From assembly GCF_000337375.1 (NCBI RefSeq), contig NZ_AOJG01000006.1, forward strand, positions 34,435-72,970: a stretch of 38,536 nt of DNA, in the 5' to 3' direction. This DNA comes from Halorubrum lipolyticum DSM 21995. GTDB taxonomy: Archaea > Halobacteriota > Halobacteria > Halobacteriales > Haloferacaceae. The translations under genes were made by a program, and so were the position numbers. Positions 1-38,536 of this stretch are shown here, in pieces (positions within the stretch are counted from its first letter, which is position 1; every line of letters begins with the position of its first letter). Below the pieces are notes generated by a model. That model worked only from the letters and a program-made list of their open reading frames with translations. It was not told where the DNA came from and ran no database searches.

Positions 1-14
1 GTGCTTCGTCCTTC

Positions 15-245
15 CGGGAGACTTTGTCTCCCGTCTTCCCGCTCGCGTTGCTCGCGGGAATCGCGACTGCCCCTTTGAGTCCCACCCCGCACCGCACAGC
101 ACCGCACCTCACGCCTCCCCAGCCTCGTCAGTCGCCCTCCGCGTTGCTCCGGGCGACTGACTCCAGCGAGGGACCAGAGGTCCCTCTGGCAGCCGGCGCG
201 CAGCGCCGGCGACCTCGCGCGGCGCTGCTCGCGCCCTTCGGGCGC
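15..245. repeat. Cluster of six perfect triloop hairpins
   Basis: Inverted repeats read directly: 15-22/26-33 (8 bp, loop TTT); 36-42/54-60 (7 bp, inner GC-GTT-GC); 127-137/151-161 (11 bp, the same inner GC-GTT-GC); 168-175/179-186 (8 bp, loop AGA); 192-199/203-210 (8 bp, loop GCA); 231-236/240-245 (6 bp, loop TTC). Most close on exactly three bases. The two with an inner GCGTTGC share one architecture. They resemble dispersed palindromic elements, but whether they act as DNA cruciforms, RNA or terminators cannot be told from sequence alone. Confidence 0.8.
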
Positions 246-288
246 TCACAGGCGCACGCCACCGCCCCGTTTTATACGTGGTCGCTGC

Positions 289-395
289 TATCGCTCACGG
301 CTGTTTAAATACTGAATTGCTGCCACCGATCTGCGATACCCACTCCCGCTCTCGCTCACCGCTGTTCCTATACAGAACGATTGAGGCCGTGGGAA
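289..395. repeat. AT-rich degenerate direct repeat
   Basis: The motif CGCTCAC(G/C)GCTGTT occurs at about 292-305 and again at about 353-366. Each copy is followed by an AT-rich segment (TTAAATACTGAATTG; CCTATACAGAACGATTG). The copies are about 61 bp apart and share order and composition, which suggests an old duplication. No protein is encoded. Confidence 0.5.
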
Positions 396-432
396 GCGAT
401 CAACCGCTGAGACCCTCAACAGAGCTCCCTCA

Positions 433-1479
433 CTAGAACTCGAAGCCGACGGCGTCGCGGTCGGGCCGGATCGGACTCCCCGGATACGGCGGCGACGCCT
501 CGGGGTCGTTGAACGGCCGAGGCGCCACGTCGTTCGGCCCGCCCGGGTAGAAGAGCGCGGCGAGCGTCTGGACCGCGGTCCGCCCGCTGGCGAGCTCGAA
601 CTGGCCGCCGCCGTACAGCTCGATGCCGCGCTCCTCGCAGTACGCGATCGTCTCGAACAGCGATTCGAGGGTCCCGAACCGGGAGGGCTTCACGTTACAC
701 CACCCCGGATCGACCGGAAGCGACTCGAGGCTCTCAACGCCGTCGATCGGGTAGTCGAAGGAGAGCCGGTCGGCCTGCGGCTCCACGAGCGGGCGCGTCT
801 CGGGCGTGAACGCGGCGTCCTCCACGATCGCGGTCGGGAACGCGGCGAACACGTCGCGGTACAGCTCTGGGTCGGCCTCGACGTCGACGTCGGTGCCCTC
901 GTACCAGCCCTTCAGGTCGAGGATCCGGACCGCGTCGGTCTCCCTGAGCGCCGTGAACGCCTCCTCCGGCCAGTCCGGGGTCGGGTCGAGCTTGAACTCC
1001 AACTCGTCGTCGAGCGCGAGCAGCTCCTCGACGCGGTCGGTGGTCGGCGGCTCGCCCAGTCGCGTCGAGACGACGAACCGGACCGGCTCCGGTTCGATCC
1101 CGAGGCACTCGCCGAGCGACTCCCCGCGCTGTCGGAGCGCCAGATCGAGCGCGGCGCTCTCGACCGCCCACCGGCGGTAATTTCGGAAGTACTCCTGTTC
1201 CGGTGGCTTGTGCGCGAACAGGTCGATCTCCTCGAGGCGCGCCGACAGCTCGTCGATCGTCCACTCGCCCTCGATGTCGATGGGGTCGGTTCCGACGAGG
1301 GCGTCGTGGTCGGCGGTCTCGTAGGTCACGTCCTCGCCGCGACCGACGACGCCGTCGCCGGCGAGGCGGAACTCGGTGGTCGTCCGCTCGAACCCGCTCG
1401 TCGTCTCGCCGGTGTACCGGCGGCGATCCACCGACTCGATCGTGACCGATAGGTCCGCGATCCGCTCGTACGCGCTCAT
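433..1479 (-). CDS. Enolase-superfamily enzyme, possible o-succinylbenzoate synthase
   Basis: This 348-aa protein has the enolase-superfamily (muconate-cycloisomerase/MenC-like) layout: Lys163 in EFKLD, metal ligands Asp188 (LDLKGW), Glu220 (IVEDAAF) and Asp242 (SFDYPI), then Lys264 in NVKPSRFG. Their order and spacing fit o-succinylbenzoate synthases, which dehydrate SHCHC during menaquinone synthesis. The usual KxK is reduced to a single Lys, so the substrate is uncertain and a dipeptide epimerase or other acid-sugar enzyme remains possible. A TATA-like TTAAAC at 1506-1511 lies 29 nt before the ATG and supports this start and a nearly leaderless mRNA. If it is MenC, it would supply the quinone used by the nitrate reductase genes in this window. 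That link is inference. Confidence 0.7.
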   Translation of the reverse strand: MSAYERIADLSVTIESVDRRRYTGETTSGFERTTTEFRLAGDGVVGRGEDVTYETADHDALVGTDPIDIEGEWTIDELSARLEEIDLFAHKPPEQEYFRNYRRWAVESAALDLALRQRGESLGECLGIEPEPVRFVVSTRLGEPPTTDRVEELLALDDELEFKLDPTPDWPEEAFTALRETDAVRILDLKGWYEGTDVDVEADPELYRDVFAAFPTAIVEDAAFTPETRPLVEPQADRLSFDYPIDGVESLESLPVDPGWCNVKPSRFGTLESLFETIAYCEERGIELYGGGQFELASGRTAVQTLAALFYPGGPNDVAPRPFNDPEASPPYPGSPIRPDRDAVGFEF

Positions 1480-1551
1480 GCTGTCCCATGACGGTCCGCG
1501 GGGACTTAAACGGGAGACGCTACTCCAGGGGAGGGGGTCGCGGCCTCCGAT

Positions 1552-2262
1552 TCAGGCGCCCTCGCCGCGCCCGAGTCGGAGACGGAGTGCTGCGACCCGC
1601 GTCGCGAGCGCCCAGAACAGCGGGATCACGGTGAGCGCGACGGCGCCGGCCGCCGCGACCTGCAGCACGGTCGTCGTGAACCACGGCTCGGCGTCGGGGT
1701 AGGGGATAGAGGTGTGCGTCACCTCGCCGATCACGGGGACGAAGTAGTCCATCAGCAGGTCGACGGTGTACCACGCGGTCGCGACCGCGACCGCCTTCAG
1801 CGGGAAGTCGGTGATCCGGTGGAGCACGAACGCCTGCACGACCATCCCGAGGTGGCTCACGAGGAGGAACGCGTACATCGCGGGCCCCGAGTTCGCGAGG
1901 AACGCGGGGTGGAAGACGACGAGCACGTACGGGGTCCAGAGCCCGAGCTTGACGTTCCCGAAGAAGGCGAGCGTCGCGAGCGTGTCGCTCGACCGGCCGA
2001 GCGCCCACGCCGCGAGCGCGAGCGCGATCAACAGGGTCGCGCCCGGGCTGTCGGGGACGAATGGCCACATCTCGACCGGGAGCTCGCGGAACTGGAACCG
2101 GTAGTACCAGAACCCGAACGCGGTGCCGAGGAGGTTGATGGCGACGATCACCCAGACGAACCGGAAGGCCACGTCCTCCAGCGCCTTCGGGAGCGGGGCG
2201 AGCCACCGCGGCAGCGACTCGCGGTCCGGCGGGTCGCGGCCGAGCGCGCCGACGATGTCCAT
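1552..2262 (-). CDS. DUF1405 family membrane protein
   Basis: This 236-aa integral membrane protein has about six hydrophobic segments. Its sequence resembles the DUF1405 family (motifs FWYYRFQ near the first helix, LVVFHPAFLANSGPAMY, and WYTVDLLMDYFVP). No catalytic function is established for the family, which is common in haloarchaea and Bacillus. The N-terminus is soluble, with a Pro-rich segment before the first helix at about residue 33. The gene ends 72 nt upstream of the enolase-family gene on the same strand, and that gap carries a TATA-like element, so the two are probably transcribed separately. It is divergent from FxsA, 131 bp away. Confidence 0.75.
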   Translation of the reverse strand: MDIVGALGRDPPDRESLPRWLAPLPKALEDVAFRFVWVIVAINLLGTAFGFWYYRFQFRELPVEMWPFVPDSPGATLLIALALAAWALGRSSDTLATLAFFGNVKLGLWTPYVLVVFHPAFLANSGPAMYAFLLVSHLGMVVQAFVLHRITDFPLKAVAVATAWYTVDLLMDYFVPVIGEVTHTSIPYPDAEPWFTTTVLQVAAAGAVALTVIPLFWALATRVAALRLRLGRGEGA

Positions 2263-2393
2263 ACGGTCGGCTCGGACCGACCGGTCAAAGCCGTGGCGGT
2301 CGCGTGGCGGTGGAGAGCCACTGTCCGCGAGACGACCGCCCCCGCAACGCCCGGACGAAAAGGGCTATGGGTCCCCGGCGGGAAGGCGACGGT

Positions 2394-3068
2394 ATGCGCC
2401 CGCGAACGCTGCTCGCGCTGCTCCTCGTCGTCCCCCTCGTGGACGCGCTGTTCCTGATCGTCGTCGCGACGCGGCTGGGGTGGGCGGTCACGGTCGCGCT
2501 GGTCGTGTTGACCGCCGTGCTCGGAATGCTCCTCCTCCGCGCCGAGGGGCGCGCGACGCTCGCTCGGGTCCAGCGCAAGCTGGCCCGCGGCGAGCCCCCG
2601 ACCGACGAACTGCTCGACGGCGGCCTCCTGATCGCCGCCGGCGCGTTCCTGCTCACGCCGGGACTCGTTACCGACGCGGTCGGGTTCCTGCTCGCACTCC
2701 CGCTCTCGCGGGTCCCGATCCGCATGGCTCTCAAGAAGTACGTCGTGATCCCGTACCTCGACCGCGAGACGGACGGGTTCACCACCGGTAACGTCTACAT
2801 CGGCGGGTTCCCCGGCGGCGACGGAAACGGCGCCGGTGCCGGGTTCACGATGGGCGGCGGCGCGTTCGGTGGCGGGAACTTCGGAAACGGCGACGGCTTC
2901 GACGCCGGAGACGCCGGCGGCACCGACGAGTTCAACGGACAGGGCTCCACCGGGGACAGCACCGGCGATGCCGCCGACGGCGACCGGTTCGACGACGCGG
3001 ACCGCGCGGACGACGTGGTCGACGTGGACTTCACGGTCGAAGACGACGAGACGGACCGGAGCGACTGA
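2394..3068 (+). CDS. fxsA: FxsA family membrane protein with Gly/Asp-rich tail
   Basis: The protein is 224 aa from the ATG at 2394. That codon is preferred over upstream in-frame starts because it begins directly with the hydrophobic segment MRPRTLLALLLVVPLVDALF. The N-terminal 130 residues are a recognisable FxsA domain: two N-terminal helices, a cytoplasmic RVQRKLARGEPPTDELLDGGL stretch and the helical motif LLTPGLVTDAVGFLLALP. FxsA of E. coli relieves F-plasmid exclusion of phage T7, but its general role is unknown. The tail (about 145-224) is low-complexity Gly/Asn, then Asp-rich, as often seen in haloarchaeal versions. It stands alone, followed by tRNA-Ile. Confidence 0.85.
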   Translation: MRPRTLLALLLVVPLVDALFLIVVATRLGWAVTVALVVLTAVLGMLLLRAEGRATLARVQRKLARGEPPTDELLDGGLLIAAGAFLLTPGLVTDAVGFLLALPLSRVPIRMALKKYVVIPYLDRETDGFTTGNVYIGGFPGGDGNGAGAGFTMGGGAFGGGNFGNGDGFDAGDAGGTDEFNGQGSTGDSTGDAADGDRFDDADRADDVVDVDFTVEDDETDRSD

Positions 3069-3128
3069 GGCACGGACCGCTTTCTGCGCGCGTTCCCCGC
3101 CGCGTGAGTTGTTTCTGACTCGATCCGA

Positions 3129-3150
3129 AATCGGCTGACTGCGGCCGATT
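3129..3150. terminator. Inverted repeat after fxsA
   Basis: Arms AATCGGC (3129-3135) and GCCGATT (3144-3150) are separated by eight bases, 60 nt after the fxsA stop and before the tRNA promoter. There is no clear T tract, so a terminator role is only a guess. Confidence 0.3.
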
Positions 3151-3164
3151 CGCGAAAGGAAACC

Positions 3165-3172
3165 CTTAAAAT
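3165..3172 (+). promoter_or_regulatory. TATA-like element of tRNA-Ile
   Basis: CTTAAAAT lies 33-40 nt before the mature tRNA 5' end, in an otherwise GC-rich context. This fits an archaeal TATA box with a very short 5' leader on the tRNA precursor. Confidence 0.5.
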
Positions 3173-3204
3173 CCTACCGGCGCAACGAACGAATGCGCTC
3201 ACCT

Positions 3205-3278
3205 GGGCCAATAGCTCAGTCAGGTTGAGCGCTCGGCTGATAACCGGGAGGTCCACGGTTCAAATCCGTGTTGGCCCA
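3205..3278 (+). tRNA. tRNA-Ile (GAU)
   Basis: A complete 74-nt cloverleaf. The acceptor stem GGGCCAA pairs with TTGGCCC, followed by discriminator A. The D-arm contains AGCTCAGTCAGGTTGAGC. The anticodon stem CTCGG/CCGGG carries loop CTGATAA with anticodon GAT (3239-3241). The T-arm is CACGG-TTCAAAT-CCGTG. CC follows at 3279-3280, but CCA is not encoded in full. There is no intron. The tRNA borders a low-GC stretch, which is a common arrangement at integration sites, but I found no second copy of the tRNA 3' end in the window. Confidence 0.97.
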
Positions 3279-3288
3279 CCTTAATTGA

Positions 3289-3342
3289 ATTCGGGCTTCG
3301 CCCGAATGAATTGGTGGGCTGGGACTCCCCAGCCACCCAATT
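3289..3342. repeat. Two hairpins directly downstream of tRNA-Ile
   Basis: ATTCGGGC (3289-3296)-TTC-GCCCGAAT (3300-3307) is a perfect 8-bp triloop hairpin. It is followed by a longer one: AATTGGTGGGCTGGG (3309-3323) against CCCAGCCACCCAATT (3328-3342), 4-nt loop, with one internal mismatch zone. They may act in tRNA 3' processing or termination, or be remnants of a mobile element. The triloop form matches the cluster at 15-245. Confidence 0.6.
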
Positions 3343-3401
3343 TCGTCGTTCTACACCCCTAGAGGCACCGCTAGCGTGTCTTGTCCGGGCAAGAATTAAG
3401 C

Positions 3402-3416
3402 CGGTAGTCACTACCG
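3402..3416. repeat. Short inverted repeat CGGTAG-TCA-CTACCG
   Basis: A perfect 6-bp inverted repeat with a three-base loop, 15 nt beyond the stop codon of the minus-strand gene at 3431. It may serve as that gene's 3' hairpin. Confidence 0.4.
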
Positions 3417-3430
3417 TCTCCCGATCCGCG

Positions 3431-3733
3431 TTAGCCGAGGTGGTGTCGGCATGATGTTGTTCCGATCTCACGCTGGAGACGTTCCTGCTCACCGGCGTCC
3501 ACCCTGTGTTTGTCGAATTGAACGGCGACAAGCGATCGCGAGGCGGTTTCGTAGTAGATCGCTCGCTCGGTCTCGTGCCCGATCCCGACGAGACCTCGGC
3601 CCTCCTCGAATCTGAATAGATTCTCCGCCATTTTCGCGCTGTGGACACTCGATCGTCGAAGTTGGAGTTCTTCAGCGGGGTTCACGAAGACACCGCGGCG
3701 CCGAATCCTCTCTCCCGAGTCCGTCGTTGCCAT
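3431..3733 (-). CDS. Small protein of unknown function
   Basis: The ORF encodes 100 aa from the ATG at 3733 (MATTDSGERIRRRGVFV). A second ATG at 3754 would add seven residues, and the choice is uncertain. I recognise no family. The protein is soluble and mixed basic/acidic, has no membrane segment, and ends CRHHLG. Its base composition is less GC-rich than the core genes, and it lies between the tRNA-Ile hairpins and an AT-rich spacer, which fits acquired DNA. It could be an accessory gene of a former integrated element. Confidence 0.45.
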   Translation of the reverse strand: MATTDSGERIRRRGVFVNPAEELQLRRSSVHSAKMAENLFRFEEGRGLVGIGHETERAIYYETASRSLVAVQFDKHRVDAGEQERLQREIGTTSCRHHLG

Positions 3734-3754
3734 ATCCGTAGAACTGGTAGTCAA

Positions 3755-3962
3755 CGCAAAGGATGTGAGCCATAGGCACAGAGTGAAACTGGAAGTAAAG
3801 AGGCAGAGGGGCTCTGTTGAAACTCTTAATTGCCAATACCCTCAGATTTCATATATTATCTAGGGGATGTATCTATCACGTCACCTGAGCCTCTTGTAAA
3901 TTGTCTGTCTCAAGACATTTCGTGGTAACATTTTTGTATTAGAATAGACAGAAGTTTAACAG
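3755..3962. other. AT-rich intergenic spacer with IS-end-like sequence
   Basis: About 200 bp of low-GC sequence without a credible gene. GGCTCTGTTGAAACTC at 3810-3825 resembles, from memory, the terminal repeats of some haloarchaeal insertion sequences. No partner repeat or transposase was seen nearby. The right end holds the promoter of the following two-gene unit. Confidence 0.4.
3929..3941 (+). promoter_or_regulatory. Probable TATA box for the 3963/4146 unit
   Basis: The AT-rich run CATTTTTGTATTA is centred about 27 nt before the ATG at 3963. That is the expected distance for a haloarchaeal promoter making a leaderless mRNA. Confidence 0.5.
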
Positions 3963-4142
3963 ATGGCTATTGTGAACGTCGCCTGCCCATACTGTGGTGA
4001 AGAGGCAAACGCAAGCATCCCACGGGATGCAAAGCTCTATGACGTTAAGAAAAAGACATCGAACACCAGGGGCGAAGGGAGCTCTACTACCAGTTGTAAG
4101 AACTGCGGTGCGACATTTGCAACGTCATACACGAGGAACTAA
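3963..4142 (+). CDS. 59-aa zinc-ribbon peptide
   Basis: This short frame encodes MAIVNVACPYCGEEANASIP, continues for 59 aa and ends YTRN-TAA. Two cysteine pairs, CPYC (residues 8-11) and CKNC (45-48), make a compact zinc ribbon of the kind found in small DNA- or RNA-binding and adaptor proteins. The middle is Lys/Thr/Ser-rich and less acidic than typical haloarchaeal proteins. Codon use is AT-richer than in neighbouring core genes. It lies three bases upstream of the next ORF, so they are probably co-transcribed. A TATA-like element 27 nt upstream supports expression. I cannot assign a specific function. Confidence 0.65.
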   Translation: MAIVNVACPYCGEEANASIPRDAKLYDVKKKTSNTRGEGSSTTSCKNCGATFATSYTRN

Positions 4143-4145
4143 CGT

Positions 4146-4673
4146 ATGTATACTCCCGACCTCGATACACTGCCGAAGCACGAACTCCAGCGCCAGGTCG
4201 GGCTGATGCGCGAGCCCGACCTAGATCGAGCGTTGACGCAACCAGAGGCGTACAGCGCTGGCCCTCGTGAGCAACGGGCGATTCAGAAAGAACTCGGATG
4301 GCGTGAGCAGGAACGGATAGCCGCAGCGCAAGCTCACGATGACGCGTTGCGACAAGCTGGATTCGAAACCGGATTCAATGTGGATATCACCCAAGGCATT
4401 CCCGACCCAATTGCCGATCCGCTTCCTGATCTGGTCGTCAATCACGTGGATGATGTCGTGGATGGCAAATTCCAACCGTACGAAATACCTGATCCTCCGG
4501 CTGAAGTGGTCACTCCGTCGACATCCCCTGTTGAGGAGGCTCCGTTCGTGTCATATGACACCACGACTCCGAAGTCCATCAAGGAGGATCGGGAGGGTGT
4601 CTCGGTGAAATTCAGCGTCTCGTTCGATGACGGCTTCGACGACAAGTTCCGTTCCAAATTTAATACAAAATAG
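4146..4673 (+). CDS. Protein of unknown function, partner of the zinc-ribbon peptide
   Basis: This 175-aa protein starts MYTPDLDTLPKHELQRQ three bases after the preceding stop. The N-terminal 75 residues are rich in Gln/Glu/Arg and probably helical (EQRAIQKELGWREQERIAAA). The middle is Pro/Asp/Val-rich and likely extended. The C-terminus is Phe/Lys/Asp-rich (SVSFDDGFDDKFRSKFNTK). There is no signal peptide or membrane helix, and I recognise no family. Its moderate GC content and position in the low-GC stretch after tRNA-Ile suggest acquisition, possibly from a virus or plasmid. That is inference from composition and location. Confidence 0.55.
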   Translation: MYTPDLDTLPKHELQRQVGLMREPDLDRALTQPEAYSAGPREQRAIQKELGWREQERIAAAQAHDDALRQAGFETGFNVDITQGIPDPIADPLPDLVVNHVDDVVDGKFQPYEIPDPPAEVVTPSTSPVEEAPFVSYDTTTPKSIKEDREGVSVKFSVSFDDGFDDKFRSKFNTK

Positions 4674-5220
4674 ATATACAACGGAGCGAGTCGCCGGGGT
4701 GCATCAGGAACCGTCCGGAACACTCGGGGGTCGGCTTATATACTCACACCGAGACCGACCAGAACGTGATACGCGACGGCCGGACCGACGCCTACCGCGT
4801 CACCGATCGCGGCCGCGAGCTGCTGTCACGAGGCCGTGAGAGTCTCGATTCCGCACTCGAAGGGGAGGGCATGGGCGAACGAGTCCGACCGTCGACGTCG
4901 AAGTCCGGCGAATCCGCCACGGTCGGTGCTCGCGTACGCCGACCGCGACCGTGCGCCGCGCCTGCTCGCCGGCCACCGGGCCGTGCCGCAGTCGCTCTCT
5001 GACCCGGTCGATCGCCGGCACGGATCCGACGGCGAGATCGTGGCCCGACTCGCGATCCGCGAGGATGCCCGGACCGTCGACGATCGAGGTCCTGTTCGAG
5101 TTCGCTCGAGAGGACGGAGCGCGGGTCGCTCAGGGCGAGTGTCCCGGGCGTCGGTGTTCGCGGCTTCGCCGGCCCGCGTCGACCCGTCTCGGTTTCTTCA
5201 CCGGCGCCTTTCCCGCGCCC
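4674..5220. other. Decayed region without an intact gene
   Basis: About 550 bp with no intact gene. It begins with an AT-rich segment and a TATA-like TTATATACTC, then GC-rich sequence whose frames give Arg/Pro-rich translations lacking domain structure, apart from the winged-helix fragment listed separately. It probably represents eroded genes between the acquired stretch and the conserved core starting with the thioredoxin-like gene. Confidence 0.5.
4739..4860 (+). pseudogene. Fragment of a winged-helix transcriptional regulator
   Basis: One frame reads HTETDQNVIRDGRTDAYR and continues VTDRGRELLSRGRESLDSALE. This resembles the wing and C-terminal helix of PadR/MarR-like archaeal regulators, where a basic (R)xxYxLTDRGRE motif is typical. 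The recognition-helix part expected upstream is missing, and the frame then runs into low-complexity sequence, ending at 5002. A TATA-like sequence (4736-4743) lies 26 nt before an in-frame GTG at 4766, so a short transcript is conceivable. I favour a truncated relic. Confidence 0.4.
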
Positions 5221-5628
5221 TCAAGCCCGGACGTCCGCGCCCTCGAGCTCCCGCGCGAGGAACTCGGCGATCGACACGTCCGCCTCCTCGACGAACCGAG
5301 CGACCTCCTCGCCCTCGGCGGTCTCGACGACGACCGTCGGGATCAGCTCGATCCCGTACGCCTCGACGCCCTCGCCCTCCTTGCCGTTCGGGCCCTTCGT
5401 CACCGGGAAGTCCTCGATCCGGTCGTCGGGGACGCCGGCCGCGTCGAGCGCCGCGCCGAACGTCGGAAGCTGTCGCTGACAATCGCCACACCAGTCGCCG
5501 CCCCACACCTTGAACCGGTAGTCGGCGGCGGAGAGCGCGTCGAGCACGGCGGGGTCGAACTCGTCGGCGTCGGGGGAGTCCGGGGCGTCGCCGTCCGTGA
5601 AGTCGGGATCGAGCGTTTCGAGCGTCAT
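5221..5628 (-). CDS. Thioredoxin-like protein (WCGDC)
   Basis: This 135-aa cytoplasmic thioredoxin-fold protein has the redox motif WCGDC (Cys47, Cys50), followed by QRQLPTFGAAL. The cis-Pro region GIELIPTVVVE fits the fold. The acidic N-terminal 25 residues and the Gly-Asp pair in the motif are shared by many haloarchaeal thioredoxin-family proteins. It probably acts as a disulfide reductase, but partners are unknown. The ATG at 5628 is chosen because TTGTAAAC at 5652-5659 lies about 27 nt upstream as a TATA-like element. An upstream in-frame ATG would add 32 low-complexity residues. It is divergent from the cysteine synthase gene, 123 bp away, and both relate to thiol metabolism. Confidence 0.85.
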   Translation of the reverse strand: MTLETLDPDFTDGDAPDSPDADEFDPAVLDALSAADYRFKVWGGDWCGDCQRQLPTFGAALDAAGVPDDRIEDFPVTKGPNGKEGEGVEAYGIELIPTVVVETAEGEEVARFVEEADVSIAEFLARELEGADVRA

Positions 5629-5751
5629 ACTCGGCCGTACGCCGGCGACGCTTGTAAACGCCGCGTCGGTGGCAACGGGTCGGCGGGGGCCATCGGACGC
5701 CATTTGCCGGAGTCCGGGGGGCATTTGAGTGGCGCACTCTTCCGTTCTCCC

Positions 5752-6669
5752 ATGGACGACGACGCGTTGGACACGCTCGGCTCGCCGCTCGTGCGAGTCG
5801 ACGCTCCGACCGCGACGACGGTGGCGGCGAAGGTCGAGTCGCGCAATCCGGGCGGCTCAGCGAAGGACCGCCCGGCGCTGTACATGGTCGAGGCCGCCGA
5901 GGAGGCCGGCGACCTGACGCCCGGCGACGGGATCGTCGAGCCCACCTCCGGCAACACGGGGATCGGACTGGCGATGGTCGGCGCGGTGAAGGGGTACGAC
6001 GTGACGCTCGTGATGCCGGACGGCAAGTCGATCGAGCGCCGCCGGCTCATGCGCGCGTACGGCGCCGACGTGGAGCTCGTCGACGGCGACATCTCCGAGG
6101 CCAAGGAGCGCGCCGACGAGCTCGAACGCGAGCGGGGGATGGTCCAGCTCCGCCAGTTCGAGAACCCCGCGAACCCGCGGGCCCACTACGAGACCACCGG
6201 GCCGGAGGTCCTCGAGCAGGTGGGCGACCGCACCGTCGACGCCCTCGTCGCAGGCGTCGGCACAGGCGGCACCCTCACGGGGGTCGGGCGACGGCTCCGC
6301 GAGGCGTTCCCCGAGGTGCGGATCGACGCGGTCGAGCCGAGCGACAACGCCGTCCTCTCCGGCGGCGAGCCCGGGATCGACGAGTTCCAGGGGATGGGGC
6401 CGGGCTTTATCGCGCCCAACCTCGACACGGACCTGATCGACCGGGTCCACACCGTCGACATCGAGAGCGCCGAGGCCGAGTGCCGCCGGCTCGCGCGCGA
6501 GGGGGGGCTGCTCGTCGGCCAGTCCTCCGGCGCCTCGAACCTCGCCGCCAAGGCGGTCGCCGCCGAGCTCCGGGAGTCGGGCGCGTTCGCCGGCGACGAG
6601 CCCCTCGTCGTCACCGTCTTCTGGGACAGCGGCGAGCGCTACCTCACCGCCGGCACCTTCGACGAGTGA
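5752..6669 (+). CDS. cysK: Cysteine synthase (O-acetylserine sulfhydrylase type)
   Basis: This 305-aa PLP enzyme of fold type II would make cysteine from an activated serine and sulfide. PLP-lysine 38 lies in NPGGSAKDR, the substrate loop is PTSGNTG (64-70), the phosphate-binding loop is GVGTGGTLTG, and the C-terminal SGERYL motif matches CysK/CysM. Length is normal for the family. The start MDDDALDTLGSPLVRV is taken because the family begins just before the conserved TPL/SPLV segment. Closely related cystathionine beta-synthases cannot be excluded from sequence, but CBS domains are absent. It is divergent from the thioredoxin-like gene. Confidence 0.92.
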   Translation: MDDDALDTLGSPLVRVDAPTATTVAAKVESRNPGGSAKDRPALYMVEAAEEAGDLTPGDGIVEPTSGNTGIGLAMVGAVKGYDVTLVMPDGKSIERRRLMRAYGADVELVDGDISEAKERADELERERGMVQLRQFENPANPRAHYETTGPEVLEQVGDRTVDALVAGVGTGGTLTGVGRRLREAFPEVRIDAVEPSDNAVLSGGEPGIDEFQGMGPGFIAPNLDTDLIDRVHTVDIESAEAECRRLAREGGLLVGQSSGASNLAAKAVAAELRESGAFAGDEPLVVTVFWDSGERYLTAGTFDE

Positions 6670-6755
6670 GGGGGCCGCCGTGAGCGGGCCGACGCGGCCG
6701 GAGAGCGACCTCCCGCGACCCGGACGTTGATTACCGTCCGCCCCGCAGATCGGTC

Positions 6756-7154
6756 GTGACCACTCATCCCGCATCGCTCTCCGACGGCGCCGACCCCGGG
6801 CCGGGCGCGGACGCCGACGACCGGCGGTTCGACGGGCCGTGGCTGCGCTTCCTCGCGGTCGCCGCCGGCGGCTGGACGCTCCTCTACGCGCTCGACTGGG
6901 CCCTGTTGACGGCCGGCACCCCTATCGGCGCCGCCGTGGGGTTCGCGCACGGCTACCTCCTCGCGCCGCTCGCGACCGCGGCGGTCCTCCTCGACGCGCT
7001 CTCGCTCGCCGAGCGGGGCGTCGCCGACTTCGGCCTTTTCAAATGGCTGTACGCGCTCGTCGCGCTGGTCGCGCCGCCGGTCGCGGTCGTCTACTACGCG
7101 CACCGCGAGTGGCTGAAACCGGGCGATCCGGCCCTGCTCGGGGGACCGAGATGA
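6756..7154 (+). CDS. Small haloarchaeal membrane protein
   Basis: The ORF encodes 132 aa from GTG. After a 28-residue acidic N-terminus come about three hydrophobic segments (roughly 29-50, 58-76 and 90-110). The C-terminus is short and basic/polar (HREWLKPGDPALLGGPR). I do not recognise a named family and the function is unknown. Its stop codon overlaps the start of the MOSC gene (ATGA at 7151-7154), so the two are translationally coupled and probably act in related processes. Confidence 0.65.
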   Translation: MTTHPASLSDGADPGPGADADDRRFDGPWLRFLAVAAGGWTLLYALDWALLTAGTPIGAAVGFAHGYLLAPLATAAVLLDALSLAERGVADFGLFKWLYALVALVAPPVAVVYYAHREWLKPGDPALLGGPR

Positions 7155-7717
7155 CGGGGGAGTCCGCCGGCGGTTCCGTGGCGTCCCTCGTCACCGCCCC
7201 CGAGAGCGGCGCTCCGCCCGAGCCGCGTGACGCGGTCGAGATCCGTCCGGACGGGGTCGCGGGCGACCGCTACCGGCTCGGCGAGGGGACCTTCCAGCTC
7301 GACGCCTGCGCGGTCACGCTCGTCGCCGCGGAGGCGCTCGCCGCGGTGCGCGAGGAGACCGGGATCGACGTCTCCGACGGTCGCCACCGGCGGAACGTCG
7401 TCGTCGACGGGTTCGGCGACGGGATGGACGACCTGCTGGACGCGACCGTCGCGGTCGGCGACGCGCGCCTCCGACCGACTCGCCGGCGACCGCCCTGCGC
7501 GCACGTGGAGGCGCTGGCGGGCGAGGAGGGACTGGCCGGGGCGCTGACAGACCGCGGCGGGCTCTGCTGTGACGTGATCGAGCCGGGCCGCGTCGCCGTC
7601 GGCGACCCCGTCAGCGTCGCGGAGCCGGATCCCGAGACCGCGGGCGCCGCGATCGCGGACCGATTGCGAGCGCGCGCATCCGACGGCCCCGACCGCGCCG
7701 ATTCGCACGGGGAGTGA
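7151..7717 (+). CDS. MOSC domain-containing protein
   Basis: This 188-aa stand-alone MOSC domain belongs to the family of molybdenum-cofactor sulfurase C-terminal and YiiM-like proteins, which handle Moco-bound or delivered sulfur. Supporting motifs are GVAGDRYRLGEG, RHRRNVVVDG, the RRPPCAHVEAL segment and GLCCDVIEPGRVAVGD near the C-terminus. The Cys there corresponds to the conserved MOSC cysteine. It is cytoplasmic. A link to molybdoenzyme biology is notable because a large molybdenum nitrate reductase is encoded 20 kb away, but co-function is inference. It overlaps the preceding membrane-protein gene by four bases. Confidence 0.85.
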   Translation: MTGESAGGSVASLVTAPESGAPPEPRDAVEIRPDGVAGDRYRLGEGTFQLDACAVTLVAAEALAAVREETGIDVSDGRHRRNVVVDGFGDGMDDLLDATVAVGDARLRPTRRRPPCAHVEALAGEEGLAGALTDRGGLCCDVIEPGRVAVGDPVSVAEPDPETAGAAIADRLRARASDGPDRADSHGE

Positions 7718-7791
7718 CCCCCGGCCGCGGCGTCGTCCGGAACCGAAAGCGTTGACCGCGGACCGGACCGACGACTCGCCGTGACCGTCGG

Positions 7792-8964
7792 ATGAGCTGG
7801 CGGTACCGCCACACGGTGCTGTCGCTGTGTATGCTCGCGTTCCTCGTCACCTACTTCGCCAGACTGGCGATCAGCCCCGTCGTCCCGCTGATCGTCGAGG
7901 ACTTCGCGGTGTCGAACACCGCCATCGGTGTCGCGCTCTCCGGGATGTGGCTGGCGTACGGCGCCGCCCAGTTCCCCAGCGGCGTGCTCGCGGACCGGTA
8001 CGGGGAGCGGCGCGTCATCCTCGTCGCCGTCGGGGGGACGACGGCGATGAGCGTCGTGCTCGCGCTCGCGCCCGTCTTCCCCGCGTTCGTGCTGGCGGCG
8101 GTGCTGTTGGGGCTCGTCGCCGGGCTCCACTACGCCGTGGCGACGACGCTGCTCTCCCGGACCTTCGACGACATCGGGACGGCGTTCGGGCTCCACTCCG
8201 TGGGCGGGCCGCTCGCCGGGCTCGCGGCGCCCGTCGCCGCCGCGTGGGTCGGCGTCCGGCTCGGCTGGCGACCCGCGGTCGCGCTGGCCGCGCTGGTCGG
8301 CGCGCCGGTGTTCCTGCTGTTCGCGTGGCGCGTCCGCCCGACCGAACCCCGGCGCCCCGATCAGCCGATGCGGGAGCGGTTCGCGCTCGCGCCCCTGGTC
8401 GAACTCCTCTCGCGCCCGAGCGTCCTCCTCCCCCTGTTCGTCGCGATGGTCGGCACGTACGTCGTGCAGGGCGTGATGTCGTTTCTCCCGACGTTCCTCG
8501 TCGATTTCCGCGGGTACTCGCCGTCGGGCGCCGCCGGCGTCTTCTCCGCGTTCTTCGTCGTCCGCGCCGTCGCGCAGGTGGGGCTCGGTCGGTTCTCCGA
8601 CAGCGTGAGCCGCGACGCCGCCATCGGCGGGGCGATGCTCGCGGGCACGGTCGGCATCGCCGCGTTCGTCGTCGGCCCCGGAGTCGCCGGCGTCGCCGTC
8701 GCGGTGCTTTTGGCCGGCACCGGCGCGAGCTTCTTCTCGGCGATCGACCCGCGGTTCATGGACGCGCTCGGCGACGCGGAGCGGGGCGCCGGGTTCGGGC
8801 TCGTTCGCACGGTGTATACCGTGATCGGCTCCGCGGGCTCGTTCGGCGTCGGGCTCGCCGCCGACCTGTTCGGCTGGGGGATTTCCTTCGCGATCCTGGC
8901 GGCCCTGTTCGGGGTCACGTTCGCCGTGCTCGTCGCGAACTGGGCGCTCGGAACGGGGTACTGA
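7792..8964 (+). CDS. MFS transporter, paralogue of the one at 35466
   Basis: This 390-aa major facilitator has about 12 transmembrane segments. The loop 2-3 signature is visible as GVLADRYGERRVIL, and a matching motif RFSDSVSRDAA occurs in the second half. A soluble loop RVRPTEPRRPDQPMRERF separates the halves. The substrate is unknown. It is strikingly similar along its whole length to the transporter at 35466-36650 (shared (S/N)WRY(R/K)HT start, SGMWLAY, FDDIG, WRVRPTEP and ERGAGFGLVRT), so the two arose by duplication. The start follows the 74-nt gap after the MOSC gene. Confidence 0.85.
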   Translation: MSWRYRHTVLSLCMLAFLVTYFARLAISPVVPLIVEDFAVSNTAIGVALSGMWLAYGAAQFPSGVLADRYGERRVILVAVGGTTAMSVVLALAPVFPAFVLAAVLLGLVAGLHYAVATTLLSRTFDDIGTAFGLHSVGGPLAGLAAPVAAAWVGVRLGWRPAVALAALVGAPVFLLFAWRVRPTEPRRPDQPMRERFALAPLVELLSRPSVLLPLFVAMVGTYVVQGVMSFLPTFLVDFRGYSPSGAAGVFSAFFVVRAVAQVGLGRFSDSVSRDAAIGGAMLAGTVGIAAFVVGPGVAGVAVAVLLAGTGASFFSAIDPRFMDALGDAERGAGFGLVRTVYTVIGSAGSFGVGLAADLFGWGISFAILAALFGVTFAVLVANWALGTGY

Positions 8965-9074
8965 CGAGGGAGCGGCGGCCCGGCGTGGACCGACGCGAGG
9001 TGGCGGCCGGCGGGCCGTGAGACGAGTTCGCACCCGACCCGAAACTACGAGTCGGTCCGGGACGAAATCGGGGT

Positions 9075-9860
9075 GTGCACGACTACCACGTCCATTCGAA
9101 CTACTCGGACGGGGCGTTCCTCCGTCGGATGGTGGACGCCGCCGCCGACGCGGGGATCGACGGGGTGGGGATCGCCGACCACTGCAACGTCTCGCCCGAC
9201 CCGAGCGCGGAGCGGTTCAAGCGCGCGCTCGGCTTCAACCTCGATCTCACCTACGAGCGGCGGCGCGAGGCGATCGAGCGGCTCCGTGCGGACCCCGGCG
9301 TCGACGTCGACGTGTTCGACGCCGTGGAGATGGACTACGACCCCGACCACGAGGGAGCGATCGCCGACTTCCTCGCCGAGGCGGGGTTCGACTACGCGAT
9401 CGGGAGCGTCCACGAGCTCGACGGCGCGAACGTCCACGCGCGCTCGCACTTCGCCGACAAACCGGCCGACGAACGGCGGGCGCTGGTCGACCGCTACTTC
9501 GAGAAGCTGGTCGGGCTCGTCGACTCGGGGCTGTTCGCGATCGCCGCGCACCCGGACCTGATCGAGCGCAACCCCCACCTCCGCGGGTTCGCGACCGAGG
9601 ACCACTACGCGGCGGTCGCAGAGGCGTTCCGGGACTCTGAGACCGTCCCGGAGATCAACGCCGGGCGGCTCCTCGACGACTACGGCGAGTTCCATCCGGC
9701 GCCCGCCTTCCTCGACCGGCTCGTCGACGCCGGGCTCCGAGTGAGCGTCGGTACCGACAGCCACGACCCGAGCGTCGTTTCGCCCCGGCTCGACGAGATC
9801 GAGGCCGAACTGGACCGGCGCGGGCTCGACCCCGTCCGGCCGGCGGAACTCGCCCGCTGA
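9075..9860 (+). CDS. PHP-domain phosphoesterase, probable histidinol-phosphatase
   Basis: This 261-aa PHP-fold metallophosphoesterase shows the trinuclear metal-site motifs: HVHSNYSDG at the N-terminus, GIADHCN, EMDY, IGSVHEL, IAAHPDLI and GTDSHDP. Domain length and order match HisK/HisJ-type histidinol-phosphate phosphatases, which remove phosphate from L-histidinol phosphate. HisC, the preceding enzyme in histidine synthesis, is encoded at 19563 in this window. A role as a general phosphoesterase is possible. The GTG start is chosen because the metal-binding HxH lies only four residues in, as in relatives. Confidence 0.8.
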   Translation: MHDYHVHSNYSDGAFLRRMVDAAADAGIDGVGIADHCNVSPDPSAERFKRALGFNLDLTYERRREAIERLRADPGVDVDVFDAVEMDYDPDHEGAIADFLAEAGFDYAIGSVHELDGANVHARSHFADKPADERRALVDRYFEKLVGLVDSGLFAIAAHPDLIERNPHLRGFATEDHYAAVAEAFRDSETVPEINAGRLLDDYGEFHPAPAFLDRLVDAGLRVSVGTDSHDPSVVSPRLDEIEAELDRRGLDPVRPAELAR

Positions 9861-9869
9861 ATCTCCTGC

Positions 9870-10613
9870 TCAGTGGACCGTCCGGTCGTCGTCGGTGTCG
9901 ATCTCCTCGATCGGGTCGGCGTTACCGAAGTCGGGCGTCGGCCCGTCGCCCGGCTCCGCCCACTCGACGGCGTTCCGGAGCACCCGCCGCACGTCGTCGT
10001 CGTAGTAGATCGGGTACGTCTCGTGGCCGGGACGGAAGTAGAACACCCGCCCGTCTCCCCGGTGGTAACAGCAGCCGGAGCGGAACACCTCGCCGCCGGC
10101 GAACCAGGAGTTGAACACGAGCGCGTCCGGTGCCGGGATGTCGAACCGCTCGCCGTACATCTCCGTCTCGTCGAGCTCGATGTACTCGCCGACCCCGTCG
10201 GCGATCGGGTGCCCGGGTTCGACGGCCCACAGCCGCTCGGTCTCGGCGGCCTCCCGCCACTTGAGCGAGCAGCTGGTGCCCATCAACCGCTTAAAAATCT
10301 TCGAGTAGTGCGCGGAGTGGAGCACCAACAGGCCCATCCCGTCGAGGACGCGCTCGTGGACCCGATCGACGACCTCGTCGCGCACTTCGTCGTGAGCGGC
10401 GTGACCCCACCACGTGAGCACGTCGGTGTCGTCCAAGACGGCCTCGGAGAGCCCGTGCTCCGGCCCCTCGTCGAGGGTCGCGGTGCGGACCTCGTGGCCG
10501 CCCTCGCGGAGGGCGTCGGCGACGACCGCGTGGATCCCGTCGGGATACACCTCTGCGACGGCGTCGTTCTCGCGCTCGTGGCGGTACTCGTTCCAGACCG
10601 TGACGCGTGCCAT
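9870..10613 (-). CDS. ThuA-like domain protein (trehalose utilisation family)
   Basis: This 247-aa protein has the ThuA/class-I-glutamine-amidotransferase-like fold: [13 protein letters not shown], the [14 protein letters not shown] turn, [14 protein letters not shown] where a nucleophile elbow would sit, a GTSCSLKW segment, and C-terminal [14 protein letters not shown]. ThuA proteins of rhizobia act in oxidation of trehalose-type sugars, but the exact reaction is not settled, and no sugar transport or oxidation genes are adjacent here. The C-terminus is acidic. It converges on the PHP gene, whose stop lies nine bases away. A TATA element about 68 nt upstream implies a short 5' leader. Confidence 0.8.
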
Positions 10614-10676
10614 GGGCCCGTTCGCCGTCGAACCGACTTGTAGGATCGCATTCTGGGGGTCGACGCGGTTGGCCGT

Positions 10677-10686
10677 TTATAAATAG
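10677..10686 (-). promoter_or_regulatory. TATA box of the ThuA-like gene
   Basis: TTTATAAATA in an otherwise GC-rich gap is the best promoter candidate for the minus-strand ThuA-like gene. The expected transcription start is near 10655, leaving a leader of about 40 nt. Confidence 0.5.
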
Positions 10687-10738
10687 GCTTCAAACCCTCG
10701 GGCCCGGTCCCGGCGCCGAGGCCGCCGCCCGACATCTT

Positions 10739-10761
10739 AAAAAAAACGACATCTTGAAAAA
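10739..10761 (-). terminator. Double U-tract terminator of the redoxin gene
   Basis: Read on the minus strand, a run of five T (10757-10761) and then eight T (10739-10746) lie 58-80 nt after the redoxin stop codon. Each is preceded by the same sequence ending in GATGTCG or its near copy. Oligo-U tracts of this kind are archaeal intrinsic termination signals. Confidence 0.55.
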
Positions 10762-10818
10762 GCCTCGTCGCGCGCTCTCGCTCGGGTTGAATCCGGCCGG
10801 TTCTCGCTTGCCCGGCTC

Positions 10819-11379
10819 TCACTCCTCCGGCCACTTGATCGAACAGCCGCGCGAGGGGCGGTCCGGGACCTCGACTTCGTCGCCCGCGAGCACCGCGTCG
10901 ACGGCGTCCCGGACGTAGAACTCGGTCGGCTCGTCGTCGGGGTTCAGCGCGTCGTCGAGCCGGCCGTGGTACCGGAGTCGGAAGTCGTCGCCGTCGCGAC
11001 CGAACAGGAACGGGTCGGGGGTACAGACGGCGCCGTACGCGTCCGCGACCTCGCCGGTCTCGTCGCGGAGGTACGCGTCGTACGCGATCGTCCCGTCGGC
11101 GACGCGCTCGCGCATCGCCTCGAAGGAGTCGTCGGGGTACTCCTCGGCGTCGTTCGGGTTGATCCCCACGACGGCCAGGTCGTCGTACTCGGCCGCCAGC
11201 TCGTTGAGGAGGTCGAACTTCGCCTGCGCGTACGGACAGTGGTTGCAGGTGAACACCACGAGCAGGGCGTCCGCGTCGAACGAGTCGAGCGTGTGCGTCT
11301 CGCCGTCGGTGCCCGGCAGCTCGAACGCCGGCGCGGCGTCGCCCCGGTCGAGCTCCGAGTCGGATTCCATCGCGACCAT
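10819..11379 (-). CDS. Redoxin / AhpC-TSA-family thioredoxin-like protein (CNHC)
   Basis: This 186-aa thioredoxin-fold protein belongs to the redoxin/TlpA-like group. The active site is FTCNHCPYAQAKFD (Cys45, Cys48), preceded by APAFELPGTDG, and the later VCTPDPFLFG carries the cis-Pro region. The length and the CNHCP variant match bacterial and archaeal thioredoxin-family proteins annotated as putative peroxiredoxins or thiol reductases. The ATG at 11379 is used. A second ATG three codons later (11370) is equally possible. It may be co-transcribed with the upstream small membrane protein gene (59-nt gap) and ends before a U-tract terminator. Confidence 0.85.
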   Translation of the reverse strand: MVAMESDSELDRGDAAPAFELPGTDGETHTLDSFDADALLVVFTCNHCPYAQAKFDLLNELAAEYDDLAVVGINPNDAEEYPDDSFEAMRERVADGTIAYDAYLRDETGEVADAYGAVCTPDPFLFGRDGDDFRLRYHGRLDDALNPDDEPTEFYVRDAVDAVLAGDEVEVPDRPSRGCSIKWPEE

Positions 11380-11438
11380 ACGCGCTCCTTCCGTCGCCGT
11401 CCCCAAAACCGTTCCGCGGGGTCGTCGCCGCCGGCGAC

Positions 11439-11801
11439 TCACCGACCCGCACCGACGCGCCTCGCGGCGAGTCCGGCCGCGACGTGCGCGACGCCGACCG
11501 TCCCAAGCAGGCACCCGCCGACGGCGACGAGCGCCGCGAGCGCGAGCGACCACTCCCGGATGGGCCAGCGCGCCGCCCGCGCCACCGCGAGAGCGGTGAC
11601 GGCCGTCAGCGCGACGAGCGTCGCTCCCGGAACCGCCAGCGGCGACGCCGCGCTCCGAGACGCGAGACCGCTCCGGGAACGGCCGGATCCGCGAGGTGGA
11701 CGAGACCGCTCGCGGTCGCTCGACTGCCGCCGCCGGTTCGTCGGGTACCGCCGCCGGTTCGTCGGGCGTCGCCGCTCTATCGGATCGTCTCGCCGTCGCA
11801 T
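11439..11801 (-). CDS. Small membrane protein with Arg-rich repeated N-terminus
   Basis: The ORF predicts 120 aa. Residues 1-50 are Arg-rich with a duplicated seven-residue unit (PTNRRRY, PTNRRRQ), mirrored by a 21-nt tandem DNA repeat. Residues 55-115 form two hydrophobic helices. This basic N-terminus is unusual for a haloarchaeon, and the true start may be internal, just before the helices. A TATA-like GGTTTAGGG (minus strand, around 11825-11833) lies about 27 nt before the ATG. Function is unknown, and the ORF could be partly spurious. Confidence 0.45.
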   Translation of the reverse strand: MRRRDDPIERRRPTNRRRYPTNRRRQSSDRERSRPPRGSGRSRSGLASRSAASPLAVPGATLVALTAVTALAVARAARWPIREWSLALAALVAVGGCLLGTVGVAHVAAGLAARRVGAGR

Positions 11802-11828
11802 GGGGCGGGTGGCCCCGGCATCCGCCCT

Positions 11829-11880
11829 AAACCGTCCCCCGTCGCTGCCCGAAACCGTCCCCCGTCGCTGCCCGAAACCG
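11829..11880. repeat. 23-bp tandem repeat, two copies plus a partial
   Basis: A 23-nt unit beginning AAACCGTCCCCCGTCGC is present exactly at 11829-11851 and 11852-11874, then again for its first six bases. It lies between divergent small membrane-protein genes and near both of their promoters. Confidence 0.75.
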
Positions 11881-11973
11881 CCACACGTTGCGGTCGACCG
11901 CGGGCGCCTCGCCGGCGACCCCCGACCTGCCGCCGACTCGTGGCTTTTTGTTTCGAACCCTCCTAGACAACGT

Positions 11974-12159
11974 ATGTCTCCCCGAGAGCCGTCCTACCGA
12001 ACGCTCCGGCTGCTGTGCGCGAACGCGGTCGGTATGGCCGGGTTCCTGCTCGCGTTCGCGGTCGCCCGGGAGTTCGCGGTCGCGCTCGTCGCGGGGGCGA
12101 TCATGGCGGCGATCGGGTACGCCGCGTCGAGCGCCGTCGTCGCGTACGCGTCGGCGTGA
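11974..12159 (+). CDS. 61-aa two-helix membrane protein
   Basis: The ORF encodes 61 aa. A short polar start (MSPREPSYRTLRLL) is followed by two hydrophobic segments (about 14-36 and 38-60) with a tight turn. It is a haloarchaeal-type small membrane protein and I can name no family. GGCTTTTTGTTTCG about 27 nt before the ATG is a plausible TATA element and supports this start. Function is unknown. Confidence 0.6.
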   Translation: MSPREPSYRTLRLLCANAVGMAGFLLAFAVAREFAVALVAGAIMAAIGYAASSAVVAYASA

Positions 12160-12196
12160 CGACGCGACCTGACAGGTGAAATGAAAATAGTTACCA

Positions 12197-12212
12197 TGTC
12201 GGAGAGCCGACA
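12197..12212. promoter_or_regulatory. Inverted repeat between TATA and start of kinase gene
   Basis: TGTCGG-AGAG-CCGACA lies 10-25 nt before the ATG at 12222 and just after an AT-rich GAAATGAAAATAG element. This is where an operator or a 5'-UTR hairpin would sit. Confidence 0.35.
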
Positions 12213-12221
12213 CGCAGACAG

Positions 12222-14816
12222 ATGACGGAACGGGACGAACGCCGGTCGGACGCGCTCGCGGCGGACGGGCGGTCCGAGCCGGCGCGGGTGCTCCTCGTCG
12301 CCGACCGGCCGGACGTCGGAGACCGCGCGGCCGCGGCCATCGAAAACCGCGCCGACCGGATCGACGTGACGCTGGCCGCCGACGCCGCCGAGGGGCTTGA
12401 CCTCGTCGACGCCGGCGAGGTCGACTGCGTCGTCAGCGGCTACGACCTCCCCGAGATGGACGGCGTCGAGTTCCTCCGCGCCGTCCGCGACCGCGACCGC
12501 GACCTCCCCTTCCTGCTGTTCACGGCCCGCGGATCGGAGGCGATCGCGAGCGAGGCGGTCGCCGCGGGTGTCGACGAGTACCTCCCGGTGGGCGACGGCG
12601 GTGAGACCGACTCCGCCGGTACCGACGACCCCTACGCGACGCTCGCGTCCCGCGTCGACCGCGCCGTGTCTCGGTCGCACACCGAGCGCCGGGTGACCGA
12701 ACACCTCGATCGGATGACGGACGCGTTCTGCGCCCTCGACGACTCCTGGCGGCTCACGTACCTCAACGAGCGGGCGGCGACGCTGCTCGACCGCGACGTC
12801 GGGGACCTGCTCGGCGAGCGGATCTGGGACCGGTTCGAGACGCTTCGCGGGACCGAGATCGAGGAGCGGTTCCGCGAGGCGATGGCGACCGGGGAGCCGA
12901 CCGCCTTCGAGTTCCGCTTCGACGCCCCCGACCTCGAACTCGCGATCGACGCCTATCCCTCCGACACCGGGCTGTCGGTGTACTTCCGCGACGTGACCGA
13001 GCAGCGCGAGCGCGAGCGCGAGCTCCGCGAGCTCTCAGAGCGGTTCCGGCTCGCGGTCGAGGGTGCCGACGTCGGGGTCTGGGACTGGGACCTCACGACC
13101 GACGAGGTGCGGTTCGACGAGCGGTGGGCCGGCATGTTGGGGTACGACCAGTCCGAGATCGCCTTCGAGCTCTCGGAGTGGGAGGAGCGCGTTCACCCCG
13201 ACGACCTCGGCGAGGTGTGGGCGGCGCTGGAGGCGCACTTCGCCGGCGAGACGGAGTACTACCAGTACGACCACCGGATGGAGACGAAGGGGGGCGACTG
13301 GAAGTGGATCCGCGACCGCGGGCGCGTCGTCGAGCGCGACGAGGACGGAGCGCCGGTCCGCGCCGTCGGGATCCACATCGACGTGACCGAGGAGAAGGAG
13401 CGCGAACGCGATTTGGAGCGGTACCGACGGCTCGTCGACGAGCTTCCCAACTCCGTGGCCCTGTACGACGCCGAGGGGCGGTTCTCGGTCGTCAACGACC
13501 GGATCGCAGAGGTGTACGACGCGAGCCGCGAGGAGCTCGTCGGTCGGCGGAGCCCCCTGTTACGGCGGCTCCGGGAGACCCGCGAGGGCGACCCGTTCGC
13601 GGCGCTGGTCGCGGGCGACCGCGAGACGCTGTCGGGGACCGTCGAGCTCGACATCCCCGAGCGGTCCGACGCGATCATCGACTTTTCGCTGCGGCGGCTC
13701 GTCATCGACGGCGAGTTCGACGGCGTGCTCGGTATCACCCGCGACGTGACCGAGGAGCGCCGGCGCCAGCGGGAGCTCGAACGCACCTCGGCCCGGCTGG
13801 AGGCCCTCTACGAGGACTCGCCGGACATGATCGATATCCACGACGAGGCGGGCGAGATCGTGGACGCGAACCCGGTGATGGCGGCCGAGCTCGGCTACGA
13901 CCGCGAGGAGCTCGTGGGGATGGACGTGTGGGAGATCGACGCGGAGCTGGGCCCGACGGAGGGGACCGACCTCTGGCAGGGCATCGAGATGGGCGAGACG
14001 CGTCGGATAGAGACGGCCTTCCGACGGGCCGACGGCACGACGCTGCCGGTCGAGGTACAGGTCCGGCGGGTCGACGTGCAGGGCGAAGACCGGTTCCTCG
14101 CCACCAGCCGCGACATCTCGGAGCGGAAGGCGTACGAGCGCCGGATCGAACGCGAGAACGAGCGGCTCGACGAGTTCGCCTCGATCGTCTCGCACGACCT
14201 CCGGAACCCGCTCAACGTGCTCTCCGGCTACCTCCGTCTCGCCCGGGAGACGGGAGAGGAGTCGTACTTCGAGCGCTGTGAGTCCGCGCTCGACGAGATG
14301 GAGCGGCTGATCGACGACGTGCTCACCCTCGCCCGGCAGGGCGACGCCGTGGGGTCGGTCGACCCCGTCCCGCTCGGCGAGCTGGCGACCCGCCACGCGA
14401 ACGACGTGTTCGGCTCGATCGAACGGGACGGCGGAACCGACGGGGGAGGCTCCGGAGACGGACCGGGCGATTCGGCGGCGGTCGTCGTCGAGACCGAGGG
14501 CGACGTGCTGGCGGACCCCGGCCGGCTCAAGCGCCTGCTTCAGAACCTCTTCCGGAACGCGGCCGAACACGGCGGGGACCGCGTCGTCGTCGGCGACCTC
14601 CCCGAGGGGTTCTACGTCGAGGACGACGGGCCGGGGATCCCCGAGGACCGGCGCGACGAGGTGTTCGAGAGCGGCCGCACGACCTCCGAGTCGGGGACCG
14701 GCTTCGGGCTCGCCATCGTCGAGCGCATCGCGGAGGCCCACGGCTGGGAGGTGACGCTGACGGAGGGGGAGGAGGGCGGCGCTCGCTTCGAGTTCACGGG
14801 CGTCGAACGGTGCTGA
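12222..14816 (+). CDS. Multi-PAS sensor histidine kinase with degenerate receiver
   Basis: This 864-aa soluble kinase has a receiver-like domain at 22-125, then four PAS-type modules at about 163-265, 270-392, 400-512 and 523-635, each closing with a DVTE/DISE-type motif. The catalytic core follows: H-box SHDLRNPL with phospho-His658, N-box LFRNAAEHGG (Asn779), G1 DDGPGIP (801-807) and G2 GTGFGLAIV. The receiver lacks the key acidic residue (VAD where VDD is usual), the phospho-acceptor Asp (VVSGYDLPEMDG has Gly73) and the Lys switch. It therefore probably does not accept phosphate. There are no membrane helices, so it senses a cytoplasmic signal. No response regulator is adjacent. Confidence 0.9.
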   Translation: MTERDERRSDALAADGRSEPARVLLVADRPDVGDRAAAAIENRADRIDVTLAADAAEGLDLVDAGEVDCVVSGYDLPEMDGVEFLRAVRDRDRDLPFLLFTARGSEAIASEAVAAGVDEYLPVGDGGETDSAGTDDPYATLASRVDRAVSRSHTERRVTEHLDRMTDAFCALDDSWRLTYLNERAATLLDRDVGDLLGERIWDRFETLRGTEIEERFREAMATGEPTAFEFRFDAPDLELAIDAYPSDTGLSVYFRDVTEQRERERELRELSERFRLAVEGADVGVWDWDLTTDEVRFDERWAGMLGYDQSEIAFELSEWEERVHPDDLGEVWAALEAHFAGETEYYQYDHRMETKGGDWKWIRDRGRVVERDEDGAPVRAVGIHIDVTEEKERERDLERYRRLVDELPNSVALYDAEGRFSVVNDRIAEVYDASREELVGRRSPLLRRLRETREGDPFAALVAGDRETLSGTVELDIPERSDAIIDFSLRRLVIDGEFDGVLGITRDVTEERRRQRELERTSARLEALYEDSPDMIDIHDEAGEIVDANPVMAAELGYDREELVGMDVWEIDAELGPTEGTDLWQGIEMGETRRIETAFRRADGTTLPVEVQVRRVDVQGEDRFLATSRDISERKAYERRIERENERLDEFASIVSHDLRNPLNVLSGYLRLARETGEESYFERCESALDEMERLIDDVLTLARQGDAVGSVDPVPLGELATRHANDVFGSIERDGGTDGGGSGDGPGDSAAVVVETEGDVLADPGRLKRLLQNLFRNAAEHGGDRVVVGDLPEGFYVEDDGPGIPEDRRDEVFESGRTTSESGTGFGLAIVERIAEAHGWEVTLTEGEEGGARFEFTGVERC

Positions 14817-14870
14817 CGATCCGCTTGTCGACGACGGTCCCAGGCCTCTCGAATCGGGTGGGTCGGCGCG

Positions 14871-14876
14871 AAAAAA
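14871..14876 (-). terminator. U-tract terminator of osmC-like gene
   Basis: Six T on the minus strand, about 40 nt beyond the OsmC stop, in the 100-bp gap between convergent genes. It is consistent with an archaeal oligo-U terminator. Confidence 0.5.
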
Positions 14877-14916
14877 CGGGTGAACCGTCGGATCGTCGAC
14901 GCGCTTACGCCGCGGC

Positions 14917-15315
14917 TCAGAACGCGCCCGGGTAGACGCTGACGTCGGCGTGGAGCTCGTCGCGCAGCGCGCTGTGGACGTGACAGATGCCCTCGGCGCG
15001 CTCGGCGATGTCGGCCGCGGTCTCGTCGTCGAGGTCGGCCTCGACGTGGACGTCGAAGGCGATGGCCTCGAGGTCGTCGTCGTCATCGAGCTCCGCGCTC
15101 GCGTCGATCTGGACCTTGCCGAGCTCCTCCTCGCCGCGCTGGCTCCCGCCGACGCGGAACGCGGGGAGGTAACAGGAGGCGTACGTGGCGACGAGCGCGG
15201 CGTTCGGGTTCGGCCCGGTCTCGTCGGTCGCGTCGATCTGCAGGTCGAACTCGCCGACCTGACTCGTGCAGGCGTAGCCCTCCTCGGAAACGGTGGATGT
15301 CTCGATGTCTGCCAT
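14917..15315 (-). CDS. OsmC family protein
   Basis: This 132-aa OsmC/Ohr-fold protein carries the two reactive-site cysteines expected of the family: Cys48 in TYASCYLPAF and Cys111 in GICHVHSAL. These form the peroxidatic pair that reduces organic hydroperoxides in OsmC/Ohr enzymes. The ATG at 15315 begins MADIETSTVSEEG, and GGGATAAAGG (15341-15350) about 30 nt upstream is a good TATA element, so the mRNA is probably leaderless. An upstream ATG at 15360 is inside that promoter and is rejected. Haloarchaeal members may act in stress defence or as less specific thiol peroxidases. Confidence 0.85.
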   Translation of the reverse strand: MADIETSTVSEEGYACTSQVGEFDLQIDATDETGPNPNAALVATYASCYLPAFRVGGSQRGEEELGKVQIDASAELDDDDDLEAIAFDVHVEADLDDETAADIAERAEGICHVHSALRDELHADVSVYPGAF

Positions 15316-15435
15316 GGTCGTTCTTCGATTCGGTCTCGCGGGGATAAAGGTTATCGGCATCGGAACGTCGGGGGCGCGAGACGGGGCGTATCGAGCGACG
15401 ACGCCCGCTGCGATCGCGGCTGCCCCGGTCGGTCT

Positions 15436-16158
15436 CTACTCCAGCACGTACGTCTCGTCGCCCTCGAGGACGACCGGTTCGGCCGCGGCGCCGGCCGCCT
15501 TCACCTCGTTGACGAACTCCTGCGTCTCGATCTCGATCGGCGGGAACGTGTCGTAATGCATCGGGAACACCACGTCGGCACCTACCCAGTCGGCGGCGAT
15601 GCCGGCCCCGGCGGGGCCCATGGTGAAGTGGTCCCCCGCGGGGAGCGCGGCGGCGTCGGGCTCGAGGTACGGTGCGATCACGTCGACCATCTCGGACATC
15701 AGTCCGGTGTCGCCCGCGTGGTAGAACGTCGTGCAGTCGGCGTCGGACTCCTGGGTCGGCTTCTTGTCGCCGATCACGAACCCGGCCGGCATCCCGGCGG
15801 AGGTGCCGTAACCGGTGTCGATCCCGTTCGAGTGGTCCGCGCGAACCATCGTCACCCACGCGTCGCCGCACTCGGCGGTGCCGCCGATGTTCATCCCCAT
15901 CCCGCCGACGGCCTCGTCGTGGCCGAAGGTGTCCTGAATGTAGCCCGTCAGCTCCGGGGTGGCGACCACCGTCGCGCCCTCGTACCGGTCCGCGTCGGCG
16001 ATGTGGTCCGCGTGTCCGTGGGTCAGGAGGAGGTAGTCCGGATCGAGCTCCTCCGGGTCGACGTCGGTCTTCGGGTTGTCGAAGTACGGATCGATCAGGA
16101 GTTCCGTGTCGTCGACGACGACGTGCCACGTCGAGTGGCCGTGCCAAGTGAGTTCCAT
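15436..16158 (-). CDS. Metal-dependent hydrolase, UPF0173 family (beta-lactamase fold)
   Basis: This 240-aa metallo-beta-lactamase-fold protein of the UPF0173 (YtkL-like) group starts [13 protein letters not shown], with the diagnostic THGHADHI metal motif (HxHxDH at 47-52), [16 protein letters not shown] and [10 protein letters not shown]. Length and motif order match the family. The reaction is unknown, although members hydrolyse phosphodiester- or lactone-like bonds in vitro. TAATAAAAG at 16187-16195 is a TATA element about 32 nt upstream, so the ATG at 16158 is preferred over the one seven codons earlier. The OsmC gene follows 120 nt downstream with its own promoter. Confidence 0.88.
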
Positions 16159-16186
16159 GATACGGCTTGTACGTCTCATCGAGTCG

Positions 16187-16195
16187 TAATAAAAG
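16187..16195 (-). promoter_or_regulatory. TATA box of the UPF0173 gene
   Basis: TAATAAAAG (read on the plus strand) lies about 32 nt upstream of the start codon at 16158. Confidence 0.5.
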
Positions 16196-16405
16196 CCGAC
16201 GCCGCGGATCCGGAAGCGACGCGGTGAGAAGTCGGATCCGCGAGCGACGCGACAAGAAGGCGGCCGATGTCCCCGGTCCGTCCCCTTTCTGCCGGCTGTT
16301 TTCGGCGAACGATCAGTTCTATCGAGATCGATCGCAATATCTTCCCGCGACTACACGCTTAACAGCGGAATCGGCCTACGGACTCCGTGACAGTGGAGCC
16401 TCGAC

Positions 16406-17512
16406 ATGGCGCGTGAGACCGTCGACGGACGCGTCGACGGCGAGCCGGTGAGCGACCGGTATCGTCACCTCATCGAGCACGTTCAGGACGCGGTCGTCGA
16501 GTTCGGTCTCGTCGACGGCGAACCCGTCGTCGTCGGTGTCAACAGGGCGTTCGTGGACGTCTTCGGCTACGAGGCCGACGAGATACGCGGCGAGTCGCTC
16601 AACGAGTGGGTCGTCCCCGACTGGAAGCTCGCGGAGGCGGAGGACCTGGACGCGAACACCGCCTCCGGCGAGGTCAACTACCGGCAGGTGACTCGCGAGA
16701 CCGCCACCGGACTCCGCGAGTTCTTGTACCGCGGGGTTCCGTACGCCGTGAGCGAGGGCGGTGAGGGCGGCGAGGGTGACCTCGACGGCGGTTTCGCCGT
16801 CTACACGGACCTCACCGAGGTGTCCCGGAACGAGCGCCGCCTGGAGGTGTTGAACCGGGTCCTGCGGCACAACCTCCGGAACAACGCCAACATCGTCGCC
16901 GGGCACACGACGCGGCTCTTGGCCGAACTGGACGATCAGGGCAGCGAGACGACCGACGTGGCGGCGACGATCGAGCGGGCCGCCCACGAGCTCGAGCGGC
17001 TGGCCGAGGAGGCCGGCCACATCCGTCGCGTCCTCGAGCATCCGACGGACGAGGCGACCGACATCGACCCCGAGCCGATAGTTCGATCCGTCGTCGACGA
17101 CCACCGAGGGCGGGCGCCGAGCGCCGCGCTCGAAGTCGAGGTCTCCGACGTCGGCTCGGTGATGGCCGACAGCCGCCTCAGATACGCGATCGACAGCCTC
17201 GTCGACAACGCGATCGAACACAACCCGCGCTCGGAGCCGCGGGTTCGGCTCCGGATCGGAGGCGCCGAGAACCCCCCGGACGCGGCGTCCGGCGAGTGGG
17301 TCGCGATCCACGTCGAAGACGACGGGCCGCGGATCCCGGCCGCCGAGCGGGACGTGATCCTCGACGGGTCGGAGATCACGCCGACACACCACGGCAGCGG
17401 GCTCGGTCTCTGGCTCACGGAGCTGACCGTCGAGACGTTCGGCGGGGAGCTCTCCTTCGGCGCGAGCGACCTCGGCGGCAACGACGTGTCGATCCGGCTG
17501 CGCCGATCGTGA
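16406..17512 (+). CDS. PAS-domain sensor histidine kinase
   Basis: This 368-aa soluble kinase has one PAS domain (about 18-140), a halobacterial-type H-box RVLRHNLRNNANIV (His155), N-box SLVDNAIEHN (Asn268), G1 EDDGPRIP and G2 GSGLGLWL. In G1 the second Gly is replaced by Arg309, a change at a loop that normally contacts ATP. The HNLRNN-type H-box is typical of orphan haloarchaeal kinases. There are no membrane helices. It is 45 nt upstream of the zinc-ribbon protein gene, which has its own TATA-like element. Signal and partner are unknown. Confidence 0.88.
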   Translation: MARETVDGRVDGEPVSDRYRHLIEHVQDAVVEFGLVDGEPVVVGVNRAFVDVFGYEADEIRGESLNEWVVPDWKLAEAEDLDANTASGEVNYRQVTRETATGLREFLYRGVPYAVSEGGEGGEGDLDGGFAVYTDLTEVSRNERRLEVLNRVLRHNLRNNANIVAGHTTRLLAELDDQGSETTDVAATIERAAHELERLAEEAGHIRRVLEHPTDEATDIDPEPIVRSVVDDHRGRAPSAALEVEVSDVGSVMADSRLRYAIDSLVDNAIEHNPRSEPRVRLRIGGAENPPDAASGEWVAIHVEDDGPRIPAAERDVILDGSEITPTHHGSGLGLWLTELTVETFGGELSFGASDLGGNDVSIRLRRS

Positions 17513-17557
17513 GGGGCGGGAGAGGAGTTAACCGCCCGCCGCCCGAACCGTCTGCCG

Positions 17558-18637
17558 ATGCCCTCCGAGCGGAACGCCGTCCCGCCGACCGATCGGTGTC
17601 GCGAGTGCGGTCGGGCGGTCGCGTCCGAGACGAACTTCTGTCCGGAGTGTGGCGCCGACCTCGGCGACCCGTCCGCCCCCGCGTACTGCCCCGAGTGCGG
17701 CGACCGGTTCTGTTCGAACTGCGGTGGGGCGCGGTCGGGCGGCGAGTCGACCGCGACCGCGTCCGGCCGATCGAGCGGGGAGAGCCGGTCCCCGTCCGGC
17801 CCGACACCGCCTCCGCGAGAGAGCGACCGCGCCTTCCGCCGCCGCGTTCAGGACCACCTCGACGCCGGGTGGGAGATCGAGCGGGACGACGGCGACCGCG
17901 TCGTCCTCGTCGACAGGGGGGTCGGATCCGTCGGCGTCCACGTCCTCCTACTGTTCATCACCGGCGGCGTCGGGAACCTGCTGTACGGCTGGTGGCACTA
18001 CTCCAAGCTGGCCGAACGGCGTCGGCTCGTCCGCGGCGACGCGACGCCCGCGCGCGCCCCGTCGAGTCGCGAGGCCGGCGGACGGGTGGAGACCGTCTCC
18101 GCGTACCTCCTGACCGGGCTGCTGTTGCTGATCGGCGGTTGGATCACGGCCATCAGGGCGACGAGCGGCTCGCCGCCCGTCGCGCTGGTCGGAATCGCGT
18201 TCGCCCTGCTCAGCCTCGGCATGGTTCCGGCCGTCCAGCGGCGCCTCGACCGCCGGCACGGGATCTCGACGTTCGGCCGTCGGAAGACGGTGGATCACCG
18301 GGTGATTCGCCCGCCCGAGTCCGTCGACGAGCCCTGCGTCGTCTGCGGCGAGCGCATCGAGCGCGGGCTCGTCAGGCGGCGCCGCGACGAGACGGTCGTC
18401 GCCGGCTTCCCGGTTCGGACGCATTCGATTCGCCACAATCACTACTGCGTCGACTGCGCCCGGCGAGAGGTGTTCGACGGGGGGAGCGCGGGACCGGACT
18501 CCACGTCGGAGTTTCAAGTCGGCGCCGATTCCGAGCCTCATGCCGACCTCGATACCGACTCCGACCTTGACACCGACGCCGACGCCGATCCCGCGGTCGA
18601 ATCTGACGCCGATCCCGCGGTCGAACGGGACCGATAG
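17558..18637 (+). CDS. Zinc-ribbon membrane protein with acidic repeat tail
   Basis: This 359-aa protein has N-terminal tandem zinc ribbons (CREC 14-17, CPEC 28-31, CPEC 44-47, CSNC 52-55), a Ser/Pro linker, and a short soluble domain (RRVQDHLDAGWEIE). Hydrophobic segments lie at about 128-148, 187-207 and 213-230. A further cysteine pair set (CVVC and CVDC) follows, then a tail of Asp/Glu/Ala/Pro. The tail holds an eight-residue duplication (DADPAVES, DADPAVER) encoded by a 24-nt tandem repeat at 18581-18628. It is probably a haloarchaeal zinc-ribbon membrane protein with both ends in the cytoplasm. AGTTAACC 25-32 nt before the ATG is a TATA-like element. Function is unknown. Confidence 0.75.
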   Translation: MPSERNAVPPTDRCRECGRAVASETNFCPECGADLGDPSAPAYCPECGDRFCSNCGGARSGGESTATASGRSSGESRSPSGPTPPPRESDRAFRRRVQDHLDAGWEIERDDGDRVVLVDRGVGSVGVHVLLLFITGGVGNLLYGWWHYSKLAERRRLVRGDATPARAPSSREAGGRVETVSAYLLTGLLLLIGGWITAIRATSGSPPVALVGIAFALLSLGMVPAVQRRLDRRHGISTFGRRKTVDHRVIRPPESVDEPCVVCGERIERGLVRRRRDETVVAGFPVRTHSIRHNHYCVDCARREVFDGGSAGPDSTSEFQVGADSEPHADLDTDSDLDTDADADPAVESDADPAVERDR

Positions 18638-18695
18638 CCCCGTCCCGCTTGCCTCTCCGGGAACGCTTTTCGGGCGGCCGCCCGATCCGAGAGAC

Positions 18696-19439
18696 ATGCA
18701 CCACGCACGGTTCCGCGACCCGGCCGGCTCGATCCGCGAGGGGACGTACGACCCCGAGACCGACACCGTCGCCTTCGCGGGCGAGGCGTACGCCCTCGAC
18801 GACCCCGCGATCGACGTGCTCCCGCCCGCGGAGCCGACCAAGATCGTCTGTATCGGCCGCAACTACGCGGACCACGCCGCCGAGCTCGACAACGAGGTGC
18901 CGGACCGACCGCTCCTCTTCTTGAAACCGCCGAACGCGCTGGCGAGCCACGGCGACGAGATCGCGGTCCCCGCGGGGAAAGACCGGATCGACTGGGAGGC
19001 CGAGATCGCGGTCGTCATCGGCGAGCAGTGCAAGTCGGTCGACGCCGCCGACGCGATGGACGTCGTCGCCGGCTTCACCTGCATGAACGACGTGTCGAAC
19101 CGCGACGACCAGAACCGCGAGCAGAACTGGGTGCGGGGCAAGGCGTTCGACGGCGCCGCGCCGCTCGGCCCCGTGCTCGCGACCCCCGACGAGGTCCCCG
19201 CCGACGCGAGCGTCGAACTCCGGGTCAACGGCGAGACGAAGCAGTCGAGCGACCGCTCGCACCTCATGTTCGACGTGCCGACGCTGATCGAAGAGATCAC
19301 GACCTACCTCACCTTGGAGCCGGGCGACGTGATCTCGACCGGCACGCCCGAGGGCGTCGGCGCCCTCTCGGACGGCGACACCGTCGAGGTGGAGGTCGAG
19401 GGCGTCGGGACGCTCGAACACGACGTGCGGGTCCCCTGA
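18696..19439 (+). CDS. Fumarylacetoacetate hydrolase family protein
   Basis: This 247-aa FAH-fold enzyme has a short N-terminal domain and then KIVCIGRNYADHAAEL, metal-binding DWEAEIAVVIG, GFTCMNDVSNRD, VRGKAFDGAAPLGP and GDVISTGTPEGVG. These hydrolases or decarboxylases act on beta-diketones and acylpyruvates in aromatic degradation and related steps. The substrate cannot be fixed from sequence, and no aromatic-degradation genes are adjacent. The closest general relatives are annotated 2-hydroxyhepta-2,4-diene-1,7-dioate isomerase or acylpyruvase. The ATG at 18696 begins MHHARFRDPAGS, a typical haloarchaeal start for the family. Confidence 0.88.
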   Translation: MHHARFRDPAGSIREGTYDPETDTVAFAGEAYALDDPAIDVLPPAEPTKIVCIGRNYADHAAELDNEVPDRPLLFLKPPNALASHGDEIAVPAGKDRIDWEAEIAVVIGEQCKSVDAADAMDVVAGFTCMNDVSNRDDQNREQNWVRGKAFDGAAPLGPVLATPDEVPADASVELRVNGETKQSSDRSHLMFDVPTLIEEITTYLTLEPGDVISTGTPEGVGALSDGDTVEVEVEGVGTLEHDVRVP

Positions 19440-19530
19440 CGCCGTCCGCACCGCTCGACCGACTTCGTTTCACCCTCCGCCGTGCCGCCCGGTCCCACAC
19501 CGCGTTTCCGGTGAACGACCGGTTCGGCCA

Positions 19531-19540
19531 CTCTTAAGAG
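19531..19540 (+). promoter_or_regulatory. TATA box of hisC
   Basis: CTCTTAAGAG is centred 28 nt before the hisC ATG, consistent with a leaderless transcript. Confidence 0.5.
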
Positions 19541-19562
19541 CGCCCCGCCCGGATTCACGCGC

Positions 19563-20657
19563 ATGCAACCACGGGATCTCTCCGATCACTCGCCGTACGT
19601 GCCGGGTCGGGGCGTCGAGGAGGTCGCCCGCGAGCGCGGGATCGACCCCGACGACCTCATCAAGCTCTCCTCGAACGAGAACCCGCACGGCCCGAGCCCG
19701 GCGGCCGTCGAGGCGATCCGGGAGCACGCCGACCGCGTGAGCGCCTACCCGAAGTCCTCGCATACCGACCTCACCGCGAAGCTGGCCAAGAAGTGGGACG
19801 TGTCGACCGAGCAGGTGTGGGTCTCTCCCGGCGCCGACGGCTCGATCGACTACCTCTCGCGGGCCGCGTTGGAACCCGGCGACGAGGTCCTCGTCCCGGA
19901 GCCCGGCTTCGCCTACTACGCGATGTCCGCCCGGTACCACCACGGCGAGGTCTCGGAGTACGCGCTCTCGCCGGACGACGGCTTCGCGCAGGACGCCGAG
20001 ACGGTGCTGACCGCCTACGGCGGCGAGCGGATCGTCTACCTCACCTCGCCGCACAACCCCTCGGGGTCGGTGATGCCGCTCGACGAGGTGCGGGCGATCG
20101 CGGACGCGACCGCCGAGGAGACGCTCGTCGTCGTCGACGAGGCGTACGGCGAGTTCGCCGCGGTCGACAGCGCGATCCCGCTGGTCGACGAGCGCGACGA
20201 CGTGGCGGTGCTCCGCACCTTCTCGAAGGCGTACGGCCTCGCCGGGCTCCGGATCGGGTACAGCGTCGTCCCGGAGGCGTGGGGCGAGGCGTACGCCCGC
20301 GTCAACACCCCGTTCGCGGCGAACGAACTCGCGTGTCGAGCCGCGCTCGCCGCCCTCGACGACGAGGACCACGTCGCGGAGTCGGTCGAGACGGCGCGCT
20401 GGGCGCGCGAGTACATCGCGGCCGAGCTGGACGCCCCGACCGTCGAGTCGGCCGGGAACTTCGTGCTCGCCGAGGTCGGCGACGCGGAGCGGGTCGCCGA
20501 GGCGGCCCAGGAGCGCGGCGTGATAATCCGCGACTGCACCTCGTTCGGGCTCCCGAACCACGTCCGGATCTCGACCGGCACGCGCGAGGGGACCCGCGAG
20601 GCCGTCGATAGGCTCAACGAGACGCTCGCCGACCTCGGGCTGGGTGTCCGGGCGTGA
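19563..20657 (+). CDS. hisC: Histidinol-phosphate aminotransferase
   Basis: This 364-aa PLP aminotransferase (fold type I) catalyses the transamination of imidazole-acetol phosphate with glutamate in histidine synthesis. The HisC signature is clear: KLSSNENPHGPSP, SPGADGSIDYL, TSPHNPSG (161-168), VVDEAYGEF, PLP-Lys222 in RTFSKAYGLAGLRIGY with Arg230, and C-terminal VRISTGTREGT. Length is normal. Its stop overlaps the start of the AK6-like kinase gene (GTGA at 20654-20657), so the pair is coupled. The PHP-type phosphatase earlier in the window could catalyse the next step. Confidence 0.95.
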   Translation: MQPRDLSDHSPYVPGRGVEEVARERGIDPDDLIKLSSNENPHGPSPAAVEAIREHADRVSAYPKSSHTDLTAKLAKKWDVSTEQVWVSPGADGSIDYLSRAALEPGDEVLVPEPGFAYYAMSARYHHGEVSEYALSPDDGFAQDAETVLTAYGGERIVYLTSPHNPSGSVMPLDEVRAIADATAEETLVVVDEAYGEFAAVDSAIPLVDERDDVAVLRTFSKAYGLAGLRIGYSVVPEAWGEAYARVNTPFAANELACRAALAALDDEDHVAESVETARWAREYIAAELDAPTVESAGNFVLAEVGDAERVAEAAQERGVIIRDCTSFGLPNHVRISTGTREGTREAVDRLNETLADLGLGVRA

Positions 20658-21199
20658 GCGGTGCAGATCGATCCGGCTCGGACTCCCCGCCGATCCGCGT
20701 CGCGGTCACCGGCACTCCCGGCACCGGCAAGTCGACGGCGACCGACCTCCTCGCCGACGAGTACGACGTGATCCACCTCAACGATCTTATAAAAGAAGAC
20801 GACGACCTCTGGACCGAGCGCGACGCCGACCGCGACACGCTCGTCGCCGACCTCGACGCGGTCCGCGAGCACCTCGGCGACTGGTCGGGCGTGCTCGACT
20901 CCCACCTCGCGCACCGGTTCGACGCCGACCGCGTGATCGTTCTCCGGTGTCACCCCGAGACGATCGAGGCGCGGCTCCGCGAGCGGGGGGAGTCGGACGC
21001 GACCGCCGAGGAAAATGGTGAGAGCGAGGCCCTCGACGTGATCCTCTCGGAGGCGGTCGCCGAACACGGCATCGAGAACGTCTACGAGATCGACACCACC
21101 GACCGCGATCCGGCGGCCGTGGCCGACGCGATCCGCGCCGCGATCGAGGGCGACCGCGAGCCGAGCGCGGGGACCGTCGACTTCATCGAATATATATGA
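20654..21199 (+). CDS. Adenylate kinase-like protein (AK6/Fap7 family)
   Basis: This 181-aa P-loop kinase has the Walker A loop GTPGTGKST (20-28), the segment YDVIHLNDLIKE typical of the AK6/hCINAP/Fap7 family, GVLDSHLAHRF and VIVLRCHPETIEARLRERG. Eukaryotic and archaeal members are ATPases/adenylate kinases needed for late small-subunit ribosome maturation. The start is GTG, overlapping the hisC stop. The last codons (EYI-TGA) lie inside a TATATAT sequence that appears to drive the following gene. Confidence 0.88.
   Translation: MSGADRSGSDSPPIRVAVTGTPGTGKSTATDLLADEYDVIHLNDLIKEDDDLWTERDADRDTLVADLDAVREHLGDWSGVLDSHLAHRFDADRVIVLRCHPETIEARLRERGESDATAEENGESEALDVILSEAVAEHGIENVYEIDTTDRDPAAVADAIRAAIEGDREPSAGTVDFIEYI
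21191..21197 (+). promoter_or_regulatory. TATA element inside the 3' end of the kinase gene
   Basis: TATATAT overlaps the final Ile codon and first base of the stop codon of the AK6-like gene and lies about 32 nt upstream of the next ATG. It is a candidate internal promoter. Confidence 0.5.
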
Positions 21200-21225
21200 G
21201 TCCGCCGCGACGGTCGGATCGATAG

Positions 21226-21828
21226 ATGACCCTCGACCAGTACCGTTCCGTCGCGGACCGCCTCCTCGGACCGTGGGTACGCGCCGCGGCCAAGATCGGG
21301 CTCTCGCCCGATCAGGTGAGCGTCCTCGCGTTCGTCGCCGCGGTCGCCGCCGCCGGGGCGTTCGCGGTCGGCGAGCCCGTCTTTTATATACTCGGGGCGG
21401 TCTGCGTCCTGCTCAACGGCTGGCTCGACATCGTCGACGGCGCGCTCGCGCGGCACCTCGAGGTCGCCTCCGACGGCGGCGACCTGCTCGACCACGTCCT
21501 CGACCGCTACGCCGACATCGCGGTGATCGCCGGCTTCACCGTCGGGATCGGGGCGTACGCGCTCGGCTTCGTCGCGGTGACCGGCGTCCTGATGACCTCG
21601 TACATGGGCACCCAGATCCAGGCGGTCGGCATCGGCCGCGAGTACGGCGGCCTGCTCGGACGCGCCGACCGGCTCGCACTGATGGGGGTCGTCGGCCTCG
21701 TCGCCGCCGTCTACTCGGCGCCGGTCGTCGCCGGCCTGAACGTCGTCGGCCTCCTGCTCGCGCTGTTCGCGGCCGTCGGCCACCTCACCGCGGTTCAGCG
21801 GTTCCTCGGCGCGTGGCGCGATTTATAA
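21226..21828 (+). CDS. CDP-alcohol phosphatidyltransferase family protein
   Basis: This 200-aa integral membrane enzyme has about six helices. It carries the family motif in perfect spacing: D68-x2-D71-G-x2-A-R, eight residues, G85-x3-D89-x3-D93. These aspartates bind the divalent metals that activate the CDP-lipid donor. Haloarchaeal members next to AK6-like kinases are candidates for archaetidylinositol-phosphate or archaetidylglycerol-phosphate synthase. The precise alcohol acceptor cannot be told here. It follows the kinase gene by 26 nt and has its own TATA element. Confidence 0.88.
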   Translation: MTLDQYRSVADRLLGPWVRAAAKIGLSPDQVSVLAFVAAVAAAGAFAVGEPVFYILGAVCVLLNGWLDIVDGALARHLEVASDGGDLLDHVLDRYADIAVIAGFTVGIGAYALGFVAVTGVLMTSYMGTQIQAVGIGREYGGLLGRADRLALMGVVGLVAAVYSAPVVAGLNVVGLLLALFAAVGHLTAVQRFLGAWRDL

Positions 21829-21870
21829 GGATCGACGGACTCACGCCCCGAAAGAGCGATCGCCCCGAAC

Positions 21871-21880
21871 CATTTTAACG
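21871..21880 (+). promoter_or_regulatory. TATA box of hicB-like gene
   Basis: CATTTTAACG is centred 28 nt before the ATG at 21903 and favours that start over the GTG four codons earlier. Confidence 0.5.
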
Positions 21881-21902
21881 TCTTGACGAGGTGCGGCTAG
21901 CT

Positions 21903-22124
21903 ATGGCCCGAGCTGATCCGCGAGACTCGGACTCTCTCACCCGAGATATCAGACTGATCGAGAATCCGGACGGGCAGTGGACGGCTCGAGACCTCCGCGC
22001 CGAGGTGACGGCACAGGGTGAGAGCAGGGACACCGCCCTTGACAACCTCGAGGCTGTCGTCGAGGCGGTGGAAAACGGCGGCGGGGCCCCGTCGACCTGT
22101 GAGTGGATCGATCGGAACCGCTGA
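21903..22124 (+). CDS. HicB-like antitoxin-type protein (solitary)
   Basis: This 73-aa protein resembles the partial RNase-H-fold domain of HicB antitoxins: RDIRLIENPDGQWTARDLRAE, then VTAQGESRDTALDNLEAVVEAVE. In HicAB systems HicB neutralises the HicA mRNA interferase and represses the operon. No HicA-like gene (60-80 aa with a conserved catalytic His) is seen on either side: upstream is the phospholipid synthase and downstream the convergent Mrp gene. No C-terminal DNA-binding domain is present. It may be a stand-alone regulator or an orphan antitoxin. Confidence 0.65.
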   Translation: MARADPRDSDSLTRDIRLIENPDGQWTARDLRAEVTAQGESRDTALDNLEAVVEAVENGGGAPSTCEWIDRNR

Positions 22125-22161
22125 GGCGATAGGGTCCCCTCTAGCGGGATTTGTAATCTGA

Positions 22162-23487
22162 TTACGGCCGCGTCGCCCGCGCGAACCACGTCTCCGGGTT
22201 CTGCCGCTTGACGCGGAAACTCGGGAGCTCCTCGGCGTCGGCCAGACCGAGCAGGAACCCCCTGACCGGCGCGGGGTCGCGGTCGCTCACGATGAGACAC
22301 TCCTCGCCCGAGCCGAGGCCGCGGAACCGCGCTGCGACGCGCTCTTTGCGGGTCTCCGGGTCGAGTCCGCGCAGGTCGACGGCGTCTTCGGGCGGCTCGA
22401 CCGACCAGACCGCCTCGTAGCGCTCGTCGACGGCGGCGGCCAGTTCGTCTGCGTGTTCGGGGAGCGCGTCGGCCCTCGGCGCCGGCGTCGACTGCAGCTC
22501 CGGGTCGAACGGGAGCTCCGCGAGGACCGGCAGGTCGAGCGCCTCGATCGGATCGTCACCGCCGAAGAGGTCGTGGGGCGCGCCGCACTCGCCGCAGACG
22601 AACTCGCCCATGTTCGAGACGACGCCGAGGACGGGCACGTCGTTCCCCTCGAACAGCTCCAGCGCGCGCCCGGTGTCGGAGACCGCCGCGTGGAACGGCG
22701 TGGTGACGAGGACGACCCCGTCGACCGGCACCTCTTGGAGGGTCGTCAGCGCCACGTCGCCGGTCCCCGGCGGCATGTCGACGACGACGGTGTCCGGGTC
22801 GCTCCACGCGGTCGTCTCGAACAGGTCCGAGAGCGCGTCGTGCGCCATCGCGCCCCGCCACGCGAGCGGGCCGCCGTCCGAGAGCAGCGCCACGCTCATC
22901 ACCTCTAGCCCGCCGACGTCGACCGGGACGGGATTCCCCTCGTCGTCGCTGTAGACGGGGCCGCTCGCGCCGAGCACCTCCGGGACGTTCGGGCCGTAGA
23001 TGTCGGCGTCGAAGAGGCCGACAGAGGGTGACGCCCGACCGCCGCCCCGACGCGCCGCGAGCGCGCAGGCCAGCGTCGTCGCGACCGTCGTCTTCCCGAC
23101 GCCGCCCTTCGTGCTCGCGACCGCGATCACTCGGTCCGCGGTCTCGATCCCCGACGACCGCCCGTCGAGGTCCGGGCTGGGATCGGCCTGCTCGACGCGC
23201 GCGTTCGAGACGCCCGGCGCGTCGGAGGCCGCGCGCACCATGGCGGCCGACACGCGTTCGGCGGCGTCCCGCGGGAACTCCCGCAGGTCCGCGGTGACAG
23301 TCGCGGTCCCGTCCGCGACCGTCACGTCCTCGACGAGGCCGGCCTCGAACGCGCTCACGCCGGCGTCCGGGTCCCGGACCTCTCGGAGCGCGGCCTCCAC
23401 GGCGTCGGCGGGCGATTCCTGAGCGGGCGATTCGTCGGCGTCGGCTGCATCGTCGGCATCGTCGATTTCTGCGGTGGAATCTGTCAT
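22162..23487 (-). CDS. Mrp/NBP35 Fe-S carrier ATPase fused to a DUF2249 domain
   Basis: The 441-aa protein has three parts. An acidic N-terminus leads to a MIP18/DUF59-like domain (about 26-100). A deviant Walker A P-loop NTPase follows: STKGGVGKTT (125-134), VVVDMPPGTGD, and the CGEC pair at 298-301 that bridges a transferable 4Fe-4S cluster. Residues about 368-440 match DUF2249 (DLRGLDPETRKERV, CLIVSDRDPAPVRGF and a terminal Trp-containing strand). Mrp proteins deliver Fe-S clusters to apoenzymes. DUF2249 proteins are often found beside denitrification and nitrogen-oxide genes. As the last gene of the nitrate reductase operon it may mature NarG, NarH or NarB. The ATG at 23487 is chosen because the 36 upstream in-frame residues have no domain character. 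Confidence 0.85.
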   Translation of the reverse strand: MTDSTAEIDDADDAADADESPAQESPADAVEAALREVRDPDAGVSAFEAGLVEDVTVADGTATVTADLREFPRDAAERVSAAMVRAASDAPGVSNARVEQADPSPDLDGRSSGIETADRVIAVASTKGGVGKTTVATTLACALAARRGGGRASPSVGLFDADIYGPNVPEVLGASGPVYSDDEGNPVPVDVGGLEVMSVALLSDGGPLAWRGAMAHDALSDLFETTAWSDPDTVVVDMPPGTGDVALTTLQEVPVDGVVLVTTPFHAAVSDTGRALELFEGNDVPVLGVVSNMGEFVCGECGAPHDLFGGDDPIEALDLPVLAELPFDPELQSTPAPRADALPEHADELAAAVDERYEAVWSVEPPEDAVDLRGLDPETRKERVAARFRGLGSGEECLIVSDRDPAPVRGFLLGLADAEELPSFRVKRQNPETWFARATRP

Positions 23488-23524
23488 GGTGTTGGTGTCG
23501 CTGTCGGTTCCGGACGCGAGCGGC

Positions 23525-24361
23525 TCACAGGTCCGGCCGGCGGTTGAGCGCGCTCTCGCCGGGTAGGTCGGCGCTGTCGTTTTCGGTCCCGCCACTGAAC
23601 TGCCGCCGGAACTTCCCCGCGTCGGCGTCGAGCGCGCGGACGGCGGTGCTCCGCACGACCTTCGGCTGCGTCTCGTCGCTCGCGACCGCCTCGAGGCGGG
23701 ACGCGGCGCGGTCGTCGTCGACGCCGGCGAGCAGGTGGACCGCCCACTCCCGGAGCCGCTCGCTGTCCGCGTGCGACAGTTCCAGCAGGACGGGACACAG
23801 CGCCTCGCCGCGCAGCTTGAACAGCGAGACGGCCGCGTTCCTGACGACCGCGTGGTGGTCGTCGTCGAGCGCCGCCTCGATCGTCGCCGCGTGCTCGCTC
23901 CGGTCGATCCGGTCGAGCGCGACGACCGCCTCGGCGCGGACCCACGGGTCGGAGTCGTCGCACGCCGCGACCGCGGCCTCGCCCGCCCGCTCGCCGCCGA
24001 GCTGGCCGAGCGCCTCGACCGCGAACTGGCGCACGTCGGCGTCGCCGTCAGTGAGACCGCGTTCGGTCAGCGCGTCGAGAGCGGCCTCGGTCGGTCGCCC
24101 CTCGCCGAGCGCCAGCGCGGCCCGCCGGCGCGCGACGGGGTCGCCGTCGACGAGGTCCGCGATCTTCTCGGCAACGTCGGTCCCGCGGAGCGGCGCCGTG
24201 TCGGTCGCCTGTAGCTCTCGCGGGCTCGCGTCGCCGATCGTCACGTCGCGGCTCACCTCGATGTCCTCGAGCCCGTCCGGCTCCTCGCCGAACCCCGGGC
24301 TCTCCTCCGGGTGGACTCGGGGGTCAGTGGGTCCGTCGGTCGCCTCGTCCGGGTCTCTCAT
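23525..24361 (-). CDS. HEAT-repeat protein of the nar operon
   Basis: This 278-aa soluble protein has an acidic Pro/Glu N-terminus (1-60). From about 62 to 255 there are five to six HEAT-like repeats with pattern ARRRAALALGEG, VRQFAVEALGQLG, VRAEAVVALDRI, VRNAAVSLFKL and LREWAVHLLAGV. They resemble PBS-lyase-type HEAT proteins, which serve as scaffolds or cofactor-attachment chaperones. The gene overlaps the previous one by four bases (ATGA) and is 37 nt from the Mrp gene, so it belongs to the operon. A role in assembly or cofactor loading of the reductase complex is inference. Confidence 0.8.
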   Translation of the reverse strand: MRDPDEATDGPTDPRVHPEESPGFGEEPDGLEDIEVSRDVTIGDASPRELQATDTAPLRGTDVAEKIADLVDGDPVARRRAALALGEGRPTEAALDALTERGLTDGDADVRQFAVEALGQLGGERAGEAAVAACDDSDPWVRAEAVVALDRIDRSEHAATIEAALDDDHHAVVRNAAVSLFKLRGEALCPVLLELSHADSERLREWAVHLLAGVDDDRAASRLEAVASDETQPKVVRSTAVRALDADAGKFRRQFSGGTENDSADLPGESALNRRPDL

Positions 24362-25302
24362 CGGGCGCTCACCCCGCTAGCGCCCGGTGAATCCCTCGCG
24401 TCCGGCTCGTCTGGCTCGTCCGGCGCGCCGAAGAGCCCGTCGGCGTCGAGCGTCGCGAGCGCGGCGCCGAGACACACCGCGGTCGCGGCCCCCGGGGTCG
24501 CCGGGACCCCCGAGAGCAGCAGCAGGACCGCGCCGACCGCGAGCCACGCGTCGCGCTTGCGGACGCCGGCGACGGCGGCCGCGACCCCGCCGAACGCCGC
24601 GGTCGCGACGAGGACGTGCGGGCTCCCGACGACGGCGAACCCGACGAGCAGCGCGCCCCCGGTGACGTACGGCGCGGCGGCGCTGGCGCCGACGACGCCC
24701 ACGAACGCGGCCGCGCCGGCGACGAGCGCGACCGGGTCGCCCTCGGCCCGGACGGCGAGGAGGGTCACCCCCGCGAGGAAGGCGACGGATCCGGCCGCCC
24801 GGAAGGGAGATCCGACGATGCCCGCGGTCGCGGCGAGCGAGAGCCCGGCGGCCGCCGCGAACGCCAGCGCGACGACGCTGCGCCGGAGATCGACGTAGGC
24901 CGCCGGCGTGCCCAGCGCCCGGGCGAACGCGATCGCGGCGCCGGTCGGGACCGCGACCGCCGCGGCGACGGTCGCCCCGTCGGAGACCGTCGCGAGCACG
25001 CCGAACACGCCGGCGAACAGGAGGCCCACGCGAACGACGGGGCGGTCCGTCGAGAGCGCGACCGAAGCGAGCGCGACCCCGGCCGCGACCCCCGCGACGG
25101 TACTCACGGCGGGGACCGCTCCGGACGGGACTCCGGCCGGCTCGACCGGCGCGTTGTACAGCACGCGGACCGCAGTTGCGACGCCTACGGCGACGGCGGC
25201 GAGCAGCCCGATCGACCCCACTCGGCCGCCGAAGCGACCGGGGGAGCGCGGCGAACTCGCTCGCGCGCTCGCGTTTCGTGTCTGCGAACTCACGGGCGTC
25301 AC
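24358..25302 (-). CDS. Polytopic membrane protein of the nar operon
   Basis: This 314-aa protein is Ala/Val/Gly-rich with about nine to ten hydrophobic segments between residues 28 and 290, short loops, and a soluble acidic tail (APDEPDEPDARDSPGA). It starts with GTG, overlapping the narJ stop by four bases. I do not recognise a family and see no heme-ligand His pattern or transporter signature. Nitrate/nitrite carriers are MFS proteins with distinct NNP motifs, absent here. It may anchor, assemble or supply the complex. Confidence 0.7.
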   Translation of the reverse strand: MTPVSSQTRNASARASSPRSPGRFGGRVGSIGLLAAVAVGVATAVRVLYNAPVEPAGVPSGAVPAVSTVAGVAAGVALASVALSTDRPVVRVGLLFAGVFGVLATVSDGATVAAAVAVPTGAAIAFARALGTPAAYVDLRRSVVALAFAAAAGLSLAATAGIVGSPFRAAGSVAFLAGVTLLAVRAEGDPVALVAGAAAFVGVVGASAAAPYVTGGALLVGFAVVGSPHVLVATAAFGGVAAAVAGVRKRDAWLAVGAVLLLLSGVPATPGAATAVCLGAALATLDADGLFGAPDEPDEPDARDSPGASGVSAR

Positions 25303-26102
25303 GACGACGCACCTCCGACGCCGGCGTCGAGCCGGTCCGCGAGGTCGTCGACATCCGCGGCGACGAACGCGTCGAGGAAGCGTGCGAGGCGCCCGTAGAC
25401 GCTCGTTCCGGGTTCTTCGTCCAGAGCCGCTCGAAGCCCCGACGCCAGGACGGAGAAGTGGCGGTCGTGGAAGTCGAGCCGCGCGCGGTCGAGGTTCGCC
25501 GGATCGCCGGGGTCAACGCCGCTGTCCGGGGCGGAGTCGGCGGCGGCCAGCCGACAGAGGTACCCCGCGAACTCGAGCTCCAGCCGGACGTGGTCGTGGT
25601 GGCGGCGCTCCTCGCCGCCGATCTCGCATCCGAAGTGCTCGTACGCCCGGGCGAGGTCGAGGTTCACGTCGTTCCACGACACCTCCGACCGGTACGTCGA
25701 CTCGTACAGGGAGGCCGGCGGCCCCTGGTTCTCGACCGTCCCGTCGGTCCCGTCGATCACCTCGGAGTAGCCGACGACGAACAAGTCGTTGTACCGGGCG
25801 GCGAGCGTCTCCCGGTCGTCATCGACGGTCAGGTCCGGCGGGTCGACGTCGAGGCCGCTCTCCCCGACGTGCGTCGCCACCGCCTCGTCGAGCGAGCCGT
25901 CCGCGAACTCGTCGTAGACGCCCCGACTCGGCTCGGCGAACGCCGCCGCCGCGAGCGCGTAGACGTTCCCGCGGGCGGCGGTCGCCTCGTCGATCGCGTC
26001 GCTCGGGAGGCCCGCGTCGGGGCGCGGGTCGTCGCCGGGCCGCGCTCCGTCCCCTCCGGACTGCGTCTCGTCTCGCTCGGGCGTCGATTCCGACACGGTC
26101 AC
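25299..26102 (-). CDS. narJ: Nitrate reductase chaperone NarJ (TorD/DmsD family)
   Basis: This 267-aa all-helical chaperone would bind the NarG Tat signal or apo-NarG during molybdenum cofactor insertion. The family core is visible as LAARYNDLFVVGY, YESTYRSEV, LARAYEHFGCEIG, ERRHHDHVRLELEFAGYLCRLA and ARLDFHDRHFSVLASGL. The N-terminal 40 residues are an acidic disordered extension common in haloarchaea. It starts with GTG and its start overlaps the preceding stop by four bases. The usual bacterial partner NarI is missing and is replaced by the heme b protein encoded just upstream. Confidence 0.85.
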   Translation of the reverse strand: MTVSESTPERDETQSGGDGARPGDDPRPDAGLPSDAIDEATAARGNVYALAAAAFAEPSRGVYDEFADGSLDEAVATHVGESGLDVDPPDLTVDDDRETLAARYNDLFVVGYSEVIDGTDGTVENQGPPASLYESTYRSEVSWNDVNLDLARAYEHFGCEIGGEERRHHDHVRLELEFAGYLCRLAAADSAPDSGVDPGDPANLDRARLDFHDRHFSVLASGLRAALDEEPGTSVYGRLARFLDAFVAADVDDLADRLDAGVGGASS

Positions 26103-26977
26103 TCACCCCTCGTTCGACGGACGCCCTCGACGGTGACGAGCGTGGTGAACACGACGGCGGCACCGGCTATCGCCCACAGAACCGTCTCGTAGGGTGCCCC
26201 GCCGTCGTCCGGACCGAGCGAGAGGTAGTACCACTCGCTGGCCGCCTTCTGACCGGAGCGCTCGTCGTTCGAGCCCTCCCAGACCGCGAACGCGGCGTTC
26301 ACGTCCTCGCCGTCGTCGACGTCGGTCACGTTCGCGCGGTCGGACGCGAGCGACCGGGAGAACACTACGGCCCACCGGTCGCCGGTGTGGGTCGCAGTCG
26401 CCTCCACCGCCGACTCAGGGAGCCGCGTCGTGCTGCCGGCGCCCCCGGCGAGCAGCGACTCCGTCCCGTCGGCCCCGTTCCAGTACCAGACGTTCACCCG
26501 GTCGTCGGCTGACCCCATCGCGATCGGCGGCTGTTTCTCGGTCGAGACCGGAAGCTGGACCGCGGCGGCGTCGGCGAACGCGCGCAGCGAGTCGGTCGAC
26601 GTGTTCGCGGTCCCGTCGTCCCACGACAGCCGGAGGTAGAGCCGCTCGTCGGTCCGCGCGGCCGCGACGCCGGCTGAGTCGACGGTGGCGTCGGAGCCGC
26701 CCGGAACCGCCGCGCCGGAGCTGCTCAGCGGGACGCTCACGGTCTCGACCGACTCCCACGCGTCCCCGGTCGGCTCCGCGAGGTCGCCGGCGCCCGCCTG
26801 CCGCTCGACCGGGATCTCGTAGGCCGCGCGGGCGTCGACGAGCATCGGGAACGCCGCGGTCGCGAGCACGACGGCGAGCGCGATCGCGGCCGCCGCGGCG
26901 AGCTCCCGGGACCCGAGTCCGCCGCCGGCCTCCGCGTCGGACCGGTCAGCGTCGCCCCGGCCGGCGTCAGCCGTCAT
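26099..26977 (-). CDS. Heme b subunit of nitrate reductase (ethylbenzene dehydrogenase gamma type)
   Basis: This 292-aa exported protein is anchored by an N-terminal helix (about 25-45) and a C-terminal helix (262-285), with a beta-rich outside domain between them. The fold resembles the gamma subunit of ethylbenzene/DMS/selenate-type reductases: DAWESVETVSVPL, LYLRLSWDD, AVQLPV, NVWYWNGAD and FAVWEGSNDERSGQKAAS. Met154 (PPIAMGS) and Lys244 (GQKAAS) sit where those proteins ligate heme b. It corresponds to the unnamed orf7 of described haloarchaeal nar operons, as I recall. It would pass electrons to NarH outside the membrane. It overlaps narH by 11 bases. Confidence 0.8.
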   Translation of the reverse strand: MTADAGRGDADRSDAEAGGGLGSRELAAAAAIALAVVLATAAFPMLVDARAAYEIPVERQAGAGDLAEPTGDAWESVETVSVPLSSSGAAVPGGSDATVDSAGVAAARTDERLYLRLSWDDGTANTSTDSLRAFADAAAVQLPVSTEKQPPIAMGSADDRVNVWYWNGADGTESLLAGGAGSTTRLPESAVEATATHTGDRWAVVFSRSLASDRANVTDVDDGEDVNAAFAVWEGSNDERSGQKAASEWYYLSLGPDDGGAPYETVLWAIAGAAVVFTTLVTVEGVRRTRGE

Positions 26978-28061
26978 CGTCGAACACCTCCAGCCGGTAC
27001 TGGTCGTCGTTGTTTACGGTCGAGAGGATCTCCATGAGCTCGCTCTCCTCGCCGCGCTCGGCCTTCTCCCGCTCGCGGGTGATCGTGTTGAGCGCCGACT
27101 CGACCGCCGGGCCGAACAGCTCCTCCAGGTAGTTGCGCGGGATGCGGTTCGCGTCCACCGTCTCGCCGCTCTCCGAGGTCTGCGGCGGCGCGTACGGCGG
27201 GATGTAGTAGACGTTCGGCTCGGTCCGGTACTCGGGGTGGAGCCGCAGAGCGACCTCGTACTCGTTCACGAGCTTGTGGATCGGGCCCTCCTCGTCGTCG
27301 AGGAAGCCGACGTGCCGGAGCTGCGGCGGACAGTCCTCGGCGCAGGAGGGGGGTCGCACCTCGCCCTCGGGCCCCTCCCCCTCGATCCGGGGGTAACAGA
27401 AGATGCACTTCTCGCTGGTCTTCGTCTGCGCGTTGTAGAACACCTTCTTGTAGGGACACCCCTCGACGCAGTACCGGTAGCCGCGGCAGCGGTCCTGATC
27501 GACGAGGACGATCCCGTCCTCCTCGCGCTTGTAGATCGCGGAGCGTGGGCACGCCTCCACGCAGGAAGGGTGGGTGCAGTGGTTGCAGATCCGGGGGAGG
27601 TAGAAGTAGTACGAGTTCGGGTACTCGCCGGCCCCCTCGTCCTCGTCCCAGTTCGGTCCCCAGTCGGCGTTCTCCATTGGGCGGAGCGGCTCGTCGCTCC
27701 CCTCGTACATGATCGCCTCGTGATTGAACTCCCACGCGCGACCGTACTCCTCCTTCTCCGGGAGCTCGCCGGGCGTCCGCGATTGGCCGTCCTCGTCCCA
27801 GCCGCCGCCGAGCTCCTCCCAGTCGCGGGGGTAGCCGGCGCCGGGCTTCGTCTCGACGTTGTTCCAGTACATGTACTCGCGCCCGCCGGACTCGGTCCAG
27901 TTGGTCTTACACGCGATCGTGCAGGTCTGGCAGCCGATACACTTGTTGAGGTCCATCACCATCGCGATCTGGTGATCGACGCCCTCCGCGAGCGGAACGT
28001 CGCCGTCCTCGGTCTGGCGGGCGGTTTCGTCGGTCCGGCTGACCGTGTCGTCTGTACTCAT
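26967..28061 (-). CDS. narH: Respiratory nitrate reductase iron-sulfur subunit NarH
   Basis: This 364-aa electron-transfer subunit carries four ferredoxin-type clusters. The cysteine groups are CIGCQTC..C (41-51), CNHC..C..CP (159-171), CRGYRYC..C (192-202) with Tyr195 where bacterial NarH has Trp in place of a cysteine (the 3Fe-4S site), and CIFC (219-222) with CAEDC (240-244). The long YKREEDGIVLVDQDRCRG segment is diagnostic for NarH. No signal peptide is present, so it is likely exported bound to NarG. It overlaps narG by one base (TGATG). Confidence 0.95.
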   Translation of the reverse strand: MSTDDTVSRTDETARQTEDGDVPLAEGVDHQIAMVMDLNKCIGCQTCTIACKTNWTESGGREYMYWNNVETKPGAGYPRDWEELGGGWDEDGQSRTPGELPEKEEYGRAWEFNHEAIMYEGSDEPLRPMENADWGPNWDEDEGAGEYPNSYYFYLPRICNHCTHPSCVEACPRSAIYKREEDGIVLVDQDRCRGYRYCVEGCPYKKVFYNAQTKTSEKCIFCYPRIEGEGPEGEVRPPSCAEDCPPQLRHVGFLDDEEGPIHKLVNEYEVALRLHPEYRTEPNVYYIPPYAPPQTSESGETVDANRIPRNYLEELFGPAVESALNTITREREKAERGEESELMEILSTVNNDDQYRLEVFDDDG

Positions 28062-31000
28062 CAGTCGTCACCTCCGAGCAGGTCAGAGACGCGACCCAAC
28101 GCGCCGCGGGAGTCGGTCTCCGCGTCTCCGGCCGCCGGGTCGCCCGGTCCGGTCCCGTCGCCCCGTTCGAGACTAAGCCCGTCGCCCACCGATCTCGCGT
28201 CGTCGCCCGAGGCCGCCCCCTCTTCGACTTTCTCGACCTCGATCCGAACGTCGCTGTTCACGCCGGTCGGGCCCCAGTAGTTCGGGAAGAAGTGCAGGTG
28301 CTCGCCCGTGTCCTCGGGGTACTGGACGAGCTGCGTCGGCTTCATGTACATCGGCACGAGCGAGTTGAAGTTGTTGCGGTCGGGGTACTGGAACCGCTCC
28401 CAGCTGAAGAAGTGCCGGACCGTTCCGGGCTCCCCGCTCGGGTAGATCTTGGCCTGCACCTCGACGGAGTCGAGGTCGTTGTACACCCGAACGGTGTCGC
28501 CGTCCTCGATGTCTCGCACCTCCGCGTCCTCGGGGTTGAGATAGACGGTCGGCTCGCCGCGCTGCAGCCGGAGCATCTTGGTGCTGTCGCGCCACGTCGA
28601 GTGGATCGACCAGCGGCTGTGCGGCGTGTTGTACCCCAGCGGGTACTCCGACTTCTCCTGTAACACCGGCGCCTCCTTGTGGGTCGGGAGCTGCTCGTCG
28701 AGCTCTAAGAACCAGTCGTGGTCGATGTAGTACTGCTGGCGCCCCGTGAACGTCGGCCACGGGTTCTTGTCCTGCACGTAGTCCTTCCACGGCGTGTACG
28801 CCTCGCCCTCCTCGATGTCCGACGACCAGTGGTCCCCGGCCTCGAGGAGCCGTCTGGGCTGTTCGTCGACGTCGGCGAAGGTGATCCGCTCGTCGGTCCC
28901 CTCGGGGTTCGTCTCCTCGGAGTTCTCGAGGATGAACTCCGCGGCCGCCTCGTCCTCCGCCAGGGCGCCGGCCTCGTCGTCGAGCCAGTCGCGGACGTAG
29001 TCGTCGCGGACCGACCGGAGGTCGATCCGCCGGTCGAACTTCCGGTCGTCGACCGGTTCCGTGCCGCGCTCTTCGGCGAGCTCCTGGATCTTCGCGGCGA
29101 GCTCGCGGAAGATCTGCCAGTCGGTCTTCGACTCGCCCAGCGGCTCGACCGCCGGCGTGAACGGGTGCACGTACGAGTGCATGTCCGTCTCCGAGAGGTC
29201 GTGTTTCTCGTAGTGGCTCGCGGTCGGCAGGACGATGTCGCTGTTGAGCGCGGTCGAGTCCATCCGGAAGTTGATGTCGACGACGAGGTCGAGCTTCGGC
29301 CACAGCTCCTCCTCGACGGCGATGTTCCCCTTGGCTTGATTGAAGTAGTTCCCGCGCCAGACGAACATCACCCGCGGGTCCGGGCGGCCGCCGTCGTCGC
29401 GCTCGCTCGGGTACAGCGGCATCCACCCCTTATTGATCGACTCCCGGATCTTCGCCGCGGTGTCCGGGTCGGTGTTCTCTAAGATCCCGGCGTGGTAGTA
29501 CGTCCACAGCGTCGTCGGAACGCCCCGGACGCTCCCGGTCGGGAAGGAGAGCTTCTGCCACCCGTTGTACGTCCAGATCTTCTCCTGGCCGACGTAGTGG
29601 TCGAGGCCCGTCCCCTGGCGGCCGAGGTTCCCCGTGAGCGTGACGAGCAGCTGGATCGCGCGGTTGCCCAGGTCGTTGTGGTACCAGTCGTTGACCCCCT
29701 TGCCGTGGATGATCTTCGCGCGGTCGACCTCGGCGAACTCGCGGGCGATCGTCTGGTGCGTCTGCTCGCCGACGCCGGTGATCTCGTTGACCCGCTCGGG
29801 GGTGTACGCCGACAGCTCGTCGCGGAGGTTCAGCCACACGGAGCGCGTCTCGACCGCGCCGTCGGTCGTGTCGACCGCGCGCTCGACGGCGAGCTCCGGG
29901 TCGAAGTCGAGCTCGATGCTCACGGAGTCGTCGTACTGCCCGTCGCGCTCGCCGAGCGATCCGGGGGCCGGCCGGAGGGCCCCGTCGGCGTCCTGCATGA
30001 CGAACACCTTCTCCGGGCGGTCGGCGTCGACGTCGAGTCCGGACACCTCGCTCGCGCGGAGGAACTTGCCGGTGTCCTCGCGGACGAGCAGCGGCATGTC
30101 CGTCTGCTCTTTTAAATGCGCCTCGTCGTACAGCCCCTCGTCGACGATGGTGCGGGCCATCCCGAGCGCGAGCGCGGTGTCGCTGCCGGGCTCCGGACCG
30201 AGCCACTCGTCGCAGTGGATCGCCGTCTGGCTGTAGTCGGTGAAGATCCCGACGCGCTTGGCGCCGTCGTACCCCGCTTCGAGGAAGTACTTGGCGTCGG
30301 GGATCCGCGTGACGTTGATGTTCGAGCCCCACGCGATGATGTAGTCGGCGTTGTACCAGTCCGCGCTCTCGGCGTTATCGGTCTGGGTCCCCCACGTGAT
30401 CGGCTGGCCCGGCGGGAGGTCGGAGTACCAGTCGTAGAAGGAGTGGCTGACCCCGCCGAGGAGATTGATAAGCCGGCTCCCCGAGGCGAACGACACCGGG
30501 CTCATCGCCGGGATCGGCGTGAAGCCGCTGATCGCGTCGTACTCCTCGTCCTCGACGGCGTCGATGACCTCCTCGGCGATCTCCGTGAGCGCCTCGTCCC
30601 AGGAGATCCGCTCCCACTTCCCCTCCCCGCGCTCGCCGGTCCGGCGGAGCGGGTGCGTGACGCGCTGGTCGGCGTTCACGTAGTCGGTGAAACACGCCCC
30701 CTTCTGACACCCTCGCGGATTGGGGTCGGGGAGCGACTCGTCGAAGCGGGGGTAGTCGCCGGCCTGTTCCTCGCGCCACACCTGCCCGTTCCGGGTGTAC
30801 ACCTGCCACGAGCAGCTGCCCGTGCAGTTGACGCTGTGCGTCGAGCGGGCCTTGCCGTCCCAGTCCCACTCCTCGCGGTAGAGGTCCTCCCAGTCGCGGT
30901 ACGGGTAGTCGCCGATCGGGTCGTCGACGACCTCCAGCGTCGTCATCTCGGTGAGGTCCTGCGCGGAGCCCAACCCGGTGGCGCCGACGGCGGCCGCCGC

Positions 31001-31084
31001 CCCGACCCCCTTCAGGAAGTCGCGGCGCGCGGCGCCCGAGCCGTCGCGTGTCGATTCGTCCGAAGCGTCTGTCGTGTCAGTCAT
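28061..31084 (-). CDS. narG: Respiratory nitrate reductase catalytic subunit NarG (Tat-exported)
   Basis: This 1007-aa molybdopterin enzyme of the DMSO-reductase family reduces nitrate to nitrite. A twin-arginine signal (ARRDFLKGVGAAAAVGATG, about 19-37) directs it outside the membrane, unlike bacterial NarG. The FS0 cluster uses His83-x3-Cys87-x3-Cys91 and Cys126 (HSVNCTGSC and RGCQKGAC). The Mo-ligand region is YNADYIIAWGSNINVTRIPDA, with the Asp expected in NarG-type enzymes. Several cofactor-binding segments follow, such as RAKIIHGKGVNDWYHND and NIVLP-like NSDIVLPTASHYEKHD. The C-terminal beta-barrel is present and the tail is acidic. It overlaps orf4 by eight bases. Confidence 0.96.
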   Translation of the reverse strand: MTDTTDASDESTRDGSGAARRDFLKGVGAAAAVGATGLGSAQDLTEMTTLEVVDDPIGDYPYRDWEDLYREEWDWDGKARSTHSVNCTGSCSWQVYTRNGQVWREEQAGDYPRFDESLPDPNPRGCQKGACFTDYVNADQRVTHPLRRTGERGEGKWERISWDEALTEIAEEVIDAVEDEEYDAISGFTPIPAMSPVSFASGSRLINLLGGVSHSFYDWYSDLPPGQPITWGTQTDNAESADWYNADYIIAWGSNINVTRIPDAKYFLEAGYDGAKRVGIFTDYSQTAIHCDEWLGPEPGSDTALALGMARTIVDEGLYDEAHLKEQTDMPLLVREDTGKFLRASEVSGLDVDADRPEKVFVMQDADGALRPAPGSLGERDGQYDDSVSIELDFDPELAVERAVDTTDGAVETRSVWLNLRDELSAYTPERVNEITGVGEQTHQTIAREFAEVDRAKIIHGKGVNDWYHNDLGNRAIQLLVTLTGNLGRQGTGLDHYVGQEKIWTYNGWQKLSFPTGSVRGVPTTLWTYYHAGILENTDPDTAAKIRESINKGWMPLYPSERDDGGRPDPRVMFVWRGNYFNQAKGNIAVEEELWPKLDLVVDINFRMDSTALNSDIVLPTASHYEKHDLSETDMHSYVHPFTPAVEPLGESKTDWQIFRELAAKIQELAEERGTEPVDDRKFDRRIDLRSVRDDYVRDWLDDEAGALAEDEAAAEFILENSEETNPEGTDERITFADVDEQPRRLLEAGDHWSSDIEEGEAYTPWKDYVQDKNPWPTFTGRQQYYIDHDWFLELDEQLPTHKEAPVLQEKSEYPLGYNTPHSRWSIHSTWRDSTKMLRLQRGEPTVYLNPEDAEVRDIEDGDTVRVYNDLDSVEVQAKIYPSGEPGTVRHFFSWERFQYPDRNNFNSLVPMYMKPTQLVQYPEDTGEHLHFFPNYWGPTGVNSDVRIEVEKVEEGAASGDDARSVGDGLSLERGDGTGPGDPAAGDAETDSRGALGRVSDLLGGDD

Positions 31085-31277
31085 GTTTGTCGATGAGAAC
31101 GGTCGCGAGGCCGAGCGCGACGCCGAGCGCCGCGAGCGCGACGCCTTCGGTCGTGCCGCCGCCCGCGTCGAGTCCGGCGGCGATCAGCCCCACGCCGACC
31201 AGTTTCGTCGCCCGGTCCGCCCAGCGGTACCGGCGCGGCGACAGCTCGGCCAGCCGGAGTCCGCTCGACTCAGTCAT
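31077..31277 (-). CDS. Small membrane protein between narC and narG (orf4-like)
   Basis: This 66-aa protein has a basic start ([19 protein letters not shown]) and two hydrophobic segments (about 27-41 and 45-61), ending LIDKHD. It overlaps narC by eight bases and narG by eight bases, so it is firmly part of the operon. Haloarchaeal nar operons described earlier have an unnamed small gene at this place (orf4, as I recall). No function is known. It might stabilise the cytochrome b or link it to NarGH. Confidence 0.7.
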
Positions 31278-32778
31278 CGCCCGATCCCTCCGTCGGCGAC
31301 CGCGGTCCGTCGTCTCCCGCTATCGGCGGCTCCCCGCCGCTCGCCGAGGGCGGCTCCTCCTCCGACCCGTCCTCGAAGCCGCCGAGGACCGCGTAGGTGA
31401 GCGTGCCGGCCGCGGCGGGGACGAGCACGAGCGCCCCGATCAGGTAGGGTCGGAGCGCCGCCGTCGACGTGCCGAATATCCCGGCGACGATCACGTCCAT
31501 GCCGGCGATGGAGGCGACCATGACGAGCGTGACGCCGACGATACCGACCGCGGTCGGGAACGGCCTGTCGAGGTAGTTCCGCGTGAAGTGCTCCGGCTCC
31601 TCGGCGCGGTCGACGAACGGCCACACCGCCACGGCGACGAACACCAGGCTCGGGAGGAGCAGGCCGCCCACGAACTCCGAGCTGACGTGAACGCCGAGCA
31701 CGTCGAAGCTCAGCCACGACGGAGTGAGCTTCAGGAACCCGTACCCCCACATGAGGAACCAGTCCGGCATGACGAGCGACGGCGTCGACGCCGGGTCGTT
31801 CGGGCCGTACTCGGCGATGTTGTGGACGGGGAGCAGGCCGGCGAGCAGCGAGAGCACGGCCATCGTGAGGAAGAACACGACCGCGCTCACCGCGGTCTGA
31901 TTCGGGAACGCGGGGAGCCCGATCACGACGCTGTCGTCGTCGCGGTCGATCTGGGGCGCGCCGCCGTCGGTCCCCTCGGGGTCCCCGGTCGCCCCCGCGA
32001 TCCCCCCGTCTGCTCCCGCGGGATTCCCGCTCGCGTTCGCGGCGGCCACGTCCCCGTCGCGCTGCGCCTCGGTGTGTTTCTGCCGGACGAGGATGGCCAT
32101 GTGGACGGCGATGAGCCCCGCGATCGCGGCCGGGATGAGGAAGACGTGGAGGAAGAACAGCCGCGGAATCGTCGCGCTCGTCGGGAACTGACCGCCGAAG
32201 ACGACGCTCGCGAGCGGGTCGCCGACGATCGGGACCGAGGCGGCGACGTTGTAGCCGATGCCCACCGCCGTGCTCGCGAACTCGTCGTACGGGAGCGAGT
32301 AACCGGTGTACGCCGCGAACATCGCCAGCCCCGCGAGGGCGGTCCCGACGAGCCAGTTCGGCTCGCGCGGGTTGCGGTACGCCCCGGTGAAGAAGACGCG
32401 GAGCATGTGCAAGGCGATCGACGCGACGAACAGGTGCGCAGCCCAGTGATGCATGCGCCGCAGGAACATCCCGAACGGCACGTCGTAGGTGAGGTAGAGG
32501 ACGCTCGTGAACGCCGCCGGCAGCTCCTCGCCCTGGTACTGCGCGACGCTCCCGCCGTACTCCACGGCGGTCGTGCTCGGCTCGTAGAAGAACGCGAGGA
32601 ACGTCCCGGTCGCGACGAGGATGCCGAAGCAGAACAGCGCGACCTCGCCGAGGAGGAACGAGTCCTCCGCGGGGAACGCCTTCCCGAGGAAGTCGCTCCC
32701 GTCGTCGAGGTCGAGCCGGGAGTCGAGCCAGTCGTAGACGGACTCGGCCCGGTCGGTCGCGGCGTCGATCCGGGACAT
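31270..32778 (-). CDS. narC: Cytochrome b subunit NarC of the nitrate reductase operon
   Basis: This 502-aa cytochrome b of bc1/b6f type has about eight helices. Heme ligands fit His110/His124 in the second helix and His211/His226 in the fourth; the second pair has 14 residues between the His, as in cytochrome b6. The C-terminal half continues without a break into a subunit-IV-like region with [16 protein letters not shown], the counterpart of the PEWY quinol-site motif. A low-complexity Ala/Gly/Asp linker of about 45 residues (238-285) joins the halves. It would oxidise menaquinol and feed electrons to NarB. Its start overlaps the narB stop by one base. Confidence 0.9.
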
Positions 32779-33479
32779 CACTCCCCCCCGGGGCCGATCG
32801 GCCCCTGGAAGTCCCCGGTCGCGACGAGGTAGCCGTCGCCCGAGAGCGTGATCGGGAGCTGCGGCAGCGCCCGCGGCGCCGGCCCCCCGACGACCCGTCC
32901 GCCCGTCACCGGGTCGAACCGCCCTGAGTGACACGGGCAGACGAGCACGTCGCCGTCGCGGTCGGCGACCATGCAGCCGGCGTGGGTACACACCTTCGAG
33001 AACGCGGCGTACCCGCCGACGGTGTACTCGTCGCGCACCTCCTCGCCGTACGCCGACTCCTCGAAGCGCACGAGCAGCGTCGGTGCGTCCTCGATCCCCG
33101 GACGCGGCTCCGGGAAGACGGTGAGCTGTTCGCCGGGCGAGATGCGGTCCTCTGCGATTCGCTCGCCCGCGTCGTCGACGAGCGGGATCCCGTCCTCGTA
33201 CACCGGTCCCTGATACTTGCGGTCGAACACCTGCGTGAGCCCCGCGACGGGTGCGGCGAGGCTCCCGACCGCGGTAATCCCCCCGACCGTCGCGAGGACC
33301 TTCGCGTAGTCGCGTCGCTTGAGCTCGGCGCGGGCGTCCTTCCAGAACGGACGATAGATGCTCGGGTCGACGACGAGGCCGTCGTCGTTCTCCGGGCAGG
33401 CGTCGCACGGCTCGCGGTCGTCGGGGTGATCCTCGGCTCCGTCTCGGGCCGGTCGCGGGTCGGATGCGTCGTCTCCCAT
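32778..33479 (-). CDS. narB: Rieske iron-sulfur protein NarB
   Basis: This 233-aa protein has an N-terminal acidic region containing CDAC (25-28), a twin-arginine-like KRRDYAK and hydrophobic anchor (54-82), then the Rieske domain. Cluster ligands are Cys164 and His166 in CTHAGC, and Cys181 and His184 in [10 protein letters not shown]. Cys169 and Cys183 form the stabilising disulfide. It makes the quinol-oxidising partner of cytochrome b NarC and places electrons on the outer face. Start and stop each overlap neighbouring genes by one base. Confidence 0.92.
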
Positions 33480-34108
33480 CAGTGGTCCCTCCGTTCGGCG
33501 ACTTCCACGTGGGGCATGAACCACGCGTAGTACGACACGGTCGACCCCAGCAGCGACATGAACAGCCCGAAGGCGTACACGCCGAAGTACTGGGTCCGCG
33601 CCAGCGTGAGGTACTCGGCGGTGAGCAGCGCCGAGAAGACGATGGCGAGGACGGTGAGCCCGCCCATCGCCACGAGCCCCTCGATGGCGTCGCTCGCGTC
33701 GTGGTACTCGACGACCCACCGGTCCTCCGTCTCGAACCAGGGGAACGTCGCTCGGTTCGCTCCCTCCGGCGGCGGGGCGTCGACCCCGCCGCCGTCGGTG
33801 GCGGCCGCGTCGGGCGCCTCTCCCGGGCCGCCGCCGCTCGGGTCGGGGCGCGCGGCCCGGTTCATGAAGCGGTGGAAAAACGCCACGGCTCCCAGAAGCC
33901 CGAGCAGCGCGACCCAGACGATCACGCCGACCTGGCTCGGCGAGAGCTTGTTCGGCGCGTCCACGAATCCCTCAAGCGGTTGCATCTCGCTCACGCTCTG
34001 GTCGATCCTGACCTCCTCAGAGGGCGGCTCGCCGTGGAGTCCGACGTACCACGTCGGCAGCAGCACGGCGAGCACGATGAGGAGGACGGCGATCGTTCGT
34101 CGGTCCAT
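33479..34108 (-). CDS. First gene of the nar operon, membrane protein (narA-like)
   Basis: This 209-aa membrane protein has a signal-like N-terminal helix ([20 protein letters not shown]), a second helix at about 61-80, a Gly/Pro/Asp-rich linker (85-125) and two C-terminal helices (about 138-160 and 168-190), ending [14 protein letters not shown]. No heme or Fe-S motif is evident, although His residues at the membrane edges could bind heme. It occupies the first position of the operon, as narA does in other haloarchaea. The ATG at 34108 is chosen because it starts the hydrophobic segment. An in-frame ATG at 34267 would add 53 Arg-rich residues. Confidence 0.7.
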
Positions 34109-34373
34109 TGTGTGTCGTGTGTCGTGTCGATGAGCCGGCTCGCTGCGCGCGAACGCGCTCCCGCGGCGCCGGCTCCCCGTCCGCCGCGGCGTTCGTTCGT
34201 GCGTTCCCGTTGCTCGTGCGTTCCCGATGCCTTGCGGTCGTTCAGTCGACGGTTTATTACGGTGCACGGGGGCGTGACATACCGTATCGTTGGACCAGAA
34301 ACGAACAACTAGCTACTCCCGAACTATTCGGGGATTTAAATACCGGTCCGGGGGACCGGGCGGCGACGGCGGC
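34109..34373 (-). promoter_or_regulatory. nar operon promoter region
   Basis: The 265-bp gap between narO-like and the first nar gene contains the TATA element ATTTAAATA (34334-34342). It is flanked by two inverted repeats: CCGGTCC-GGG-GGACCGG (34343-34359), on the upstream side for minus-strand transcription, and CCCGAA-CTA-TTCGGG (34318-34332), on the downstream side. A transcription start near 34310 would leave a leader of about 200 nt. A weaker TATA-like AATAAAC (around 34254-34260) could give a shorter one. The upstream repeat followed by T/A-rich sequence could also terminate the narO-like transcript. Confidence 0.6.
34197..34230. repeat. 17-bp tandem repeat in the nar leader
   Basis: TCGTGCGTTCCCGTTGC (34197-34213) is followed directly by TCGTGCGTTCCCGATGC (34214-34230), differing at one base. 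It lies between the promoter and the first gene of the nar operon. Confidence 0.75.
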
Positions 34374-35033
34374 CTACTCGTCGCCGAACAGCTGAGAGAG
34401 CACGGTCGCCGTCACGAGCCGAAGGTGTTCCGAGACGGTCGACTTGGCCAGACCGAGGTCGGCGGCGATCTCGTCGGCGGTGGCGCCGTCCGGTTCGAAG
34501 TACCCCTTCTCGACCGCGAGCGCGGCCACCGTCGCCTGTCGCTCCGTCACCGCGGAGCGGTCGATCGGGACCACGTCCGGTCGCCCGTCGCCGTCCTCGT
34601 CCGCGTCTCGGTCGACGAGGATCCGACGGACCTCCGCCGGGCCGAGCGCGTCGACGATCGCCTGCAGCTCGCCGTACCCGGTCAACACGAAGGTGGCGAT
34701 CAGCTCGCCGTCGTCGATCCGCGCCTCGCGCGGCAGCACCGGGATACTGGAGAACGCCGGCGGGAACCCGGCGCAGGCGCAGGGGCCGTGAGCGTCGCCT
34801 TCCGATCCGGACGCAGTCGCGTTGAGGTCGTACCGGCCGTGCGCCTTCCCCGCGAACTCCAGCAGTTCCAGTTCGCTCGGCGGATCGGCTGGGACCTCGT
34901 TCGCGACGAAGTCGACGCGCTCGTCCACGGGGTCCACTCGGACCCTTCGAAGGGCCGTCCGTTCCGAAAGCGCGGCTACCGAGCACCGATCGCAGGCGGC
35001 GGTCGCCAGCTCGACCTGGATCGTGTCGGCCAC
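34374..35033 (-). CDS. narO: NarO-like transcription regulator (bacterio-opsin activator-type HTH)
   Basis: This 219-aa regulator ends in a bacterio-opsin-activator HTH domain (TVAALAVEKGYFEPDGATAD, continuing EIAADLGLAKSTVSEHLR), like NarO, the haloarchaeal activator of nitrate respiration genes encoded just upstream of nar in Haloferax volcanii. The N-terminal part has four cysteines, Cys14 and Cys17 (CDRC) and Cys85 and Cys87 (CAC), which could hold a redox-sensing metal or cluster. The start is GTG at 35033. A TTTTTT element at 35062-35067 about 30 nt upstream supports it and a leaderless mRNA, and an upstream frame extension is Ser/Arg-rich and not domain-like. It is transcribed in the same direction as nar. 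Confidence 0.8.
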   Translation of the reverse strand: MADTIQVELATAACDRCSVAALSERTALRRVRVDPVDERVDFVANEVPADPPSELELLEFAGKAHGRYDLNATASGSEGDAHGPCACAGFPPAFSSIPVLPREARIDDGELIATFVLTGYGELQAIVDALGPAEVRRILVDRDADEDGDGRPDVVPIDRSAVTERQATVAALAVEKGYFEPDGATADEIAADLGLAKSTVSEHLRLVTATVLSQLFGDE

Positions 35034-35148
35034 GACGGCGGTGCATACGGCAGCGGATCTGAAAAAACGTGGCGGCCGTCGCGGCGGAGTGTCCGCGCTC
35101 TCCACCCGCGTTCCCGTCCCGCACGCGGCGGTCGCCGGCGAGGGAACG

Positions 35149-35157
35149 CTTAAAAGT
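35149..35157 (+). promoter_or_regulatory. TATA box of the RHH-like gene
   Basis: CTTAAAAGT is centred 26 nt before the ATG at 35179. It is divergent from the narO-like promoter 85 bp away. Confidence 0.5.
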
Positions 35158-35178
35158 ATCCGGCCGGAACGGGTGGGT

Positions 35179-35415
35179 ATGCCAACCTTCGAGCTGAACC
35201 TGTCCGACGACGTGTACGCGGAGTTCCAGCAGCTCGCCGAACAGGAGTTCGTCTCCGAGGAGCAGGCCGCCGAGGACCTGATCGCCTCCGGCATCGAGGC
35301 GTACAACGTGAGCGTCGTCGACGACGACCCCCGCGACGAGATGCTGGACGGCGCCGAGAACAACATGTTCGACACGGCGCAAGACCCCGGGAGCCTCGAA
35401 GACGACCGGCTGTAG
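35179..35415 (+). CDS. Small haloarchaeal protein with ribbon-helix-helix-like N-terminus
   Basis: The ORF encodes 78 acidic residues. The N-terminal PTFELNLSDDVYAEFQQL, followed by two helices (QEFVSEEQAAEDLIASGIEAY), resembles CopG-type ribbon-helix-helix DNA-binding proteins. The C-terminal half is acidic and disordered (DDDPRDEML and EDDRL). It is not obviously paired with a toxin gene. It is divergent from narO, and the shared 145-bp upstream region could allow co-regulation, but this is inference. Confidence 0.65.
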   Translation: MPTFELNLSDDVYAEFQQLAEQEFVSEEQAAEDLIASGIEAYNVSVVDDDPRDEMLDGAENNMFDTAQDPGSLEDDRL

Positions 35416-35443
35416 TCGGGTTCGCCTTTCGAATCGACGCCGC

Positions 35444-35448
35444 TTTTT
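35444..35448 (+). terminator. Short T tract after the RHH-like gene
   Basis: Five T about 30 nt after the stop codon, between convergent genes. It is a weak candidate for an archaeal terminator. Confidence 0.3.
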
Positions 35449-35465
35449 CATCGATGACCGCCCCG

Positions 35466-36650
35466 CTAGTACCCGAGCCGCAGCGCCCGGTTCGCCGCCA
35501 GCGCGACCAACGCGACCCCCATCACGCCGGCGAGCAGCCCGAACGCGACCGACCAGCCGGCGGCGTCCGAGACCGCCCCGACGACGACGCTCCCGGACGC
35601 GCCGACGACCATGTACGCGGTCCGGACGAGCCCGAACCCCGCGCCGCGCTCCCGGTCAGAGAGGAGGTCCATGAACCGCGACTGCAGGGGCGCCCCCCAC
35701 GACATCGCGAGCCCGACGAGCCCGACGCCGGCGACGACGGCCGGGCGTCCGAGGCCGAACTCGGCCGCCGCGACGAGCAGCCCGTAGCCGACGACCCCGG
35801 CGGCCATCGTCGCCATCACGGTCGCGTCGCGGCCGATCCGGTCCGACACCGACCCCGTCACCGGCTGCGTCGCGCCGTGGACGAGGAAGTACAGCGAGAA
35901 CAGCAGCGCCGACAGCCCGCCCGACAGCCCCGTTCCGAACTCCAGGAAGCTCGGGAGGAACGAGGCGGTCGCCTGCCACGTGAACGCGCCCATCGTCGCC
36001 AGCGCTGTCGTGTAGAGGATCCGGGGCCGGGAGAGCAGCTCCGCGAGCGGTCCGAAGGCGAACCGCTCGCGCATCGCCTGATCGGGCCGGAGCGGCTCGG
36101 TGGGGCGAACCCGCCACGCGAACAGCGCGAACACGGGGACCGCGGCGGCGACGCCGAGGGCGACCCCGGCTCGCCAGCCGTGCCGCGAGCCGACGAGCGC
36201 GGCCAGCGGCGGAGCGGCGAGCCCCGCGGCCGGGGCGCCGGCGACGTGGACGCCGATGGCGCGGCCGATGTCGTCGAACTGCCGCGCGAGGAAGGTGGTC
36301 GCCACCGAGTAGTGGAGGCCGGCGCCGGCGCCGAGCACGACGGTGAAGACGACGAACGCGACGATCGACGGGGAGACGGCGATGAGCAGGGAGGCGACCG
36401 CGGTGGCGCCGACGGCGGTCAGGATGACGGCCCGCTCGCCGTACCGGTCGCCGAGCACGCCGGAGGGGAACTGCGCGAGCGCGTACGCGAGCCACATCCC
36501 CGACAGCCCGAGTCCGACGGTCGCGTTCGTGACGCCGAACTCGACGCGGATCTGCGGGATCAGCGGGCTGATCACCAGCCGCGCGACCATCGTCGCGGTG
36601 AACGCGAGCGTGCAGAGCGCGAGCGCCGTGTGTTTGTACCGCCAGTTCAC
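35466..36650 (-). CDS. MFS transporter, paralogue of the one at 7792
   Basis: This 394-aa major facilitator has about 12 helices, with the loop signature GVLGDRYGERAVIL and second-half counterpart GSVSDRIGRDATVM, plus the central loop RVRPTEPLRPDQAMRERF. It matches the transporter at 7792-8964 over its whole length. The start is GTG (MNWRYKHTALALC). It lacks the nitrate-signature motifs of NarK proteins, so a nitrate/nitrite role is not supported although it lies near the nar genes. Substrate is unknown. Confidence 0.85.
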   Translation of the reverse strand: MNWRYKHTALALCTLAFTATMVARLVISPLIPQIRVEFGVTNATVGLGLSGMWLAYALAQFPSGVLGDRYGERAVILTAVGATAVASLLIAVSPSIVAFVVFTVVLGAGAGLHYSVATTFLARQFDDIGRAIGVHVAGAPAAGLAAPPLAALVGSRHGWRAGVALGVAAAVPVFALFAWRVRPTEPLRPDQAMRERFAFGPLAELLSRPRILYTTALATMGAFTWQATASFLPSFLEFGTGLSGGLSALLFSLYFLVHGATQPVTGSVSDRIGRDATVMATMAAGVVGYGLLVAAAEFGLGRPAVVAGVGLVGLAMSWGAPLQSRFMDLLSDRERGAGFGLVRTAYMVVGASGSVVVGAVSDAAGWSVAFGLLAGVMGVALVALAANRALRLGY

Positions 36651-36719
36651 GGTCGCCGTTCACGACCGGGGTCAAAGCGGGTTCCGGTCGCGGCGGTCGG
36701 CGCCGGGTGCGGTGCGCTG

Positions 36720-37892
36720 TCAGAGCGCGAACTCGATCGGGTACTCGGTGAAGTTCTCGTGGCCGTCCTCGGTGACGACGACGATGTCTTCGATCCGGAC
36801 GCCGCCGACGTCGGGGTCGTAGAGGCCGGGCTCGACGGTGATCACGTGGCCGGGCTCCAGCTCCTCCCCGCCGCTCGCGAGCCGGGGCGACTCGTGGACG
36901 TCGAGGCCGACCCCGTGGCCGGTGGAGTGGATGAACCCCGTCTCCGTCTCGGGGTCGGTCCGGAACGTCGGCTCGCCGGCGTCCTCGTACACCTCGCAGG
37001 CCGCCGCGTGGACGTCCCCGCCGGTCGCACCGGGCTCGACGGCGTCGAGCGCGGCGTCGAGCGCGCGCTCGGTGAGGTCGTACCACTCGCGGAGCGTCGC
37101 CGGCGGCTCGCCGACGCAGAACGTCCGCGTCATGTCGGCGTTGTACTTCGTCGCCTTCGACCGCGGGAAGATGTCGACGATGATCGCCTCGTTCGCCCGG
37201 AGCGGCCCCGATCCGCGGTCGTGGGGGTCCGCGGCCTGCGCGCCGCCGGCGACGATCGTCTGGTCGAGCGCGCAGCCGCGGCGCAGCAGCGTCACCTCGA
37301 TCTCCTCGGTCACCCGCTCGCTGGTGAGCGGCTCGCCGTCGTGGAGGAGGACGCCCGTCTCCGCGTCGTCACCGTCTCCGGCCACGTCGGCGCCGGCGAT
37401 CAGCTCCTCGGCCGCTCGCATCGCGGCCTCGTTGGCGCGCTGGGCCTCGCGGATCGCGTCGACCTCCTCGTCGGTCTTGACCGCACGGACCTCGCGGATC
37501 CGGTCGTCGGTGTCGACGGCGACCTCGATCCCGCGCTCGCGGAGGGCGTCCGCGGTGCCGACCGGGCCGCGCGGCGGCATCGAGACGGACTCGACGCCCT
37601 TGTTGCGAACGAACCGGGCGTACATGTCGTTGCGGGCCTCTCGCCCGCCGTACTCGTAGTCGTAGTCGGCGTGGCGCTCGACCGTGTCGGCGGCCGCCTC
37701 CTTGCGTGCGCGGCCGTACTCCAGCCCGCCGACGAGGACGTGGACCTCGCCGTCGGCGTACAGCGTGAGGAAGGGGTCGGGGCCGGTGAACCCGGAGAGG
37801 TACAGCTGGTTGGCGTCGTCCTGCGAGGCGTCGATCAGGTAGCCGTCCGTCTCGAGGTCGGCGAGCCGGTCGTCGAGGCGTTCGCGGTGCAT
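36720..37892 (-). CDS. M24 family metallopeptidase (Xaa-Pro aminopeptidase-like)
   Basis: This 390-aa protein has an N-terminal creatinase-like domain (1-140) and a C-terminal pita-bread domain with the five metal ligands: Asp in IIVDIFPRSK, Asp in YNADMTRTFCVG, His in HSTGHGVGLDVHE, Glu in ITVEPGLYDP and Glu in GGVRIEDIVVV. This is the arrangement of Xaa-Pro dipeptidases and aminopeptidases, which cleave peptides with proline at the second position. Length is normal. The ATG at 37892 is the first reasonable start. An upstream extension is Arg-rich and would run through the promoter. Confidence 0.9.
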   Translation of the reverse strand: MHRERLDDRLADLETDGYLIDASQDDANQLYLSGFTGPDPFLTLYADGEVHVLVGGLEYGRARKEAAADTVERHADYDYEYGGREARNDMYARFVRNKGVESVSMPPRGPVGTADALRERGIEVAVDTDDRIREVRAVKTDEEVDAIREAQRANEAAMRAAEELIAGADVAGDGDDAETGVLLHDGEPLTSERVTEEIEVTLLRRGCALDQTIVAGGAQAADPHDRGSGPLRANEAIIVDIFPRSKATKYNADMTRTFCVGEPPATLREWYDLTERALDAALDAVEPGATGGDVHAAACEVYEDAGEPTFRTDPETETGFIHSTGHGVGLDVHESPRLASGGEELEPGHVITVEPGLYDPDVGGVRIEDIVVVTEDGHENFTEYPIEFAL

Positions 37893-38205
37893 ACGACACC
37901 TGCGCGGGCGACCCCCAAATCCGTTGTCCTCGCGGAACGCCGGCCGGCGTTCGAGACGGCGCTCCGTCCGCGAAATAGCTATATAGGTGGGTGCCGCCGA
38001 TCGGCGATCGGTGTCGATCGGTATTAAGGTCGGCCAAAAAACCGGCAATATTCGTCGAATAACGCCTCGTGAACTCCTCTTCCGGAGCTTCTCCGATCCG
38101 AAAACGACCCGATCATTTAAATATTTCCGACGCTTACGTGACGGTGAGGACAACCAACCGAGACGCGTCTCTCGGTCCACCCGTTCCCTCCACTTGAACT
38201 AACCA
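37893..38205. promoter_or_regulatory. Divergent promoter region between peptidase and tfb
   Basis: The gap is 313 bp without a gene. It holds TATA-like TATATAG (37981 region, for the peptidase), three GATCGG copies at 37999, 38006 and 38016 followed by TATTAAG, a perfect inverted repeat TATTCG-T-CGAATA (38049-38061), and TTTAAATATTT (38116-38126), the best TATA box for tfb. The last would give the tfb mRNA a leader of about 55-60 nt. Confidence 0.55.
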
Positions 38206-38536
38206 ATGAGCGAAAACGTTCGAACGTACACGGCGGAGCACGTCGACGAGACCGAACCCGAGACCGAGTCGGCCGACGAGGAGCTGCACTGCCCGGAGTG
38301 CGGCGGCCAGCTCGCGACCGACACGGAGCACGGCGAGACCGTCTGCGTCGACTGCGGGCTCGTCGTCGAGGAGGACGAGATCGACCGCGGGCCGGAGTGG
38401 CGCGCGTTCGACTCGAAGGAGAAGGACAACAAGTCGCGCGTCGGCGCCCCGACGACGAACATGATGCACGACAAGGGGCTCTCGACGAACATCGGCTGGC
38501 AGGACAAGGACGCCTACGGGAAGTCGCTGTCCAGCC
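38206..38536 (+). CDS. tfb: Transcription initiation factor TFB (5' part, cut by window edge)
   Basis: The first 110 residues of a TFB, the archaeal TFIIB homologue that bridges TBP-DNA and RNA polymerase. After an acidic N-terminus (about 27 residues) comes the zinc ribbon CPEC...CVDC (Cys29, 32, 47, 50), then the B-reader region [22 protein letters not shown] and the start of the linker ([20 protein letters not shown]). The cyclin folds lie outside the window. Haloarchaea have several TFBs, and which one this is cannot be decided here. Confidence 0.93.

Follow-up and report, generated by a model that had tools for sequence, protein, structure and literature searches.

Analysis of the DNA behind tRNA-Ile(GAT) in Halorubrum lipolyticum DSM 21995 shows that it carries a conserved two-gene unit that is shared with an unrelated replicon. 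The two genes encode a zinc ribbon of 59 aa (ZnR) and an acidic protein of 175 aa (p175), and for the stretch around them the best reading is that of a replicon, integrated at this tRNA, of which a decayed left end is left. The stretch was analysed within a window of 38,536 nucleotides, and its features are collected in the table. The GC content of 3473–4780 is 0.533 against a window mean of 0.704 (SD 0.039; 1300-base steps, segment included), and the poorest 1300-base stretch sampled outside it still has a GC content of 0.659. An earlier note on this DNA had described such a drop directly behind the tRNA, a 59-aa zinc ribbon and a 175-aa protein three bases apart. The drop is real, and so are the lengths and the spacing: both genes are intact, with three bases between the ZnR stop and the p175 ATG. 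The start that the note gave to the stretch, 3279, falls inside the last bases of the tRNA, which ends at 3280.

Table. Features of the stretch behind tRNA-Ile(GAT), in window coordinates.
Feature	Position	Strand	Basis
tRNA-Ile(GAT)	3205..3280	+	ARAGORN; Rfam RF00005; integration target in relatives, where further copies of the 3′ end lie next to integrase homologues
Conserved non-coding block after tRNA-Ile	3281..3471	+	blastn against 47 relatives; alignment
Two-hairpin structured element	3289..3344 (stem 1, 3289–3307; stem 2, 3308–3344)	+	folds; stem 1 covariation
ORF107, 107 aa, probable gene fragment	3431..3754	-	blastn to one relative; no family
Probable solo IS end (GGCTCTGTTGAAA...)	3810..3828	.	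pattern copies in own genome; transposase between such ends
Presumed promoter region, weak TATA-like box	3915..3962	+	homologous in pHTIA (blastn)
ZnR, small basic zinc ribbon of 59 aa with cysteines C8, C11, C45 and C48	3963..4142	+	PF23454; adjoins p175 in three genomes
p175, 175-aa acidic protein with helical head, disordered tail and conserved end	4146..4673	+	homologues; predicted model
Orc1/Cdc6 gene, 5′ end and upstream region, cut off	4702..4779	+	homology in 14 of 52 genus genomes

Searches of 392 Halobacteriales genomes located p175 in three, from three families: the window's own, that of Halorhabdus tiamatea, where the gene lies on plasmid pHTIA (74% identity), and that of a third genome, G006, where it lies on a 193-kb contig, C9 (55%), with its own Orc1/Cdc6 gene 59 kb from the pair. 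A class-wide profile search returned 36 of 391 genomes at E 0.05, of which these three were taken as real and the others, at 14–20 bits, as noise. In all three genomes a ZnR gene of 59 codons precedes p175, with spacings of 3, 3 and 6 bases; the annotation of pHTIA lists no gene for ZnR, its gene table being known to be incomplete. Since both frames and their order are kept in two other replicons, ZnR–p175 is a real conserved two-gene unit and not a pair of chance frames. DNA homology between the window and pHTIA is confined to 3915–4673 (blastn, 72%), from 48 bases before the ZnR ATG to the p175 stop, so that the upstream region and the two genes would have moved, or survived, as one piece.

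Comparison of the window and pHTIA copies by the Nei–Gojobori method gave pN/pS values of 0.109/0.769 for ZnR and 0.152/0.769 for p175, with synonymous differences saturated (pS 0.77). These values show strong constraint on both coding sequences between lineages, and say nothing of the present activity of the window copy. They weigh on the possibility that the pair is an inert relic, intact just because it arrived recently and without a role in its host, an explanation that would suit the broken surroundings (no integrase, a cut Orc1/Cdc6 gene, a probable solo IS end) and the lack of p175 in all 31 other genomes of the genus in the order sample. With both frames intact, the upstream region kept and the constraint between lineages strong, we regard it as unlikely.

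The mobile reading of the pair is well supported, as the earlier note had proposed in calling the stretch a remnant or minimal mobile unit: the pair is sporadic, it sits on a Halorhabdus plasmid, an Orc1/Cdc6 piece adjoins it, and its tRNA locus is a hotspot in relatives. What would speak against it, according to the note, is that every relative has these genes here, with vertical phylogeny; downstream of tRNA-Ile, 2.2 to 7.4 kb in each of 47 genus relatives contain neither ZnR nor p175. It had further suggested haloviruses and plasmids as places to look, and the pair is on a plasmid, pHTIA. Scans of IMG/VR with p175, ZnR and profile A1 and of 50,697 phage records returned no relative and the BFVD fold search of p175 gave no match at E below 0.001, for which reasons a viral origin was dropped. 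Scans of GTDB contigs found no relative; they may omit records belonging to the window's genome or close to it, and they do miss relatives, the Halorhabdus copy among them. A literature search by accession and locus tag of the pHTIA p175 gave no match, which says little about the literature overall.

Upstream of the pair, the best TATA-like 8-mers in the window agree with the consensus at six of eight positions and start 24–30 bases 5′ of the ZnR ATG; in the pHTIA copy the best starts 27 bases 5′ of the ATG. Transcription of ZnR–p175 from a TATA box, which the note had taken as given, is plausible on this basis but weak.

ZnR passes the Pfam family Zn_ribbon_Brz (PF23454) with 34.4 bits (cut-off 27.9; 32.5 in the genome search), and its G006 homologue falls just under the cut-off at 26.8. 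The HMM searches proposed earlier for both proteins thus yield a family for ZnR and none for p175. Against the Brz equivalog NF041795, ZnR scores 24.8 bits with a cut-off of 100, which rules it out as a Brz ortholog and makes regulation by analogy with Brz a weak argument. The three copies of ZnR (window, pHTIA and G006) share the four cysteines C8, C11, C45 and C48, and the AlphaFold model of ZnR is all-beta, with a mean pLDDT of 78. A fold search returned nothing significant, Cren7 coming first at E 1.6. The net charge is +3 in the window copy and +4 in that of pHTIA.

ZnR-like genes recur in pairs with different partners, as judged from ORF calls without a statistical test. A co-oriented partner less than 20 bases away was considered real at 7 of 18 places: p175 at three of these, a 107-aa protein at L018, membrane proteins at L015 and L023, and an 87-aa protein at L021. 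Another ORF of 87 aa, 19 bases behind the ZnR-like gene of L016, was judged a chance frame. At L018 (1498–1984, in G110), the ZnR gene is followed after one base by the gene for the 107-aa protein, which looks acidic and has no Pfam match; a comparison of this partner with p175 found no kinship (hhalign prob 0.1). The ZnR genes of L015 and L023, from two different families, are closely trailed by genes for membrane proteins of about 220–250 aa that look alike.

p175 has a net charge of –14 to –19 and matches nothing in Pfam, PHROGs or PADLOC (none at E 1), and a PDB sequence search with its profile gave 0 matches. A SymE match (E 0.066; 13.1 bits against an NCBIfam cut-off of 132) was rejected as chance-level. 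In the predicted model, helices span residues 11–73 with pLDDT mostly above 80 and confidence is limited to about residues 1–73, so p175 is presumably disordered beyond about residue 73. Its last 23 residues are well conserved, 17 of them being invariant in the three sequences. Fold searches, BFVD included, returned nothing at E below 0.001. Foldseek likened the helical head to Skp1-F-box structures (prob 0.44 and 0.38; E 2.7 and 3.5), and F-box names came up in the BFVD search as well; the likeness is not significant and was set aside, archaea not being known to have Skp1 machinery.

Examination of the same locus across the genus marks tRNA-Ile as a hotspot of integration in relatives. DNA reaching from the gene upstream as far as the tRNA was matched in 52 of 52 genus genomes (in G337 and G403 by short weak matches only), and the loci of 47 of the 51 relatives were fetched, with G308, G337, G403 and G407 left out. 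Each of nine extra tRNA 3′ ends examined (15–33 exact bases, seven genomes) adjoins a tyrosine-integrase homologue, about 60 to 130 bases off; in G397 and G404 such copies sit on contigs that lack the tRNA. A single integrase was scanned and matched PF00589 and PF02899; motif copies on contig C5 of G334 and contig C84 of G404 were left out of the survey. A tiny element of 2.8 kb in G052 consists of an integrase and ORFs of 173 and 176 aa. L065, L074 and L102 hold integrase pieces only; matches of the integrase query at the tRNA in L060, L073, L087 and L100 were dropped because the query ORF is too long and spans an att copy, and a weak match of 41 residues in L071 was left out. In G408 (L069), tRNA 3′ ends bound a minimal element of 3.0 kb with a tyrosine integrase and one 506-aa ORF, whose first 367 residues, those scanned, have no Pfam match.

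In the window tRNA-Ile is followed by a thioredoxin gene. Six genomes, the window among them, have the two 1.27 to 4.27 kb apart; the distance is about 31 kb in G401 and about 49 kb in G052. For 41 of the 47 relatives, the DNA fetched from behind the tRNA did not include the thioredoxin gene, and some of these loci lack synteny altogether; gene order must differ there or the insert be larger, and the variable gap is therefore shown for few genomes. The window itself gave no integrase match, no match of 17–35 bases to the tRNA end in 3283–8000 (up to 30% mismatch) and no second 15-base copy of that end anywhere within it, so that we infer an integrase-driven insertion at this tRNA-Ile from the relatives.

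Directly behind the tRNA, homology to the conserved block ends at 3465–3472 in 12 of the 47 relatives compared by blastn; relatives of the window's block type run on past about 3471, where the window copy stops. The block holds a two-hairpin element. Among nine hand-chosen sequences of one type, stem 1 varies in sequence with its pairing kept (99.5% of cells pair); its covariation score and paired cells exceed those of 500 out of 500 shuffles, and four of its pairs are changed on both sides, a number reached by 101 of the 500. Single-sequence folds of two other types, L060 and L071, are somewhat different. The CTCCCCAGCCACC motif of the element is present in 49 of 52 genus genomes and, with one mismatch allowed and one control hit, in 101 of 392 genomes of the order. 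An Rfam scan placed the tRNA alone above threshold, leaving the element without an Rfam family. As it recurs behind the tRNA 3′-end copies of integrated elements, its nature may be that of an RNA without a name so far or of an accessory site of att. Behind the hairpins, at 3346–3471 and at the same place in L058–L104, lies a further block that comes in several types and is patchy across species, as if alleles were swapped along with elements. The post-tRNA motif also occurs three times on contig C1 of G263, at 261527, 297997 and 334466; with spacings of 36,470 and 36,469 bases, these are possibly copies of one integrated element of 36.5 kb arranged in tandem.

Between this block and the pair lie two pieces that the earlier note had called an orphan gene and IS-like sequence. 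The orphan gene is doubtful: ORF107 has no family match and, of the 47 loci from relatives, resembles L075 alone, with 55% identity across 44 residues and another 11 residues that belong to the post-tRNA block. It is better read as a fragment, a piece of which (3623–3718) has a homologue in L075 and is shared with G358 (blastn, 5e-11). For the IS-like sequence the basis is a brief match, 3810–3828, which fits a 19-base IS-end pattern exactly. Allowing one mismatch, the pattern recurs 11 times elsewhere in the genome, against no occurrence of the reversed control, and a DDE transposase (PF01609) on contig C39 has ends of this kind on both sides; just 13 bases are identical between the C39 end and 3810–3828. 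The opposite end was not found in 3281–6000. As this probable IS end stands between the tRNA block and the pair, the pair could stem from a separate recombination.

On the far side of the pair, 28 bases behind p175, the 78 bases of 4702–4779 match DNA in 14 of 52 genus genomes, the window's own included. The search gave 16 matches, of which L153 is the query and the partial L164–L166 were left out. All 12 others run on into a frame that resembles Orc1. What the window retains would thus be the beginning of an Orc1/Cdc6 gene, its first codons and the DNA before them, with a cut at about 4780. The Orc1-like frame is broken in at least L002, L155 and L162 and partly masked in L160 and L167, and two full-length frames scanned pass the orc1/cdc6 family TIGR02928 narrowly (181.6 and 183.2 bits; cut-off 181.3). 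Because the pair and the Orc1/Cdc6 fragment are adjacent, they may have belonged to one element. Six of the 13 places with an Orc1 5′ end share their contig with tRNA-Ile and follow it at 1.4 to 22 kb (the window, L154, L156, L160, L162 and L163), and in L154 and L163 the 5′ end stands between two att copies. The second Orc1 5′ end of the window's own genome (G000, contig C8, about 13448–13523; L002 and L187), whose frame is broken, has an ORF upstream that looks HicB-like by eye.

The cargo just upstream of the Orc1 copies varies. It is HicA with a DUF7387 protein in L160 (by Pfam) and L161 (by similarity), a C5 DNA methylase (PF00145) in L154, a DUF429 gene in L156 and unknowns in other copies; the gene in L167 is one that we take to be a MacB-like permease. 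L157 offers only 115 bases upstream of its Orc1 copy, and L158 has no ORF in 446 bases. In G358, the ORF107 piece and the Orc1 5′ end (9e-21) bracket HicA (PF07927) and DUF7387 where the window has ZnR–p175. The two gene pairs are oppositely oriented, which makes this a positional hint only.

That shared slot is one of several observations that would fit a toxin–antitoxin or addiction unit, in which ZnR, as the DNA-binding product of the first gene, would be the antitoxin or autoregulator, p175 the toxin, and the element would be stabilised by them. The genes are two and tightly spaced, the first is small and basic, and they occur on a plasmid and beside a replicon fragment; on the other two replicons, moreover, a ribbon-helix-helix gene and a ParE-like gene (21.0 bits, where the cut-off is 23) are found about 2.4 kb upstream of ZnR–p175, and a MazE and PIN pair about 9 kb upstream. 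Yet no toxin–antitoxin family was recognised in ZnR or p175, p175 matched no toxin family, PADLOC model or fold, and its acidity and long predicted disordered part are unusual for a toxin. The opposite direction of HicA/DUF7387 and the several tenants upstream of Orc1 that are not toxin–antitoxin genes also weigh against such a unit, and we consider it rather improbable.

The methylase in the same position bears on another alternative, that ZnR–p175 is a viral or plasmid accessory pair for takeover, defence or counter-defence, with p175 binding a host or viral protein and ZnR setting the timing. The sporadic distribution, the low GC and the replicon fragment next door are consistent with it, as are the 506-aa protein of no Pfam family beside the integrase in G408 and a weak similarity of ZnR to the Lar restriction-alleviation model TIGR03655 (20.8 bits). 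The Lar score is, however, below the cut-off of 39.6 and of a kind common to many zinc ribbons; against PADLOC, ZnR reached no more than 12.5 and 9.6 bits, short of a match, and p175 matched nothing, and the virus and phage collections yielded no relatives. We therefore see little chance, though some, that the pair serves in this way. A defence-type role as the earlier note had it is possible but not supported, with p175 matching no PADLOC, Pfam or PHROG entry and the hints being positional. More speculative, and to our mind quite improbable, is the idea that ZnR–p175 represents a cassette of a new kind, selfish or protective, carried by integrated replicons of haloarchaea, composed of a zinc-ribbon controller and a disordered, acidic, non-enzymatic effector and filling the Orc1/Cdc6-side slot that HicA or a DNA methylase holds in relatives.

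The explanation that we prefer, of a decayed integrated replicon that keeps a regulator-plus-adaptor operon, is offered tentatively, at somewhat less than an even chance for the whole of it. Under this explanation, the bases from 3281 to about 4780 would be the decayed left part of a replicon integrated at tRNA-Ile, which would have kept a two-gene operon as cargo together with the first Orc1/Cdc6 bases, while its integrase and the att end on the right would have disappeared. A promoter immediately before the two genes would drive their co-transcription, and the mRNA would probably be leaderless. Being a zinc ribbon of the Brz kind, small and basic, ZnR is most likely a nucleic-acid binder and a regulator of its own operon or of a target promoter. 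p175 would most likely be a non-enzymatic adaptor working with ZnR, its helical head making contacts and its acidic, presumably disordered tail with the conserved end recruiting or neutralising something; ZnR is one candidate target of the tail because of its opposite charge. This regulator-plus-adaptor model for the two proteins, which is built on analogy and would have the pair benefit its element, we put forward as possible, some way short of probable.

Haloarchaea have many small zinc-ribbon proteins of unassigned role, and for one of these the pair supplies a concrete partner open to testing; p175 adds a protein family without a relative in the libraries searched. The bracket formed by the ORF fragment, the cargo and the Orc1 5′ end offers a way to read the tRNA-Ile hotspot, since comparing it across relatives would reveal which cargo modules swap.

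Several known systems resemble parts of this arrangement. Like the haloarchaeal C(P)XCG micro-proteins, ZnR has fewer than 70 residues and two CxxC knuckles; that set comes from Haloferax volcanii, several of its members are reported not to bind zinc (PMC11241148), and it is likened to ZnR by description. Of the HicAB type of toxin–antitoxin cassette, HicA with DUF7387 occupies the corresponding bracket in G358, but the two have no family in common with ZnR or p175 and lie in the opposite orientation. Haloarchaeal elements that classical tyrosine integrases, such as that of SNJ2 (PMC8371274), insert at tRNA genes share with the relatives' loci the use of a tRNA 3′ end as att, an integrase beside att and variable cargo. 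Unlike them, the copy in the window lacks both an integrase and a second att; the relatives' integrase that was scanned was placed at the level of PF00589. A parallel to the gene arrangement is Brz/Brb of Halobacterium salinarum. In Halobacterium, brz lies directly upstream of bop and Brz is needed for high bop mRNA (PMC2253796), Brb is co-transcribed with brz and cooperates with Brz (PMC3184054), and the authors of the Brz report suggest a similar control of neighbouring genes by further small zinc-finger proteins as a possibility (PMC2253796). As in that system, a small CPxCG zinc ribbon is encoded upstream of a co-oriented partner; in contrast, p175 is an acidic protein of 175 aa rather than an opsin or a small basic protein, and ZnR–p175 adjoins a replicon fragment.

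Follow-up and report, generated by a model that had tools for sequence, protein, structure and literature searches.

At the end of the nar operon of Halorubrum lipolyticum DSM 21995 lies a gene, here called mrpD, whose product joins a DUF59 domain, an Mrp-type ATPase and a DUF2249 domain in one chain. By their sequences, such fusions – the MrpD proteins – form one clade apart from ordinary Mrp, and as they are almost confined to the neighbourhood of nitrate-reductase-like enzymes, they are probably the private cofactor loaders of these enzymes. The version that we favour, on balance rather than with assurance, is that MrpD works in the cytoplasm as a maturation factor reserved for NarGH-type molybdoenzymes (type II DMSO-reductase family), into which it loads Fe-S clusters.

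Within the window – the whole stretch of 38,536 nucleotides that was analysed – mrpD ends an intact same-strand nar run (Table 1), starting 37 bp past the gene for a HEAT-repeat protein, while the next gene beyond is convergent; the first-pass annotation had rightly placed the fusion at the operon end. This arrangement is not due to chance, because full-length relatives with 54–89% identity recur at the same position in dozens of nar operons. Earlier descriptions of the nar operon end at narJ (PMC2483277). The genes around MrpD are maturation genes: narJ, the HEAT gene and, adjoining MrpD in several loci, a gene for MobA or MobB. The published denitrification motif CGAAYATDKTYG has one-mismatch matches only in the window (five, against a shuffle mean of 1.1), none of them at the operon start.

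Table 1. Genes of the nar run in their order, from orf209 to mrpD, followed by the domains and motifs of MrpD (positions in the window)
Feature	Position	Strand	Basis or remark
orf209, first operon gene	33479..34108	-	no family found
narA, Rieske-type by position and homology	32778..33479	-	60-92% identity to operon homologues; Rieske annotation in Haloferax larsenii
narB, cytochrome b	31270..32781	-	Pfam Cytochrom_B_N_2 151.9 bits, scored on longer ORF 31270-33408
orf66, small ORF of operon	31077..31277	-	
narG, catalytic subunit, proposed client	28061..31084	-	TIGR03479 1281.5 bits
narH, iron-sulfur subunit, proposed client	26967..28061	-	TIGR03478 559.8 bits
narC, heme b gamma subunit	26099..26977	-	TIGR03477 207.4 bits
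narJ, type II DMSO-reductase chaperone	25299..26102	-	TIGR03482 160.4 bits
orf287	24358..25221	-	no Pfam match; position conserved
HEAT-repeat protein, directly upstream of mrpD	23525..24361	-	Pfam HEAT_2 87.5 bits; same position in nar loci read
mrpD, DUF59-Mrp-DUF2249 fusion, 441 aa	22162..23487	-	ATG at 23487
DUF59 / FeS_assembly_P domain, residues 28-97	23197..23406	-	Pfam PF01883 36.4 bits, cut-off 23.5
Mrp/NBP35 P-loop ATPase domain, residues 118-338	22474..23136	-	Pfam PF10609 (ParA/NUBPL-Mrp) 214 bits, cut-off 27.1
Walker A KGGVGKTT, residues 127-134	23086..23109	-	alignment
CGEC cluster motif, residues 298-301	22585..22596	-	alignment
DUF2249 domain, residues 370-439	22171..22380	-	Pfam PF10006 37.9 bits, cut-off 29.5

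All three domains named in the first-pass annotation exceed their Pfam cut-offs, including the C-terminal one, for which a profile search of residues 368–441 had been proposed. The P-loop domain with its KGGVGK motif and the CxxC ligands place MrpD among the Mrp/NBP35 (ApbC–Nbp35) ATPases. It scores below the ApbC equivalog NF008669 (179 bits, cut-off 348) and the MrpORP family NF041136 (184.6 bits, cut-off 450), and a Pfam search does not find the DUF971 domain of HCF101 at its C-terminus. It has no DNA-binding or signalling domain. The Walker A motif aligns in every full-length Mrp protein compared, and its core is invariant in an alignment of 35 fusions of the nar type and type 2, as are the cysteines C298 and C301. 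The CxxC spacing is retained in all aligned nar-type fusions except one, which has CxC – a spacing also found in several type-2 proteins – and both cysteines are missing from two aligned type-3 proteins (L104 and L105); as far as these motifs tell, cluster carriage is therefore not universal in the MrpD clade.

In an AlphaFold2 model of MrpD, the mean pLDDT is 85 and exceeds 90 in the DUF2249 part. Foldseek matches the Mrp part to ApbC (8zkc, E 7.6e-25) and Cfd1 (6g2g, E 4.9e-17), and its nearest folds also include the Mrp-like, ATPase-type HypB of Thermococcus (5aup, 5auq, 3vx3). Modelled separately, the DUF2249 part resembles TusA/SirA (Z 8.2–9.9, rmsd 2.2–2.6 over 68–74 residues): five of its top six structure matches are TusA/SirA-like proteins or the TusA-like part of a YeeE–YeeD fusion, and the sixth is HP1264. 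The likeness comes from structure comparison only, as the sequence profile of this part finds no significant solved structure. No cysteine is invariant or nearly so within the aligned DUF2249 domains, and the DUF2249 of MrpD is thus, in its model, a TusA/SirA-like fold that lacks the conserved cysteine. Sulfur transfer by a TusA-like domain was rejected for this reason.

Every one of the 194 haloarchaeal genomes in our survey has an Mrp match, and the fusion is found in only part of them, which rules out the identity of MrpD as the universal haloarchaeal Mrp – an outcome against which the first-pass annotation had asked that its proposal be checked. The ordinary Mrp encoded elsewhere in the source genome is 41% identical to MrpD over residues 22–333, where the alignment stops. 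Core-region sequence alone, without the DUF2249 columns, gives a tree in which a fully supported branch separates 17 ordinary Mrps from all 46 fusions, the tree being one of a quick method with SH-aLRT support only and some long branches. A contig scan with a single peptide pattern – fusions elsewhere are possible – found the fusion only in haloarchaea, the bacterial matches being stand-alone DUF2249 proteins. In the bacteria Sedimenticola and Ktedonosporobacter, a stand-alone DUF2249 gene has a stand-alone DUF59 gene as its neighbour (L193:2627-3243, L199, L192:2463-3219), which hints independently that these domains act jointly.

The distribution of MrpD follows that of a particular enzyme type. 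Of the 66 genomes that encode a NarGH-like molybdoenzyme, 61 have MrpD, as against one of the 128 that encode none (MrpD present 61 and 1, absent 5 and 127; Fisher p 3e-43); for nar and type 2 only, the corresponding counts are 44 and 2, 7 and 141 (p 1e-33), these p values serving only as a guide because the genomes are related. The pattern recurs inside genera, with both or neither present in 6 and 16 of 22 genomes of the source genus, and both in 7 of 14 of another (g23).

Three MrpD subgroups pair with three distinct groups of NarGH-like alpha subunits. In the nar group, whose alpha subunit was located with TIGR03479, MrpD lies within 10 kb of alpha in 35 of 43 loci (median 4.5 kb); two nar loci (G187 and G121) appear, from the gene pieces at contig ends, to be split there, and in G128 no MrpD start is called in the 0.5 kb between the HEAT gene and the contig end. 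MrpD adjoins alpha in 15 of 17 type-2 loci, and the remaining two also have it, as read directly in G146 and as inferred for G088 from a plasmid record of matching length, across the record start; in type 3, 16 of 18 MrpD genes adjoin alpha. A species can hold more than one pair, as Halostella pelagica does with type 1 (nar) and type 2. Ordinary Mrp was never found within 10 kb of a NarGH-like alpha (0 of 25 checked). Taken together, co-occurrence and neighbourhood back well the earlier proposal of an Fe-S delivery factor specialised for NarG and NarH, whose loading role itself is putative.

The second NarGH-like operon (L073:3480-12399 and, on a Halobaculum magnesiiphilum plasmid, L142) encodes an alpha subunit scoring about 420 bits to TIGR03479, a beta subunit, a TorD-type chaperone, a heme b subunit, a HEAT protein, a protein of about 210 residues and a terminal MrpD. 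The third enzyme, of about 1180 residues, is accompanied by a divergent MrpD (L133:7536-15012, L131, L132), and the C-terminus of type-3 MrpD aligns with DUF2249 (VDLRGLPP...) below Pfam detection. Neither enzyme reaches any curated equivalog score. The Rieske/cytochrome-b pair is absent from the type-2 and type-3 operons read, where MrpD stands beside NarGH-like subunits; this leaves NarB, which had also been suggested as a client, without support.

MrpD is not strictly required for nar, since five nar-bearing genomes lack it: four of one genus (G050, G089, G140, G145) and G001. The HEAT gene persists where MrpD is absent, and in two of the four loci of that genus, the two that were read, it is followed by an 83-residue gene and then a radical-SAM-like gene. 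The 83-residue protein, which belongs to no known family, stands after HEAT where MrpD would otherwise be (L074:16192-16443, L082:13455-13706). Remnants were also seen: a nar remnant with an N-truncated MrpD in G165 (L083:8500-10094), which is the single genome with MrpD and no NarGH-like enzyme, and an isolated C-terminal MrpD fragment in Halorubrum laminariae (L148).

Could MrpD answer to nitric oxide rather than to the enzyme? The first-pass annotation had observed that DUF2249 is otherwise found near nitrogen-oxide genes – which is true generally (PMC11218638, PMC6282519), although the fusion also accompanies the two other NarGH-like enzymes – and had offered sensing or repair of nitric-oxide damage as a role; haloarchaea, the source genome included, do have DUF2249 genes close to nirK and nor (PMC11218638). 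With the copper nitrite reductase NirK (TIGR02376) as a marker of NO production, MrpD was found in one of 49 genomes (G165) that have NirK and no NarGH-like enzyme, and in 11 of 12 with the converse combination. MrpD thus follows NarGH-like enzymes, not NirK or NO, which argues against a protein that senses or repairs NO damage to Fe-S clusters and, together with the change from histidine to arginine in the DUF2249 of nar-type fusions, makes that role very improbable. This histidine, in the NDHDP motif of stand-alone DUF2249 proteins of the DrpA kind, is replaced in SDRDP or SDRNP, whereas some type-2 fusions keep NDHDP. The same loss, also remarked on for E6P09_17415 of Haloferax mediterranei (PMC11218638), weighs against a reading in which MrpD regulates nitrate respiration or acts as its sensor, with DUF2249 sensing nitrate as proposed for Thermus DrpA and DrpB; these do change nar expression (PMC6282519), and MrpD does sit within the nar operon, but its lack of a DNA-binding or signalling domain and its presence beside two enzymes outside the nar group leave such a role improbable.

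It is rather more conceivable, if still unlikely, that MrpD serves NarGH-type enzymes with something other than Fe-S clusters, be it a different metal or an ATP-driven role in inserting Moco or heme. The Thermococcus HypB among its nearest folds is, by the title of its source, concerned with nickel insertion; MobA and MobB genes are neighbours, and the two type-3 members have lost CxxC. Yet the nar group retains CxxC, the partner domain DUF59 is one of Fe-S assembly, and these genomes already have, in their ordinary Mrp, a protein with the architecture of an Fe-S carrier. That MrpD is simply a duplicated general Mrp travelling with nar operons, with no specific function, would fit the movement of these operons on megaplasmids and the lineages without MrpD; this is hard to credit, since a single deep clade shows parallel pairings with three enzymes and since in G165 MrpD is decaying together with its operon, both of which point to linked function.

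Returning to MrpD as an Fe-S loader, its proposed action can be set out as follows. Proteins of the Mrp/NBP35 family are Fe-S cluster carriers, and two of them, Ind1 and HCF101, are dedicated to particular clients (PMC6345978, PMC7980591). Haloarchaeal NarG is exported by Tat (PMC2483277), and because Tat moves folded proteins, cluster loading has to take place in the cytoplasm (PMC2483277, PMC10609526). FS0 enters NarG before Moco with the help of NarJ (PMC10609526). In an MrpD dimer, the two CxxC pairs, one from each subunit, would hold a [4Fe-4S] cluster between them. Through DUF59 and ATP turnover, MrpD would hand clusters to apo-NarG (FS0), apo-NarH or both, working with NarJ – which would keep the apoenzyme open during the transfer, ahead of Moco insertion and Tat export – and with the HEAT protein. 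Cluster transfer and NarGH binding are what we infer; that the client, NarJ or the HEAT protein may dock on DUF2249 is a guess from the modelled fold and the position of this domain. Ordinary Mrp would serve the rest of the cell, and could stand in where lineages lack MrpD.

The eukaryotic CIA targeting complex combines Nbp35/Cfd1 with CIA2, a DUF59 protein, and MMS19, a HEAT-repeat protein. An operon that sets a HEAT-repeat protein beside a DUF59–Mrp protein recalls this complex by analogy only, and the likeness is limited, HEAT repeats being generic and the HEAT gene persisting in loci without MrpD. A bolder scheme can be drawn, though we think it unlikely: MrpD and the HEAT protein may together make up a small Fe-S targeting machine of archaea, a parallel to the CIA targeting complex, with DUF2249 for client recognition; duplication of the machine may have yielded a private loader for each NarGH-like molybdoenzyme; and DUF2249 proteins may generally act in metalloenzyme maturation, not in nitrate sensing.

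Several known systems share parts of this plan. The chloroplast protein HCF101 and bacterial FSCA–ParA–DUF971 proteins likewise consist of DUF59, an Mrp ATPase and a small C-terminal domain, and HCF101-type proteins, like the proposed MrpD, are dedicated to particular Fe-S clients, for example photosystem I (PMC7980591); their C-terminal domain, however, is DUF971 (often with CxCxxC) rather than DUF2249, and lineages and clients differ. Ind1/NUBPL, an Mrp-family ATPase for one respiratory complex, has a distribution matching that complex – Complex I – and no DUF59 or extra C-terminal domain is described for it in PMC7980591. MrpORP, which binds and transfers Fe-S clusters, is an Mrp ATPase with an added C-terminal domain (PMC6345978), in its case a Di-Nase rather than DUF2249. 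ApbC and ordinary haloarchaeal Mrp share with MrpD the Walker A, the CxxC and an N-terminal DUF59-like region, but lack DUF2249. Thermus DrpA and DrpB are, like MrpD, DUF2249 proteins encoded beside a nar operon, and on their loss NarG is made but is little active; unlike MrpD, they have no Mrp domain and are proposed nitrate sensors, DrpA being periplasmic (PMC6282519).

The fusion architecture and the protein itself are already known, because E6P09_17415 of Haloferax mediterranei – a P-loop Fe-S carrier with DUF2249, encoded in the nar operon and induced in denitrification (log2FC 3.60) – has been described by authors who also suggested a gene fusion (PMC11218638). To judge from the published description, it is probably the MrpD orthologue. 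It was counted there among four induced DUF2249 genes and considered a possible sensor, with no survey, paralogues or maturation model, and the literature searched holds nothing else on the HEAT or MrpD genes of the operon. New, in that no description was found in the same literature, are the MrpD clade, the match of its three subgroups to three NarGH-like enzymes, and its separation from NO metabolism.

The survey points to two further NarGH-like respiratory enzymes outside the nar group, and since three Mrp paralogues each pair with one of three enzymes within one class of organisms, the pairing is directly testable by genetics. If the proposal is true, MrpD would join Ind1 and HCF101 as a third kind of client-dedicated Mrp, and DUF2249, on which hardly anything has been published, would gain a testable role.
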